Source of the DNA: Muribaculaceae bacterium | Lineage (GTDB): Bacteria > Bacteroidota > Bacteroidia > Bacteroidales > Muribaculaceae | Direction: 5' to 3' | NCBI GenBank assembly: GCA_017454355.1 | Contig: JAFTDD010000085.1 | Location: 1-54,304 of the forward strand | Length of the DNA stretch: 54,304 nucleotides | In this document: piece after piece, positions 1 to 54,304 of the stretch | Position numbering within the stretch: position 1 is the stretch's first letter | Layout of the letters: every line of letters starts with the position of its first letter | Made by a program: the position numbers and the translations under genes | Notes under the pieces: generated by a model | The model's database searches: none | What the model was told of the DNA's origin: nothing | The model's input: the letters and a program-made list of their open reading frames with translations, nothing else

Positions 1-990
1 ATCCTCGACGTCGATGACGAGAAGAAGCGCATCGCCCTCGGTCTGAAGCAACTCCAGCCGCATCCCTGGGATCGCCTGGATCCGAACCTCAAGGTGGGCG
101 ACCGCATCAAGGGTCGCGTGGTGGTCATGTACGACTACGGCGCATTTGTCGAGGTTGCTCCCGGCGTCGAGGGCTTGATCCACGTCAGCGAGATGTCGTG
201 GTCACAGCACCTGCGCTCGGCTCAGGACTTCATGAAGGTGGGCGACGAGGTTGAGGCCCAAATCCTCGCTCTCGACCGTGCCGACCGCAAGATGTCGCTG
301 GGTATCAAGCAACTCAAGGCCGACCCGTGGGCCAACATCGAGGAGAAGTACCCCGTGGGCTCGAAGCACACCGCTCGCGTGCGCAACTTCACCAACTTCG
401 GCGTGTTTGTCGAACTGGAGGAGGGCGTCGACGGCCTGATTCACATCAGCGACCTGAGTTGGACCCGCAAGGTCAAGCACCCCAGCGAGTTCACCCAGAA
501 CGGTGCCGACATCGACGTTATCGTGCTCGAAATCGACAAGGAGAACCGTCGCTTGAGCCTCGGCCACAAGCAGCTCGAGCAGAACCCGTGGGATGTGTTC
601 GAGACCATCTTCACCGTCGGTAGCGTGCATCAGGGTGTGATCACCGAGATGCTCGAGAAGGGCGCCGTGATCAACCTGCAGCCCTACGGCGTCGAAGGCT
701 TTGCCACGCCCAAGCACCTGGTCAAGCAGGATGGCAGCCAGGCCCAGAAGGACGAGACCCTGGACTTCAAGGTGATCGAGTTCAACAAGGAGGCCAAGCG
801 CATCATCTTGAGCCACAGCCGCATCTTTGAGGATGAGGCCAAGGGCGAGCGCAGCGAGCGTAAGCCCAAGCGCCAGAGCGCAAAGAAGGCCGACGAGCCC
901 ATCATCGCCAGCACCCAGGTGGAGCGCACCACCCTGGGCGACATCAGCGAACTCGCCGCCCTGAAGGAGCGCCTCGAGAAGGGTGAGTAA
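1..990 (+). CDS. rpsA: 30S ribosomal protein S1, C-terminal part (5' end outside window)
   Basis: The reading frame is open from base 1, so the gene starts upstream; 329 residues are visible. It holds the end of one S1 (OB-fold) repeat, then three S1 repeats at about residues 31-100 (GRVVVMYDYGAFVEV, GLIHVSEMSW), 118-190 (NFGVFVELEEGVDGLIHISD) and 205-275 (GAVINLQPYGVEGF), and a basic Lys/Arg-rich tail. S1 binds mRNA on the 30S subunit and promotes initiation on weakly structured or SD-poor leaders, which fits a Bacteroidota genome lacking strong SD sites. Codon use is strongly GC-biased, as for a highly expressed gene. A strong terminator follows directly. Confidence 0.96.
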   Translation: MLDVDDEKKRIALGLKQLQPHPWDRLDPNLKVGDRIKGRVVVMYDYGAFVEVAPGVEGLIHVSEMSWSQHLRSAQDFMKVGDEVEAQILALDRADRKMSLGIKQLKADPWANIEEKYPVGSKHTARVRNFTNFGVFVELEEGVDGLIHISDLSWTRKVKHPSEFTQNGADIDVIVLEIDKENRRLSLGHKQLEQNPWDVFETIFTVGSVHQGVITEMLEKGAVINLQPYGVEGFATPKHLVKQDGSQAQKDETLDFKVIEFNKEAKRIILSHSRIFEDEAKGERSERKPKRQSAKKADEPIIASTQVERTTLGDISELAALKERLEKGE

Positions 991-1000
991 TCTTTAATTA

Positions 1001-1064
1001 CCTCCCGTGAATGCTCGTAAATAACCGTATAATTTATTCACGACAATTCACGGGAGGTTTTTTT
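1001..1064 (+). terminator. Rho-independent terminator of rpsA
   Basis: The 12-bp arms CCTCCCGTGAAT (1001-1012) and ATTCACGGGAGG (1046-1057) are perfect inverted repeats and are followed by seven T. The arms use the same CGTGAAT vocabulary as the large intergenic inverted repeats elsewhere in the window. Confidence 0.85.
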
Positions 1065-1072
1065 AAATTAGA

Positions 1073-1441
1073 ATGAACATTAAGCCACTTGCCATAATCG
1101 CCATCGCGGCATTCATGACGCATAGTTGCACCGACGGCGGGTCTTGCTCACGCCAAACGGGCGGCACCGACAGCATCGCCTGCCCCACTGACAGCACGGC
1201 CGTTGCCGACACCACATCGCGTGCCGACACCATCGCCGAGCCCGTCGAGCGAGTGCGCACCATCACCGGCATCGCCGTTGACGGCGGCATGAACAGCATC
1301 GATATGGTAGTGGGCAAAGACACACTCTCGTTTGACTTCCCCGACCTGCCGGAGCACGTCACATGGACGGCCGGCGACACGATGACAATCGTTGTCGACA
1401 CCGCCACCGACAGCGTCCTCAGCCTTCGTCCCGGCAAGTAG
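1073..1441 (+). CDS. Small putative lipoprotein, unknown function
   Basis: This 122-residue protein has a short hydrophobic N-terminus (IIAIAAFMTHSC) with Cys19 as a possible lipidation site; the lipobox is weak because it lacks Leu at -3. A Thr/Asp/Ser-rich linker spans about residues 25-58 and a compact, beta-rich C-terminal half follows (GIAVDGGMNSIDMVV...DTMTIVVD). I do not recognise a family. The ATG lies only 9 bases after the rpsA terminator T-run, so its promoter is unclear and some expression may come from read-through. The TAG stop codon is itself part of the first unit of a heptamer array. Confidence 0.7.
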   Translation: MNIKPLAIIAIAAFMTHSCTDGGSCSRQTGGTDSIACPTDSTAVADTTSRADTIAEPVERVRTITGIAVDGGMNSIDMVVGKDTLSFDFPDLPEHVTWTAGDTMTIVVDTATDSVLSLRPGK

Positions 1442-1500
1442 CACGTAGCACGTAGCATGTAGCATATAGCATGTAGCATGTAGCATGTAGCATGTAGCAC
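1438..1500 (+). repeat. Heptanucleotide tandem array, GTAGCAY type, 9 units
   Basis: Nine head-to-tail 7-mers (GTAGCAC, GTAGCAC, GTAGCAT, GTAGCAT, ATAGCAT, then GTAGCAT x3 and GTAGCAC) run without interruption. The first unit supplies the TAG stop of the lipoprotein gene. The same unit recurs at 2620-2707 and in the clpP leader (37217-37234). Confidence 0.95.
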
Positions 1501-1504
1501 AAAC

Positions 1505-1540
1505 TAACATCTAACATCTAACATCTAACATCTAACATCT
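1505..1540 (+). repeat. Heptanucleotide tandem array, TAACATC type, 5 units
   Basis: Five perfect copies of TAACATC lie four bases after the GTAGCAY array and directly before tRNA-Gly. A related TAACRAC array precedes the amino-sugar kinase gene near 28504. Confidence 0.95.
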
Positions 1541-1546
1541 ATATTT

Positions 1547-1619
1547 GCGGTAGTAGCTCAGTCGGTAGAGCATCAGCTTCCCAAGCTGAGGGTCGCGGGT
1601 TCGAGCCCCGTTTACCGCT
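1547..1619 (+). tRNA. tRNA-Gly (anticodon CCC)
   Basis: A 73-base cloverleaf fits fully: acceptor GCGGTAG/TTACCGC, D stem GCTC/GAGC, anticodon stem TCAGC/GCTGA with loop TTCCCAA (anticodon CCC, reads GGG), five-base variable loop, and T arm GCGGG-TTCGAGC-CCCGT. The G1-C72 and C2-G71 pairs and discriminator T are the usual bacterial glycine identity elements. CCA is not encoded. Confidence 0.95.
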
Positions 1620-1629
1620 CAATAAGCAA

Positions 1630-1675
1630 AAGTGCTGGAAGCCAAACGATTAGGTTTGAAATCCAGCGCTTTTTT
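1630..1675 (+). terminator. Terminator downstream of tRNA-Gly
   Basis: Arms AAGTGCTGGA (1630-1639) and TCCAGCGCTT (1662-1671) pair with one G-T wobble, an inner CAAAC/GTTTG pairing extends the structure, and the right arm runs into a T tract. Confidence 0.8.
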
Positions 1676-1875
1676 ATGCCAATAATTAGGCGTAAATGCC
1701 GTAAAAAAAAGACTGAAACGCACATATTTTCAACCTTTTTCAACCTTTATCCCAATTTACCTTGTACATTACCTTGTACGTACAAGTTTAGTGAGGTGTC
1801 GCAGGCTCAGATAAGCCGTTGGAAATCGGAGTTAGTCGCAAACGCCGCCGCTGCGTTTGGCATTTTTTAAAAGGG
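1676..1875. other. Gene-free 200 bp with a 14-bp palindrome
   Basis: I see no convincing gene. It holds the direct repeat TTCAACCTTT (twice) and two copies of ACCTTGTAC, the second being part of the perfect palindrome CTTGTACGTACAAG (1773-1786). A short hairpin AAACGC/GCGTTT followed by T residues (about 1838-1867) may be a terminator. A position just 3' of a tRNA is a common integration site, but no integrase is present. Confidence 0.4.
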
Positions 1876-2571
1876 TTAGTCAGGGTACTTGATGGCGGCA
1901 ACCTCGAGGGCGCGGCGCAGGTCGAAGTAGAAGGCGGTGGCATTGCGGCCCTTGACGGGCTGCACGGTGATGCAGTCGATGCCGTCGTCGCTCGTCTCGT
2001 GGCTCTTGGCCACATAACCCAGGAAGTTGACGATGTCATACTCGTGGTCGGGCATTATCACCACCCACGGGCTTTCCTTGGTGCCTTTGCCGCTCGACAT
2101 GATGGCATAAATGATGCGGTCGAGGCGGAACTGACGGATTGCCGCCTTGGCATGCTTTTTCTTGGCCTTGAGGGCAAAGATTTCGTAGGTCATTTGGCTC
2201 AAGTCAAAGATATTGTCATCGAGGGTGAGGTCGGCATAATGCTCTATTGTGTCGAGTTCGGCACGCGTGTGGTCGTTGCGGTAGTAGAGGTCCTCCACCA
2301 CGCTGGCATGACGGCTCTCGCGCAGTGGGTCATAGTCCTCTTGGAAGGTGTAACCGTAGTAAAGGTTGCGGGCGTGCTGCAGTTTGAAGCGTGCGGTGTC
2401 GTTGCTCTCAAAGAGTTTGAGCAGTTTGGGATAATAATAGTCGCTCTTGGGGTTGGATGTGACGGTACGCACGTGATTGAAGTCGACCGGCTCGACCTCC
2501 ACGCGGCTTTGCTGCGCTATAGCCGCGATAGCCATAGCAAAGGATATAATAGTAAAAAGTAATTTCTTCAT
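1876..2571 (-). CDS. DUF4919-type secreted protein
   Basis: The protein has 231 residues from ATG at 2571 (MKKLLFTIISFAMAI...AQQ, a normal signal peptide); ATG at 2574 directly before it is equally possible. A longer in-frame extension exists but is mostly translated heptamer repeat, so I rejected it. The body contains the SDYYYPKLLKLFESNDT and LYYGYTFQEDYDPLRES stretches I associate with DUF4919, a Bacteroidales family of unknown function. The conserved tyrosines and the acidic KSHETSDDGIDCI segment are visible; no catalytic motif is recognisable. It lies downstream of, and in the same direction as, the phosphoesterase gene but is separated from it by an inverted heptamer array. Confidence 0.8.
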   Translation of the reverse strand: MKKLLFTIISFAMAIAAIAQQSRVEVEPVDFNHVRTVTSNPKSDYYYPKLLKLFESNDTARFKLQHARNLYYGYTFQEDYDPLRESRHASVVEDLYYRNDHTRAELDTIEHYADLTLDDNIFDLSQMTYEIFALKAKKKHAKAAIRQFRLDRIIYAIMSSGKGTKESPWVVIMPDHEYDIVNFLGYVAKSHETSDDGIDCITVQPVKGRNATAFYFDLRRALEVAAIKYPD

Positions 2572-2619
2572 CATAATAATTAATAACGTTCTCCCCCGCC
2601 ACAATATTGTATGTGGCAC

Positions 2620-2707
2620 GTAGCATGTAGCACGTAGCATGTGGCCGTTACCGTCCAACGACCAAGCCCTACGTACTACATGCTACATGCTACGTGCTAC
2701 ATGCTAC
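2620..2707. repeat. Inverted pair of GTAGCAY heptamer arrays with 23-bp perfect arms
   Basis: The left arm 2620-2642 (starts GTAGCATGTAGCACG) and right arm 2685-2707 (starts ACATGCTACGTGCTA) are perfect reverse complements over 23 bp, separated by 42 bp. The right arm runs into the stop codon of the phosphoesterase gene (TAG at 2713-2711, minus strand). It could act as a bidirectional transcription or mRNA-stability element between the two minus-strand genes. Confidence 0.9.
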
Positions 2708-2710
2708 ATG

Positions 2711-3724
2711 CTACTTCTTCTTGGTGTAGTTCATACGGACTTTCTCCCAGGTGATGGTGCCGTCGGCATTGACATGGACGCGCACCAGATAGTCGCCGGG
2801 GTTGGGGCTGTTGGCCTCGCTCATCGAGTCGAGCGTGAGGTAAGTCACACCTTCAAACTGGCGCTCGTCCCACGCATGGACGTGACCACAGAATGCGATA
2901 TCCACATTCCATTTCTTGAACTGGTTGAGCAGGAAGAACGTCTCCTCGCGCGGGAAGGTGGAAGCGAACTGCCACGATGAGGGGCGGAAGATGTTGGTGT
3001 GGGAGAAGACGAAAGTGTGACGAAATAATGAGCCGACGTCACCGTCGAGCACGCCCTCCTCAATCAGGTCAATCTGCTCCTGGCCAAGCGTGCCGCTGGC
3101 CGAATCAAGAAAGATAAAGCGGTCCATAGCTTCTACGTCTCCTGTGACGGGGTCAACGACAAACACCGGGAACTCATAGAACGATGAATGGAAGATATTG
3201 CTCCACAAGGCCCAACCGTTATGCGTAATGTCATGGTTGCCCACCACAGGGAAGAATGGAAATGTAATTTCACTGAAAGACGTGGCATTTTCCTGATTAT
3301 GCTCCTCGCCTTTAGGATAATAAGTCACCTTGTCGTCGGTGTCAAAATTCTTGTCGACATAACGATACTTGGCTTCTTTAAGGAGCGAGTCAAGCGTGAT
3401 GTAGTACTGTGGCTTGGTGTCGGCGATGTCGCCGAGGTGGGCATACAGCAGGTCATTGTTCTCAAGGCCGATGGCAAGCATCTCGTCCATACGGCCCGGG
3501 TCAGTCGTCAGGTGGCTGTCGCCTCCCACGATAAAGGTGTAATCGCCTTCCACACCGGCCATATCAAATTCATCACGGTATTGCTTATAGAAGAGGCTGG
3601 ACATCTTGACGCGATCCTCAACGGCGGTGCCGCTCACGAGCACGCCAATAGGACTCACCTTCTCACATGAGGTGAGGGCGACGGTGGCCATTGCGGCCAT
3701 TATTGCTATATGTTGTAGTTTCAT
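2711..3724 (-). CDS. Lipoprotein metallophosphoesterase (calcineurin-like)
   Basis: The protein has 337 residues from the ATG at 3724, with a signal peptide and lipobox LTSC (Cys20), so it should be membrane-anchored outside the cytoplasm. All calcineurin-like metal-binding motifs are present in order: D-x-H at about 69-71 (GGDSH), GD (HLGDIADT, about 96), GNHD, a histidine in FSHTN and GHVH near the C-terminus. The substrate cannot be told. A 17-residue longer start would bury the signal peptide, so the internal ATG was chosen. The gene is spaced 91 bp from the upstream beta-barrel gene on the same strand. Its stop codon lies inside a heptamer repeat unit. Confidence 0.9.
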   Translation of the reverse strand: MKLQHIAIMAAMATVALTSCEKVSPIGVLVSGTAVEDRVKMSSLFYKQYRDEFDMAGVEGDYTFIVGGDSHLTTDPGRMDEMLAIGLENNDLLYAHLGDIADTKPQYYITLDSLLKEAKYRYVDKNFDTDDKVTYYPKGEEHNQENATSFSEITFPFFPVVGNHDITHNGWALWSNIFHSSFYEFPVFVVDPVTGDVEAMDRFIFLDSASGTLGQEQIDLIEEGVLDGDVGSLFRHTFVFSHTNIFRPSSWQFASTFPREETFFLLNQFKKWNVDIAFCGHVHAWDERQFEGVTYLTLDSMSEANSPNPGDYLVRVHVNADGTITWEKVRMNYTKKK

Positions 3725-3815
3725 TTGAATACGATTTTTTGCGAATTTAAATTGGAATATAAGACAAGAGAACACGATGGTTCTTCATAAGTAGGAGAAC
3801 AAGAGAAATAATCGA

Positions 3816-4526
3816 TTACCACTTGTACTTGAGACCCAATTTAACCGAGCCCTCATACTTTGATGCCAACTGGCTAATACTGCCGGCCGGACGCACATTA
3901 AACTCACCAAACAGACGCATGCCTTTGGGCAGCGGAGCCCAGAAGCGTATGCCCCAGTTGATGTTCCAGTTCTCATAGTAGAACTCATCGTAGTTGCGGA
4001 AGAACAAGCCGAGGTTCCACGGGTTGTCGCGATGACGGACGTTCACGCCAATGCCGAAGGTGAGCGTCAGCGGCTCGGTATAGCCGTCGCCGGTGTGCTG
4101 GTAGTGAATAATCGACTCGCCCAGGCGGATATCTACATACGGAGACTCCCAAATCACCGACAGGTTGCCGATAATCTCGTTGAAATTGAATTTGTGATAA
4201 CGGTTGTAATGGAAGCGGCCGTCAAAATAGAGGCTGCCGTACTTTAACGGCAAGCGGTAACCGCCGCCCGCGTCAAACGAGAAGAGTTGCTTGCCAAACT
4301 GCATCTGCATGTCTCCTCCAACGTGCCAACGCGGAGTGAAGTGACGTGTATAAGACGCGGCCAAGCCGCCGAAACCGTCGGTCACCACATTATTGCCGGC
4401 CACAATATAGCCCGACACCTCGTTCTTGTGCTCGCCGTCAAACGCGTGATTGCCATTATAGGCTTGCGCACCGGCGCTGCCGATGCCGGCCACCGCCATA
4501 AAGAGCATTAATAGTAACTTCTTCAT
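3816..4526 (-). CDS. Outer-membrane beta-barrel-like protein
   Basis: The 236-residue protein has a clear signal peptide (MKKLLLMLFMAVAGIGSAGAQA, cleavage after about 21). The mature part is rich in aromatic and alternating polar/hydrophobic stretches (YFDGRFHYNRYHKFNF, WNINWGIRFWAPLP) and ends KYKW, with the terminal aromatic residue usual for Gram-negative outer-membrane barrels. Length fits a barrel of roughly 8-12 strands. The family is unknown to me. The ATG at 4526 is preferred over the TTG one codon upstream. It is co-directional with the PAP2 gene (55 bp apart), probably one transcript. Confidence 0.75.
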   Translation of the reverse strand: MKKLLLMLFMAVAGIGSAGAQAYNGNHAFDGEHKNEVSGYIVAGNNVVTDGFGGLAASYTRHFTPRWHVGGDMQMQFGKQLFSFDAGGGYRLPLKYGSLYFDGRFHYNRYHKFNFNEIIGNLSVIWESPYVDIRLGESIIHYQHTGDGYTEPLTLTFGIGVNVRHRDNPWNLGLFFRNYDEFYYENWNINWGIRFWAPLPKGMRLFGEFNVRPAGSISQLASKYEGSVKLGLKYKW

Positions 4527-4581
4527 CAATGTATTTATTGGTTATTTATAGTTTCAAACACTTATCTATGCCGGGAAACAC

Positions 4582-6381
4582 TTAGAAATGAATGTTCAGC
4601 GCGCCGCCCAGCACCCACTGGTGCAGCGACTTCTTGATTGAAGACACCGCCGGCTGCGTCATGTCCCACTCCAGATTAGCCTTTGCGAAATCAATCAGGT
4701 CGGGAGACAGCGTCTTGAGGAAACCGAACGGATTATATGTCGCGGTGAACGTCTTGCGGGAATAGTCGTAGTCCAAGAACACCTTGAAGGCAAACGAGTT
4801 CTTGTGGGCATAGGTCAACGAGATGCCCGTGCCGAGTTTCATCGAGTTGGACGCGCTCACGTTGATGTAGTTCCACTTGTCGCTGACCTCCTTGTCCGAT
4901 GGTTTGAACATGTGATCATAGTCTTCCCTATTAAACGCCTCTTCGTCAAACACCATCTCCTTGCCGCTATATTCGGCACTCACTTCGATGTCGTCCATTA
5001 TCGAGCGCCCGGCAATCAGTTTGCTGCCCAAGGCGAAACGACGCGAGAGAGGCAGCGAGAAATAGACACCGGCATCGGCGGCAAACTCGGTGATGTGGTC
5101 GCTCTCGATGGTGAACTGGATGGCGCTCACGGTATTCTGCATATCCGGGTCGGCCATAAATTGGCGGAATGCGCTCTCCTCACTGACGGCAAACGCGCTC
5201 CAGCCGTTGATTGGCATGCTCTTGACGCGCAACCGGCCGCCGATACCCACGTACGGGCAGAAAAACCATGCCGCCTCGGCACCAACGGCTGTCGCCGTAC
5301 GGAACTTCAAGTGCAGTTGATCATCGGTGCCGGTGCCAGTCAATCCGCTATCGTCGATGACGCCCTCCGGTAATTTAAAGTCAAATAGCGGCATATCAAG
5401 GTTCTTATTGCCGAAGCCCATACCCATCGAGATATCGAAGAATGACGGATTCTTATAAAGGTCGGGGAAGGTGACAATATCGTTGTGCAACAGTCCCTTG
5501 CCCTTGAACATCAGGTCACACAGACCGTAGCCCAACTCCACCGAGAGAATACCGATACCAGCACCCGAGAGCACGTCGCTAATCCAATGGCGATTGTTCA
5601 ACACGCGCATCACGCCGGTGGCTGTTGCCAAAGCGTAGGCTCCCACCGAGAACCACGGCGAGCGCGTCATGCCGTATTCCTTGTGGAGGATAGTCGCCGC
5701 CAGGAATGCCGTGGCCGTGTGGCCCGAGGGCCACGCGTTGCGCGACGAGCCATCGGGACGCATCTCCTTGGCGGTGTACTTGATGCCATTTACCAAGCCG
5801 GCCATGATGGCGGCGCTCATCGCCGACGACGCCCAGAAGCGGGGCCAGTCGCTGCGGCCCTCATAGCCGCCCAAGTGCAGGCCAAGGGTGAGAGCGAGAG
5901 GCACATACTGCGTATAATTGTCAATCTCACTATGGAAATTATACTTAATCAAGCGAATGCGAGTGTTCGGATTGTTGTAATTCTGGCGGAAGGCAGTCTT
6001 CTCGCTCTTGGCAATCATACCGGCAAAAAAGAGCGGGATACCCACCCACGTCTGGTCTTCCCAAAAAGTATAGGGCCGCGTGGCAGGATTGGTAACACTC
6101 TTGAACATACGCCAATCCATACCGCGATGAGGCTGATAGGTCGACGCGGCAGTCGCGGTGCCGGTAGTGAGCACCGGCGACACGGCAGCACTGTCGGCAG
6201 GGACAGTATCAGAGGCAACAGCCTCTTTAGCGGCAGCCTCCACATCAGCCGAGACCACATCAAGAGACACTGATTGGGCAATCTGCTCATCAATACTTGC
6301 AATACTATCGGCAGTCTCTGTCGCCGTCGCGGCTATACCGACAACCGCCGTCAGTAATAGTAACAATCTTTTTAATACCAT
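4582..6381 (-). CDS. PAP2-family phosphatase with C-terminal outer-membrane-like domain
   Basis: The protein has 599 residues: signal peptide (MVLKRLLLLLTAVVGIAA), a low-complexity Ala/Asp/Ser/Thr linker to about residue 90, then a PAP2 domain with all three motifs: KYTAKEMRP (about 197-205), PSGH (about 215) and R-x5-H-x3-D (RVLNNRHWISD, about 258-268). These form the phosphatase site used on lipid phosphates and pyrophosphates such as undecaprenyl-PP or phosphatidate. Residues from about 310 to the end resemble a beta-barrel (alternating aromatic strands, ending ALNIHF). The tandem PAP2 plus barrel layout is seen in Bacteroidales; the substrate is not known here. The start is the first ATG after a consensus promoter. 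Confidence 0.85.
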   Translation of the reverse strand: MVLKRLLLLLTAVVGIAATATETADSIASIDEQIAQSVSLDVVSADVEAAAKEAVASDTVPADSAAVSPVLTTGTATAASTYQPHRGMDWRMFKSVTNPATRPYTFWEDQTWVGIPLFFAGMIAKSEKTAFRQNYNNPNTRIRLIKYNFHSEIDNYTQYVPLALTLGLHLGGYEGRSDWPRFWASSAMSAAIMAGLVNGIKYTAKEMRPDGSSRNAWPSGHTATAFLAATILHKEYGMTRSPWFSVGAYALATATGVMRVLNNRHWISDVLSGAGIGILSVELGYGLCDLMFKGKGLLHNDIVTFPDLYKNPSFFDISMGMGFGNKNLDMPLFDFKLPEGVIDDSGLTGTGTDDQLHLKFRTATAVGAEAAWFFCPYVGIGGRLRVKSMPINGWSAFAVSEESAFRQFMADPDMQNTVSAIQFTIESDHITEFAADAGVYFSLPLSRRFALGSKLIAGRSIMDDIEVSAEYSGKEMVFDEEAFNREDYDHMFKPSDKEVSDKWNYINVSASNSMKLGTGISLTYAHKNSFAFKVFLDYDYSRKTFTATYNPFGFLKTLSPDLIDFAKANLEWDMTQPAVSSIKKSLHQWVLGGALNIHF

Positions 6382-6403
6382 AGGAAATCGTAGTTTGAAA
6401 ACG

Positions 6404-6434
6404 CAAAAGTAGCAATAAACTTTCAATATTTCAA
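6404..6434 (-). promoter_or_regulatory. Bacteroidota-type promoter for the PAP2 gene
   Basis: On the minus strand, TTG (6434-6432), 20 bp spacer, then TACTTTTG (6411-6404), matching TTG-N19/20-TAnnTTTG. The expected transcription start is about 16 bases before the ATG. Confidence 0.65.
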
Positions 6435-6535
6435 ACAAACAAAAAAAATATTTAATTATTGTAATAATTGCCGGCAACTTCGTCCAAACATCAATTACTC
6501 AATCGCTCGATTATTCGATTGGGAAGAATCAATTC

Positions 6536-7024
6536 TTATGATAAAAATCCCATCACTGCAACTCCCAATATGGCAACCGCCACAACCGGCGGCAGGCATT
6601 TCGCGCCGTAATATCGCACCATCACAGGCCAGCCGCCTAACTTTAGCCACCGCCCCACGGGCGTTGAGGCGTATGCCATCTGGCCCATTGCCGCACCCAA
6701 TATCACACCGAGCACCATCACGCGCGGAGCGAGCAGGATGCCCAGCAGGCAACCGGCAATCGCGCCCAACGTGATATAGACGTTACTCACACGGCGACCG
6801 TCGGGCTCTCCGGCCGGCGAGAGCCATTGGATCGCAGCCGCTATTGCCGCCGCAATGCCCCAAAAGGCCAAATAGCCCGGCGGCACGGCAATGCGATAAC
6901 TCAAGTGCAATAACAGCAACGAGACAAAAGCGACCAACGGCGAGCCGGAGCGTGGCACAAAAGCCAGCACAACAGCCGCCGCCATCGCTATCAGTCCAAT
7001 CACATACAATACTGTTGAAATCAT
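6536..7024 (-). CDS. DUF456-like integral membrane protein
   Basis: This is a small, very hydrophobic protein of 162 residues with about four to five membrane segments (VLYVIGLIAMAAAVVLAF, PPGYLAFWGIAAAIAAAI, VYITLGAIAGCLLGILLAP, VMVLGVILGAAMGQM, VVAVAILGVAVMGFL). The repeated Gly-rich segments GCLLGILLAPRVMVLGVILGAA resemble the DUF456 glycine-zipper core. The function of that family is unknown. It is a lone gene 154 bp upstream of the PAP2 gene on the same strand. Assignment to DUF456 is from memory of the pattern only. Confidence 0.6.
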   Translation of the reverse strand: MISTVLYVIGLIAMAAAVVLAFVPRSGSPLVAFVSLLLLHLSYRIAVPPGYLAFWGIAAAIAAAIQWLSPAGEPDGRRVSNVYITLGAIAGCLLGILLAPRVMVLGVILGAAMGQMAYASTPVGRWLKLGGWPVMVRYYGAKCLPPVVAVAILGVAVMGFLS

Positions 7025-7105
7025 TATTTTCGTGAATAATTTATCTCCCGTAAATTCTCGTGAATTCTCGTAAATTATTTTGATTATCCTTAATTCCGCA
7101 ACTCT

Positions 7106-7290
7106 CCAACCTCTCGTCTATTTACGTCTATTTATATCTTTTGGTATATTTCTCGTAAATTTTCGTAAAATCACGTAAATTAATTATAAATAACAGAAAA
7201 TTAAATATTTACGAGAATTTACGAGAACGATTTTACGAATTTTACGTGAGAATAATAGACGAAAATAGACGGAAATAGACGAGAGGTTGG
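7106..7290. repeat. Nested inverted repeat, 28-bp outer arms
   Basis: Outer arms 7106-7133 (starts CCAACCTCTCGTC) and 7263-7290 (ends GACGAGAGGTTGG) are inverted with one mismatch. Inside lie further inverted AT-rich blocks made of CGTAAATT/ACGAGAATTT units. The structure begins 20 bp downstream of the pgpH-like stop codon and can serve as its terminator or mRNA 3' structure. Confidence 0.85.
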
Positions 7291-7309
7291 TGGGTAGTGG
7301 ATTATCTGT

Positions 7310-9400
7310 TTATTGTTGGTTAGTTGACGGCGTGGCGGTGGGTGAGTCAACGGCCTGGCTGTCGGCCTTCTGTTCGGTTTTAGCCTCGATATATTGGACG
7401 CGCGGAATGGCAAACGAGCGCAGCCGCTCCACGATAACGTTCTTGATGGTTTTGATGTCGCGCAAGGTCACCGGCGCGTCGTCAAACATACCGTCAGCCT
7501 TCTGCGCGTCGATGATGCGCTCCACCATGTCGCGAATGGCCTTGTCGCTACTCTCGGGCAAACTCTTGAAGGCAGCCTCACAGGCATCGGCCATCATCAA
7601 AATGGCAGCCTCGCGCGTCTCGGGATTCGGGCCGGGATAGGTGTACGGCGCCGGGTCGACGGTCGTGCCGGGCTTGGCGTTATTGATGGCCTTGTTATAG
7701 AAGAATTTTGCCCGGCCGTGGCCGTGATGCTGCAGTATCATGTCGATAATCACCTTGGGCAGATTGGCGCCGCGCGCCAGTTTCACGCCCTCGGTGACGT
7801 GGCTGATGACAATGCTCGCGCTCTGCTCCGGCACCAGCGCGTCATGAGGATTGACACCGCGCTGATTCTCGGTAAAGAACGCGGGATTGTTAATCTTGCC
7901 GATGTCGTGATAGAGGGCACCGGCGCGCACGAGTTGGACGTTGGCGCCAACGGCGACCGCCGCCTCGCTGGCCAGCGTGGCCACCTGCAGCGAGTGCTGG
8001 AACGTGCCCTGGCACTTCTCGCTCAACTCGCGCATCAGCGGCGTGTTGATGTCGGTGAGTTCAACCAGCGTCGCCATGCTTGTAAAGCCAAACATACGCT
8101 CAATCACATAGATGGCCACATAAGAGAACGAGAGAGTAATGCAGTTAACTGCGAAATACTTGATAACGGTCAACTCAAAAATGTGGTTCTCGTTGCCGGT
8201 GAAGAAGCCCCGCGAGAAGAGAAGCGTCATATCAAAGCCGCGCATCATCGTCAACGCGATGTAAGCCAGCGTGTAACCGATAAAGGCGATGCCGGCACAA
8301 CGCACCAACTGCGAGCGGCGAGTGAGTTCCTGCATCGACACGATGGCCATCCAGCCGCCGATGAGTTGCGTGATGACATACTGGGAGCGGTCGCCTACCA
8401 CAAGCGACGTGGTGAGCACCAGAGTAATCAACGAGGCAAAGGCGGTGCGGCTGTCAAAGAAGACAGTCACCAAAATCGGCACCAACGCCAGCGGAATGAC
8501 GTAGCGGTAGTTGTGGGCATGGGTGATGGCATAGATTGCCAGCACAATGGCCAGGGCGAGCAACATCTGTAAGAAAATGTGACGCTTTGTCTCGCGCAAG
8601 AAGTTGGGCCGCATGGAAAAGAGATAGATGTTGAACATCAACATCAGCAGCACCACCATCAGCACCTTGCCAATCATCACCTGCCACCGTTTGGAGGCGA
8701 GTTGCTCAAAGTCGCTCCGCTTCTTGTGGTAATAAGAGACCAGCACATGATAGGTGACGGGGGTAATCACATCGTCATCCTCAACGATGACGTCGTTCTC
8801 TGACACCTGCTTGATGAACAAGGCGTTGTCAATTTCAGTCGCAAGCAACTGGCGGTTATTGACGGTGTCGATGGCCACATTAGGCTTGACCAGGGCCGCC
8901 GCCTGCTCGGGTTGCAGGTCAAAGGTTGAGGCCAGATGCTGGACCGCGGTGTGCCGGCTGACGAGCGTGGCGGCGTTCACCGGCTGATAGATACCGTCCT
9001 TACCCATAATCGACACGCGGGTAACCGAGTCGGCGGCAATGGCCGCGGCAAGGTTGTCATCGGCGATGCCGGCGGCATAGAGTTTGCGCAACGCTTCACT
9101 GACCGGCTTGGTCACATCGGGATGGGCTTTGAGAGTCTCGGTCATTGCGTCGGCATCAACCTTGGCCTTGGGCACAAAGGCTGCCGTCACCTGACGGCGA
9201 ATCGAGTCGGCCGCCTCGCCGGTGTAGGTCGCGTCAAACTGGCGGGTAGCCACCAACTGGCCGTAGTTCCACTTCTGCCCCACCGAGATGTCGTAGGCAT
9301 TGGTGAATGACATATCGGTCAAGCACAGCGTCGCCGTGATAATTGCGATGGCGGCAACCATCACCGCAATGGGTGTCCAAATGCTCTTGTCATATTTCAT
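7310..9400 (-). CDS. pgpH: 7TMR-HD family HDIG phosphodiesterase (PgpH-like)
   Basis: The protein has 696 residues. An N-terminal membrane anchor (IWTPIAVMVAAIAIITAT, about 8-26) is followed by an extracytoplasmic 7TMR-HDED region (about 35-230), a block of seven hydrophobic segments (about 240-445) and a cytosolic HD domain with ALYHDIGKINNPAFF at about 493-507, ISHVTEGV and ILQHHGHG. This matches YqfF/PgpH, which hydrolyse cyclic di-AMP. The C-terminus is a Gln/Ala/Thr-rich tail. It lies 68 bp downstream of rel on the same strand, so it is probably cotranscribed. The family assignment is firm; the exact nucleotide substrate is inferred from family knowledge. Confidence 0.9.
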   Translation of the reverse strand: MKYDKSIWTPIAVMVAAIAIITATLCLTDMSFTNAYDISVGQKWNYGQLVATRQFDATYTGEAADSIRRQVTAAFVPKAKVDADAMTETLKAHPDVTKPVSEALRKLYAAGIADDNLAAAIAADSVTRVSIMGKDGIYQPVNAATLVSRHTAVQHLASTFDLQPEQAAALVKPNVAIDTVNNRQLLATEIDNALFIKQVSENDVIVEDDDVITPVTYHVLVSYYHKKRSDFEQLASKRWQVMIGKVLMVVLLMLMFNIYLFSMRPNFLRETKRHIFLQMLLALAIVLAIYAITHAHNYRYVIPLALVPILVTVFFDSRTAFASLITLVLTTSLVVGDRSQYVITQLIGGWMAIVSMQELTRRSQLVRCAGIAFIGYTLAYIALTMMRGFDMTLLFSRGFFTGNENHIFELTVIKYFAVNCITLSFSYVAIYVIERMFGFTSMATLVELTDINTPLMRELSEKCQGTFQHSLQVATLASEAAVAVGANVQLVRAGALYHDIGKINNPAFFTENQRGVNPHDALVPEQSASIVISHVTEGVKLARGANLPKVIIDMILQHHGHGRAKFFYNKAINNAKPGTTVDPAPYTYPGPNPETREAAILMMADACEAAFKSLPESSDKAIRDMVERIIDAQKADGMFDDAPVTLRDIKTIKNVIVERLRSFAIPRVQYIEAKTEQKADSQAVDSPTATPSTNQQ

Positions 9401-9468
9401 TGTTGCTTATCGCTTTTCGTTTTTTCGTTTTTTCGATTGCTCGAGCAGTCAAATTATTATGGATTCTT

Positions 9469-11706
9469 TTAGGAGACGCGCGCGGCCATGTTGACGCCCT
9501 TGATGGAACGCAGGCGGCGACACATGTCGGTGAGGATGGTGGCATCGGCGATGAGCACGTCCAAGTCACAGTGGAACACGCCATCGTAGGCCTCGATATT
9601 GAGGCGGCGCATATCAAGCACCATCGTCGTGGAAATCACCGAGATGATTTCCAGCAGCACGCCTTGGCGGTCGATACCCTCGACGCGCACCGACGCCGGC
9701 AGCCTCACGGTCGTCGTCTCGTCCCACCGCGTCTGCACCAACAACGGACCGTGCGTGGCCTTGAGGCGCGCCACCCGCGGGCAGTCCATCTTGTGAACCA
9801 CAACGCGGTTGCCGTCAATGACAAAGCCCACCACATCGTCGCCCGGAATGGGCTTGCAGCAGTCGCTCAACTCATAGTTGGGTTTACCGTCCACCAGCCG
9901 CAGGTCATACACCTTCTTCAAGTCCACCTGGCCATCGGCGGCAGGCTGCTCGGTAGGTGCCGCATCGGCGGTTTTGAGACGTAACTTATCGCGCAGGAAG
10001 CCGAGCAGTGTACCGTTCTTTTTCCGGCGCAAACGTTGCAGGGTCAACTCGCCCAACACGACCTCACCGGAACCGATCATACGGTAGAGGTCGTCCTTGC
10101 TGGCGGCGTGATACAAGGCTATCACCTTGATCATCGCGTCGTTGGACGGCTCGATATTGTTGTCGGCAAGGAAACGTTTATACATCTCCTCGCCACGGTG
10201 GACCACCTGGCGGCGAGAGTGACGCAACGCCTGCCGCAGGCGTGCCTGCCCCACTGCGGTGACGAGCATCGACTCCCACTCGGGCTGCGGCACCTGCGAC
10301 CGCGAGGTGAGCACCTCCACCTGGTCGCCGCTGGCCAACTGCTGGCTTAACGGCACCAACTGGCGGTTGACCTTGCCGGCAATGCAATGCGCGCCAAGTT
10401 CACTGTGGAGTGTGAACGCGAAGTCGAGCACCGTAGCCCCGGGGGGCATATTGAACAGGTCGCCCTTGGGAGAGAATACCACGATGGCGTTGCTGAACAA
10501 ATCCAACTTGATGGTGTCGAGCATATCCATCGCCGTGGGGCCGGGCTGCTTGAGAATATCCTGGATGGTGCGCAGCCAGGCCGTCAGGCCGCTGTCCTCG
10601 TCCTCGCCAATCTTATACTTCCAATGCGCCGCCAGGCCACGCTCGGCGATGTCGTCCATACGCCGACTGCGTATCTGCACCTCCACCCATGTGCCATGCG
10701 AACCCATCACTGTGATGTGCAGCGCGCGGTAGCCGTTGGGCTTGGGCGTGCTCAGCCAGTCGCGGGTGCGGCTGGGATGCAGTTTATAGAGGTCGGTAAT
10801 CTCACTGTAGATATCCATGCAGCGACGCTTCTCGAGGCTCTCGTCGTCACACTCAAACACGATGCGCGCCGCATACAGGTCATACACCTCCTCAAACGGC
10901 ACATGCTTCGTCTCCATCTTCTTCCAGATGGAATAACACGACTTGACGCGCGCCTTGAACTCATACTGCAACCCCATGCGGTCGAGGCGCTCGCGGATAG
11001 GAGCAGCAAACTCCTCAAAGAACGTGTTACGACTCGCCTCGCTAGTTGCGATCTTGCGCTTTAACGTCTCGAATGTTTCCGGGTGGTTATACTTGAAACT
11101 AAGGTCCTCAAGTTCGGTCTTGATGGCAAACAGGCCCAAACGGTGGGCAAGTGGGGCGTAAATATACAGTGTCTCGCCGGCAATCTTGTATTGCTTGGCC
11201 GGTGGCATGCTCTGCAACGTGCGCATGTTGTGCAGGCGGTCGGCCATCTTGATGAGCACCACACGGATGTCGTTTCCCATCGTCAGCAGCAACTTGCGGA
11301 AGTTCTCGGCCTGAGCCGAGGCGCCGTCACCAAAGATGCCGCCCGAAATCTTTGTCAAGCCGTCTACAATCTCGGCAATCTTGTCGCCAAAGAGATGGCG
11401 GATGTCTTCCACCGTATAGTCTGTGTCCTCTACAACATCATGCAGCAAAGCCGAGCAGATGGACGTTGAGCCAAGGCCCATCTCAACGCTGACGATGGTG
11501 GCCACGGCGATGGGGTGCAGAATATATGGTTCGCCACTGCGACGGCGGACACCCTTGTGGGCCTCGCGAGCAAAGTTATAAGCCTTCTCAATAATCTCGA
11601 CCTTGCGGCGGTGATTGCTATTGAGGTAACTGTCGAGCAGCACCTTATAGGCATCGGTGATTACCTGCTCGTCGTTCTGCGGATTGTAGGGCTGCTGGGA
11701 TGTCAT
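9469..11706 (-). CDS. rel: Bifunctional (p)ppGpp synthetase/hydrolase (Rel/SpoT)
   Basis: The protein has 745 residues with the full long-RSH layout: HD hydrolase with His64 and HDVVED (His89-Asp90...Glu93-Asp94), RelA/SpoT synthetase (YDLYAARIVFE; GYRALHITVMG; the catalytic region WVEVQIRSRRMDDIAERGLA), TGS domain (VVFSPKGDLFNMPPGATVLD), and a C-terminal ACT domain (LPASVRVEGIDRQGVLLEII). Both HDxxED and the synthetase EVQIR motif are intact, so synthesis and hydrolysis of (p)ppGpp are both expected. The ATG overlaps the stop of an upstream small reading frame as ATGA, suggesting translational coupling. pgpH follows. Confidence 0.95.
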   Translation of the reverse strand: MTSQQPYNPQNDEQVITDAYKVLLDSYLNSNHRRKVEIIEKAYNFAREAHKGVRRRSGEPYILHPIAVATIVSVEMGLGSTSICSALLHDVVEDTDYTVEDIRHLFGDKIAEIVDGLTKISGGIFGDGASAQAENFRKLLLTMGNDIRVVLIKMADRLHNMRTLQSMPPAKQYKIAGETLYIYAPLAHRLGLFAIKTELEDLSFKYNHPETFETLKRKIATSEASRNTFFEEFAAPIRERLDRMGLQYEFKARVKSCYSIWKKMETKHVPFEEVYDLYAARIVFECDDESLEKRRCMDIYSEITDLYKLHPSRTRDWLSTPKPNGYRALHITVMGSHGTWVEVQIRSRRMDDIAERGLAAHWKYKIGEDEDSGLTAWLRTIQDILKQPGPTAMDMLDTIKLDLFSNAIVVFSPKGDLFNMPPGATVLDFAFTLHSELGAHCIAGKVNRQLVPLSQQLASGDQVEVLTSRSQVPQPEWESMLVTAVGQARLRQALRHSRRQVVHRGEEMYKRFLADNNIEPSNDAMIKVIALYHAASKDDLYRMIGSGEVVLGELTLQRLRRKKNGTLLGFLRDKLRLKTADAAPTEQPAADGQVDLKKVYDLRLVDGKPNYELSDCCKPIPGDDVVGFVIDGNRVVVHKMDCPRVARLKATHGPLLVQTRWDETTTVRLPASVRVEGIDRQGVLLEIISVISTTMVLDMRRLNIEAYDGVFHCDLDVLIADATILTDMCRRLRSIKGVNMAARVS

Positions 11707-11915
11707 CGCAGTGAACGTTTAATGTTTTGCACACAATTCCCACCGTTTATGAGAGAGTTGAGGGAGGATTTGGAATTTTGATGCCTCACGCGCTTGAAAC
11801 CGCGCAACACGTCCACGCGCAGCAACTTCATCAGCCGTGCCACCCAAGAGGGGGCCACGGCCGCTGTCGATGCCCGCTTGGCACCGACTCTATCAGGGTT
11901 ATTAATAGTTGCCAT
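11703..11915 (-). CDS. Possible small basic protein in the rel leader
   Basis: The 70-residue frame starts MATINNPDRVGAKRAS at 11915, about 19 bases after the expected start of transcription of a consensus promoter, and ends in an ATGA overlap with rel. It is rich in Arg/Lys (MKLLRVDVLRGFKRVRHQ) and matches no family I know. Position, ATG and overlap argue for a real leader gene; the low-complexity C-terminal half argues caution. It could regulate rel translation through coupling. Confidence 0.45.
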   Translation of the reverse strand: MATINNPDRVGAKRASTAAVAPSWVARLMKLLRVDVLRGFKRVRHQNSKSSLNSLINGGNCVQNIKRSLR

Positions 11916-11940
11916 AACCTTAAAACTTTCTACCAAATTA

Positions 11941-11969
11941 CAAATTTACTACAATTTCCTGACATGCAA
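11941..11969 (-). promoter_or_regulatory. Promoter for the small ORF-rel-pgpH unit
   Basis: On the minus strand, TTG (11969-11967), 18 bp spacer, TAAATTTG (11948-11941). The spacer is one base shorter than consensus. Confidence 0.5.
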
Positions 11970-12029
11970 AAATCTTGCCACTTTTTTAACAAAAAAAAGA
12001 CATGAGAACATGAGAACATGAGCCAAAAT

Positions 12030-12094
12030 CCGCAACCTTGAATATGCTCACGGAAATTTCCGAAAATTCTCGAGAGATAAATATCGAGTTGCGG
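12030..12094. repeat. Short intergenic element bounded by CCGCAAC/GTTGCGG
   Basis: It starts CCGCAACCTTGAATATGC and ends GAGAGATAAATATCGAGTTGCGG in shortened form (arms CCGCAAC 12030-12036, GTTGCGG 12088-12094), with GGAAATTTCC in the middle. The first 23 bases are identical to those at 31717, and the tail recurs at 20253 and 31873. Preceded by two ATGAGAAC repeats (from 12003). Confidence 0.85.
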
Positions 12095-12134
12095 AATTAA
12101 GGAAGAGTATTTATCAAGCAATAAGTCAAGAAAA

Positions 12135-12165
12135 TGTAGTGGACACAATAAATTGTGTCCCTACA
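12135..12165. repeat. TGTAGGG-type palindrome, GGACACAAT core
   Basis: A 31-base near-perfect palindrome: TGTAGTGGACACAAT, centre AA, ATTGTGTCCCTACA. Two more copies lie at 54126-54197. Confidence 0.9.
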
Positions 12166-12234
12166 AAACGCTGATACTCAAATTTCCTACGTGACGGAAA
12201 TCGGGAAATAATCTCCTGTTCTCCCTAAAAATTC

Positions 12235-12283
12235 TTGTTCTCTTGTCTAAAATTCATGGATAATTTATGGTAATTCATGTTAA
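12235..12283. repeat. Intergenic AT-rich element, TTCATGGATAATT type
   Basis: Reads TTGTTCTCTTGTCTAAAATT then CATGGATAATTTATGGTAAT and TCATGTTAA. Closely similar copies occur in inverse orientation at 15193-15243 and as paired inverted copies at 46863-46958 and 53838-53945. The remainder of 11970-12292 shows no gene. Confidence 0.75.
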
Positions 12284-12292
12284 ATAAAGCAG

Positions 12293-14272
12293 TTACTTTT
12301 TGGAGGCTTTGGCCTTGCGCTTGAGGTCGTTCTCTTTCGCGACATTCTCGCCGGGCTTGGACTTGCGGGAGCCGTGGAAACTCAGGTCGGGCGAAACTTT
12401 CAATTTGTGAAGGTTATCGGTGTCGGTAAACGTGAACGAGCAGCCAACGTCCATAAAACGACGTGGAGCGACAAGCGAACCCGTCGCCGTCACACCGTCA
12501 CTCTCCATGTGAACGTCCACATTGCTCACGCTCAAGATTTTGTATGCAGCCTTGTCAACGTGGGCCGTCACCTCGCCAATGGGCAGTTTGCCGCCGCGAC
12601 CGCGACGGATGGCGGCGGTGCGCTCACCGGAGATATCAAACTTGAAGTCGGCCGACAGTCCCGCGTCGCCGATTTCCGGCATGCCGAGCACCTGCCCGAC
12701 TTCGATTGACGGCGCCTTGATGTTCCCGAACATATATTTGTTCAGCCCGTCGACGGTCATGTTAAAGTCCACATTGCCGTGACGGGTGAGCACGCGACCG
12801 CCAAAGGTCTCGCGCTTCCAAAAGACGTCGAGCGCGCCGATGTAGTGGATAGCGCCCAAATTGCGCAACTGCGTCATCATGAAACGCTTGAACGGGAACT
12901 GCTTCAAGATCTTCTCAACCGCTGCCGTCTGCGCCGTCATACTGCTGATGTCGTAGTGGACTCGCAACTGGTGAGAGTCGTGGGTCGCCAGGCCCCACAC
13001 CGCCCCGCCGGCGTGCAACAGGAACTGCTTGTCGGCCGTGTTGACAACCACGTTCGCGAAGTTAATGCGGTCGTTATCACCGCTCATCACCGTGCTCACA
13101 TATAGCGGCAGCGTGAACCCCTTGAGAATCGGGGCAAACGGCCGCGAGATGTCTTTGAGGATAGCCTTGACGGTGATAGTTGACGTCTGATAACCCAGTT
13201 TGGCGCCGGTCTCGCTATCGGGCAGCGTAAACACGCCGCGACCGACGTTCACCTCGGTGTCGCCCTGGCGGACATAAATGTCGGTCGCCGTCACACGGCG
13301 AGGCGTGGCCGCCACCGTGCAGCGCACCTCGCGCAGGTCGATGCCGGTCACCGTGTCGCGCGCCTCGAGGTGCTCGAGCACGGCGTGGACGCTATCGGCC
13401 GCGGCGTGGTCGATTATCATCCGCAGTGAGGCTGTCAGGTCCAGATGGTCAACGTCAAAGAAGCCGCGGTGAGGCTTACCGGCATTCTTGCGAGGCCGGT
13501 GGTTGTTGGTGACGAAGCGCACTCCGTCGAGATCCAACTTGCCGTCATCAAGGTGAATCGTGCCCACGGCAACGCTGCGGTCAACGATAATACCCTTGCG
13601 GTTGACACGCGCCCAACTGTAGCCCAGTTCCTCACCGCGCAGCGTGGGCAAGTCAGTACCATGCAGGCGGCAGTCCAACTTGCCGAGCCACAGCGAGTCG
13701 GCATTATAAAACACCTTGACGCGCTCCAACTTCACGCGGTCCACGTCCACAGTGAACTTTGTGCCGCCGGTGTCCTCTTCGCCGGGCTTTAGGGCATCAA
13801 CAAGGAATTGGTAGTTGGCTACCGAATCGCTGTCAGAGCGCACAACCCGGGCGTTGACGTCGGTGAGAATGGCGTCGGTCACTCGCACCTCGCCGTCCAT
13901 CAGGCGCCGCACGTCAACATCGGCCCGCAACTCGCCGGCCTGCAGCAGTTGCCTGCCCTGCAGGTCGTCAATGGCAAGCCCGTGCAGACACACGTCCTGC
14001 GTCAACAGGTCGATGCTCACCTTCTCAAGCGCCACATGCGTGCCCAGTTTGTCGCTCAGCACCGTCAGCGCGCGACCCATCAGCCAGTTCTGCACCGGAC
14101 TGCAGTTAAGCAGCAACGCCGCCACGATCAGCAACACCGCAATCGAGCCGACGGTCCAAGCACCCACCTTTAGACAGCGCTTCAAGATCCTCCCCCACTC
14201 CGAGCGGCCAGGCCAAGGCCAGGCCCTACAAGGAGGGGGTGCTTGAGTATTATCTGTATTCTTTTCAGACAT
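12293..14272 (-). CDS. AsmA-like / TamB N-terminus-like inner-membrane-anchored protein
   Basis: The protein has 659 residues from ATG at 14272. After a short cytosolic N-terminus there is one membrane anchor (VGAWTVGSIAVLLIVAALLL, about 35-55), then the AsmA/TamB-like opening (NCSPVQNWLMGRALTVLSDKLGTHVALEKVSIDL...LHGLAIDD in outline) and long beta-rich repeats. This layout fits periplasmic AsmA-like bridge proteins linked to outer-membrane lipid homeostasis. It ends in a Lys-rich tail (KENDLKRKAKASKK). Residues about 11-20 (PCRAWPWPGR) are encoded by a dispersed DNA repeat (14205-14230), so the extreme N-terminus is repeat-derived. The gene is divergent from the phosphoesterase at 14378. Confidence 0.75.
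   Translation of the reverse strand: MSEKNTDNTQAPPPCRAWPWPGRSEWGRILKRCLKVGAWTVGSIAVLLIVAALLLNCSPVQNWLMGRALTVLSDKLGTHVALEKVSIDLLTQDVCLHGLAIDDLQGRQLLQAGELRADVDVRRLMDGEVRVTDAILTDVNARVVRSDSDSVANYQFLVDALKPGEEDTGGTKFTVDVDRVKLERVKVFYNADSLWLGKLDCRLHGTDLPTLRGEELGYSWARVNRKGIIVDRSVAVGTIHLDDGKLDLDGVRFVTNNHRPRKNAGKPHRGFFDVDHLDLTASLRMIIDHAAADSVHAVLEHLEARDTVTGIDLREVRCTVAATPRRVTATDIYVRQGDTEVNVGRGVFTLPDSETGAKLGYQTSTITVKAILKDISRPFAPILKGFTLPLYVSTVMSGDNDRINFANVVVNTADKQFLLHAGGAVWGLATHDSHQLRVHYDISSMTAQTAAVEKILKQFPFKRFMMTQLRNLGAIHYIGALDVFWKRETFGGRVLTRHGNVDFNMTVDGLNKYMFGNIKAPSIEVGQVLGMPEIGDAGLSADFKFDISGERTAAIRRGRGGKLPIGEVTAHVDKAAYKILSVSNVDVHMESDGVTATGSLVAPRRFMDVGCSFTFTDTDNLHKLKVSPDLSFHGSRKSKPGENVAKENDLKRKAKASKK
14205..14230 (-). 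repeat. TGTAGGG-type element with GGCCTGGCC core, inside the AsmA-like CDS
   Basis: A 26-base unit reads, on the minus strand, TGTAGGGCCTGGCC then TTGGCCTGGCCG. It is identical to 46761-46786 and near-identical to copies at 24235, 41495 and (inverse) 48301. Here it is translated in frame. Confidence 0.95.
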
Positions 14273-14377
14273 GAAAATTACAAATTGATGAATGAGACCA
14301 CAAAAATACAAAAATTAGTGCGAATATTCTGCCATAAATTTGTAATTTTGTGGTTTGAATTGTAACTATGCTTTCTG

Positions 14378-15172
14378 ATGAGCGACCTCAAGATACAATA
14401 TGCGAGCGACCTGCACCTGGAAATGAGCGGTTGTAGTGCCTATATGCATGAGCACCCTCTCGTGCCGTCGGCTCCGGTGCTGCTGCTCGCCGGCGACATC
14501 CACGTCATCGGCTCGCCTTTCTTTGCCGGTCACCGGTTTTGGGATTGGTGTGCCGATAACTTCGAGCGCACCGTCATCGTGCCGGGCAACCACGAGTACT
14601 ACGGCGGCGAGCCGGCTGTCGACGACACCGTCAACGCCCCCGGCGGCTGGCGGTTGGACGTGCGCGACAACGTCACCTACGTCAACAACCGCGCCGTCAC
14701 GTTGCCTGACCTCGACCTCACCGTGCTGGCCACAACCCTGTGGAGCCCCGTTGACCCACTAAACGAGATGGCCGTCAACACCCGTATGAACGACTGCCGC
14801 CTTATCCGCTACGGCGACGGCATCCTCAAGGCCTCCGGTATGACGGCAATGCACCGCCGTTGCCTTGACTGGCTCGGCAAGGCTCTCAACGACTGCCACA
14901 CCGGCCACAAAGTGGTGCTCACCCACCACTGCCCCGCCATCATCGAGGATCCTCGCTATGGCACCAATAACCTCTCGAGCGCCTTTGTCATGCCACTCGA
15001 GCATTTTGTGGAAAGCAGCGGCGCCGACGCGTGGGTCTTCGGCCACACCCACTACAACGCCGGCCGCGGCCGGCGTCTGGGCTCAACCACCCTGCTGGTC
15101 AACCAACTCGGCTACGCCCCGGACGACGTCTGCCCCGACTTCGACCCCGCCGCCACCTTCACCCTGCCATAA
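14378..15172 (+). CDS. Cytosolic metallophosphoesterase
   Basis: The 264-residue protein has no signal peptide. Calcineurin-like motifs are complete: D-x-H (SDLHLEMS, about 11-13), GD (LAGDIHVIG, about 37-41), GNHEYY (about 69-74), HHCP (about 185) and GHTH (FGHTHYNAG, about 221-224). GNHE replaces GNHD, as in many intracellular members. The substrate is unknown. It is divergent from the AsmA-like gene; a TAATTTTG -7-like box lies at 14343-14350 just upstream, without a matching TTG. Confidence 0.85.
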   Translation: MSDLKIQYASDLHLEMSGCSAYMHEHPLVPSAPVLLLAGDIHVIGSPFFAGHRFWDWCADNFERTVIVPGNHEYYGGEPAVDDTVNAPGGWRLDVRDNVTYVNNRAVTLPDLDLTVLATTLWSPVDPLNEMAVNTRMNDCRLIRYGDGILKASGMTAMHRRCLDWLGKALNDCHTGHKVVLTHHCPAIIEDPRYGTNNLSSAFVMPLEHFVESSGADAWVFGHTHYNAGRGRRLGSTTLLVNQLGYAPDDVCPDFDPAATFTLP

Positions 15173-15192
15173 ACAAAGTCTTCAGCACTTTT

Positions 15193-15243
15193 TTAACATG
15201 AATTATCATAAATTATCCATTAAATTTTAGACAATAGAACCTG
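15193..15243 (-). repeat. Inverse copy of the TTCATGGATAATT intergenic element
   Basis: Reads TTAACATGAATTATCATAAA, TTATCCATTAAATTTTAGAC, AATAGAAC: the reverse complement of the element at 12235-12283 with scattered differences. It sits between the phosphoesterase stop and the restriction-modification island. Confidence 0.7.
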
Positions 15244-15290
15244 AGAATAAAAATCATTAACTTCGTAATTTAAATTATATTCAATATCTG

Positions 15291-16295
15291 ATGAGATATT
15301 TGGGAGGAAAGGGCAAAATGACACAACATATCGTCAAAGCAATTGATGATTGTTGTCGCGGTGTCGAGAGCATTCTTGATGTTTTCGGTGGCTCAGGCAT
15401 TGTATCTCAAGCATTCAAACAACGGGGACTGAGAGTCATCAGCAACGACTGCCTGTATTTCAGTTACTGCTTGCTGCGAGGCATCACGGCCTTGAATCAC
15501 GCTCCTTCCAATCACTCCCAACTTCTCAAACAACTCAACGACATTGACTGCACCAATTTGCGCGAACTTCCTTTCATCGCAGAAAATTATAGCCCGAACG
15601 ACGGCATCGGGCGCATGTTTTTTACCCATCAGAATGCGCTTAAGATGGATGCCGTCAGGCAACAAATTGAGCAATGGAAGACCATAGGTGCTATTGATGA
15701 AGACACTTACTATTACCTCTTGGCATCATTAATCTCGGCAATCCCGTTTGTCGCGAATATCACCGGAACCTATGCCGCATATCTCAAATATTGGGATAAA
15801 AGAGCCCACAAAGCGTTGACTTTGCTTCCTTGCGATGTTATTGATAATGGCAAAGAGAATATAGCGATGAATGTTGACTTTGCCGAAGTGTTGAAGACGC
15901 CAACAGACATTGTCTACGCCGACCCTCCCTACAACTCACGCGACTACCTTTCCAATTACCATTTGCTGGAAACAATCGCTTTATATGATAATCCGGAAAT
16001 CAAAGGCACCTCCGGAGTTAGGGTTCAAAGAAGAGAGAAAAGCGTTTTCTGCTCAAAGCGATATGTTGAATCTGCTTTTGAAACACTGATTAATTCGTGC
16101 AGTTCACATTATGTCATCATCAGTTATAATAACGAGGGGCTGATGGATAGCAACCGCTTGGCCGATATGTGCCGCGACTACGCATTGCCCGGCACATTCG
16201 TTTTAAGAGAATTTGATTACCGACGTTACAAAAACAAAATTCCCAATAACAATGCTGGACTCAGGGAACAACTCTTCATTTTTGAGAAAAGATAG
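15291..16295 (+). CDS. FokI-type adenine methyltransferase, first half (M1)
   Basis: The 334-residue D12-class N6-adenine methylase has MRYLGGKGKM at the start, the SAM motif ILDVFGGSGIVS (about 28-39) and the catalytic DPPY (YADPPYNSRDYLSNYHLLET, about 210). The order and the stretches NISGTYAAYLKHWDKRA-like (here NITGTYAAYLKYWDKRAHK), SNYHLLETIALYDNPEI and LREQLFIF match what I recall of the N-terminal half of M.FokI. It should methylate one strand of an asymmetric target. The gene overlaps the next methylase by 44 bp in the +1 frame. The segment is AT-richer than its neighbours, as expected for an acquired island. Confidence 0.88.
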   Translation: MRYLGGKGKMTQHIVKAIDDCCRGVESILDVFGGSGIVSQAFKQRGLRVISNDCLYFSYCLLRGITALNHAPSNHSQLLKQLNDIDCTNLRELPFIAENYSPNDGIGRMFFTHQNALKMDAVRQQIEQWKTIGAIDEDTYYYLLASLISAIPFVANITGTYAAYLKYWDKRAHKALTLLPCDVIDNGKENIAMNVDFAEVLKTPTDIVYADPPYNSRDYLSNYHLLETIALYDNPEIKGTSGVRVQRREKSVFCSKRYVESAFETLINSCSSHYVIISYNNEGLMDSNRLADMCRDYALPGTFVLREFDYRRYKNKIPNNNAGLREQLFIFEKR

Positions 16296-17154
16296 CATCA
16301 TCTATAAGTCGCCATTCAACTACATTGGCAATAAATTCAGGATGCTCAAAGACCTCAAACTTATCCTGCCCAACGACAGCGACAATTTTATTGACCTGTT
16401 TTGCGGCGGGTGTGATGTTGTGACCAATATAAACGCCGGCCACAAATTCGCCAACGATATCAATTATCATTTGATTGAGATATTAAAAGCGTTTCAATCA
16501 ATGACGCTACAAGAACTCTTGGACAAGATTGATGGCATTATAATACGGTGGAAACTCACTAAAACCGACAAGGCCGCCTACGAGAACTTCCGCAACCACT
16601 ACAATAACTCCTCACGTGATGCCATTGAACTCTTTGTGCTCATGTGCTACAGTTTTAATTATCAATTCCGCTTCAATGCTGCCCACGAATACAACAATCC
16701 GTTTGGCAACAACCGAAGTTGCTTCTCGTCAAGCATGAGACAGAACCTGATTTCTTTCCACAGGCTCATCAGCGATATAATATTCACGAGTAGCGACTTT
16801 ATCAATTTTGATTACGATATTGTTAAAGAGGGTGATATCGTCTATGCCGATCCACCATACTCGTTGACTTGCGGCAGTTACAATGACGGCAAACGCGGTT
16901 TTAGGGGTTGGAGCCTGCTCGACGACCAACGACTTATGAGAATTTTGGATACTCTTTCGACCAAAGGCGTCAGATTTGCTTTATCAAATGTGATTGAGCA
17001 CAAAGGCGAAACACATCTGGCATTTAACAACTGGGTGCAACGCAACGGCTATAACATTATTGACATTAACATTGACTACAACAATTGCAACTACCAGACT
17101 CGCAACAAACAGTTTATTACTCGCGAGGTTGTAATCACCAATTATACCCTTTGA
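16252..17154 (+). CDS. FokI-type adenine methyltransferase, second half (M2)
   Basis: The 300-residue D12-class methylase has YKSPFNYIGNKFRML near the start, SAM motif FIDLFCGGCDV (about 45-55), FNYQFRFNAAHEYNNPFG and catalytic DPPY (YADPPYSLTCGSYNDGKRG, about 199). It corresponds to the C-terminal half of M.FokI, which modifies the other strand. ATG 16252 lies inside the end of M1; a TTG start near 16277 is an alternative. In FokI the two halves are one polypeptide; here the frame changes by +1 at the junction (FEKR-stop against RKDSIIYKSP), so this is either a natural split or an old frameshift of a fused gene. Its stop is 3 bp from the nuclease ATG. Confidence 0.88.
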   Translation: MLDSGNNSSFLRKDSIIYKSPFNYIGNKFRMLKDLKLILPNDSDNFIDLFCGGCDVVTNINAGHKFANDINYHLIEILKAFQSMTLQELLDKIDGIIIRWKLTKTDKAAYENFRNHYNNSSRDAIELFVLMCYSFNYQFRFNAAHEYNNPFGNNRSCFSSSMRQNLISFHRLISDIIFTSSDFINFDYDIVKEGDIVYADPPYSLTCGSYNDGKRGFRGWSLLDDQRLMRILDTLSTKGVRFALSNVIEHKGETHLAFNNWVQRNGYNIIDINIDYNNCNYQTRNKQFITREVVITNYTL

Positions 17155-17157
17155 GAG

Positions 17158-18906
17158 ATGAAGAAGAGACAACGCGCATTGGGATGGGTGCAAGACGCAG
17201 CAGACTGGCGCAAACTGAAAAATATCGTCAACATTTTTGTCGCAGATAGCGATGTGCACAAGAGGTTATTGGAACTTATACCTCAATTTGACACTCGCAT
17301 TAACCGCGATGAGATGCTCAAGCAACTCCGGTCTGTCCCAATCACCATTGAATATGACCTGCTCAAAGGCAGAGGCCCATTACCCGGACAAACTCGCGCT
17401 ACCGCATCGTGCTCCGGCATCGCGCAAGCCGTGCTGCCCGCTCAAAACGGTCGTCCCTACCAAAGTGATTGGGCAACAAACTCATTTATTGTCTGGGCGA
17501 TTGCATTGGGGCTACTGGAATATGACAACGTCAATGACACATGCCGCCTCTCGGCTCTCGGCAAACAGTTTGCCGCATGCGACAACGATGAGCAGACTCT
17601 CGCGATCTTCAAAGATGCTCTGCTGCAATATCCGCCGGTGAGCCGGATTATCACCTTACTCCATAACGCTCCTAATAATTACCTCACTAAATTTGAGATT
17701 GGCAGTAACTTCGGTTTTATTGGTGAAGACGGCTTCACTTGCTACAGCCAACGATTTATCTTGGAAGGCATCAAGAATTGCCACTCGACCGCCGAAATTA
17801 ACACTTTCCTGAGAAATACCGAAGGGACCTCAGACAAGTATGTGAGAACCATTTGCTCATGGTTAATTGCCGCAGGGTGGGTACAGAAAGAAAGCAAATG
17901 TGTGCAAGACACGTTTAACGGAAAGGTATTCTCCTATAAACTTAACGACGCATATCGGCTCACCATCGGCGGACGTAAGATTGTTAACACGGTGCTTGGA
18001 AAGAGCCGCCATCAGCGCTCACACAAGATAATCAGCTATTCAATGCTATCACCAAAAGCGGCCGACGCGACTTACCTGCGGCAAAGGCGATGCAACATCA
18101 TCCGTTTTTTCCTCAACTCGTGGCACACTGCAGAGCAATGCGTAGAGCATCTCATGAAAATGGGAATAAACGAAAGTGTAAACACAATCATCGATGATCT
18201 CGCGGGGTTTGAAAACATCGGAATTAATATATCAAGAAATCAAAATAACCAATTCCAAATAAAAGACAATCTCACCATCTGCCACATCCCCCAACAAGAA
18301 GAGCAACTAGCGGCTAAATCTGATATTGAGCAAATAAAAGACAGATTGAGATCAAAACTTGCCAATATTGACCATAGATACCTTTTCCTCATCGACCTTG
18401 GCTTTGGTCACGGGAAATCGGTCACCGAGGCTGTGGCACGAAATTTTGAGCTTATGACCGCCGACCTGCTAGTCAACGAGTTGGGGTTCAATGGAGGCAG
18501 ATTAGGCGATAGCCGCAAGCCGGATGTCTGTGTCTTCAACAATGATACCGGCCTGATAATTGACAACAAAGCATACTCCGGCGGCTATTCCCTTCCTATG
18601 AGCCAAGCCGATGAAATGGTGAGATATATCGAAGAAAATAAACGACGCGACGCGACAATCAACCCCAATAAATGGTGGGAAGTTTTTGACGATAGCGTCT
18701 CAAAATTCTTTTTCACTTTTATATCCGGACAATTCACAGGTGGCTTCGTAAATCGTCTTTTACATATTCAAAACAGGACGCAGGTAGATGGTAGCGTCAT
18801 TAACACGTCCAATCTCCTGCTGCTCGCGGAAAATATTAAGTCAAATAAAATCTCGATGAACGAAGCACTTAATTTCTTCGGCTGCCTTAACGAAATTATA
18901 ATCTGA
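17158..18906 (+). CDS. FokI-type IIS restriction endonuclease
   Basis: The 582-residue protein is close to FokI length and collinear with it. N-terminal recognition region: GWVQDAADWRKLKNIVNIF, QSDWATNSFIVWAIALGLLEY, YPPVSRIITLLH, LTKFEIGSNFGFIGEDGFT, EGTSDKYVRTICSWL. C-terminal cleavage domain: GFNGGRLGDSRKPD, LIIDNKAYSGGYSLPMSQAD, EMVRYIEENKRRD, INPNKWWEVF, FISGQFTGGF. The PD-(D/E)XK residues are Asp456, Asp469 and Lys471, equivalent to FokI D450, D467 and K469, so the nuclease looks intact. It should cut at a distance from an asymmetric site as a transient dimer. The target is not readable from sequence; GGATG is only a guess by analogy. Confidence 0.93.
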   Translation: MKKRQRALGWVQDAADWRKLKNIVNIFVADSDVHKRLLELIPQFDTRINRDEMLKQLRSVPITIEYDLLKGRGPLPGQTRATASCSGIAQAVLPAQNGRPYQSDWATNSFIVWAIALGLLEYDNVNDTCRLSALGKQFAACDNDEQTLAIFKDALLQYPPVSRIITLLHNAPNNYLTKFEIGSNFGFIGEDGFTCYSQRFILEGIKNCHSTAEINTFLRNTEGTSDKYVRTICSWLIAAGWVQKESKCVQDTFNGKVFSYKLNDAYRLTIGGRKIVNTVLGKSRHQRSHKIISYSMLSPKAADATYLRQRRCNIIRFFLNSWHTAEQCVEHLMKMGINESVNTIIDDLAGFENIGINISRNQNNQFQIKDNLTICHIPQQEEQLAAKSDIEQIKDRLRSKLANIDHRYLFLIDLGFGHGKSVTEAVARNFELMTADLLVNELGFNGGRLGDSRKPDVCVFNNDTGLIIDNKAYSGGYSLPMSQADEMVRYIEENKRRDATINPNKWWEVFDDSVSKFFFTFISGQFTGGFVNRLLHIQNRTQVDGSVINTSNLLLLAENIKSNKISMNEALNFFGCLNEIII

Positions 18907-18920
18907 ATATTTTTATGTTT

Positions 18921-20105
18921 ATGAGAAGCATTATATTGATACTGACAATTCTAACGGCGGCGGCGGTGGCTGCAGCGCAGCCTGTGGACAGAGTCGCAGT
19001 GGCGCCCGTAGATAGCGTGGCCGTGGCAAGCATGGACAGCGTTGTGACCAAGCGGGTGGGAACGGCGGTGACTGCAGCCGTGGCGGCGGCCGACACCACC
19101 CATTGGTTCAAGGAACTCAAGCGCGGCAAGGTGGACTTTGAGAGCGGACGCATACGCTACCCGAAGTTTATACGTTTTGTCTATAACACTGTCAAACTCT
19201 ATCACCGCATCCTCAACAACTACGACACCACCTACGTGCAAGGCTACGGCAAGAAATTCCGCATCACCCTCAAGAACAACAACTGGCTCGACAACTACGA
19301 CTGCGAGCCGTTTGAGAACACGCGCATCGAGTTCCTCGGCAGTTCGTCGAGCAGCATCGGCCTCTACCTGTCGGCCCTCGGCCTCTCGCTGGGCTACTCA
19401 ATTGACGTGGATCGCATCGTGGGCAAGCGCAGCACGAGCAAGAAAATCGAAATCGGCTACAACAACGCCCGCTTCAACATCGAGTTCTTCCACATGACCA
19501 ACCGCGGCGCCATGACGATGGTCTTCCGCGACTTCGAGGCCAACGAGAAATCGCGTCTTGAGAAATTCACCGGCATCAGACGGAAATCATGGTCGCTGAG
19601 CGCCAACTATTTCTTCAATCACCGCCGCTATGCCCACACGTCGGTCTATGGCTGCTCGAAGCGACAAATGAAAAGCGCCGGCACGTGGATGGCCGGCTTC
19701 AGAGTCTCGCACCAGAGTTTCAACATCAAGGTTGACGAACTGCCACAGGAGTATTTTTATCCTGAGGAACTGAAAGAGATGGTGGACGAGACCATGTTTG
19801 AGTACACCGACTACTGCCTCAGCGGCGGATACGGCTACAACTGGGTGCTCGGCCCAAAGTGGATCATCAACGGCACACTGCAACTGTTCACCGGCCTCAA
19901 GCACGCCCACAAGGTGTCGACCAGCGACGGCGGCCGCAACTTCTGGTCGGCTAACGGCAAGGTGCGCGTTGGCGTGAGCTACAACCACCGCAGTTTCTTC
20001 ATCAGCCCGCAAGCCTACCTCGACACCCACTTCTTCAACACGGGCGAGTACCGTTTCCGCAGTTTCCTGATTGACCTCACCATCATCACCGGCTTCCGCT
20101 TCTGA
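18921..20105 (+). CDS. DUF4421 outer-membrane-like protein
   Basis: The protein has 394 residues from ATG 18921 (MRSIILILTILTAAAVAAAQ, signal peptide); an ATG two codons earlier is also possible. A Val/Ala/Asp-rich linker of degenerate repeats (VDRVAVAPVDSVAVASMDSV) spans about 22-45. The rest shows the DUF4421 hallmarks as I know them: DTTYVQGYGKKFRITLKNNNW, GLYLSALGLSLGYSIDVD, FNIEFFHMTNRG, and a C-terminus GFRF typical of barrels. Function unknown. It starts 9 bp after the restriction gene and returns to high-GC codon use, marking the island boundary. Confidence 0.8.
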   Translation: MRSIILILTILTAAAVAAAQPVDRVAVAPVDSVAVASMDSVVTKRVGTAVTAAVAAADTTHWFKELKRGKVDFESGRIRYPKFIRFVYNTVKLYHRILNNYDTTYVQGYGKKFRITLKNNNWLDNYDCEPFENTRIEFLGSSSSSIGLYLSALGLSLGYSIDVDRIVGKRSTSKKIEIGYNNARFNIEFFHMTNRGAMTMVFRDFEANEKSRLEKFTGIRRKSWSLSANYFFNHRRYAHTSVYGCSKRQMKSAGTWMAGFRVSHQSFNIKVDELPQEYFYPEELKEMVDETMFEYTDYCLSGGYGYNWVLGPKWIINGTLQLFTGLKHAHKVSTSDGGRNFWSANGKVRVGVSYNHRSFFISPQAYLDTHFFNTGEYRFRSFLIDLTIITGFRF

Positions 20106-20153
20106 TGAGCATCCCCCATTTTTAGACATAAGAAACGAAAGAAAATTTAATTA

Positions 20154-20275
20154 TCTCCCGTGAATTTCCGTGAATTATCGTGAATAAAATATTTACGGAA
20201 ATTCACGAAAATTCACGGGAGATTAATTTTCGGAAATTTTCGAGAATTTTCGAGAGATAAAATATTGAGTTGCGG
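20154..20275. repeat. Long AT-rich inverted repeat plus GTTGCGG tail
   Basis: Left arm 20154-20185 (TCTCCCGTGAATTTCCGTGA...) and right arm 20192-20221 (ends AAAATTCACGGGAGA) are inverted with a few mismatches and are built from CGTGAATT units. Then follows GAGAGATAAAATATTGAGTTGCGG in shortened form, the tail shared with 12070-12094 and 31873-31896. Confidence 0.85.
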
Positions 20276-20288
20276 ATTTCAGGACAAC

Positions 20289-20332
20289 AAAACCTCGTGG
20301 CTGCGGCATAGGTCGCGCGCCACGAGGTTTTT
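20289..20332. terminator. Bidirectional terminator between DUF4421 and winged-helix genes
   Basis: Arms AAAACCTCGTGG (20289-20300) and CCACGAGGTTTTT (20320-20332), 19-base GC-rich loop, T-rich on both sides. It serves the converging plus-strand DUF4421 gene and minus-strand winged-helix gene. Confidence 0.8.
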
Positions 20333-20406
20333 GTTTTGTTGCGGCCAGAGTTGCGGATGCCTCACGGCATCACCGGGCCGGCGTAAACCTTAAAAATCCT
20401 TCAGCC

Positions 20407-20610
20407 TTAGAGCAGAGTGACCTCCACATCGGCCTCCGTCTCGGCGATGGCAATCTTGCCCTCGCGGGCCAACCAACCGAGTGCGGCATAGAGCTCGTTC
20501 ACTTTCAGTTTGGTTGCTTTCTTGATAGCCTTCAGTGCCAAAGTAGCCTTTGCCTCATCAAGGGCGTTCCAAACCAGACCGGCCCATGTACCAATAAGTT
20601 CTGCGTTCAT
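20407..20610 (-). CDS. Small winged-helix domain protein (PF10771-like)
   Basis: The 67-residue protein consists of one winged helix: helix GLVWNALDEAKATLALKAI, recognition-type helix LKVNELYAALGWLAREG, and a beta wing KIAIAETEADVEVTLL. This matches the Bacteroidota winged-helix family PF10771 (DUF2582), whose members are probably DNA-binding or adaptor proteins with unknown targets. It is a single gene with a perfect consensus promoter directly upstream, and converges with the DUF4421 gene on a shared terminator. Confidence 0.85.
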   Translation of the reverse strand: MNAELIGTWAGLVWNALDEAKATLALKAIKKATKLKVNELYAALGWLAREGKIAIAETEADVEVTLL

Positions 20611-20661
20611 AAACCTAAAAATTTAATAACCTAATAAAACAATCTGTCTTGAAAAACGCTG

Positions 20662-20691
20662 CAAAATTATAAATAACTTTTGAATTGACAA
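20662..20691 (-). promoter_or_regulatory. Consensus promoter of the winged-helix gene
   Basis: Minus strand: TTG (20691-20689), exactly 19 bp, TAATTTTG (20669-20662). It matches the Bacteroidota sigma-70-type consensus fully. The leader is about 45 bases. Confidence 0.8.
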
Positions 20692-20760
20692 AATTTTTCT
20701 CCAAAAAAGTTACAATTTGCCACATTTTAGCCTCTTTTTGCCCACCAACGAGATAATTTC

Positions 20761-20877
20761 CTAAAACCCGCCGTTACTGCCGCGAGTGCCGTTCACAATG
20801 TCACCGCTGGTCCAACTGGTGGGGTCCACAAGCGACACATCAAAGTGCGACACTTTTTCCTCACCTACGCAAAACAA
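20761..20877 (-). other. Untranslated-looking open stretch, possible gene remnant
   Basis: Within a 434-bp gene-poor region there is a GC-rich minus-strand frame of 38 codons bounded by stops and lacking an ATG; it reads ...VSLVDPTSWTSGDIVNG... and ends RGSNGGF-stop. The composition is gene-like compared with the AT-rich flanks. It may be the 3' end of a decayed gene; I do not recognise it. Confidence 0.2.
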
Positions 20878-20953
20878 TTAACCGAAAATCATTACACTTT
20901 AACTATTTTTCACGACCGGGACAAGACCGCGCCCCACATCGCCGCGCAAAAAC

Positions 20954-20981
20954 TTTGCACTTCGTACTTCACACTTCACAC
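20954..20981 (+). repeat. TTYGTRC heptamer array, 4 units, upstream of ampG-like gene
   Basis: TTTGCAC, TTCGTAC, TTCACAC, TTCACAC in tandem, followed by a T-run. It occupies the -33 region of the presumed promoter for the permease gene. Confidence 0.9.
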
Positions 20982-20989
20982 TTTTTTAT

Positions 20990-20997
20990 TAACTTTG
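20990..20997 (+). promoter_or_regulatory. -7 element (TAACTTTG) before the AmpG-like gene
   Basis: TAACTTTG fits TAnnTTTG; no good TTG lies 19-20 bp upstream because a heptamer array fills that place. The expected leader is about 40 bases. Confidence 0.5.
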
Positions 20998-21044
20998 CAA
21001 ATCCTAAAAACAACTTCTTTCCGGTAACCAACCATTAACTGACT

Positions 21045-22913
21045 ATGAGCGAGAAACCAACAAGCAGCAAGCGTTCGCCGTGGGCATGGATTCCAACGTT
21101 GTACTTTGCCCAAGGGCTGCCTTATGTGGCTGTGATGACCATCACGGTGATTATGTACAAACGATTGGGAATGTCTAACACTGACATTGCCTTATATACG
21201 GGTTGGTTGGGGCTGCCATGGGTAATCAAGCCCTTTTGGAGTCCTTTTATTGACATTTTCAAGACAAAACGATGGTGGATCTTGACAATGCAGTGGCTGG
21301 TCGCTATAGCATTGGCCGCAATCGCCTTTACAATACCGACAAGTTGGTGGGTGCAACTCACACTAGCCATATTCATGCTGATGGGCTTTGCCAGCGCGAC
21401 CCACGACATCGCCGCCGACGGCTTCTATATGCTCGCTCTTACCGAACATGAGCAATCACTGTTTGTTGGTATTCGCAGCACATTCTACCGCATCGCGACC
21501 GTTGCAGGGCAAGGACTTCTCGTAATCCTCGCGGGCCTGATTGAGATGAATAGCGGCCTTGAGCCAATGGAATTGAATATCACGGTCGATCCCGCAACGA
21601 CAACAAACGTCATGCAAACCAATGGAGACCGCCACAATCAAGCACTGGCTTTTGTGCCATCGGCCAATGACATCACGTTGTCCACCAAAGCCCCGGCCAC
21701 CATAAACACTGACAGCGCGACTATCGATTACGCTGAATACATCAGCGCCCGACGCGCCTATATCGACTCGCTCAACATAAGCAACGGTTTCTACGCACGC
21801 GAGCAGGTGGCCACAAGCGCAACCGGCGCCAAGGACACCACCGCACTCGAACGGTTTATAATCAAGCACTTTGGAGAAACAAAAACAGAAGGCAAGGCCA
21901 TAAACCGCAATACAGCCATTGTTGAAATAAAACTCTCTCAAAAGCCCGAAGACGGCAAAAGTTATGTATTCATCGTCAGTCAAAGTAAAGGCACAACCGA
22001 TGTGCAACTTGACGCGGCCATGCAGCGCTTTGAGGTGAATAGCGGTAATTGGGACAAACCCATGTACCTGTTATTCACCGTTGACCCGAAAGTCAAGGAG
22101 AAAGCGCAAGCAACCTTCATAGGAACCTCGGGCAACATTCCAATGGCATGGATGATTGTATTTGCCACATTGAGCATATTCTTCTTCATTATCGTTATTT
22201 ATCACACCTACGCGCTGCCAAAGCCAACCACCGATTCAAGTGATACGGTAATGACACCTAAAGCGATTATAAAGGACTTTATCAACACTTTCAAGACATT
22301 CTTCACCAAATTCCCGCTTTGGCAGACTATCGCCGCGATCGCGTTCATGCTGCTATACCGTTTCCCCGAAGCTCAACTGACCAAGATTATCATGCCGTTC
22401 CTCATCGACCCGATTGACAAAGGCGGACTGGCTTTAAGCACCGGCGAGGTTGGGCTTGTGTATGGCACAGTGGGCATTATCGGCCTCACTTTGGGCGGCA
22501 TCATCGGCGGCATTGTTGCCGCCAAAGGTGGTCTCAAACGATGGCTATTGCCGATGGCATGGAGCATGTCACTGACCTGCCTCACGTTTGTTTATCTCGC
22601 GTTCACACAGGACCAGTCTCTGCTTACCATAAACATATGCGTCTTTATTGAGCAATTCGGCTACGGTTTCGGCTTCACAGCCTATATGTTATACCTGATT
22701 TATTATAGCGAGGGCAAATATAAGACAGCGCACTATGCCATATGCACAGGCTTCATGGCCCTGTCAATGATGATGGGCATGATGGCCGGATGGCTGCAAG
22801 ACATGATTGGCTACAAGAGGTTCTTTGTTTGGACCATCATCTGCTGCATCTTCACCATCGGCGCGGCAACGATTGTCAAGGTAGACCCAAATTTCGGACG
22901 CAAAAAGGATTAA
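21045..22913 (+). CDS. ampG: AmpG-like muropeptide permease (MFS) with periplasmic insertion
   Basis: The 622-residue protein begins with the AmpG signature (WIPTLYFAQGLPYVAVMTIT; GWLGLPWVIKPFWSPFID; ASATHDIAADGFYM). Five membrane segments lie within residues 12-165, six or seven more within 365-610. Between TM5 and TM6 is a hydrophilic insertion of about 190 residues (about 170-360) that should face the periplasm; E. coli AmpG (about 490 residues) has none. AmpG proteins import anhydro-muropeptides or GlcNAc-MurNAc fragments for cell-wall recycling. The downstream NamZ-like gene, 29 bp away, supports this. Codon use is somewhat more AT-rich than in the following genes. Confidence 0.85.
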   Translation: MSEKPTSSKRSPWAWIPTLYFAQGLPYVAVMTITVIMYKRLGMSNTDIALYTGWLGLPWVIKPFWSPFIDIFKTKRWWILTMQWLVAIALAAIAFTIPTSWWVQLTLAIFMLMGFASATHDIAADGFYMLALTEHEQSLFVGIRSTFYRIATVAGQGLLVILAGLIEMNSGLEPMELNITVDPATTTNVMQTNGDRHNQALAFVPSANDITLSTKAPATINTDSATIDYAEYISARRAYIDSLNISNGFYAREQVATSATGAKDTTALERFIIKHFGETKTEGKAINRNTAIVEIKLSQKPEDGKSYVFIVSQSKGTTDVQLDAAMQRFEVNSGNWDKPMYLLFTVDPKVKEKAQATFIGTSGNIPMAWMIVFATLSIFFFIIVIYHTYALPKPTTDSSDTVMTPKAIIKDFINTFKTFFTKFPLWQTIAAIAFMLLYRFPEAQLTKIIMPFLIDPIDKGGLALSTGEVGLVYGTVGIIGLTLGGIIGGIVAAKGGLKRWLLPMAWSMSLTCLTFVYLAFTQDQSLLTINICVFIEQFGYGFGFTAYMLYLIYYSEGKYKTAHYAICTGFMALSMMMGMMAGWLQDMIGYKRFFVWTIICCIFTIGAATIVKVDPNFGRKKD

Positions 22914-22942
22914 TAACAGTCATAATTTTCAATAGACTTATC

Positions 22943-24175
22943 ATGAAACGAATAATAGCAATCGTGGCGGCGATGGCCGCCCTAATGGCCACGGCACAGG
23001 CTGTCAAGCCCGGCATCGAGGTGCTGCGCGACGGCGGCTTCCGCGAGCTGCAAGGCAAGCGCGTGGGACTAGTCACCAACCCCAGCGGCATCGACAACAA
23101 CCTGCGCTCTACCGTCGACATCCTCAACGAGGCGCCCGGCGTGAAACTCGTCGCTCTCTTCGGACCGGAACACGGTGTGCGCGGCAACGCCCACGCCGGC
23201 GACGCCGTCACAGACGCGGTCGACCCCAAAACAGGTGTGAAAATGTACTCGCTCTTCGGCAAGACCCACAAGCCCACCGCCGACATGCTCCGGGACCTCG
23301 ACGTGCTCGTCTATGACATCCAGGACGTGGGCTGCCGCAGTTACACCTTCTACGCCACTATGGGCGTGTGTATGGAGGCATGCGCCGAGCAGGGCAAGGA
23401 GTTTATGGTACTTGACCGACCCAACCCACTGGGAGGCAACAAGGTGGAGGGATGCCTGGTGGAGCCGGGATACTTCTCGTTTGTCAGCAAGTACGCCATC
23501 CCATACGTCTATGGTCTCACGCCCGGCGAACTCGCCCGCTACCTCAACGAGGAGGGACTCATCGCCAAGAAAGCCAAACTCACCGTCATTCCAATGCGGG
23601 GATGGAAGCGCGACATGAAATTCCGCGACACCGGTATGCCGTGGGTTCTACCCTCACCCAATATCCCCACTCCCGAGAGCGCGTTCTTCTACCCGTTGAG
23701 CGGCATCGCCGGCGAACTGTACACGTTCAACATCGGCGTGGGCTACACCTTGCCATTTGAGATGTTTGCCGCCACATGGGCCGATGCCGACCGCGTTTGC
23801 GACGCGATGAACGCACTCCGGCTGCCGGGCCTCAACTTCCGGCCAATCAACGTCAAACCGTTCTGGGTGACGAGTGTCGACGTCAACAAGGAGAAAAAAG
23901 AAGTGCACGGTGTGCAGACCTACATCACCGATGTTGACGCCGCCAACCTCACCCTCACCCAATTCTACTTCCTCCAGGTTATCCACGAACTGTACCCCGA
24001 TTTCAAAATCTTTGACCAGAACCCGAAGCGGCACGCGATGTTCGACAAGGTGTGCGGCACCAAGGAAATACGCGAGCGCTTCATGAAGCGTTACCGCGTG
24101 GAGGACATCGCGCCCTATTGGAACAAGGATAACGAGTCCTTCAAAAAGAAATCCTCCAAATACTACCTTTATTAA
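22943..24175 (+). CDS. namZ: Exo-beta-N-acetylmuramidase NamZ-like (DUF1343)
   Basis: The 410-residue protein has a signal peptide (MKRIIAIVAAMAALMATAQA). DUF1343 hallmarks: GKRVGLVTNPSGID (about 40-53), VALFGPEHGVRG (about 71-82), KMYSLFGKTHKPTADML, VYDIQDVGCRSYTFYATM (about 122-139), LDRPNPLGG, and the C-terminal YWNKDNESFKKKSSKYYLY. NamZ enzymes remove MurNAc from the non-reducing end of peptidoglycan chains. Being secreted and beside an AmpG-like importer, it likely supplies recycled amino sugars. ATG 22943 is chosen because a signal peptide begins there. A composite repeat starts at the base after its TAA stop. Confidence 0.9.
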   Translation: MKRIIAIVAAMAALMATAQAVKPGIEVLRDGGFRELQGKRVGLVTNPSGIDNNLRSTVDILNEAPGVKLVALFGPEHGVRGNAHAGDAVTDAVDPKTGVKMYSLFGKTHKPTADMLRDLDVLVYDIQDVGCRSYTFYATMGVCMEACAEQGKEFMVLDRPNPLGGNKVEGCLVEPGYFSFVSKYAIPYVYGLTPGELARYLNEEGLIAKKAKLTVIPMRGWKRDMKFRDTGMPWVLPSPNIPTPESAFFYPLSGIAGELYTFNIGVGYTLPFEMFAATWADADRVCDAMNALRLPGLNFRPINVKPFWVTSVDVNKEKKEVHGVQTYITDVDAANLTLTQFYFLQVIHELYPDFKIFDQNPKRHAMFDKVCGTKEIRERFMKRYRVEDIAPYWNKDNESFKKKSSKYYLY

Positions 24176-24335
24176 AAGGTTGAGAGGTTGAGCGTTGAGA
24201 GGTTGAGCCATTTGCTGTCGCAAATGGGAATAAATGTAGGGCCTGGCCTTGGCCTAGCCGCCCTAGAGCAGAACTATTATCCCCAAGCGCGCCAGCGCGA
24301 GGCTCAACCCCTCAACCCTCAACCCCTCAACCCCT
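24176..24335. repeat. Composite dispersed repeat of about 160 bp, copy 1
   Basis: Order: array of GGTTGAG/GTTGAGA units, hairpin CATTTGC-tgtc-GCAAATG, GGGAATAAA, TGTAGGGCCTGGCC module (24235-24260), ACTATTATCCCC, hairpin GCGC-gcca-GCGC, GGCTCAACC and an array of CTCAACCC units that can pair with the first array. Copy 2 is at 41438-41597 and a disrupted copy spans 46737-47040. It starts directly after the namZ stop codon. Confidence 0.92.
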
Positions 24336-24344
24336 TCTTGACGA

Positions 24345-27203
24345 ATGGACAACTATAGTGAATTTGCGAGGCGCGCGAGAGACATCACCGCTCCCGACCG
24401 CGTCTATACCGACGAACTGCGCCGCCTTGCCTGGGGCACCGACGCCGGCTTCTACCGGCACGTGCCGCAAGTGGTGGTGCGCAGCGCTAACGAGAACGAG
24501 GTGAGCCGACTGCTCGCCGCGGCCGACGAACTGAACCTGCCCGTCACGTTCCGCGCCGCCGGCACAAGCCTCTCGGGCCAAACGGTGAGCGACTCAATCA
24601 TCATCGTCGCCGCCAAGCACTGGGAAGGCTACTCCATCGCGCCGGACGGCCTCACCATCACGCTGCAGCCGGGCCTCACCGGCGCGCGTGTTGACAAACT
24701 GTTGGCACCCGTCGGACGAGCATTCACGCCCGACCCCGCGTCAAAAAACAGCGCAATGGTGGGCGGCATCGTTATGAACAATGCCAGCGGAATGAGTTGC
24801 GGTACCCACGCCAATAGCGACAAAATGCTCGTCAGCGCGAGACTCGTGCTGGCCGACGGCACCGTGCTCGACACCGGCGACGCCGAGAGCCGCAAGAGTT
24901 TCCGCCTCAGCCACCCGAACATTGTCAAGGGCGTCATGGACCTGCGGGACCGAGTGCTCGCCGACAGCGAACTGACGGAACGCATCCGACGCAAGTATGC
25001 CATCAAGAATGTCACCGGCCTGAACCTGTTGCCGCTCGTGACATTCAGCGACCCCTTTGACATCATCGCCCACCTGATGGTGGGCAGCGAGGGCACGCTC
25101 GCATTCGGCAGCCGGTTCACTATGCTCACCGGCCCACTGCACTCCCACCGCGCCAGCGCCATGCTATACTTCAACCGGATGCGCACCGCCTGCGAGGCCG
25201 TCGTCGCCCTCAAGCCGGGACCCGTCCACTGCGCCGAACTGCTCGACAGCAAGTCGCTCGCCAGCGTGGGCGACACCACCGGCCAATCTCTCACCGCTGT
25301 GCTCGTCCAAACCTTTGCCGATAGCCAAGACGAACTCCAGGCCAACATCCGGTGGATTGAAGACACCCTGCGGCCCTTTGAACTCGCCGTGCCGGCACGC
25401 TTCACGAGCGACCCGAAGGAGTACGGCAAATATTGGGCCATACGCAGCGGCATCTTCCCGCAAGTGGGCGGCACACGACCCTTGGGAACCACCGTCATCA
25501 TCGAGGATGTCGCCTTCCACATCGACGACCTGCCACAGGCCACCGAAGACCTCGCGCAGATGCTCATCGACCACGGCTACGACGACGCGTGCATCTACGG
25601 CCACGCCCTCGAGGGCAACTACCACTTCATCATCGCCCAGAGTTTCGACACTCCCGAGCAGGTGGCGCGCTACCGCAGCCTGATGGAGCAGATTGTCAAA
25701 CTGGTGGTCGACAAGTATGACGGCTCGCTCAAGGCCGAGCACGGCACGGGGCGCAATATGGCGCCGTTTGTGCGGCACGAGTGGGGAGACAAGGCGTTTG
25801 AGGTCATGCGAGACATCAAGCGTCTCTTTGACCCCAAGGGGTTGCTCAATCCCGGAGTGATTTTCAACGACGACCCGGAGTGTTTCATTCACGACATCAA
25901 ACCAATGCCGCTCGCCGACGACGTCGTCGACCGCTGCATCGAGTGCGGCTTCTGTGAGGTGAACTGCGTCACCAACGGCTTGACGCTCTCGTCGCGCCAA
26001 CGCATCATCGTGCAGCGCGAGATGGCGCGCCTGCGGCTCACGGGCCTTGACCCGGAACTCCTCGCCAAACTTGAGAAACAATACCGATACTTGGGCGAGC
26101 AGACTTGCGCCGCCGACGGCCTGTGCTCCACGTCATGTCCGATGGGCATCAACGTGGGCGAACTCACCCACCACCTGCGCGCCCTTGGCCGACAGCCGGG
26201 CACGCTGGCCCACAGCGCCGGTGACTTCGCCGCACGCCACTTCAAGGGCGTCAAGACCGCCCTCAAGGGCCTCCTATACGTTGCCGATGCCGCCCACTCC
26301 CTGCTGGGCGACAGGGCCACCGCCGCTGTCGGCCGCGCCATGAACGCCGTCGGTTTGCCGCTATGGACGCCGTCCCTGCCGGGACCTTGCAGCCCTCCCC
26401 CCTCTCCCATCCCAAAGGATGGAGAGAAAGGAACGGCGACTCCCAAACGCGTCGTCTATTTCCCGAGTTGTATCAACCAGACCATGGGTCCCGGAAGGAC
26501 GAAAAGCGAGATGCCATCAAAGGAGTGGAGTGCAAAGCGGCCACGCCGCTTTGAGGACATGCCGCTCTCACAGGCCGTCGTCACGCTGCTGCAACACGCC
26601 GGCTGGGAAGTCGTCTTCCCCAAAGATATGGACAAGATGTGTTGCGGCATGATTTGGGAAAGCAAGGGTATGCCGGACATCGCCGTCCGTATGGCCTCTC
26701 AACTCGAGCAAGCGTTGCTCGAGGCAAGCGACGGTGGACGATGGCCGGTGGTCTGCGACCAAAGCCCCTGCCTCCACCACATGAGGCAACATTTCAAGAC
26801 CGTCAAACCGCTCGAACTCGTTGAGTTCATCCATGACCACGTGCTCGACGACCTTGAGATCACACCCGTGGGCGAGGCTGTCGCGCTACACATCACGTGC
26901 AGCACGCGACTGATGGGCATCGCCGACAAGGTGCTCGACGTTGCGCGACGTTGCGCGAGCGAGGTCATCGTGCCCGACGGTGTGGGCTGCTGCGCCTTTG
27001 CCGGCGACAAGGGCTTCACTCACCCCGAGATGAACGCCTATGCCCTGCGAAACCTCCGCGCCGAACTTGAGCGCCACGCCATCCGCCGCGGCTACAGTAA
27101 CAGCCGCACCTGCGAAATCGGCCTCACCACCCACGGCGGCATACCCTATCAGCACCTCGTCTACCTCGTCCTCGAGGCAACGTCCTCCCCCACCCCCTCC
27201 TAA
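24345..27203 (+). CDS. FAD-binding and Fe-S oxidoreductase (GlcD-GlcF / D-lactate dehydrogenase-like fusion)
   Basis: The 952-residue protein has an FAD-binding VAO-type domain (TFRAAGTSLSGQTVSDSI, about 66-83; GGIVMNNASGMSCGTH, about 141-156), FAD-oxidase C-terminal domain with HGTGRNMAPFV (about 467), a two-cluster ferredoxin region (CIECGFCEVNC, about 531; CAADGLCSTSCPMG, about 588) and two CCG domains (CCGMIWE, about 765; GCCAFAGDKG, about 882). It should oxidise a 2-hydroxy acid such as D-lactate or 2-hydroxyglutarate and pass electrons to the quinone pool; D-lactate from MurNAc recycling is plausible here. Two dispersed repeats are translated in the linker (about 683-703 and 727-737) and the stop codon lies in a third. 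Confidence 0.88.
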   Translation: MDNYSEFARRARDITAPDRVYTDELRRLAWGTDAGFYRHVPQVVVRSANENEVSRLLAAADELNLPVTFRAAGTSLSGQTVSDSIIIVAAKHWEGYSIAPDGLTITLQPGLTGARVDKLLAPVGRAFTPDPASKNSAMVGGIVMNNASGMSCGTHANSDKMLVSARLVLADGTVLDTGDAESRKSFRLSHPNIVKGVMDLRDRVLADSELTERIRRKYAIKNVTGLNLLPLVTFSDPFDIIAHLMVGSEGTLAFGSRFTMLTGPLHSHRASAMLYFNRMRTACEAVVALKPGPVHCAELLDSKSLASVGDTTGQSLTAVLVQTFADSQDELQANIRWIEDTLRPFELAVPARFTSDPKEYGKYWAIRSGIFPQVGGTRPLGTTVIIEDVAFHIDDLPQATEDLAQMLIDHGYDDACIYGHALEGNYHFIIAQSFDTPEQVARYRSLMEQIVKLVVDKYDGSLKAEHGTGRNMAPFVRHEWGDKAFEVMRDIKRLFDPKGLLNPGVIFNDDPECFIHDIKPMPLADDVVDRCIECGFCEVNCVTNGLTLSSRQRIIVQREMARLRLTGLDPELLAKLEKQYRYLGEQTCAADGLCSTSCPMGINVGELTHHLRALGRQPGTLAHSAGDFAARHFKGVKTALKGLLYVADAAHSLLGDRATAAVGRAMNAVGLPLWTPSLPGPCSPPPSPIPKDGEKGTATPKRVVYFPSCINQTMGPGRTKSEMPSKEWSAKRPRRFEDMPLSQAVVTLLQHAGWEVVFPKDMDKMCCGMIWESKGMPDIAVRMASQLEQALLEASDGGRWPVVCDQSPCLHHMRQHFKTVKPLELVEFIHDHVLDDLEITPVGEAVALHITCSTRLMGIADKVLDVARRCASEVIVPDGVGCCAFAGDKGFTHPEMNAYALRNLRAELERHAIRRGYSNSRTCEIGLTTHGGIPYQHLVYLVLEATSSPTPS
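26392..26430 (+). repeat. CCTCC-type imperfect palindrome inside the FAD/Fe-S gene
   Basis: CCCTCCCCCCTCTCCCATCC, CAAA, GGATGGAGAGAAAGG: an imperfect inverted repeat translated as CSPPPSPIPKDGEKG in the linker between ferredoxin and CCG domains. Related CCTCC/GGAGG palindromes occur at 27184, 27281 and 48242. Confidence 0.7.
26523..26553 (+). repeat. GAGTGGAGTGCAAA + hairpin element, coding copy
   Basis: GAGTGGAGTGCAAAGCGGC, CAC, GCCGCTTTG; the 9-bp arms CAAAGCGGC/GCCGCTTTG are perfect. Translated in frame as EWSAKRPRRF. An intergenic copy with a different but still paired stem is at 28462-28490. Confidence 0.9.
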
Positions 27204-27213
27204 AGGAGGGGTG
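27184..27213 (+). repeat. CCTCC palindrome at the stop codon of the FAD/Fe-S gene
   Basis: Perfect 8-bp arms CCCCTCCT (27194-27201) and AGGAGGGG (27204-27211) with a 2-base centre; the TAA stop (27201-27203) is inside the palindrome, and the last residues SSPTPS are repeat-encoded. Confidence 0.85.
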
Positions 27214-27259
27214 TCAAGTTCTCCTATTTCTCCCAGTTCTCCTATTACTCCTGTAATTA

Positions 27260-28441
27260 ATGAAACAAAAACAACACACTCCTCCTATAGGAGGGGGAGG
27301 CCGTCTTCTCTCGCTCGATGTACTGCGAGGCATCACCGTGGCCGGCATGCTATTGGTCAACAACCCCGGCTCGTGGGGCAGCCTCTACGCCCCTCTGGCC
27401 CACGCCGAATGGACCGGCCTCACGCCCACCGACCTTGTATTCCCGTTCTTTGTGTTTGTCATGGGCGTTTCAATGTGCTTCTCACTGAGTCGCCTTGACT
27501 ACAAGCCCTCGCGACAAACAATCTTGAAGATTGTCAAGCGTGCCGTCATTCTCTTCCTCATCGGCTGGGCCGTGGGGTGGTTCAGTCACTTGATGTACGG
27601 TCTCAAGGCCGGCAAACCGTTTGCCGAGGCAGTCAACCACATCGATACGATGCGCATTTTGGGTGTTTTCCAGAGGCTCGCTCTGTGTTACCTCTTCGGC
27701 TCGCTCATTGTCATCACTGTCAAGCACAAGTGGTTACCGTGGCTCACGGCCGCCATTCTCGTCGGCTACGCCCTGCTCTTGGGCCTCGGACAGGGATATG
27801 ACTTCTCGCTCGAAAACATCATCGCGCGCGTCGACGGCGCCGTGCTCGGTGAGCAACACATGTATCACGAGAGCGCCTTTGGCCAAAAGATAGCCTTCGA
27901 CCCCGAAGGCATCCTCAGCACCATTCCCTGCATTGCCCATGTGCTCATCGGCTTCATGACCGGCAAAATGCTGCTGCGCGTCAAGGACAACAACGAGAGG
28001 CTGCGCCAACTGCTGCTTTGGGGTTTTGTGATGATGCTCACGGCGTGGCTGCTGTCCTACGGCATCCCCGTGGGTAAGAAGATGTGGAGCAGCACCTTTG
28101 TGCTCGCCACCGCCGGACTGGCCATGAGTGTGCTCGGGCTGCTCACGTGGATTATCGACATTAACGGCCGCGACCGGTGGTGCCGACCCTTGCAGGCCTT
28201 CGGCATGAACCCGCTGGCAATCTACACCCTCGGCACCGTGCTCGCCATCCTCTTCAACACCATCATCTTGGGACATAACGCCGATGGCGACCCTATCACC
28301 ATCCATAACGCCATCCACCACTTCTACCTCGGTTGGCTGCCCAAGAAGGCCGCAAGCGCCCTCTTTGCCATTACCTTTGTAGCCATCAACTATCTGCCCG
28401 CTTGGCTGCTGCAACGCAAGAAAATCTACATCAAGATATAA
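27260..28441 (+). CDS. nagX: NagX-like heparan-glucosaminide N-acetyltransferase family membrane protein
   Basis: The 393-residue polytopic protein has about ten membrane segments. The N-terminal signature LSLDVLRGITVAGMLLVNNP (about 17-36) and TGLTPTDLVFPFFVFVMGVS (about 52-71) are typical of the DUF5009/NagX acyltransferase_3-like family, which includes lysosomal HGSNAT and bacterial NagX. The family transfers acetyl groups across the membrane to glucosamine-type sugars. It lies between the dehydrogenase and the amino-sugar kinase in the same direction, so a role in peptidoglycan or amino-sugar salvage is likely. The first residues HTPPIGGGGR are encoded by a CCTCC palindrome (27281-27294). 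Confidence 0.82.
   Translation: MKQKQHTPPIGGGGRLLSLDVLRGITVAGMLLVNNPGSWGSLYAPLAHAEWTGLTPTDLVFPFFVFVMGVSMCFSLSRLDYKPSRQTILKIVKRAVILFLIGWAVGWFSHLMYGLKAGKPFAEAVNHIDTMRILGVFQRLALCYLFGSLIVITVKHKWLPWLTAAILVGYALLLGLGQGYDFSLENIIARVDGAVLGEQHMYHESAFGQKIAFDPEGILSTIPCIAHVLIGFMTGKMLLRVKDNNERLRQLLLWGFVMMLTAWLLSYGIPVGKKMWSSTFVLATAGLAMSVLGLLTWIIDINGRDRWCRPLQAFGMNPLAIYTLGTVLAILFNTIILGHNADGDPITIHNAIHHFYLGWLPKKAASALFAITFVAINYLPAWLLQRKKIYIKI
27281..27294 (+). repeat. 14-bp CCTCCTATAGGAGG palindrome in the nagX-like start region
   Basis: Perfect palindrome, translated in frame seven codons after the ATG. Same family as 27194-27211. Confidence 0.8.
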
Positions 28442-28461
28442 TGAGACTGTAATCTATAAAA

Positions 28462-28490
28462 GAGTGGAGTGCAAAACGGCCATGCCGTTA
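28462..28490 (+). repeat. GAGTGGAGTGCAAA + hairpin element, intergenic copy
   Basis: GAGTGGAGTGCAAAACGGC, CAT, GCCGTTA; arms AACGGC/GCCGTT. It shares the 14-base prefix with the coding copy at 26523, while stem bases have changed on both sides so that pairing is kept. Confidence 0.9.
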
Positions 28491-28503
28491 TGATAATAAC
28501 GAC

Positions 28504-28524
28504 TATCAACTAACGACTAACAAC
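28504..28524 (+). repeat. TAACRAC heptamer array in the kinase leader
   Basis: TATCAAC, TAACGAC, TAACAAC, then TAAAAAT and the ATG of the kinase gene after one further base. Confidence 0.75.
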
Positions 28525-28531
28525 TAAAAAT

Positions 28532-29374
28532 ATGATTCTTATTGCAGACTGCGGCTCCACCAAGATCGAGTGGTGCCTGCTCAACGGCAACGAGAAGGTT
28601 GCCCAGATTTTCACCACGGGCATGAACGCCCTCATGCTCACCGAGCAAGAGATGACCGCTCGCATCCACGACGAACTGCTCCCCCACCTGCAGGGCTATC
28701 GTGTGGACGAGATTTACTACTATGGCGCCGGCATTATCAGCGACGAAATCAAGCAACACGTCATCGGCGCTCTCGTGGCAAACATTCCCACCGCGGCACG
28801 CGTCGAGGTCGACACCGACCTGCTCGCCGCCGCGCGCGCCCTTTGCGGCCGTGAGCCGGGCGTGGCGTGCATCATCGGCACCGGCAGCAACTCCTGCTAC
28901 TACGATGGCGAGCGCATCGTCGACAACGTGTCGCCGCTGGGATATATCCTCGGCGACGAGGGCAGCGGCGCCGTGTTGGGCAAACTGCTCATGGGCGACC
29001 TGCTCAAGAAGCAACTGCCACAAAGCGTCATCGATGACTTCAACGCCGAGTATCACCTCGACCGCACGGCAATTATCACCGCCGTCTACCGCCAGCCGGC
29101 AGCCAACCGTTTCCTCGCACAGTTCGGCCCCTTCATCAAGAGCCACCTCAACGTGCCCGAGGTCAAAGCACTCGTGGTGAACGCCTTCAAGGCATTCTTC
29201 ACGCGCAACGTGGCAAACTATGCCGGCTATCGTGAACTGCCCTGCAACTTCGTGGGCTCCATCGCCTGCCACTTTGCCGACCAACTGCGAGAGGCCGCGG
29301 CGGCCTGCGGCGTCACCATCGGCACCATCGTCGCCGCCCCAATGGAAGGCCTCGTCCGCTTCCACGCCGGCTGA
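28532..29374 (+). CDS. BadF/BadG-type ATPase, N-acetylglucosamine kinase-like
   Basis: The 280-residue protein has ASKHA phosphate loops: phosphate 1 ILIADCGSTKIEWCLLNG (about 2-19) and the second, CIIGTGSNSCYYDGE (about 112-126) followed by GYILGDEGSGAVLGK (about 139-153). This pattern is that of the BadF/BadG/BcrA/BcrD family, whose sugar members phosphorylate GlcNAc. Length fits. With NamZ, AmpG and NagX just upstream, a GlcNAc or GlcNAc/MurNAc kinase acting in cell-wall recycling is the best guess. The start is the ATG after a heptamer array; it is probably cotranscribed with nagX (90 bp gap). Confidence 0.82.
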   Translation: MILIADCGSTKIEWCLLNGNEKVAQIFTTGMNALMLTEQEMTARIHDELLPHLQGYRVDEIYYYGAGIISDEIKQHVIGALVANIPTAARVEVDTDLLAAARALCGREPGVACIIGTGSNSCYYDGERIVDNVSPLGYILGDEGSGAVLGKLLMGDLLKKQLPQSVIDDFNAEYHLDRTAIITAVYRQPAANRFLAQFGPFIKSHLNVPEVKALVVNAFKAFFTRNVANYAGYRELPCNFVGSIACHFADQLREAAAACGVTIGTIVAAPMEGLVRFHAG

Positions 29375-29424
29375 TATACACACGAATTCTTATTCTCACA
29401 CAAAACTGCGTAAAAAATTGTTTA

Positions 29425-29501
29425 GAACACAACTTAAACAACTATAACATATTTTATATACCATATTAACAGTTAATTAAAAAGTTGTTTAAGTTGTGTT
29501 C
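29425..29501. repeat. Perfect 19-bp inverted repeat between kinase and toxin genes
   Basis: Arms GAACACAACTTAAACAACT (29425-29443) and AGTTGTTTAAGTTGTGTTC (29483-29501) are perfect; the 39-bp centre is almost pure A+T. It lies between converging genes, so a bidirectional terminator is possible although it lacks long T runs outside the stem. Confidence 0.85.
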
Positions 29502-29572
29502 CTATATTATAGACACTTCTTGCTGTGGGCTCAATGATTAAAGTTAAACAACAACGATTATGGTGGACTCGC

Positions 29573-29845
29573 TTATCCAAACAATTCAGAATGGGAGCCA
29601 AGACGAACCAATCTGACAACGTCATTTACCTCATCAAGCCAAACCAACAGAAAATCCGAACCAATGTGGCACTCCATACACCCCGAATAATTGCCGATTA
29701 AGCGGTGTGGACGCATTTTTGGCGGAATAGGAACTTCATTTTGCAACATAGTGACAACCTCGACAAGTTTCGCCATTTTATCGAGATTTTTTTGATATCG
29801 TTTGACATCTTTCTTGAACTGCGACGTGCGCTCTATCTTTCTCAT
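29573..29845 (-). CDS. YafQ-type mRNA interferase toxin
   Basis: The 90-residue protein has the RelE/YafQ fold pattern: basic N-terminus RKIERTSQFKKDVKRYQKN, PHRLIGNYSGCMECHIGSDF (the L-x-G-x-x-x-G...C-H-I part of the core sheet), LLVWLDE, VRLVRLGSHSELFG at the C-terminus with the usual catalytic-type His and terminal Phe. YafQ toxins cleave mRNA on the ribosome. It starts in a 4-base overlap (ATGA) with the antitoxin frame and is therefore translationally coupled. Confidence 0.88.
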   Translation of the reverse strand: MRKIERTSQFKKDVKRYQKNLDKMAKLVEVVTMLQNEVPIPPKMRPHRLIGNYSGCMECHIGSDFLLVWLDEVNDVVRLVRLGSHSELFG

Positions 29846-30048
29846 TGAAGCACTGTTGCAAGAAATGCGTCAACACTGGAAGTGTCTACCGTCGGAAGTT
29901 CCTTTGCCTCACGCGCCTCCTCTATAGCGGCAAGCGTCGTTGCGTTGGGAACTTCCACCTCGGTGAACAATCCACTCGCCAAAAGCACATCCAGCATATG
30001 GCGGGCTGCCGCATTCTCACTGTTGTATGTTAAAACCGTTGTTGCCAT
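29842..30048 (-). CDS. Cognate antitoxin of the YafQ-type toxin
   Basis: This small acidic protein of 68 residues precedes the toxin. N-terminal MATTVLTYNSENAAARHMLDVLLASGLF fits a short helix-rich dimerisation part and the C-terminal part (AIEEAREAKELPTVDTSSVDAF) fits a toxin-wrapping tail. No family is certain from sequence, but size, order and the ATGA overlap are typical of a type II antitoxin. It has a perfect promoter about 20 bases upstream, which it probably autorepresses. Confidence 0.75.
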   Translation of the reverse strand: MATTVLTYNSENAAARHMLDVLLASGLFTEVEVPNATTLAAIEEAREAKELPTVDTSSVDAFLATVLQ

Positions 30049-30068
30049 AATTATTTGTTTTTACAACG

Positions 30069-30098
30069 CAAAATTACACATTTTTTGAAAATCCACAA
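30069..30098 (-). promoter_or_regulatory. Consensus promoter of the toxin-antitoxin pair
   Basis: Minus strand: TTG (30098-30096), 19 bp, TAATTTTG (30076-30069); the leader is short. Confidence 0.75.
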
Positions 30099-30152
30099 AC
30101 TCTTTTTAATAAAAACTTTAAGGGTAGTGCACAATAGTTCAAGGTTTTTTTG

Positions 30153-30160
30153 TAATTTTG
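30153..30160 (+). promoter_or_regulatory. -7 element (TAATTTTG) of the trigger factor gene
   Basis: TAATTTTG fits TAnnTTTG; the -33 box is not recognisable. The leader is about 58 bases. Confidence 0.5.
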
Positions 30161-30224
30161 CAGGCGATTTGTACCCACAATTCGCAATTAACGCTATAAC
30201 TTGCTATAAATCGCATTATTACAG

Positions 30225-31625
30225 ATGAAAGTAGATTTCAACAAGATTGACAATGTCAACGCTACCCTGACGATCTCGCTCGTCGAGGACGACTACCGCG
30301 CCGAGTACAAGAAGACCCTCAACGAGATGGGCCGTCAACGCCCGATGAAGGGTTTCCGCCCCGGCCACATGCCCGCCGCTCTGCTCCAGAAGGTATACGG
30401 CGGACAAGCCATGTCGCGTGTGGTTGACCGCATGGTGAGCAAGGCCCTCCAGGACTATATCATCAACAACAAAATCAACGTGCTCGGCGAGCCTATGCTC
30501 AACGAGAACACAAAGGTGGATTTGATGACCGAGAAAGAGTTCTCGTTCACGTTCGACCTCGGCCTCTCGCCCGAGATTAACGTCGCCGTTGACAAGAACC
30601 TCTCTATCCCCCACTACACCATCACCGTCACCGAGCAGATGATTGACGACAACGTGGCCAACGACCGCAAGCGCTACGGCCGCGAGGTGCCCGGCGAACT
30701 CAGCGAGGAGGACAGCCACCTCACCGGCTCGCTCACCGAACTTGACGAGAACGGCGACCCCCTCGAGGGCGGCATCACCGTCGAGAAAGCCATGATTGTA
30801 CCGCAGCAGTCGTTCGACAGCGCGCAGCGCGACCGCCTCGTGGCAGTCAAGGTGGGCGATGAGATTATTATCAACCCCAAGGAGATTGCCGGCGACAGCC
30901 GCTCGCGTCTCGCCTCACTGCTCGACCGCGACTATGAGGAGGTGAAGGACAACACCAGCGACTTCAAGTTCACCGTCAGCGAGATTATGGTCACCGAGCC
31001 CGCCGAGATGAATCAAGAGTTCTTTGACGAAGTGCTCGGCAAAGACGTCGCCACCACCGAGGAGGAGTACCGCGGCAAAATCCGCGAACACCTCGCCACG
31101 GCATTGGCTCGCGAGGCCGACTATCGCTTCGACATCGACGCTCGCGCCGCCATCATGCAGCAAGCCGGCGAACTCGAGTTGCCGGAGGCCTTCCTCAAGC
31201 GCTACTTCGTGAGCGTGAACGAGGGCGCCACAGCCGAGAAGATTGACGAGGAGTTTGAGCAGGCACGTCCCGCCCTGCGTTGGCAACTCGTGGAGGGGCA
31301 CTTGATGGAGCAGTTCGGCATCAAGATCGAGAGCGCCGACCTGCTTGAGATGGCTCGCCAAATCTCGCGCGACCAATTGGCACAGTATGGTCTGGCCAAC
31401 GCCCCCGAAGATATCGTGGACAACTACGCCCACCGCATCCTTGAGGACGAGCGCATGAGCCGAGACATCCGCGACCGCGCACGCACCGAGAAACTCTTCG
31501 CGGCCATCCGTGAGGCCGTCACTCTGGAAGAGAAGGAAGTGAGTGTCGACGAGTTCAACGCCCTCTATCAGCAGCCGCAGGCCGCCACCGACGAGGTCGC
31601 CTTCACCACCGCCGACGACGAGTAA
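30225..31625 (+). CDS. tig: Trigger factor
   Basis: The 466-residue ribosome-associated chaperone has an N-terminal ribosome-binding domain with the signature GFRPGHMP (about 43-50), equivalent to the usual GFRxGxxP loop, and a long helical C-terminal domain (YDYAHRILEDERMSR-like end region). The middle FKBP-like peptidyl-prolyl isomerase part is divergent in Bacteroidota, as here. It binds nascent chains leaving the ribosome. The tail is acidic and Ala/Thr-rich. It is a single gene with its own -7 element and a strong terminator. Also noteworthy: tig stands near clpP-clpX as in many bacteria, but a restriction-modification island of about 5 kb now separates them. Confidence 0.9.
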   Translation: MKVDFNKIDNVNATLTISLVEDDYRAEYKKTLNEMGRQRPMKGFRPGHMPAALLQKVYGGQAMSRVVDRMVSKALQDYIINNKINVLGEPMLNENTKVDLMTEKEFSFTFDLGLSPEINVAVDKNLSIPHYTITVTEQMIDDNVANDRKRYGREVPGELSEEDSHLTGSLTELDENGDPLEGGITVEKAMIVPQQSFDSAQRDRLVAVKVGDEIIINPKEIAGDSRSRLASLLDRDYEEVKDNTSDFKFTVSEIMVTEPAEMNQEFFDEVLGKDVATTEEEYRGKIREHLATALAREADYRFDIDARAAIMQQAGELELPEAFLKRYFVSVNEGATAEKIDEEFEQARPALRWQLVEGHLMEQFGIKIESADLLEMARQISRDQLAQYGLANAPEDIVDNYAHRILEDERMSRDIRDRARTEKLFAAIREAVTLEEKEVSVDEFNALYQQPQAATDEVAFTTADDE

Positions 31626-31646
31626 GACACACTTAACCATCACAAC

Positions 31647-31703
31647 AACGTTGACGGTCGGCAACATATTCGAGTTGCCGGCCGTCAACGTTCTATAGTT
31701 TTG
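31647..31703 (+). terminator. Terminator of tig
   Basis: A 19-bp stem with one wobble: AACGTTGACGGTCGGCAAC (31647-31665) and GTTGCCGGCCGTCAACGTT (31674-31692), loop of eight bases, followed by a weak T-rich stretch (CTATAGTTTTG). Confidence 0.8.
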
Positions 31704-31716
31704 ATAAACCTAAATT

Positions 31717-31896
31717 CCGCAACCTTGAATATGCTCACGAAAATTTCCGATTTTTTTCTCACGTAAAATCCGTAAAACTTTACGTAAAACCCGTAAAATA
31801 TTTATTTACGATATTTTACGATAAATTTTACGGATTTTACGTGATAACTTTTCGGGAATTTTCGATAATTTTCGAGAGAGAAATATCGGGTTGCGG
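31717..31896. repeat. Nested inverted-repeat element, CCGCAAC/GTTGCGG ends, 180 bp
   Basis: Outer ends CCGCAAC (31717-31723) and GTTGCGG (31890-31896). Inside is a long palindrome with perfect 19-bp arms (31759-31777, TCACGTAAAATCCGTAAAA; 31826-31844) made of CGTAAAA units. Head and tail match the 65-bp element at 12030-12094, as if that element had been opened by insertion of the inner palindrome. The rest of the gap up to 32126 is AT-rich without a gene. Confidence 0.85.
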
Positions 31897-32126
31897 ATTT
31901 TTTGCGGATTTTTTGATAAAGAATGACCGAATCTTTAGAAAAATACTTGCAAACCTCAAATTTTTTAACGAAATTTGCAATCAAGTTGTGTGTTGCAATG
32001 GTTTTAGCCGTCTCTAAATTAATGCAAAATTGCTAAAATCAACGAAATGCATCTCTTTTCAGTATTAATCCATCAACAAATCAATCCCAGCAATGGCTAT
32101 TAAAATGCTTATTTTTTGCTAGTTTT

Positions 32127-35100
32127 ATGAGAAAAGACGAATTAAAGGCATTGATTAAGAGATTTAAAAGTGCGAAGGAAAGAGGCCAGCTTCAGAATGC
32201 GTCTGAGGCAACTATGAGGACATGGATAGACGAATTACTATCCTTGTTTGGGTGGGATGTCCAGAACACCCAACAAGTGCTTACTGAACACAGATTAAAC
32301 AAGACAGAGCGCGCTCGTCTGAATGCGATTGGTTCGACGAACACCCGTCCGGACTATACTTTGGTTAATGGAAATGTCAAGTTGATTTTTGTTGATGCAA
32401 AGAGTTTGGAAGCAAACATCGGGAACGATAAAAATATTGCTTTTCAAATTCGATCCTACGGTTGGTCAATTGGCGCTCCATTTTCTATCGTTACAAACTT
32501 TGAGCAATTGGCAATATATGATTGCTCCGTTATGCCTGCTGTAAACGAAGATGCCACTTTTGCTCGTCTTTATCTGCTGACAGTTGACAAATATGAAGAA
32601 AAATTAGATCTTCTTGAAACATTCCTTTTGAAGGATAATGTTATCCGTGGGAACACAAGGCTCGTTCGTGGCAAGGGTAATGCTCTTGATGAAAACTTCT
32701 CTGCAATGCTTGGAGAAATCCGTATTGATTTGGCAAAAGCCATTTTAAAGGACAACCATATAGAGAATACTCAAACTTTGAGTTTTTTCGTTCAGACAAT
32801 CATTAACCGAATTCTTTTTATCCGAGTATGTGAAGCCCGGAATTTGGAAACTGATGGCCTGTTAAAGCAGTTTGAGGAACATTGTTTTTGGGACACATTT
32901 AAGGAAAGTTCATACGCACATTTCCATGAGCATTATGATGGCCCAATGTTCAAGAGGATACAAGAACTACAGTCACTAACCATAGGTAATGATGTTTTTA
33001 AAAAATTCCTTTCTCATTTGTATTATCCGTCACCATATTGCTTTGATGTTATTCCTTTGAAAACACTCAGCGATATATATGACTTATTTTTAGGATATGA
33101 ATTGGTTGTTGAAGGGAGCGATGTTACCGATGCTCTACGTTTGGATTTCCAAAAGAGCAATGGAGCTGTGACGACTCCGGCCGATATAGTCAATCAGGTT
33201 ATAGAATGTACAATACCTCAATCGACCCTGAACAATCTTACTACCCAAGAGATTTTAGAACTTAAAATAGCAGATATTGCCTGTGGCAGTGGGGCTTTTC
33301 TAATTGGCGTATTCGATCATCTTGTAAGAGAGTTGGATAAACGTATAAACAAAGGAGAAGATTTGCATACTGGTTATGTTGCACAAATTGGCAATAGGCA
33401 TATTCTCACTGTAGAAGGTAAAAGAGCTGTCATCAATCATTGCCTCTATGGAGTTGACATAAATCCAGAGGCTGTTGAGGTAGCAAAGATGTCCCTATCG
33501 TTAAAGGTAATTGATAGTTATCTTCCAACCGATTTTGAGGCTGTAGGCATCCTAGGCAGCCAAATACTGAAAGACATTGGAACTAATATAAAATGTGGCA
33601 ACTCTTTGGTTGGAGAAGATGTATTAGACCTTTACCCAAGTTTAGCAGATAATGTAAATCAATTGCAAGCCACCAACTCGTTTGCTTGGCATGATAACTT
33701 TCCTGATGTCTTTGAAAATGGAGGATTTGATTTTATAGTGGGAAATCCACCATACGTTGAAGTAAAGAATTACAATGTCGCGTTGCCATACATGGCTGCG
33801 TATGTAAAGAGAGTTTTTTCTTCAGGCAAAAATGGAAAAACAGATCTTGCAATGCCTTTTATTGAACAGGGCGTTCGCTTGCTAAATAAGCATGGTCGTT
33901 TGGGATACATAGTCCAAAAACGTTTTTTTAAAGCCGATTATGGTAAGGGCATACGTAGATTGTTGACTTCAGGCCATTTGCTTAATGGCATTTACGACTA
34001 CGAGGAAACAAACCTTTTTGCCAATCGCATCACCTATGTAGCAATCCTTATATGTGATAGACAAACACAAATGAATACTCATGTTTGGTATTCAAATTCC
34101 GCTCGGCATGATTTCCGTTTATTTCCCGCGAACTCTTTCACAGAAAATCCCTGGAATTTTGACAACGCAGAGTTGAGTTCCTTGAGGCTTCGATTGTCAA
34201 AATCTTTAGGTATATTAAGAGAAGTCTGCCACGTAAAAGTTGGTCTTCAAACACTTTGGAATGATGCATATCAGATAAAGGTAACTAGAATTGAGGACGG
34301 CAAATTATATGGTCGATCTGTCATTGATGATAATGTTGTTGTAGAAGAAACTGCTTGCCGTCCCATATTGTGCAACGAGCAATTTGCGCCATTGACAAAA
34401 CGCAATTATACAACATATGCCATTTTCCCTTATTCAGTAACTGATGATGGAGAAGTTACAGAATTGTGCTTTTCGGATTTTATAGTACAATACCCCCTTG
34501 CAGGTGCGTATTTGAAGCGTCATAAAGCTTTAATCTGTGAAAAAGTTGAGACCGTTCCCAAAAGAGATCATTCATATAATGCTGAAGAGTATTGGCATTT
34601 GTTTACCCGTGCCAACAATCATGGAGCTGTCTATCAGAAATTGTGCGTACCCATGACTTCTCAACATCCGCAGGCATCGGTTGTGTTAGATAGGCATGTC
34701 TATTGCGATAACGCCAACATGTTCTTTGTCCAGTTGAATGATATCAACGAGACCAACCTTTATGCTCTTGCCGCCATCATCAACTCAAGTATTTTCAACA
34801 CATTTGCCCGTTCTATCGCCAACCCTCAACAAGGAGGATATTACAAATTCAACAAGCAATTCCTTGACCCTGTACCAGTACCAAGAGATGAACTATTGCA
34901 GGGAAGTAGACGTATCAATAGATTGGCAAATATCGCGCGACGGATTGAGCAAACAAATGAACAACTTCGTAATGCTATCGGTGGTCAGAAATCTGGATTA
35001 ATAAACGCATTACGCAGCCTTTGGTCGCAACTCGACCAATTGTGCAACAGACTATATGGTCTTACAAAAGAAGAGAAGGCTTTGGTTTATCAGACATTAC

Positions 35101-35135
35101 GATTTGACAGGAACCTATATGGACAAGAAGATTAA
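32127..35135 (+). CDS. Eco57I-like type IIG restriction enzyme/methyltransferase fusion
   Basis: The 1002-residue protein has an N-terminal PD-(D/E)XK nuclease with Asp76 (NTRPDYTLV) and Asp90-x-Lys92 (LIFVDAKS), followed by helical linker, an N6-adenine methylase with SAM motif IADIACGSGAFLIGVF (about 384-399) and catalytic NPPY (IVGNPPYVEVKNYN, about 539), and a C-terminal target-recognition region ending with helices (RRINRLANIARRIEQTNEQL). This is the type IIG layout, where one protein cuts and methylates. The gene is clearly AT-richer than its neighbours and overlaps the companion methylase by 17 bp. Both nuclease and methylase residues look intact. The target is unknown. Confidence 0.88.
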   Translation: MRKDELKALIKRFKSAKERGQLQNASEATMRTWIDELLSLFGWDVQNTQQVLTEHRLNKTERARLNAIGSTNTRPDYTLVNGNVKLIFVDAKSLEANIGNDKNIAFQIRSYGWSIGAPFSIVTNFEQLAIYDCSVMPAVNEDATFARLYLLTVDKYEEKLDLLETFLLKDNVIRGNTRLVRGKGNALDENFSAMLGEIRIDLAKAILKDNHIENTQTLSFFVQTIINRILFIRVCEARNLETDGLLKQFEEHCFWDTFKESSYAHFHEHYDGPMFKRIQELQSLTIGNDVFKKFLSHLYYPSPYCFDVIPLKTLSDIYDLFLGYELVVEGSDVTDALRLDFQKSNGAVTTPADIVNQVIECTIPQSTLNNLTTQEILELKIADIACGSGAFLIGVFDHLVRELDKRINKGEDLHTGYVAQIGNRHILTVEGKRAVINHCLYGVDINPEAVEVAKMSLSLKVIDSYLPTDFEAVGILGSQILKDIGTNIKCGNSLVGEDVLDLYPSLADNVNQLQATNSFAWHDNFPDVFENGGFDFIVGNPPYVEVKNYNVALPYMAAYVKRVFSSGKNGKTDLAMPFIEQGVRLLNKHGRLGYIVQKRFFKADYGKGIRRLLTSGHLLNGIYDYEETNLFANRITYVAILICDRQTQMNTHVWYSNSARHDFRLFPANSFTENPWNFDNAELSSLRLRLSKSLGILREVCHVKVGLQTLWNDAYQIKVTRIEDGKLYGRSVIDDNVVVEETACRPILCNEQFAPLTKRNYTTYAIFPYSVTDDGEVTELCFSDFIVQYPLAGAYLKRHKALICEKVETVPKRDHSYNAEEYWHLFTRANNHGAVYQKLCVPMTSQHPQASVVLDRHVYCDNANMFFVQLNDINETNLYALAAIINSSIFNTFARSIANPQQGGYYKFNKQFLDPVPVPRDELLQGSRRINRLANIARRIEQTNEQLRNAIGGQKSGLINALRSLWSQLDQLCNRLYGLTKEEKALVYQTLRFDRNLYGQED

Positions 35136-36927
35136 TACTCTTATCAAGAACTATTCCGATAATGCCGATGTGATAAATAAGCTTGTTGTTACGGCGTTCC
35201 TTAGATGTCATAATCTCGAAGTTGGAATGGGGTTTCTTGTTCAGTTTTTATATAACGTGCCCGATGTGGAAGTTCTGCCAGATGACATTTCTCTCGAAGA
35301 TGTCATCACAATATTTGAGCTTGCCATACCAGAGTCTGAGCGCACTTCCAACGGTGCAGTCTATACTCCAAGTTATATTCGCAACTACATCGTTGAACAA
35401 GTTCTTCTCTCAACAACAAAATCATTAGATATTTGTCTCTGCGCAGACATTTCATGCGGTTGTGGTGCTTTTCTCTATACATTGGCAGAGACTATCCATG
35501 AACGCACTCTGATACCATTCTCATCTATATATCATCGCCTCTATGGTGTTGATATCAGCGAGATGAGTATTACAAGAGCAAAAATACTACTCTCGTTGGT
35601 GGCATTAATACATGGAGAAATCATCCAAGATGAAGATTTCAATTTATACTGTGCCAATTCTCTGTCATTCGATTTTTTTAGTCTGCCAAACGTTCAGGCG
35701 AATGAAGGATTCGACATCGTCGTTGGCAATCCACCATATGTTCGTTCTAAACACATAGATGCCGACACAAAGCAACTGCTGCAACTATGGCAAACGTCAC
35801 GTGTTGGTAACGCAGATTTATATATTCCTTTTTTTGAGATTGGGATGTCTGTGTTGAGCCATGATGGTATTTTAGGCTACATCTCTGTCAACACATTCTT
35901 CAAGAGTGTGAATGCACGAGCCCTGCGCAGATATTTCCACGAAAAGCAAGTGAGCCTTAAAATCATAGATTTTGGAGAACAATTAGTTTTCAAAAAGAAA
36001 CTGGCATACACTTGCTTGGCTTTTACATCAAAGACGCGAAGTGACTATTTGCTCTATACCAAAGCCGAGTTGACAGATGTTCAAGCTCGAAAGAGTTTTG
36101 CTTATAGCCGCATCAATTATTGCACTTTGGACGACCATCGAGGATGGAATCTGAATCATAGTGATATCTTGAATAATATTCGCCTGATAGAGAATGCCGG
36201 TGAGGCTCTTGGTAATTTGTACGTAATCAAGAACGGTATTGCTACGTTGGCTAATGACGTTTTCATTTTCCGACCCACTAAAACTGATGAGAGTTTCTAT
36301 TATCACATGCGTGACGGGCGCGAATACTCTATTGAAAAAGGTATTTGCCGCGATATAATTAAACCTAATATTCTGAAGACCGAAGCAGAGATAGCCGAAA
36401 AGGAAGAAAAAATCATCACTCCATACGATGACAACTCTAATGTAATAGCAGAAGATTTTTTTATTTGCAATTATCCCAAAGCATACGCCTATTTGCAGTC
36501 TTGTAGAGACATCTTGGATGCTCGTGATAAAGGAGAAGGCGAATATGGAGCTTGGTATGCGTTTGGGCGCACTCAAGCCATCGCCAATATCGGCAAAAAA
36601 TTGCTTTTCCCATATATGAGCGATGTCCCACATTTTGTCTATATGCCTAAAGAGGACATGATGATTTATTGTGGCTATGCTATCTATAGTGATTCGGAAA
36701 CAGAACTGCTTTTCCTGAAGCGAGTTTTAGAATCAAGTGTTTTTGAATATTATATGAAACATACCAGTAAACCTTATTCTACTGGTTATTACTCATATGC
36801 AAAGAACTACGTCAGATCATTCGGTGTTTACCCATTTACTGAAGAGCAAATAAATCATTTGTTGGCATTAAAGTCGAAAACTGAAGTCGATAATTATTTA
36901 GAAGCCATTTATGGGTTGTCAATTTGA
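35119..36927 (+). CDS. Companion N6-adenine DNA methyltransferase
   Basis: The 602-residue protein starts at ATG 35119 (MDKKINTLIKNYSDNADV), overlapping the type IIG gene. Motifs: AVYTPSYIRNYIVEQVL, SAM motif ADISCGCGAFLYTLAE (about 108-123), YGVDISEMSITRAKILLSL, catalytic NPPY (VVGNPPYVRSKHID, about 202) and a C-terminal target-recognition domain. It resembles the separate methylase that accompanies Eco57I and modifies both or the second strand. No nuclease motif is present. It forms an operon with the preceding gene and shares its AT-rich base use. Confidence 0.87.
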   Translation: MDKKINTLIKNYSDNADVINKLVVTAFLRCHNLEVGMGFLVQFLYNVPDVEVLPDDISLEDVITIFELAIPESERTSNGAVYTPSYIRNYIVEQVLLSTTKSLDICLCADISCGCGAFLYTLAETIHERTLIPFSSIYHRLYGVDISEMSITRAKILLSLVALIHGEIIQDEDFNLYCANSLSFDFFSLPNVQANEGFDIVVGNPPYVRSKHIDADTKQLLQLWQTSRVGNADLYIPFFEIGMSVLSHDGILGYISVNTFFKSVNARALRRYFHEKQVSLKIIDFGEQLVFKKKLAYTCLAFTSKTRSDYLLYTKAELTDVQARKSFAYSRINYCTLDDHRGWNLNHSDILNNIRLIENAGEALGNLYVIKNGIATLANDVFIFRPTKTDESFYYHMRDGREYSIEKGICRDIIKPNILKTEAEIAEKEEKIITPYDDNSNVIAEDFFICNYPKAYAYLQSCRDILDARDKGEGEYGAWYAFGRTQAIANIGKKLLFPYMSDVPHFVYMPKEDMMIYCGYAIYSDSETELLFLKRVLESSVFEYYMKHTSKPYSTGYYSYAKNYVRSFGVYPFTEEQINHLLALKSKTEVDNYLEAIYGLSI

Positions 36928-37166
36928 TTTTTATGAAATTATATGTTAAGATTCAACGGAGAATAATATGCGCAACGAACAAATGTTTGATGTCTGGGTA
37001 CAACATATGTAAGATTGCGGTTGGCTCAGTGGAATTTTGACACACCCCTTATTTCTACACAGCATCGGTTGGCACAAAGCAGCGTTGGAGAACCTGCAGG
37101 GACTATTTTATTGTCTCACTATATTAGACAACAGAACCTATATTTTCATAAAATAATGAAAAAAAG
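36928..37166. other. Gene-poor stretch after the type IIG island
   Basis: No gene of useful length. A 14-codon frame at about 36968 (MRNEQMFDVWVQHM-stop) might be a decayed gene start, but evidence is thin. The stretch marks the return from island base composition to the GC-rich clp genes. Confidence 0.3.
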
Positions 37167-37197
37167 TTGCGAACATCCGAAAAAAGTTGTACCTTTG
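37167..37197 (+). promoter_or_regulatory. Promoter of clpP-clpX
   Basis: TTG (37167-37169), 20 bp, TACCTTTG (37190-37197). The leader from about 37203 to the ATG contains a GTAGCAY heptamer array. Confidence 0.75.
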
Positions 37198-37216
37198 AAA
37201 AACATTTAGAGAAACA

Positions 37217-37234
37217 GCATGTAGCATGTAGCAC
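37217..37234 (+). repeat. GTAGCAY heptamer array in the clpP leader
   Basis: GCAT, GTAGCAT, GTAGCAC in tandem, located between the start of transcription and the clpP ATG. Confidence 0.85.
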
Positions 37235-37261
37235 ATTAACGAAAACAAACATATAAAGATT

Positions 37262-37936
37262 ATGCAAGACGATTTCCGTAAATTCGCCGTACATCATCTG
37301 GGTATGAACGGCCTTTCTCTCGACCAATACCGCCACCACATCAACGCCGACTACATCTCCCCCACCATCATGGAGGAGCGCCAACTCAATGTCACTCAAC
37401 TTGACGTGTTCTCGCGCTTGATGATGGATCGCATCATCTTCATGGGCACCGAGGTGACCAGTTATGCCGCCAACGTCATCCAGGCGCAACTGCTATACCT
37501 CGACAGCGCCGACCCCGGCAAGGACATCTCGCTCTACATCAACTCGCCCGGCGGCTCGGTGTATGACGGACTGGGCATATACGACACGATGCAGTATATC
37601 CAGAGCGACGTGTCGACCATCTGCACCGGCATGGCCGCCAGCATGGCCGCCGTGCTGCTCGTGGCAGGCGAGAAGGGCAAGCGTTACGCCCTCAAGCACT
37701 CGCGCGTGATGATTCACCAGCCGATGGGTGGCATTCAGGGCCAGGCAAGCGACATCGAGATTACCAGCCGCGAGATTATCAAACTCAAGCAAGAACTCTA
37801 CCGCATCATCGCCGACCACAGCGGACAAGACTACGACCGCGTGTACGCCGACAGCGACCGCGACTATTGGATGACCGCCGCCGAGGCTCTTGACTACGGC
37901 ATGATTGACCGCGTGCTCGACAAAGCGAAAAAGTAA
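37262..37936 (+). CDS. clpP: ATP-dependent Clp protease proteolytic subunit
   Basis: The 224-residue serine protease has all catalytic parts: GTEVTSYAANVIQAQLLYL, YINSPGGSVYDGLGIYDTM, the nucleophile in CTGMAASMAAVLLVAG, and His in SRVMIHQPMGG; Asp lies in the following helix region. It forms the tetradecameric barrel that degrades unfolded substrates delivered by ClpX. The C-terminus (ALDYGMIDRVLDKAKK) is typical. Its TAA stop overlaps the clpX start by one base (TAATG), so the two are translated as an operon in fixed ratio. Confidence 0.96.
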   Translation: MQDDFRKFAVHHLGMNGLSLDQYRHHINADYISPTIMEERQLNVTQLDVFSRLMMDRIIFMGTEVTSYAANVIQAQLLYLDSADPGKDISLYINSPGGSVYDGLGIYDTMQYIQSDVSTICTGMAASMAAVLLVAGEKGKRYALKHSRVMIHQPMGGIQGQASDIEITSREIIKLKQELYRIIADHSGQDYDRVYADSDRDYWMTAAEALDYGMIDRVLDKAKK

Positions 37937-39195
37937 TGGCAAAAAGAAGAAACGCTGTTGAAGAATTCTGCAGTTTCTGCGGACGCCCCGAGAGCGAAGT
38001 GAAGTTGTTGCTGCCGGGCTTGGCCGGGAACATCTGCAACGACTGCGCCGAGCGGGCCAACGAGTTGATGCAGGAACAACTGCAAGCCAAATTCCGACAC
38101 CGCCAAACCGGCGACCTGGGCATAAGCATGTCCAATCTGCCCAAGCCGGAGCAAATCAAGGAATATCTCGACCAATACGTTATCGGCCAGGACGAGGCAA
38201 AGAAATATCTCTCGGTGGCCGTCTACAATCACTATAAGCGGCTTGCTCAAGACCCCGACGATGAGGTTGACATCGAGAAAAGCAACATCATCATCGTGGG
38301 TCCGACGGGCACTGGCAAGACATTGCTGGCGCGCACCATCGCGCGACTGCTTAAGGTGCCGTTTGCCATCGTCGACGCGACTGTGCTCACCGAGGCCGGC
38401 TACGTGGGCGAGGACATCGAGAGCCTGCTCACGCGGCTATTGGCGGCCTGCGACTACAACGTGGCCGATGCCGAACGCGGCATCGTGTTTATCGACGAGA
38501 TTGACAAGATTGCACGCAAGGGCGACAACCCGTCCATCACGCGAGACGTGAGCGGCGAGGGTGTGCAGCAAGGATTGCTCAAACTGCTTGAAGGCTCGGT
38601 AGTGAACGTGCCGCCCCAAGGCGGACGCAAGCACCCGGAACAGAAGATGATTGCCGTCGACACCAAGAATATCCTCTTCATCTGCGGCGGCGCATTCGAG
38701 GGTATCGAGCGTAAAATCGCCATGCGCCTCAACACCCACGTGGTGGGTTACGGCACGGCCGGGGCGCGCCTGAGCCGCGAGGATCGCGAGCGGCTGCTGC
38801 ACTTTGTGGCGCCGCAAGACCTGCGAGCCTTTGGCCTAATCCCGGAAATCGTGGGACGCCTGCCGGTGCTCACCAACCTTGAGCCGCTCGACAAGGATGC
38901 ACTGAGGCGTATCCTCGTTGAGCCGAAGAACGCCATCGTCAAGCAATATATCAAGTTGATGGCAATGGACGGCGTGACGCTCAAGATTGACGATGACATG
39001 CTTGACTTTGTGGTTGAGAAAGCCATCGAGTTCAAACTGGGCGCTCGAGGCCTGCGCTCCATCTTCGAGACCGTGATGATGCAAGCGATGTTCGAGGTGC
39101 CCTCGTCAGGCGCCAAGGAGTTCCGCCTCACACGCGAGTACGCCGAGCAACAACTCGCGCAGTCAATGTTCGACACCGCCATCAGCGCCAACTGA
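37936..39195 (+). CDS. clpX: ATP-dependent Clp protease ATP-binding subunit ClpX
   Basis: The 419-residue AAA+ unfoldase has an N-terminal zinc-binding domain (CSFCGRPE...CNDCAE, about 12-37), Walker [13 protein letters not shown] (about 119-130), Walker [11 protein letters not shown] (about 182-191), pore-loop region GYVGED, sensor parts and the C-terminal [12 protein letters not shown]-like segment (here [12 protein letters not shown]). It unfolds tagged substrates and feeds them to ClpP. Length and order are normal. It is directly coupled to clpP; recQ follows after 64 bp. Confidence 0.96.
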
Positions 39196-39259
39196 ACCCC
39201 GTTTTGTAATGCGAGACAAAGTCTCGTGCCACCCACCCCTTACCCGAAAACAAACAACC

Positions 39260-41437
39260 ATGGTTAACCGACAAGAACTCATAGAAAACCTGAAGGAGCA
39301 CTTCGGCTTCGACACCTTCAAGGGCAACCAGGAAGCCGTCATCGCCAACGTGCTGGCCGAGCGTGACACCTTTGTGCTCATGCCCACCGGCGGCGGCAAG
39401 TCGCTGTGCTACCAGTTGCCGGCACTGATGATGGACGGCCTGGCCATTGTCATCTCGCCACTGATCGCCTTGATGAAAAACCAAGTGGACGCCATGCGTC
39501 ACTTTAGCGAGAACGATGCCGTGGCACACTTCCTCAACTCGTCGCTCACCCGCCAGGCCGTTGAGCAGGTTAAGGCCGACGTACTCGCCGGTAACACCAA
39601 GATGCTCTACGTCGCCCCGGAAACGCTCACCAAGACCGAGAACGTCGAGTTCCTTCGCTCGGTGCCCATCTCGTTTTATGCCGTTGATGAGGCGCACTGC
39701 ATCTCGGAGTGGGGCCACGACTTCCGGCCGGAGTACCGCAACATCCGTCCACTCATCGAGAGCATTGGCAAGCGTCCCATCATCGCCCTGACGGCCACCG
39801 CCACACCCAAGGTGCAACACGACATCCAGAAGAACCTGGGCATGAACGATGCCGTGGTGTTTAAGTCATCGTTCAACCGTCCGAACCTCTACTACGAGGT
39901 GCGGCCAAAAACAAAGTTTGTCGACCGCGACATCATCCGCTTTATCCGCGACAACGAGGGCAAGAGCGGTATCATCTACTGCTTGAGCCGCAAGAGCGTC
40001 GAAGAGTTGGCCGAGACGCTACGCGTCAACAACATCCGTGCCCTGGCCTATCACGCCGGCATGGACAGCGCCACGCGCTCGGCGACCCAGGACGCCTTCC
40101 TGATGGAGGAAATAGACGTCATCGTGGCCACAATCGCCTTTGGCATGGGCATCGACAAGCCCGACGTGCGCTTCGTTATCCACTACGACATACCCAAGAG
40201 CCTGGAGGGCTACTATCAAGAGACCGGCCGTGCCGGACGCGATGGCGGCGAAGGGCGGTGCATCACCTTCTTCTCGCGGCGCGACCTCGACAAACTCGAG
40301 AAATTCATGCAGGGCAAGCCCATCGCCGAGCAGGAAATCGGCAAGCAGTTACTGCGCGAAACCGCGTCCTACGCCGAGTCGAGCGTCTGCCGCCGCCGCA
40401 CTCTGCTGCACTACTTTGGCGAGGAGTATCATCAAGAGAGTTGCGGCAACTGCGACAACTGCCTCAACCCGCCCAAGAAGGTGGAGGCCGGCGAGCAACT
40501 GCGCGCGGCCCTCGAGGCAATCATCGAGTTAAACGAGCGCTTCAAGGCCGACTATATCATCACTGTGCTCAAGGGCAAAGCGACGGCCGATGTGCAAAGT
40601 TACCGCCACGACGAGGCGGAGTGTTTCGGCTCCATGGCCGACGTGGACGAGGCTCTGCTGGGCGCCGTTATCCATCAAGGCATCCTCGCCGGATATATCG
40701 AGAAGCGCATCGAGAACTATGGTGTACTCAAAATCACCGAGCAAGGCCTGCGCTTCCTGCAAAGCAAGGAGCCATTCATGGTGGTTGAGGACCGCAACTT
40801 TGACGATGCGGTAACCGACGGTCACGAGGGCGGCGGAGCCCTCGACCCTCAATTGGCGTCAATCCTCAAAGACTTGCGCAAAAAGGTCGCCTCACGACAG
40901 AAGTTGCCGCCTTACGTCATTTTCCAAGACCCGACTATCGACGCCATGGCCACCACCTATCCCATCTCTATCGAAGAGTTGCAGAACCTGCCGGGCGTAG
41001 GCGCCGGCAAGGCAAAACGCTATGGTCAAGAGTTTGTCGACTTAATCAAAAAATATGTCGACGAGAACGAGATTGAACGGCCGATGGACCTGCGCGTGGT
41101 GCGCTCGGTGCAGCGCAAGAGCAGTTTCCGTCCCGAGTTAATCCGTTGCATCGACCACAAGATTTCGCTCGACGCTTTGGCCGAGAGCAAGGGAATGGAC
41201 TTCGAGGAATTGCTTGATGAACTGGAAGCCACCGTCTATGCCGGCTATCGCATCAACATCGACTACTTCCTCGAGGAGCGACAACTCGACCAAGACATCC
41301 AGGACGACATCTACGACTACTTCCGCACCAGCGACACCGACAGCCTCGACGCGGCACGCGACGCCCTGGGCGATGACTACACCGACGAGGAAATCCGCCT
41401 CGTGAGAGTCAAGTTCCTCAGCGATATGGGGAATTAA
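39260..41437 (+). CDS. recQ: ATP-dependent DNA helicase RecQ
   Basis: The 725-residue protein starts at ATG 39260 (MVNRQELIENLKEHFG); an earlier in-frame start lacks the conserved opening. Superfamily 2 helicase motifs: GGGKSLCYQLPA (about 44), DEAHCISEWGHDFRPEY (about 143), LTATAT, YCLSRKSVEELAE, YQETGRAGRDG. RecQ zinc-binding cysteines follow (VCRRRT...SCGNCDNC, about 377-402), then the winged RQC part and an HRDC domain (LPGVGAGKAKRYG, about 577). It acts in recombination repair. Its C-terminus is longer than in E. coli RecQ (about 610). A composite dispersed repeat starts at the base after its stop codon. Confidence 0.94.
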   Translation: MVNRQELIENLKEHFGFDTFKGNQEAVIANVLAERDTFVLMPTGGGKSLCYQLPALMMDGLAIVISPLIALMKNQVDAMRHFSENDAVAHFLNSSLTRQAVEQVKADVLAGNTKMLYVAPETLTKTENVEFLRSVPISFYAVDEAHCISEWGHDFRPEYRNIRPLIESIGKRPIIALTATATPKVQHDIQKNLGMNDAVVFKSSFNRPNLYYEVRPKTKFVDRDIIRFIRDNEGKSGIIYCLSRKSVEELAETLRVNNIRALAYHAGMDSATRSATQDAFLMEEIDVIVATIAFGMGIDKPDVRFVIHYDIPKSLEGYYQETGRAGRDGGEGRCITFFSRRDLDKLEKFMQGKPIAEQEIGKQLLRETASYAESSVCRRRTLLHYFGEEYHQESCGNCDNCLNPPKKVEAGEQLRAALEAIIELNERFKADYIITVLKGKATADVQSYRHDEAECFGSMADVDEALLGAVIHQGILAGYIEKRIENYGVLKITEQGLRFLQSKEPFMVVEDRNFDDAVTDGHEGGGALDPQLASILKDLRKKVASRQKLPPYVIFQDPTIDAMATTYPISIEELQNLPGVGAGKAKRYGQEFVDLIKKYVDENEIERPMDLRVVRSVQRKSSFRPELIRCIDHKISLDALAESKGMDFEELLDELEATVYAGYRINIDYFLEERQLDQDIQDDIYDYFRTSDTDSLDAARDALGDDYTDEEIRLVRVKFLSDMGN

Positions 41438-41597
41438 CGTTGAGAGGTTGAGCGTTAAGAGGTTGAGCCATTTGCTAGCGCAAATGGGAATAAATGTAGG
41501 GCTTGGCCTTGGCCTGGCCGCTTGTGACGACAAGACTATTATCCCCGAGCGCGCCAGCGCGAGGCTCAACCCCTCAACCCCACAACCCCTCAACCTT
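41438..41597. repeat. Composite dispersed repeat of about 160 bp, copy 2
   Basis: Same order as at 24176: GGTTGAG/GTTGAGA array, hairpin CATTTGC-tagc-GCAAATG, TGTAGGGCTTGGCC module (41495-41520), ACTATTATCCCCGAGCGCGC, and a CTCAACCC array. Starts immediately after the recQ stop. The loop of the hairpin differs (tgtc against tagc) while arms are the same. Confidence 0.92.
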
Positions 41598-41615
41598 TAA
41601 AAAAAGTAAAAAACA

Positions 41616-41623
41616 TAATTTTG
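41616..41623 (+). promoter_or_regulatory. -7 element (TAATTTTG) of the parvulin-OstA operon
   Basis: TAATTTTG fits TAnnTTTG; the -33 position falls at the end of the composite repeat and is not conserved. The leader is about 42 bases. Confidence 0.45.
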
Positions 41624-41670
41624 TGACGTTTGATGCGTTATATCATTCGAGAATAACGAACAACTGGATA

Positions 41671-43614
41671 ATGAAAACAATTGGCAAAATCATGCTGGCC
41701 GGCGCGATTGGCGTTGGCGCGTTACTCGCGGTAGCGGCAAGCGACCCCGTGTTAATGACCATCAACGGCAAGGACGTGCATTTGAGCGAGTTCAACTATC
41801 TCTACAACAAGAACTCGCAGCAACAGGTCGAGAAAGAGAGCCTTGACCGCTATGTTGACCGTTTTGTTACCTATAAACTTAAGGTAGCCGATGCCGAGGC
41901 CGCCGGCGTGGACACCACCAAGGCTTTCCGCGATGAACTTGAGGGCTACCGCAAGGACATCGTCGGCCCATTCCTGGCCGATAGCAGCGCCATCGACCGC
42001 GAGGCCCACCGGCTCTACGCCCACCACCTGCGCAACGTCGATGTCGACCACATGATGCTCATGCCGGGCAAGACCGTCGACGAGCAGCACCGCCAACTCG
42101 CACTCATGGACAGCCTGCGTGGCCGCATCCTCGCCGGCGAGAGTTGGGACAGCATTGCCGTCCACTACAGTGCCGACCCGTCGGTCAGGCGCAACATGGG
42201 TCATTACGGCTACGTGATGGCCGGCGTTTTCCCCGCCGCATGGGAGAATGTTGCCTTTGAGACACCCGTGGGTCAAATCAGCCAGCCGTTTGCCACCAAA
42301 TATGGCGTACACATGTTGCGCGTCAATGCCGAGCGCCCCGACGAAGGCTCGGTGCTCACCGCCCATATCCTCAAAATGTTTGACCGCAACAAACTCAACG
42401 ACAGCATCAAGGCCGCCATGCTCGCCGAGATGGAACTCGTGTGTGACTCTATCCAAGCCGGCGCCGACTTCACCGAGATGGCCGCCCGCCATAGCGACGA
42501 CTTCCAGACCAAGAGCCGCGGCGGTATGCTGCCCTGGGTGTCGCGCGGACGGATGGTGCCCGAGTTTGAAAACGTGGCATTCTCGTTGGCCAACGGCGAG
42601 GTGAGCCGCCCCGTGGAGAGCGTCTTCGGCTACCACATCATCAAGCGCATCGACAGCCGCCCGACGCCGTCGTTCGACGAGTTGCGCGACCGCATCGTCA
42701 AGACCATCACCAACGACGAGGAACTATCAAAGGCTCCGCGCCAGGCGGTGATTGACCGCATGAAGGCTCAATACGGCTTCAAGATGGACAAGGGCCTGGA
42801 TAAGTGGATTGACAAAGCGCTGTCCAAGGCGGGCGGTTACGACAAGGCGTTTGTCGAGAATGTGATGCGCAAATCGAACCAGACGGCTTGCTCCTTTGCC
42901 GGACGCAAACTCAGCGTGGGAGACCTCTCGTCGAAACTCGACACGCTGCCCATCACCAACCGCACCTACGCTATCGACTATATCAAGACGCAACTCGCCG
43001 CAGAGGCCGACAACGCCGTCATGGAGCATTATTCCAACCATATCATCGACGACAACGCCGACTTCCGCAACCTGATGGGCGAATATCGCGATGGCATGCT
43101 GCTCTTTGAAATCAGCGACCGCCGCATCTGGAAAGGCGCCAGCGCCGATACCATTGGTCTCGAGCGCTACTACGCCGAGCACCGCAACAACTACCTCTGG
43201 ACCGAGCCTCGCTTCAAGGGTGTCATCCTCAGTGCTCGCAACGACAGCGTACTGCAGGCAGTCAAGGCCGACCTGGCCAAGATCGACCGCAGTCTGCCCG
43301 TCGACACAATCGCCCAAAAACTCTTCCACGCCCACGGCGGCGCCATCAAGATGGACCGCATGACCGTCAAGAAGGGCGACAACAAGTTGGCCGACTATGT
43401 CATCTTTGGAACCGGCACAGAGATGCCCTACAAGAACTACGCCACCGCGATGGTGCTGGATGGCGGTCTTATTGACCAACCTACCGGTTTGGACGACGTC
43501 CGCGGACGCGTCACCAGCGACTATCAAGATGTACTCGAGAAGCGTTGGATTGAGGAACTCAAAGCCAAGTATCCGGTCAAAATCAACAAGAAAGTGTTAG
43601 ACACTCTCCGGTAA
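41671..43614 (+). CDS. Periplasmic peptidyl-prolyl isomerase with two parvulin domains
   Basis: The 647-residue protein has a signal peptide (MKTIGKIMLAGAIGVGALLAVAA). A SurA-like helical N-terminal chaperone part (about 25-120) precedes parvulin domain 1 (about 125-230, GHYGYVMAGVFPAAWENVAF, GQISQPFATKYGVHMLRV) and domain 2 (about 230-330, GGMLPWVSRGRMVPEFENVA, GEVSRPVESVFGYHIIKR), then a long helical C-terminal part ending with a third degenerate parvulin-like region. It probably assists outer-membrane protein folding. First gene of a parvulin-SurA-OstA operon. Confidence 0.88.
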   Translation: MKTIGKIMLAGAIGVGALLAVAASDPVLMTINGKDVHLSEFNYLYNKNSQQQVEKESLDRYVDRFVTYKLKVADAEAAGVDTTKAFRDELEGYRKDIVGPFLADSSAIDREAHRLYAHHLRNVDVDHMMLMPGKTVDEQHRQLALMDSLRGRILAGESWDSIAVHYSADPSVRRNMGHYGYVMAGVFPAAWENVAFETPVGQISQPFATKYGVHMLRVNAERPDEGSVLTAHILKMFDRNKLNDSIKAAMLAEMELVCDSIQAGADFTEMAARHSDDFQTKSRGGMLPWVSRGRMVPEFENVAFSLANGEVSRPVESVFGYHIIKRIDSRPTPSFDELRDRIVKTITNDEELSKAPRQAVIDRMKAQYGFKMDKGLDKWIDKALSKAGGYDKAFVENVMRKSNQTACSFAGRKLSVGDLSSKLDTLPITNRTYAIDYIKTQLAAEADNAVMEHYSNHIIDDNADFRNLMGEYRDGMLLFEISDRRIWKGASADTIGLERYYAEHRNNYLWTEPRFKGVILSARNDSVLQAVKADLAKIDRSLPVDTIAQKLFHAHGGAIKMDRMTVKKGDNKLADYVIFGTGTEMPYKNYATAMVLDGGLIDQPTGLDDVRGRVTSDYQDVLEKRWIEELKAKYPVKINKKVLDTLR

Positions 43615-43651
43615 TGCATAATTTGTAATGCATAATTCATAATTGCAGCCA

Positions 43652-45046
43652 ATGAAGAAATATTTTGCACTCGGTGCTTCCCGCTTTATGCTACGCTCTT
43701 TCTGCTTGGTGCTTTGTACTTCGTACTTCGTACTTTGCATGGCCCAGAACAATATAGCCGAAGAGGTGGTGTGGGTTGTGGGCGACGAGCCGATTTTCAA
43801 GAGCGAAGTCGAGGAGCAATACCTCAACATGCAATATGAGCGTATGGAGTTGCCCGGCAACCCCTACTGCGTCATCCCCGAGCAGATGGCCATCGACAAG
43901 TTATTCCTCCACCAAGCGAAACTCGACACGGTGCAGGTGCAGGACACTCAGGTGGCAAAGGAGGTTGACAGCCGCATCAACTATTATATTGCCAACCTGG
44001 GCAGCAAGGAGAAGGTGGAAGAATACTTCCACCAGCCCATGCCGCTCATGCGCGAGCGCCTGATGGATATGTTCCGCGACCAATATGCCATCCAGATGGT
44101 GCAGCGGTCGCTCACCGAGAAGGTCAAAGCCACGCCTAGTGACGTGCGCCGCTTCTTCAACACCATCCCCAAGGACTCGCTCCCCTACATCCCGCTGCAG
44201 GTGGTGGTGCAAATCATCACCGTCAACCCCGTCATCCCGCAGCAGGAAATCGATGAGGTTAAGGCGCGCCTGCGCGACTATGCGGCACGCGTGACCAGTG
44301 GCGAGAGTGAATTCTCGACGCTCGCCATCCTCTACAGCGAGGACCAGGCCACCAGCGTTTATGGCGGCGAGACGGGCTTCCAGAGCCGCTCGGTGCTCCT
44401 GCCGGAGTATGCCACCGCGGCATTCAACTTGAGCGACACCAAGCGAGTGAGCAACATTGTCGATGCCGAAGACGGCTACCACATCATCCAACTCATCGAG
44501 AAGCGTGGCGACCGCATCAACACCCGCCATATCCTGCTCAGGCCGCGCGTGTCGGACAGCGACCTCACCGACGCCATCAACCGTCTTGACTCGGTGCGCA
44601 GCGAAATCGTTGCCGGCAAGGTGGACTTCAAGGACGCCGCGTTCTATATCTCACAGGATAAGGACTCGCGCAACAATAGCGGCATTATGCTCAACGAGCA
44701 GACCCATAGCAGCCGCTTTGAGATGCAGGATCTGCCGGCCGAGGTGGGTAAACTCATCGACAAGATGCAGCCGGGCGACGTGAGCGAGCCGTTTGTGATG
44801 ACCAACGCCAAGACCCACCGCGACCAAGTGTGCATCGTCCGCCTGATGGAGCGCATCGACGGTCACAAGGCAGACATCGGCGAGGACTACCAGACCATTA
44901 AGGACATGTGTGAGGCAAACCAGAAGCAAAAGATTATCACCAACTGGATTAAGGAAAAGCAGCGCACCACCTACGTGTGGATTGAGCCGGCATGGCGCGA
45001 CTGCGAGTTCCGTTACGACTGGCTGAACCAGGATGATAGCAAGTAG
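43652..45046 (+). CDS. SurA-like periplasmic chaperone/peptidyl-prolyl isomerase
   Basis: The 464-residue protein has an N-terminal SurA core (VVWVVGDEPIFKSEVEEQYL), followed by two parvulin domains (about 185-285, GGETGFQSRSVLLPEYATAA; and about 290-395, NSGIMLNEQTHSSRFEMQDL) and a C-terminal helix that packs on the core. The role is folding of outer-membrane barrels in the periplasm. The most striking part is the signal peptide: residues about 5-30 are encoded by eleven degenerate 7-base repeats (43664-43740), giving a 7-residue periodicity (FALGASR, FMLRSFC, LVLCTSY, FVLCMAQ). Cleavage is expected after CMA. The stop codon overlaps the OstA-like start by 14 bp. Confidence 0.9.
   Translation: MKKYFALGASRFMLRSFCLVLCTSYFVLCMAQNNIAEEVVWVVGDEPIFKSEVEEQYLNMQYERMELPGNPYCVIPEQMAIDKLFLHQAKLDTVQVQDTQVAKEVDSRINYYIANLGSKEKVEEYFHQPMPLMRERLMDMFRDQYAIQMVQRSLTEKVKATPSDVRRFFNTIPKDSLPYIPLQVVVQIITVNPVIPQQEIDEVKARLRDYAARVTSGESEFSTLAILYSEDQATSVYGGETGFQSRSVLLPEYATAAFNLSDTKRVSNIVDAEDGYHIIQLIEKRGDRINTRHILLRPRVSDSDLTDAINRLDSVRSEIVAGKVDFKDAAFYISQDKDSRNNSGIMLNEQTHSSRFEMQDLPAEVGKLIDKMQPGDVSEPFVMTNAKTHRDQVCIVRLMERIDGHKADIGEDYQTIKDMCEANQKQKIITNWIKEKQRTTYVWIEPAWRDCEFRYDWLNQDDSK
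43664..43740 (+). repeat. TTYGTRC heptamer array, 11 units, encoding a signal peptide
   Basis: Units in order: TTTGCAC, TCGGTGC, TTCCCGC, TTTATGC, TACGCTC, TTTCTGC, TTGGTGC, TTTGTAC, TTCGTAC, TTCGTAC, TTTGCAT. Most fit TTYGTRC, with more drift at the 5' end. The period of seven cycles the reading frame every 21 bases. Confidence 0.9.
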
Positions 45047-46736
45047 CAGGACTAAGAACAAAGTACAAAGCACGAAGTACGAAGTACGAAGTGACAATCG
45101 GCGCGCGCGGTGGACGACCATCTTCCTGGTGGTGGCCATCGCGCTCGGCGCTATCGCCGGAACCCAGCGTCCGGGTCAAAGCCGGGCAAGGCAAGGGACG
45201 CCGGGCAAGGCGGCACCGTCACGCATCCAGCCACAAATTCCAAAGGCCGACCGGTATCAAGCCAACCGCGTCTTTATCGAGCACGCCGACTCGCTGATGG
45301 CCAACGAGAACGTCAGCACTGAGTACCAAGTTCTCATGGGCAACATCCGTTTCCGCCGTGCCGATATGTATATGTACTGCGACAGCGCCCATTTCTACGA
45401 CAAGACCAACTCACTCGACGCCTTCGGCAACGTGAAGATGACCCAAGGCGACACACTGTTTGTCTACGCCGACGTCCTCCACTACATCGGCGAGGTGCAG
45501 TTAGCCCAACTGCGTTATAACGTGCGGCTTGAAAACCGCAACGCGGTGCTGCTCACCGATAGCCTCGACTACGACGTGCAAGGCGGCATCGGCTACTACT
45601 TCGACGGCGGAGTGCTGCGCGACGACCGTAACGCCACTGAACTCAGTTCACGCAACGGACGCTATGACGTCCACTCTAAAATCGCCGAGTTCGCCACCGA
45701 TGTGAGATTGCTCAACGACCAGTATGAGATGAACACCAACTTCCTCACATACAGCACTCGGACCCACATTGCCACCATCACCGAGATGACCGAAATCCTG
45801 GGTGACAGCATCTCCATCTACACCAGCAGCGGCTGGTATGACACCAACAAGGACGACGGCACGCTCTATGATCGCTCGCTCATCGTCACGCGCGATGGAC
45901 AGACGCTGCAAGGCGACACGGTTTATTACGACCGCCGCAAGACCTACGGCGAGGCACGAGGCAACGTTGAAATCACCGACACCGCCCATAGCGTTATCCT
46001 CAACGGCGACTACGGCTATCACGACGATGTGGCCCACTATAGTTACGTCACCCGCAATGCCCGGGCACGCGAGTTTTCGCAGAAGGACACCCTCTATTTG
46101 CGGGCCGACACACTGCTCACTCTGCTCGAGGGCGAGGACAGCGTGCGCGTGATGCGAGCCATCGACGACGTGCGGTTCTACCGCAAGGATGTGCAGGGCA
46201 TGTGCGACTCGATGCGCGCCAGCCAAGCCGACTCAATCCTTTATATGTACCGCAACGCGGTGGTGTGGAACGAGGGGAGACAGGTAGCCAGCGAGCAAAT
46301 CAATGTCCACATGGCCGACAGCACCGTCGATTGGGCTGTGCTGCCCGTGCCGGGCATCGTGGTGAGCCATGTGGGCGAGGACTACTACGACCAACTATAC
46401 GGCAAGAAGATGCGAGCCACGTTTGAGAACGGCGAGATGCGCCGCCTCGATGTGGACGGCAACGTGATGGCAATCATGTTCCCGCAGGAAGAGGACAGCA
46501 CCTATAACAAAATGGTCAACGCCGAGTCGAGTTACCTCACCCTGTTGCTCAAAGAAAAACAGGAAGTGGAGAAACTCACGATGTGGCCCGAAGTGACCGG
46601 CCAGGTGACACCTCTCTACCTCGTCAAGAAATCGCAACTGCTGTTGCCGCAATTCGTCTGGTACGAAGACCGACGGCCCCGCTCTCCACAGGACATCCTT
46701 GAAAGTACAAAGTACGAAGTACAAAGTACAAAGTAG
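45033..46736 (+). CDS. OstA/LptA-like outer-membrane assembly protein
   Basis: The 567-residue protein has one N-terminal hydrophobic segment (TTIFLVVAIALGAIAG, about 28-44) as signal or anchor, then many OstA/LptA-type beta repeats (ADMYMYCDSAHFYDKTNSLD, GNVKMTQGDTLFVYADVLHY, GDTVYYDRRKTYGEARGNVE). LptA-type jellyrolls carry lipopolysaccharide across the periplasm. It overlaps the SurA-like gene by 14 bp. Residues about 10-20 (KVQSTKYEVRS) and the last 11 (ESTKYEVQSTK) are translated GTACRAA heptamers, so both ends of the protein are repeat-derived. Internal ATG starts are absent before the hydrophobic segment, which supports the repeat being translated. Confidence 0.85.
   Translation: MIASSRTKNKVQSTKYEVRSDNRRARWTTIFLVVAIALGAIAGTQRPGQSRARQGTPGKAAPSRIQPQIPKADRYQANRVFIEHADSLMANENVSTEYQVLMGNIRFRRADMYMYCDSAHFYDKTNSLDAFGNVKMTQGDTLFVYADVLHYIGEVQLAQLRYNVRLENRNAVLLTDSLDYDVQGGIGYYFDGGVLRDDRNATELSSRNGRYDVHSKIAEFATDVRLLNDQYEMNTNFLTYSTRTHIATITEMTEILGDSISIYTSSGWYDTNKDDGTLYDRSLIVTRDGQTLQGDTVYYDRRKTYGEARGNVEITDTAHSVILNGDYGYHDDVAHYSYVTRNARAREFSQKDTLYLRADTLLTLLEGEDSVRVMRAIDDVRFYRKDVQGMCDSMRASQADSILYMYRNAVVWNEGRQVASEQINVHMADSTVDWAVLPVPGIVVSHVGEDYYDQLYGKKMRATFENGEMRRLDVDGNVMAIMFPQEEDSTYNKMVNAESSYLTLLLKEKQEVEKLTMWPEVTGQVTPLYLVKKSQLLLPQFVWYEDRRPRSPQDILESTKYEVQSTK
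45056..45090 (+). repeat. GTACRAA heptamer array, 5 units, coding for the OstA-like N-terminus
   Basis: GAACAAA, GTACAAA, GCACGAA, GTACGAA, GTACGAA. This is the reverse complement of the TTYGTRC array in the preceding gene and begins 10 bp after that gene's stop. Confidence 0.92.
46705..46736 (+). repeat. GTACRAA heptamer array, 4 units plus stop, at the OstA-like C-terminus
   Basis: GTACAAA, GTACGAA, GTACAAA, GTACAAA, GTAG; the TAG stop ends the array. Confidence 0.92.
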
Positions 46737-46760
46737 TGCCTGGCTGCCCGCAAAGGCAAA

Positions 46761-46786
46761 TGTAGGGCCTGGCCTTGGCCTGGCCG
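46761..46786 (+). repeat. TGTAGGG module with GGCCTGGCC core, intergenic copy
   Basis: Identical over 26 bases (inverse orientation) to the copy in the AsmA-like gene. Followed by CAAAACTATTATC and CGTGCGC, which recall the composite element. Confidence 0.93.
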
Positions 46787-46819
46787 TCCACAAAAGCAAA
46801 ACTATTATCAACGTGCGCT

Positions 46820-46847
46820 TGTAGGGGCAGAATTTATTCTGCCCACA
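46820..46847. repeat. TGTAGGG-type palindrome, GGCAGAAT core
   Basis: TGTAGGGGCAGAAT, TT, ATTCTGCCC, ACA: perfect arms GGGCAGAAT/ATTCTGCCC. Same prefix as the GGACACAAT and GGCCTGGCC modules. Confidence 0.9.
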
Positions 46848-46862
46848 TAGCAAAATTTTTAG

Positions 46863-46958
46863 AACATGAATTACCATAAATCATCCATTAATTATTCATA
46901 AATTTTTAATTTTATTTATAACATTTAGAATAAATATTCATGGATAATTCATGGTAAT
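46863..46958. repeat. Inverted pair of AACATGAATTACCAT elements
   Basis: Left half AACATGAATTACCATAAAT... and right half ...ATGGATAATTCATGGTAATT are inverted copies of the element at 12235-12283. Confidence 0.75.
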
Positions 46959-46972
46959 TGCTCCCATTCGGT

Positions 46973-47000
46973 CACGAACTAAAGGTTCGTGTTTATAATT
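46973..47000 (+). terminator. Possible hairpin terminator before mutL
   Basis: CACGAAC (46973-46979), TAAAG, GTTCGTG (46985-46991), then TTTATAATT. The stem is short. The last part of the composite repeat (GAGGCTCAACCCCTCAACG, about 47020-47038) follows directly before the mutL ATG. Confidence 0.4.
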
Positions 47001-47043
47001 AATCAGAGACTTTTTACAGGAGGCTCAACCCCTCAACGATTAA

Positions 47044-48918
47044 ATGAATGACGTAATCAAACTGCTGCCCGACAGCGTCGCCAATCAGATTGCCGCCGGC
47101 GAAGTCATCCAACGACCGGCCTCGGTAATCAAGGAACTTGTGGAGAACGCAATCGACGCCGGGGCAACCGAGGTGGAGATTGTGCTCAAGGATGCCGGAC
47201 GCACCCTCATTCAAGTCATTGACAACGGCTGCGGCATGAGCGACACCGACGCCCGCTTGGCATTTGAACGCCACAGCACAAGCAAAATCACCAAAGCCGA
47301 CGACCTGTTCACGCTGCGAACGATGGGTTTCCGCGGCGAGGCGTTGGCAAGCATCGCCGCCATCGCCATGGTTGAACTCCGCACTCGCCGCGGCGACCAG
47401 CAATTGGGCACACGGCTTGTGATTAACGGCTCGCAATGTGAAGAGCAGGAACCGGTGGCATGCCCCGTGGGCAGCAACTTCATGATTAAGAACATCTTCT
47501 TTAACGTGCCCGCGCGACGCAAGTTTCTCAAAAGCAACCGTGTGGAGTTGAGCAATATAATCCACGAGTTTGAGAAACTCGCTCTGGTCAACAACACCGT
47601 CGCCTTCACCATGAGTCACGACGGCAAAGTGCTCTACAAACTGCAGGGTGGCACGTTCATCCAGCGCATCGGCGCCCTGATGGGGCATAACATCGACCAG
47701 CAACTATTGCCCATCGACGTCGACACGGCCATCGTCCGGATTACCGGTTTTATCGGACGTGTGGAGAACTCGCGGCGCCGCAACGCCTTGCAGTATATGT
47801 TTGCCAACGAGCGGTTTATGCGCCATCCCTACTTCCACAAGGCTGTTATGGCGGCTTACGACCAACTCATTCCCGCCGACACCCAACCTAACTATTTCCT
47901 GCGCTTTACCGTCGACCCGCAGGCCCTCGATGTCAATATCCACCCCACCAAGACCGAAATCAAGTTTGAGGACGAAGTCGCCATTTGGCAAATTCTCAAC
48001 GCCGGCGTCAAAGCGACTTTAGGCCGCTTCAGCGACGTGCCGGCCATCGACTTTGACACCGAGGACGCCCCGAAAATGCCGGCCTACGGCACTCCGGTGA
48101 CTGAGGCCCCAACCGTTGCGGTCGACACCGGCTACAATCCATTTAACACTCAACGCCGCACGGAACGTGTCGACCCCGATTGGGAATCCCTCTACCGCCG
48201 TTTCGCTTCCGGTGATGTACGCCCCTCCGATACAGCAAGCTCCCCTCCTACAGATGGGGTGGGGGGAGGCTTATTGACCTCTACAGCAAGCCCCACGGAA
48301 TGGCCAGGCCAAGGCCAGGCCCTACAAGGAGGGGTGGGGGGAGGCTTATATCTCCAACTCAAAAACCGCTACATCCTCACTCCGGCACGCTCCGGCCTGA
48401 TGGTAATCGACCAGCACCGAGCCCACATGCTCATCCTATACAGTCGTTATATGGCCACCCACAAGGACGGCACTACCCCACTGCCGGCACAACGACTGTT
48501 GTTCCCTGTGGAGTTGCGCCTGGACGAGCGGCGCGACGCGCTGCTCGATGGCATCCTCGACCACATGCGCGCTATCGGCTTTGCCATCGAACCACAAGAC
48601 GCTAACGGCACATGGCTCATCACCGCCACTCCGGCCGACGTGGCAGCCAATCGCGTCACCGACCTCATTGAGACCATGCTCGAGCGCATCGACGACACGC
48701 AGAATGCCGCAGCCACGTTGCGCACCATGACGCTCGAGCGCGTTGCCGCGGCCATCGCCGCCGGTGCCGCACTCCCCTACGGCCGCTCCCTCTCGCCCGA
48801 TGAGATGGAGCACCTCGTCTCGCAACTGCTCGCCCTGCCCGCGCCAAACTACACTCCAACCGGCAAACTCATCATCTCCATCATCCCCTTTGACCAAATC
48901 ACCCGCCTCTTCCAATAG
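47044..48918 (+). CDS. mutL: DNA mismatch repair protein MutL
   Basis: The 624-residue protein has a GHKL ATPase N-terminus: IAAGEVIQRPASVIKELVEN (about 15-34), DAGATEVEI, DNGCGM (about 60-65), RHSTSKI, GFRGEALASI (about 97-106), and the TKTEIKFED segment (about 305). A linker (about 340-440) leads to a C-terminal dimerisation domain. At about 454 the site where endonuclease-type MutL proteins carry DQHA-x2-E-x4-E reads DQHRAHMLILYS, so both Glu residues are missing. Linker residues about 400-438 are encoded by dispersed DNA repeats (GVGGGLL, WPGQGQALQGGVGGGL). The gene follows the parvulin-OstA operon after a repeat-filled 307-bp gap. Confidence 0.94.
   Translation: MNDVIKLLPDSVANQIAAGEVIQRPASVIKELVENAIDAGATEVEIVLKDAGRTLIQVIDNGCGMSDTDARLAFERHSTSKITKADDLFTLRTMGFRGEALASIAAIAMVELRTRRGDQQLGTRLVINGSQCEEQEPVACPVGSNFMIKNIFFNVPARRKFLKSNRVELSNIIHEFEKLALVNNTVAFTMSHDGKVLYKLQGGTFIQRIGALMGHNIDQQLLPIDVDTAIVRITGFIGRVENSRRRNALQYMFANERFMRHPYFHKAVMAAYDQLIPADTQPNYFLRFTVDPQALDVNIHPTKTEIKFEDEVAIWQILNAGVKATLGRFSDVPAIDFDTEDAPKMPAYGTPVTEAPTVAVDTGYNPFNTQRRTERVDPDWESLYRRFASGDVRPSDTASSPPTDGVGGGLLTSTASPTEWPGQGQALQGGVGGGLYLQLKNRYILTPARSGLMVIDQHRAHMLILYSRYMATHKDGTTPLPAQRLLFPVELRLDERRDALLDGILDHMRAIGFAIEPQDANGTWLITATPADVAANRVTDLIETMLERIDDTQNAAATLRTMTLERVAAAIAAGAALPYGRSLSPDEMEHLVSQLLALPAPNYTPTGKLIISIIPFDQITRLFQ
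48242..48352 (+). repeat. Dispersed repeats within the mutL linker
   Basis: A direct repeat GGGGTGGGGGGAGGCTTAT occurs at about 48256-48274 and 48334-48352. Between them lies an inverse TGTAGGG/GGCCTGGCC module (48301-48326, reads TGGCCAGGCCAAGGCCAGG...CTACA) and CTACAGC twice. All are translated in frame. Confidence 0.9.
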
Positions 48919-48960
48919 GACATTTTGCGTACGATTACTGAACACAATAGACAGGTAATT

Positions 48961-49770
48961 ATGGAAGCAAAACGCGATATAATATTTGACGACACGCTTG
49001 AGAGGGTCGGCGATGAACTGTTTGCCGGCTATATCTGTCACGCGTTGTGCCAAGAGGGTCATTGCACATTCAGCCATGCCGGACGTGCCTTTACTCTCGC
49101 AGCCGGCGACTGCATGATTGTGGCACGGCGAGGAGATTTGATAACCGACCTGCACGCCAGTGAAGACTTCAGCGTCAAAGTAATCTACGTCACACAAGAA
49201 TTTATTGAGGTCTCGACCCCCCAAAGCAACTATGGCATGAGGGGGCATTTGGCTCTATTTGAGAACCCCGTGATGCACCTCACGCCGGAGATGAGAGAAC
49301 GTTGCGCCGCCAACTTCGCCACCATCAGCCATCGCCTCACCCAGGTGGGGCACCACTTCCAACGCGAGGTGCTCATCGCGGCCGTACAAACGATGATTCT
49401 GGACTTCTTTGACTTCCATGCCGAACTCTACGGCTTCGACAAATTGTCTACACAATACCATCAACTGATGGGACAGTTCCTCGAGTTGCTCGAGCGTGGC
49501 GACTACCGCACCAACCGCGAGATAGGTTACTATGCCGACAAACTCTGTGTCACCGCCAAGTACCTCAGCGAGGTGTCAAAGAAAGTAAGCGGACTGCCTG
49601 CGGCCTACTGGATAACGCGCTACACCGCACTGGACATCAGCCGGCAACTGCGCGACCGTTCGCTCTCGCTCACCGACATTGCCGACATGTTCAACTTCTC
49701 CTCGCCGGGCCACTTCACTCGCTATGTGATCAAGAACCTCGGCGCTCGCCCTGTTGACTTCCGCGAGTGA
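48961..49770 (+). CDS. AraC-family transcriptional regulator
   Basis: The 269-residue protein starts at ATG 48961 (MEAKRDIIFDDTL). The N-terminal half resembles a cupin-type sensor (GHCTFSHAGRAFTLAAGDCM). The C-terminal half has two helix-turn-helix units: YADKLCVTAKYLSEVSKKVS and LSLTDIADMFNFSSPGHFTR, followed by YVIKNLGARPVDFRE, the usual AraC ending. It lies just before a redox gene run in the same direction and probably controls it. A strong palindromic repeat starts six bases after its stop codon. The effector is unknown. Confidence 0.9.
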   Translation: MEAKRDIIFDDTLERVGDELFAGYICHALCQEGHCTFSHAGRAFTLAAGDCMIVARRGDLITDLHASEDFSVKVIYVTQEFIEVSTPQSNYGMRGHLALFENPVMHLTPEMRERCAANFATISHRLTQVGHHFQREVLIAAVQTMILDFFDFHAELYGFDKLSTQYHQLMGQFLELLERGDYRTNREIGYYADKLCVTAKYLSEVSKKVSGLPAAYWITRYTALDISRQLRDRSLSLTDIADMFNFSSPGHFTRYVIKNLGARPVDFRE

Positions 49771-49775
49771 GACAC

Positions 49776-49822
49776 GGGGACGGTTCTTGTGTTTCAGCAA
49801 GTGAAACACAAGAACCGTCCCC
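49776..49822. repeat. GGGGACGGTTC palindrome, copy 1 (20-bp perfect arms)
   Basis: Arm 49776-49795 (GGGGACGGTTCTTGTGTTTC), loop AGCAAGT, arm 49803-49822. Can act as a terminator-like hairpin after the araC-type gene. Confidence 0.95.
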
Positions 49823-49900
49823 AAGAAGAGAAGACGCCTTTTTCGAGAATTTGATAAAATTCTCCGCAATTTGTGTAAAAGCGATTACGGGGAATTGTTG

Positions 49901-49908
49901 TAATTTTG
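49901..49908 (+). promoter_or_regulatory. -7 element (TAATTTTG) between the two palindromes
   Basis: TAATTTTG fits TAnnTTTG; no TTG at the right distance. A transcript starting near 49914 would carry the second palindrome in its leader. Confidence 0.45.
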
Positions 49909-49921
49909 CGACGTGAAACGC

Positions 49922-49966
49922 GGGGACGGTTCTTGTGTTTCAGCAAGTGAAACACAAGAACCGTCC
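49922..49966. repeat. GGGGACGGTTC palindrome, copy 2 (18-bp arms)
   Basis: Same 20-base left arm and same AGCAAGT loop as copy 1, in the same orientation; the right arm is identical for 18 bases, then diverges. It lies in the leader of the flavodoxin-like gene. Confidence 0.95.
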
Positions 49967-49999
49967 ACAAGAGAACCTCCTAAACCACATTTCTTGACA

Positions 50000-50617
50000 A
50001 TGAAACTTAAAAAATTATTGATTGCAATGGCAGCACTATTCACCTCGGCCTCATGCGGTGGCCAACAACAGCAGGCAGCCACCGAGGCCGCCTCGACACA
50101 GGGCAACACTTCCAAGAAGGCACTCGTGGTCTTCTTCTCCCACGCCGGCGACAACTATGCCGTGGGCAATATCCCGGTGGGCAACACCAAAATCGTTGCC
50201 GACTATATCTCCGAACTGACCGGAGCCGACCAGTTTGAGATTGTCACCCACAAGTATGACGGCATGGCCTATAAACCGCTGTGTGACCTCGCCAAAGAGG
50301 AGCAACAACGCGGCGAGTTGCCGCCCTACGAGGGCACGGTGGACGTGTCGGACTACGACACCGTGTTCATCGGCGGCCCCGTGTGGTGGGGCACCTATCC
50401 TCAGGTGATGTTTACATTCTTCAAGCAGGTGAACCTCAACGGCAAGACCATCATCCCCTTCACTACCCACGAGGGCAGCGGCCTGGCCAACTGTGTAGAG
50501 GACGTGAAGGCGGCCTATCCCGGCGCGAGGGTCACCGGTCAATTCTCAATCTACGGCCACGACGTGCGCTCCGGCAAAGCCACCGTTGAGAAATGGCTCA
50601 AACGCGTCGGCTTCTGA
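50000..50617 (+). CDS. Lipoprotein flavodoxin-like protein
   Basis: The 205-residue protein starts at ATG 50000 with signal peptide and lipobox (LFTSASC, Cys19), then flavodoxin fold: strand-loop KKALVVFFSHAGDNYAVGNI (FMN phosphate loop region, about 39-58), YDTVFIGGPVWWGTYPQVM (about 119-137), IIPFTTHEGSGLAN (about 153-166). The fold should bind FMN and move electrons or reduce small molecules; here it would be anchored outside the cytoplasm. It heads the redox run; the SDR gene follows after 4 bp. Confidence 0.87.
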   Translation: MKLKKLLIAMAALFTSASCGGQQQQAATEAASTQGNTSKKALVVFFSHAGDNYAVGNIPVGNTKIVADYISELTGADQFEIVTHKYDGMAYKPLCDLAKEEQQRGELPPYEGTVDVSDYDTVFIGGPVWWGTYPQVMFTFFKQVNLNGKTIIPFTTHEGSGLANCVEDVKAAYPGARVTGQFSIYGHDVRSGKATVEKWLKRVGF

Positions 50618-50621
50618 CAAC

Positions 50622-51455
50622 ATGAAACAGGTTTCTGTATTAGTGGGTGCCGGCAGCATCGGCCTGGCTATCATCCGCCGCGTGTCGGCCGGGAGCCACA
50701 TTGTGCTTGCCGACTATAACCTGGACAATGCCGACAGGGCCGCCGCGACGTTAGAGAATGCCGGCTTTGAATGTTCCACAGTGCGCTGCGACCTCGGCTC
50801 CAAAGACGATATCCTCAGCCTTGTGGAGCACGCCACCGGTCGAGGCGACATCACGCGACTGGTAAACGCCGCCGGCGTGTCGCCATCACAAGCGCCCGTC
50901 AGCGAGATCTTGCGCGTTGACCTCTACGGCACCAGTGTGCTGCTTGAGGAGTTCGGCAAGGTGATTGCCGATGGCGGCTCGGGGGTGGTAATCTCCTCCC
51001 AGAGTGGGCACCGTCTGCCAGCCCTGTCTCAAGAGCAAAACGAGGCTTTGGCCACCACTCCGGTCGACAAATTATTGGAGTTGCCGTTTATCCAGGCCAT
51101 CAACGACACGTTGAAGGCCTACCAATACTCCAAACGTTGCAACGTGCTGCGCGTTATGGCCGAGGCCACGCGGTGGGGGCACCGAGGCGCCACCGTCAAC
51201 AGCATCTCACCGGGCATCATCATCACGCCGTTAGCGGCCGATGAGTTGCGGGGGCCACGCAAAGACGGCTACCTCAAGATGATTGACGGCATGCCCGCGC
51301 GACGCGCCGGCACTCCCGACGAGGTGGGCGACCTGGCTGAGTTCCTCATGTCGAGCCGCGGACGTTTTATCAGCGGCGCCGACTTCCTCATTGACGGCGG
51401 GTGCACCGCATCCTACTGGTACGGCGACCTGCGGTATCTCAAGGCCACACATTGA
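50622..51455 (+). CDS. Short-chain dehydrogenase/reductase
   Basis: The 277-residue Rossmann enzyme has cofactor motif GAGSIGLA (about 9-16), acidic residue after strand 2 (LADYNLDNADR, suggests NAD preference), NAAGVS (about 86-91, the SDR NNAG-like motif), Ser in ISSQSGH (about 125-131) and catalytic Y-x3-K (YQYSK, about 167-171 region), and the C-terminal GRFISGADFLIDGGC. Substrate unknown. It follows the flavodoxin gene by 4 bp and precedes the flavin reductase, so they are probably one operon. Confidence 0.9.
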   Translation: MKQVSVLVGAGSIGLAIIRRVSAGSHIVLADYNLDNADRAAATLENAGFECSTVRCDLGSKDDILSLVEHATGRGDITRLVNAAGVSPSQAPVSEILRVDLYGTSVLLEEFGKVIADGGSGVVISSQSGHRLPALSQEQNEALATTPVDKLLELPFIQAINDTLKAYQYSKRCNVLRVMAEATRWGHRGATVNSISPGIIITPLAADELRGPRKDGYLKMIDGMPARRAGTPDEVGDLAEFLMSSRGRFISGADFLIDGGCTASYWYGDLRYLKATH

Positions 51456-51475
51456 CCCGGCAATCAATAGCGACA

Positions 51476-52099
51476 ATGAACGTGTTACTAATCAACGGCA
51501 GCCCGCACGCCCACGGTTGCACCCACACCGCGTTGACGATTGTGGCCGATGAATTGCATCGGGCAGGCATCGAAACGGAAATCCTCCATGTGGGGCACAA
51601 AGATATCCGTGGATGCATCGGCTGCTACAAGTGCCGCCAGTTGGGGCATTGCGTGTTTGACAACGACATGGTGAATGAGGCCGCCGCGAAGTTTGAGCGC
51701 GCCGACGGCCTCGTTATCGGTTCGCCGGTATATTTCGCCGGAGCCAACGGCACCCTCGTGGCCTTTCTCAACCGTCTGTTTTTCTCCACATCGTTCGAAA
51801 AACGCTTTAAGGTCGGAGCCGCCGTGGTGTCGGCCCGCCGAATGGGCACTACCGCCACGCTTGACCAACTCAACAAATATTTCCTGCACGGCGAGATGCC
51901 CGTGGCCGCCAGCCGATATTGGAATGCGGTGCACGGCAACACGCCAAGCGAAGTGACGCAAGATGAAGAGGGACTGCAAACGATGCGTGTGTTGGGCCGC
52001 AATATGGCTTTTCTTATCCGCGCTATCAGCAATGAGCGTGAGCGCGGCGGCCTCCCCGAGGTCGAGAGCCACCGCATCGCGACAAATTTTATCAACTGA
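51476..52099 (+). CDS. NADPH-dependent FMN reductase/iron-sulfur flavoprotein-like
   Basis: The 207-residue flavodoxin-like protein begins MNVLLINGSPHAHGCTHTAL (FMN phosphate loop) and has a cysteine motif RGCIGCYKCRQLGHC (about 43-57) typical of the family of iron-sulfur flavoproteins/NAD(P)H-dependent oxidoreductases, then DGLVIGSPVYFAGANGTLVA (about 77-96). It probably reduces quinones, flavin or metal species. It is 20 bp from the SDR gene and 4 bp from the next. Confidence 0.88.
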   Translation: MNVLLINGSPHAHGCTHTALTIVADELHRAGIETEILHVGHKDIRGCIGCYKCRQLGHCVFDNDMVNEAAAKFERADGLVIGSPVYFAGANGTLVAFLNRLFFSTSFEKRFKVGAAVVSARRMGTTATLDQLNKYFLHGEMPVAASRYWNAVHGNTPSEVTQDEEGLQTMRVLGRNMAFLIRAISNERERGGLPEVESHRIATNFIN

Positions 52100-52103
52100 C
52101 GAT

Positions 52104-52475
52104 ATGGACGACCGCCAACAGATTGAATCGCTTTACAACAAGATGTACGAGGCTATGGTTAACAAGAACGCCGAGGCCATCGCCCGTTGTCTTGCCGATG
52201 ACTTCACGCTGACCCACATGACGGGCCTCAGACAGTCAAAACGCGATTACATCAACGCCATTCTCGACGGCACGCTCAATTACTACAGTGCCCGCCACGA
52301 GATGATTGACGTGAGTGTCAACGGCGACCAGGCCTTGCTCACAGGGCGCAGCCGCGTGATGGCGGCAGTGTACGGCGGGGCTAAGCGCGAATGGACGCTA
52401 CAACTCGCGTTCACATTGCGATGCGAGCATGGACGCTGGCTTTTCACCTCAGCCTCCGCTTCAACCTATCATTAA
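52104..52475 (+). CDS. SnoaL/NTF2-like small protein (DUF4440-type)
   Basis: The 123-residue protein shows the NTF2 alpha+beta cone pattern: N-terminal helix QIESLYNKMYEAMVNKNAEA, LADDFTLTHMTG, and beta strands with WTLQLAFTLRCEHGRWLFTS at the end. Such proteins are small enzymes or binding proteins; no clear catalytic residue can be named. It starts 4 bp after the flavin reductase gene, which suggests a role in the same redox pathway. Confidence 0.85.
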   Translation: MDDRQQIESLYNKMYEAMVNKNAEAIARCLADDFTLTHMTGLRQSKRDYINAILDGTLNYYSARHEMIDVSVNGDQALLTGRSRVMAAVYGGAKREWTLQLAFTLRCEHGRWLFTSASASTYH

Positions 52476-52537
52476 CAACTATCGCTTAATTCCGCGATTA
52501 ACAATCAAACAGTAACCTGATAAAAGATTATTTGACA

Positions 52538-52975
52538 ATGGATTTTAGAATGCAAGACCGCATGGAGTTGAAAGCATTGGTCGACTACTATGCAACCGAG
52601 AGTGACAAGAACAACCAGGACTGCTACGTTGAGATTTTCCGCCCCGACATTAAACTTGATGTCTACTTCGGCGACACACTGGGCATGCAGGCGCGTGATG
52701 TGCAAGACATGATCCGCCAGTACAAGGCCTTTGGCGCGGCAAAGGTGTCGTTCCACATGAATGGCCAGCAGAGCGTCGACTTTGTCGACGACACCCATGC
52801 CACCGGCACCTGCTACGCTCTGGCGACCCTTGTGACCGTGCAGGACGGCAAGGACGTACTGGCCACACATGCCGTGCGCTACTACGACAAGTACATCAAG
52901 ATTGACGGTCGTTGGTGGATCGCCGAGCGTGAGCAGCACTTCGAGTGGTCGACCAATCAGGTACTCAACGCCTAA
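52538..52975 (+). CDS. NTF2-like protein
   Basis: The 145-residue protein starts at ATG 52538 (MDFRMQDRMELKALVDYYAT). It has the NTF2/SnoaL pattern: helix DRMELKALVDYYATESDKNN, strand LDVYFGDT, HMNGQQSVDFVDDTHATGTC, YALATLV, HAVRYYDKYIKIDGRWWIAE. It differs clearly from the protein before it, so this is not a recent duplication. Substrate unknown. The aldo/keto reductase gene follows after 11 bp. Confidence 0.87.
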   Translation: MDFRMQDRMELKALVDYYATESDKNNQDCYVEIFRPDIKLDVYFGDTLGMQARDVQDMIRQYKAFGAAKVSFHMNGQQSVDFVDDTHATGTCYALATLVTVQDGKDVLATHAVRYYDKYIKIDGRWWIAEREQHFEWSTNQVLNA

Positions 52976-52986
52976 TGCGACTTCTC

Positions 52987-53832
52987 ATGGAAACGATTAA
53001 GTTATCAAATGGGCTGGAGATGCCCCTGCTGGGCTACGGTGTGTTTCTAGTGCCACCCCAAGAGGCGGAGCGGTGCGTGAGCGACGCGCTGCAGGTGGGC
53101 TATCGCTTGATTGACACCGCCCAAGCCTACTTTAACGAGGAAGGCGTTGGCGCGGCAATCACCAAGAGCGGCATCCCTCGCGACGAGATTTTCCTGACCA
53201 CCAAGGTGTGGATTAGCAACGCCGGTGAGCAAAAGGCCGCACGCAGCATCGACGAGAGCCTGCGCAAACTGCGCACCGACTACATTGACCTGTTGCTCAT
53301 CCATCAGGCCTACGGCGACGTGTTCGGCTCATGGCGAGCCATGGAGCAGGCCTATCGCGACGGCAAAGTGCGCGCCATCGGCGTGTCGAACTTCCAGGCA
53401 GCGCGCTTCTTTGACTTCGCCCACTATGTTGACGTCAAGCCGATGGTGAACCAACTGCAGTGCAACGTGATGACGCAGCAAACCGGCATCGAACCTCTGC
53501 TTAGCGACTTCGGCTCTCGCATGATGGCCTGGGGCCCGTTAGGCGGGCAAGGCGTGGACGGCATCGTCAAGAGTGAGACCCTCGCCGCCATCGGCGCCAA
53601 TTATGGCAAGAGCGCCGCGCAGGTGGCATTGCGTTGGCTCACCCAGCGTGGCATTGTCGCCATTCCCAAGTCAAGCCACAAGGAGCGTATGGCGCAGAAC
53701 CTCGACATCTTTGACTTCACCCTCACCGATGCCGAGATGGCCACCATCGCCACACTCAACCGCCACGACACCGGCACCATCAACTTCGCCGACGTCCCCT
53801 TCGTCAAACACCTCATCGAGACCTACGGCTAA
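52987..53832 (+). CDS. Aldo/keto reductase
   Basis: The 281-residue TIM-barrel oxidoreductase carries the AKR signatures GYRLIDTAQAYFNEEGVGAA (catalytic Asp and Tyr, about 39-58), FLTTKVW (catalytic Lys, about 74), LLLIHQAYGD (His, about 105), GVSNF (about 134-138) and the cofactor motif IPKSSHKERMAQNLDIFDF (about 226-244), typical for NADPH binding. It is the last gene of the redox run; its physiological substrate is unknown. Ends just before a repeat-rich, gene-free stretch. Confidence 0.93.
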   Translation: METIKLSNGLEMPLLGYGVFLVPPQEAERCVSDALQVGYRLIDTAQAYFNEEGVGAAITKSGIPRDEIFLTTKVWISNAGEQKAARSIDESLRKLRTDYIDLLLIHQAYGDVFGSWRAMEQAYRDGKVRAIGVSNFQAARFFDFAHYVDVKPMVNQLQCNVMTQQTGIEPLLSDFGSRMMAWGPLGGQGVDGIVKSETLAAIGANYGKSAAQVALRWLTQRGIVAIPKSSHKERMAQNLDIFDFTLTDAEMATIATLNRHDTGTINFADVPFVKHLIETYG

Positions 53833-53837
53833 CATTA

Positions 53838-53945
53838 AACATGAATATCCATTAATACCCATTAATCTTATAGAGAAAACTCAAGTTCCCATGTCCTCAT
53901 GTGCTCTTGTCTATAATTAATGGATAATTAATGGATATTCATGTT
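53838..53945. repeat. Inverted pair of AACATGAATATCCATTAAT elements
   Basis: Left half AACATGAATATCCATTAATA and right half ATTAATGGATATTCATGTT are inverted copies; the element includes TGCTCTTGTCTATAATT, akin to 12235-12260. It may serve as terminator of the aldo/keto reductase gene. Confidence 0.8.
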
Positions 53946-54043
53946 AATAAACCGCCATTATTTGCAGCGAACGCATTTTTGTAGATTACAACCAACAAAA
54001 TTCATCAAAAACTGTCAATTCCAATCAACAAAATCACCTCAAA

Positions 54044-54096
54044 GTGTTTTCTATGTCAAACAGATTTGGAGAGAAAGTGTTTGATATAGAAAACAC
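54044..54096. repeat. 18-bp inverted repeat
   Basis: GTGTTTTCTATGTCAAAC (54044-54061) and GTTTGATATAGAAAACAC (54079-54096), one mismatch, loop of 17 bases. Confidence 0.85.
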
Positions 54097-54112
54097 GACG
54101 AGGGGTGGCCTT

Positions 54113-54205
54113 ATTGAATAGTTTTGAATGTAGGGACACAATTTATTGTGTCCACCCCATGAGGCAGGTGGACACAATGAATTGTGTCCCTACATTCTAT
54201 TCAAT
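54113..54205. repeat. Head-to-head pair of GGACACAAT palindromes with extended outer arms
   Basis: Outer arms ATTGAATAG/CTATTCAAT (54113-54121, 54197-54205), inner arms GAATGTAGGGACACAAT (54126-54142) and ATTGTGTCCCTACATTC (54181-54197). Each half is itself a palindrome. Confidence 0.9.
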
Positions 54206-54215
54206 TATTACATGA

Positions 54216-54304
54216 AAGCCCCGTCAGGGGCGGCAGTTTATAGGCGGGGGCGCCAGCCCCCGTGATAGAGATGGTTACCGCACAATTCAAGCCCCGTAGG
54301 AGCG
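54216..54304. repeat. CCCCGTCAGGGG / CGGGGGCGCCAGCCCCCG repeat, runs off the window
   Basis: AAGCCCCGTCAGGGGCGGCA, then hairpin CGGGGGC-gcca-GCCCCCG (54245-54262); AAGCCCCGTAGGAGCG at the very end looks like the start of the next unit. The 472 bp after the aldo/keto reductase contain no gene. Confidence 0.75.

Follow-up and report, generated by a model that had tools for sequence, protein, structure and literature searches.

A dispersed TTYGTRC heptad repeat in the predicted signal peptides of a SurA-like protein and other putatively exported proteins of a Muribaculaceae bacterium

The SurA-like gene and its neighbors

We analyzed a 54,304-nucleotide stretch (the window) of the genome of a Muribaculaceae bacterium. 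The window includes the gene order recQ-ppiC-surA-ostA-mutL, in which the gene for a SurA-like protein is the second of two tandem rotamase genes. The protein misses the NCBIfam cut-off for the SurA equivalog (64.8 of 394 bits), so we call it only SurA-like, and we use surA as shorthand for the gene. A tandem array of heptads covers most of its predicted signal peptide. Just upstream is a tract of another heptad (TAATGCA/TAATTCA), which gives ppiC its stop codon and fills the spacer between the two genes. The OstA-like gene directly after surA has two more TTYGTRC arrays, one at each end and both antisense. Positions are given in Table 1.

The window also contains arrays of other heptads (TAGCATG, CTAACAT and TAACGAC types, at 1434-1541, 2604-2714 and 28497-28530), and such arrays are often at gene edges. 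There are A+T-rich tracts with a period of 9-11 bp, or about one helical turn, at 7049-7282, 20158-20258, 31762-31915, 46865-46959 and 53840-53937 (among them, tracts of the TTTTCGTAAA and ATTCACGAAA types). At 24177-24335 and 41438-41595, 15-mer repeats with GGTTGAG/CTCAACC occur as inverted pairs.

Table 1. Features of the window and arrays elsewhere in the source genome (by locus)
Feature	Position or locus	Strand or orientation	Remarks
SurA/PpiC-like peptidyl-prolyl isomerase gene, 464 aa	43652..45046	+	Pfam Rotamase (PF00639), E=1.3e-25; neighbors RecQ, OstA, MutL
Second heptad tract, A+T-rich, TAATGCA/TAATTCA	43611..43644	+	Absent from sister species G087
TTYGTRC array, 11 heptads, surA signal residues 5-30	43664..43740	+	Fit to consensus; G087 DNA unrelated
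Three perfect TTYGTRC units in the surA array	43713..43733	+	
Conserved DNA restarts; cleavage region ..A-Q/NN common to G087	43741..43752	+	G087 alignment resumes
TTYGTRC array, antisense to OstA-like gene, n-region RTKNKVQSTKYEVRS	45048..45092	-	
TTYGTRC array, antisense, OstA-like C-terminal tail ESTKYEVQSTK	46702..46735	-	
Intergenic TTYGTRC array, weaker, outside the 38 counted	20954..20981	+	Sense to gene at 21045
-7 promoter box TAACTTTG, 8 bp after the intergenic array	20990..20997	+	Position hand-counted
Signal-peptide array	surA, window	sense	
Signal-peptide array	L001:5227	sense	MKFGLRSTYFVLRTSYFVLCSCLLLGC; protein without Pfam hit
Signal-peptide array	L001:3895	sense	Protein without Pfam hit
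Signal-peptide array	L005	sense	Protein without Pfam hit
Signal-peptide array	L009	sense	Beta-barrel Pfam hits only, below cut-off
Signal-peptide array	L020:7703	sense	PBP-like lipoprotein
Signal-peptide array	L021:4475	sense	LptE
Signal-peptide array	L025	sense	Outer-membrane efflux protein (OEP)
Signal-peptide array	L012	sense	Contig end; assigned via left flank and G087 counterpart L127
Other coding arrays (9)	GH31 hydrolase, SSF symporter, DUF6056, GYF/CD225, 2-hydroxyacid dehydrogenase, Mfd, L023, OstA both ends	antisense	
Other coding array	L007	sense	Membrane acyltransferase
Other non-coding arrays (8)	L003:4031, L015, L022; L004, L008:9965; L016, L019:4282, L020:4207		First three in leaders; next two beside tRNA genes

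The array in the surA signal peptide

Throughout, the unit consensus is the heptad TTYGTRC, and fit is the number of bases that agree with the tiled consensus. The preliminary description of this DNA, made from the sequence alone, had reported the surA array with exact 7-base spacing and with peptide rows FALGASR/FMLRSFC/LVLCTSY/FVLCMAQ. On re-reading, the coordinates, the unit phase, the spacing and the peptide rows were all correct. The array fits the consensus at 64 of 77 bases, as compared to 52.0 ± 2.7 in synonymous recodings (none of 20,000 equaled the observed fit). Identity at lags of 7, 14 and 21 bases across codons 1-31 adds up to 123, as compared to 89 ± 7.4 in recodings (0/20,000 as high). 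Synonymous recoding rules out that this periodicity arose by chance. Counting from the first unit, the 11 units match at 6, 5, 5, 6, 4, 6, 6, 7, 7, 7 and 5 of 7 bases: units 8-10 are perfect and units 1-7 are degenerate. Taken by themselves, units 1-7 fit at 38 of 49 bases, which was equaled by 38 of 20,000 recodings and at 6 of 54,255 positions in the window (including the arrays themselves).

Judged by eye, the encoded peptide looks like a Sec signal: the predicted signal has positive charges (K2, K3, R11 and R15), a hydrophobic core (SFCLVLCTSYFVLC) and a small residue at -1 (..CMA/QNN). Because units 1-5 carry R11 and R15, the core comes mostly from units 6-11. An ATG at residue 13 is a possible alternative start that would keep most of the core. 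Peak hydropathy over 12 residues is 1.86-2.93 in the repeat-derived signals and 1.92-2.96 in five ordinary orthologs; the surA signal, at 2.30, is within the ordinary range.

Replacement of the signal peptide in surA

Among the genus genomes that we searched, the best match to the surA locus is in a sister species (G087); its genome and the source genome (G000) are both drafts. The two SurA-like proteins are 96% identical from residue 31 onward, and the flanking DNA is 90 and 89% identical. Between these flanks, the window has 127 bp and the sister species has 72 bp, and the two pieces are unrelated. One boundary is close to the ppiC stop codon, and the other falls on the codons for the A-Q/NN cleavage site. 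The 127-bp piece holds both heptad tracts (TAATGCA/TAATTCA and TTYGTRC), while the counterpart of the signal region in the sister species is non-repeat DNA.

We also compared 99 orthologous loci, each with 120 bp of upstream sequence, which reduced to 73 distinct loci after merging duplicates. (Of the 101 genus genomes, 91 had surA matches, and the best 30 of these 91 were taken as loci; the titles of 70 ortholog records name Muribaculaceae, Prevotellaceae, Porphyromonadaceae or Bacteroidales, including two 'Candidatus Sodaliphilus', and many are from rumen or gut.) None of the 73 distinct loci has a TTYGTRC array, and the nearest that any of them gets to three units is 6 mismatches in 21 bases (0 in the window). 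The orthologs' signal peptides have different residues and are encoded by non-repeat DNA, and none of the 99 loci encodes the same residues with unrelated codons, the observation that the preliminary description had named as contrary to its reading. From the cleavage region on, most of the orthologs compared start like AQ-(N/S)N(I/V)AEEV.

The orthologs and the sister-species alignment rule out that the surA signal peptide is a retained ancestral one. Instead, these alignments give good support for the view that it was overwritten by repeat DNA. The simplest reading, given the outgroups, is that the array was gained on the branch to the source genome rather than lost in the sister species.

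A lineage-specific family of heptad arrays

We searched for three-unit matches with up to 1 mismatch. The source genome has 70 matches, which form 38 arrays, and no matches to a reversed control pattern. The reversed pattern had a few matches in other genomes (G003, G007, G092, G318, G327, G370, G371 and G549), and these were to other heptads. In total, 9 of the 101 genus genomes have matches to TTYGTRC: 70 in the source genome, 40 in the sister species, 17 in a more distant congener (G048) and 1 to 3 in each of six others. With no mismatches allowed, three units were found in 2 of 198 genomes at the family level and four units in 2 of 393 genomes at the order level; both pairs include the source genome, and the sister species was outside both draws. 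Because there are matches in so few genomes at each level, the repeat is largely lineage-specific. The array that the preliminary description had noted between genes was confirmed on re-reading. Its suggestion that the signal was created from, or overwritten by, a repeat that also occurs between genes is supported, in the form of overwriting, by both the sister-species comparison and the genome-wide family.

The sister species has 22 arrays in 18 stretches. The more distant congener has 10 related, TTTGTCC-rich arrays; none of these 10 is a clear signal-peptide case, and two of them (L195 and L203) have an open frame in the sense direction that looks weakly coding. By eye, many arrays have A-tracts before them and T-tracts after them, and we noticed no longer inverted repeat in common; a MITE or palindromic element would be about 100-200 bp long, with terminal inverted repeats and a target duplication. 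An A-tract lies within 10 bp upstream of 11 of the 38 arrays in the source genome and 9 of the 22 in the sister species.

TTYGTRC is free of stop codons in all six frames, while of 9 other units that we typed in the source genome, 8 contain a stop in one orientation or both. By hand, we classified 19 of the 38 arrays as coding, and 12 are wholly inside called genes. The DNA that we read from the source genome has 37 arrays of other heptads, with 4 wholly inside called genes and 17 partly over gene ends. The difference in arrays wholly inside genes (12/38 vs. 4/37) is marginal (p = 0.047, by this one criterion).

Placement and orientation of the arrays

The hand classification of the 38 arrays gave 9 in predicted signal peptides, 10 in other coding sequence, 11 of promoter type and 8 in other non-coding DNA. 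Sense arrays read FVL(C/R)T(S/L)Y, with mean hydropathy of 0.5 to 2.2, and antisense arrays read VRSTKYE or VQSTKYK, with mean hydropathy of about -1.4 to -1.5. All 9 of the signal-peptide arrays are sense, while the other coding arrays are 1 sense and 9 antisense (Fisher p = 1.2e-4). If the N-terminal array of the OstA-like gene, which is antisense and in the n-region, is counted as a signal case, then p = 0.001; if the array at a contig end (L012) is also dropped, then p = 0.003; dropping that array alone gives p = 0.0004. Signal peptides account for 9 of 19 coding arrays (p about 2e-12 if signals are 1.4% of coding DNA, which is our own estimate).

Three promoter-type arrays (L014, L018:3152 and L018:9937) have a frame that is open in the sense direction, and for L018:3152 there is even an ATG in the same frame, 47 bp before the array. 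Three non-coding arrays (L015, L019:4282 and L020:4207) have an open frame as well. We kept the first three as promoter type and the other three as non-coding because we judged a -7 box or a missing upstream ATG to be decisive. Treating the three promoter-type arrays as sense coding gives p = 0.0017 for orientation.

We set the starts of the signal-peptide genes by hand, at the upstream ATG. By design, repeat codons count as non-coding in our custom gene caller, and in 6 of the 8 complete genes, including surA, it placed the start downstream of the array. We preferred the upstream ATG because a lipobox or cleavage site closely follows the array and because starting further on would remove most or all of the signal.

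Proposed explanation

We think it likely that TTYGTRC is a lineage-specific, dispersed, stop-free heptad that has been filtered by selection and has been tolerated, or exapted, as the core of signal peptides. Seven is one more than a multiple of three, so a sense array spells one peptide in every frame. Sense copies encode hydrophobic FVL(C/R)T(S/L)Y, and antisense copies encode hydrophilic STKYEV(R/Q). Where a sense array came to sit at the start of a gene for an exported protein, it would take over the n- and h-regions, the old cleavage site or lipobox would stay beside the new core, and the array-derived peptide would still serve as a Sec signal. Other proteins would retain antisense copies in their loops, linkers and termini. 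Change in unit number does not explain the dispersal of the arrays.

The array-derived peptides probably function as signals, and the other array signals probably overwrote earlier ones, as in surA. The placement and orientation of the arrays would be expected if they insert at many places and are retained where the protein can bear them; the pattern was probably set by tolerance and selection and not by targeting.

Copies beside promoters

TAnnTTTG is the -7 motif that was deduced from promoters of Bacteroides fragilis and confirmed in Flavobacterium johnsoniae (PMC7366714). This box is downstream of 11 of 38 arrays in the source genome (nine at 8 bp, one at 9 and one at 15, which is 8 plus one weak unit) and of 7 of 22 in the sister species (six at 8 bp and one at 15). 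A further TAnnTTTG at 24 bp is inside the acyltransferase gene and was left out of the 11. On the other side of the arrays, there are none (0/38 and 0/22). For background, the motif occurs in 7.8% of the 40-bp non-coding windows that precede called genes. The intergenic array in the window has its box at the spacing that is commonest in the family, 8 bp.

The arrays might belong to a DNA element tied to promoters and made up of an A-tract, heptads, a T-tract and a -7 box, with coding copies as by-products at gene starts. Besides the one-sided boxes, most of them at exactly 8 bp, a promoter copy (L011) and the signal-peptide copy in lptE (L021:4475) have the 5' flank AAAAAATAC in common. However, the surA copy lacks a -7 box, as do all 10 arrays in the more distant congener, and most arrays lack an A-tract within 10 bp (see above). 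A role as the -33 element is doubtful as well. Of 105 sites with a box and no array, 38 have a TTG that begins 22-23 bp before the box, so the arrays fall short of a perfect -33 element: they place TTYG, mostly as TTCG, one to two bases off the native TTG position, and we did not adopt the array as a -33 element. Overall, we consider the promoter-linked element to be a possible but rather unlikely explanation for the family. The fixed spacing between array and box may reflect copying of a longer element or selection.

A broader version is that an A-tract, (TTYGTAC)n and a T-tract form a portable, frame-independent module, which would act as promoter DNA next to a -7 box and as a signal (M-KK-YFVLCTSYFF) after an ATG, and which would be kept because it can recruit genes to expression and export. 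We find this idea quite doubtful.

Sharing with the sister species and array length

The sister species has five sense signal-peptide arrays (L126, which is in lptE, L127, L128, L133 and L135). The source genome has a degenerate form of the same signal in its copy of the L133 gene (L205); since this gene adds to the nine in the source genome, there are about 10 distinct genes across both species. (The proteins of L023, L127 and L133 have no Pfam hits.) At least four signal-peptide arrays are common to both species: those of LptE, OEP, the L005 protein and L133/L205. In the other congeners examined, the orthologs of three of these have ordinary signals (10 examined for LptE and 5 each for OEP and the L133 gene). 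We found no match to the L009 gene in the sister species.

Array length bears on the proposal, from the preliminary description, that slippage by 21 bases would change the signal length in frame and slippage by 7 would turn the gene off. Simple-sequence contingency loci, which give phase variation, have tandem units, of lengths not divisible by three, at the 5' ends of genes; TTYGTRC is similar, and its seven-base units would shift the frame (a change of 21 bp would tune, and one of 7 or 14 bp would turn off, export of the SurA-like protein). Two pairs do differ by whole units between the sister species: the DUF6056 coding array by 21 bp, in frame (L006/L129; the frame in the sister species is open for 596 aa), and a non-coding leader array by 7 bp (L022/L133). 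However, the signal arrays that we compared, unlike contingency loci, are short and imperfect and do not vary in 7-bp steps. Across five signal-peptide pairs (the two arrays of L001 were outside this comparison), length is unchanged in four (L005/L128, L025/L135, lptE and L205/L133). The fifth is a PstS-like gene with heptad-like signal DNA in both species, and it is 18 bp shorter in the sister species, which is not a multiple of 7. Short imperfect arrays slip little, and the surA array has only three perfect units. Also, some of the host genes resemble housekeeping genes of the envelope (LptE and SurA-like). We think it very unlikely that surA is a contingency locus. Of the original interpretation, overwriting by a dispersed repeat is supported and the slippage switch, for which there is only indirect support, is not.

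Other non-coding pairs differ by 0 (L015 and L017), -1 (L013) and 6 bp (L019). The last of these has two inverted TTYGTRC arrays, 3 bp apart (L019:4258-4330), and the sister species has them as well (L127).

In the loops of Mfd and a PdxB-like protein, the source genome has a heptad array and the sister species has another insert at the same spot; the congeners that were covered have shorter loops. These loops may be repeat hotspots. The insert in Mfd of the sister species (L191) includes a REP-like CTCCTGAAGGAG palindrome, and the PdxB-like locus of the sister species is L168.

We considered two other explanations. One is an assembly artifact, in which repeats collapsed or chimeric contigs formed in the draft. 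Some arrays are at contig ends (L012 and G087:C26), but at least four of the same genes also carry signal-peptide arrays in a separate genome, and the surA array is inside a 54-kb stretch with the gene order recQ-ppiC-surA-ostA-mutL, so an assembly artifact is extremely unlikely. We give almost no credence to convergence, in which hydrophobic signal codons merely resemble TTYGTRC with no insertion of a repeat: signal peptides naturally use codons for F, V, L, C and Y, and units 1-7 in surA are degenerate, but neither the recodings nor the orthologs reproduce the array with its three perfect units in a row, and the same repeat is found between genes and, antisense, in hydrophilic segments of proteins.

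Relation to known repeats, and implications

We return to our preferred explanation, a dispersed heptad that is tolerated or exapted in signal peptides. TTYGTRC resembles the heptamer direct repeats in having tandem 7-bp units at many places in the genome, and its unit sets it apart from the TAACTGA family. According to MacGregor 2015 (PMC4679880), TAACTGA repeats are found in Beggiatoaceae, Cyanobacteria and some Bacteroidetes; they are also dispersed tandem 7-mers near gene starts, with some in ORFs near protein ends. Most are intergenic, and they show indels between strains in 7-nt steps. Unlike TTYGTRC, TAACTGA has stops in its forward frames; and TTYGTRC recurs in predicted signal peptides, while that paper (PMC4679880) uses neither "signal peptide" nor "signal sequence".

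According to the review by Delihas (PMC2229807), the YPAL/RU-2 repeat of Yersinia is similar in that a small repeat provides part of the predicted signal peptide of YPO1552, but it is a palindromic element of about 168 bp and yields a single putative new protein. TTYGTRC, by contrast, is a tandem repeat of 7 bp, and about ten proteins, some of them conserved, have it in their predicted signals. The palindromic elements of Rickettsia are likewise inserted in frame, and tolerated, in unrelated conserved proteins; they are palindromes of 105-150 bp, and the passages on them in PMC2229807 and PMC10969869 give no orientation rule and no use in signal peptides. Among the literature matches listed, judged by titles and abstract openings, we found none on heptad arrays as recurrent signal peptides.

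The sequences suggest that repeat DNA can repeatedly become a useful part of proteins. If the array-derived peptides work, then they would be a natural replicated experiment on the minimal needs of a signal peptide, with about ten uses of one repeat and with orientation deciding the outcome. They would also be a clear case of repeat DNA entering conserved envelope proteins, and the filled site in the source genome and the unfilled one in the sister species would date the insertion event at surA.
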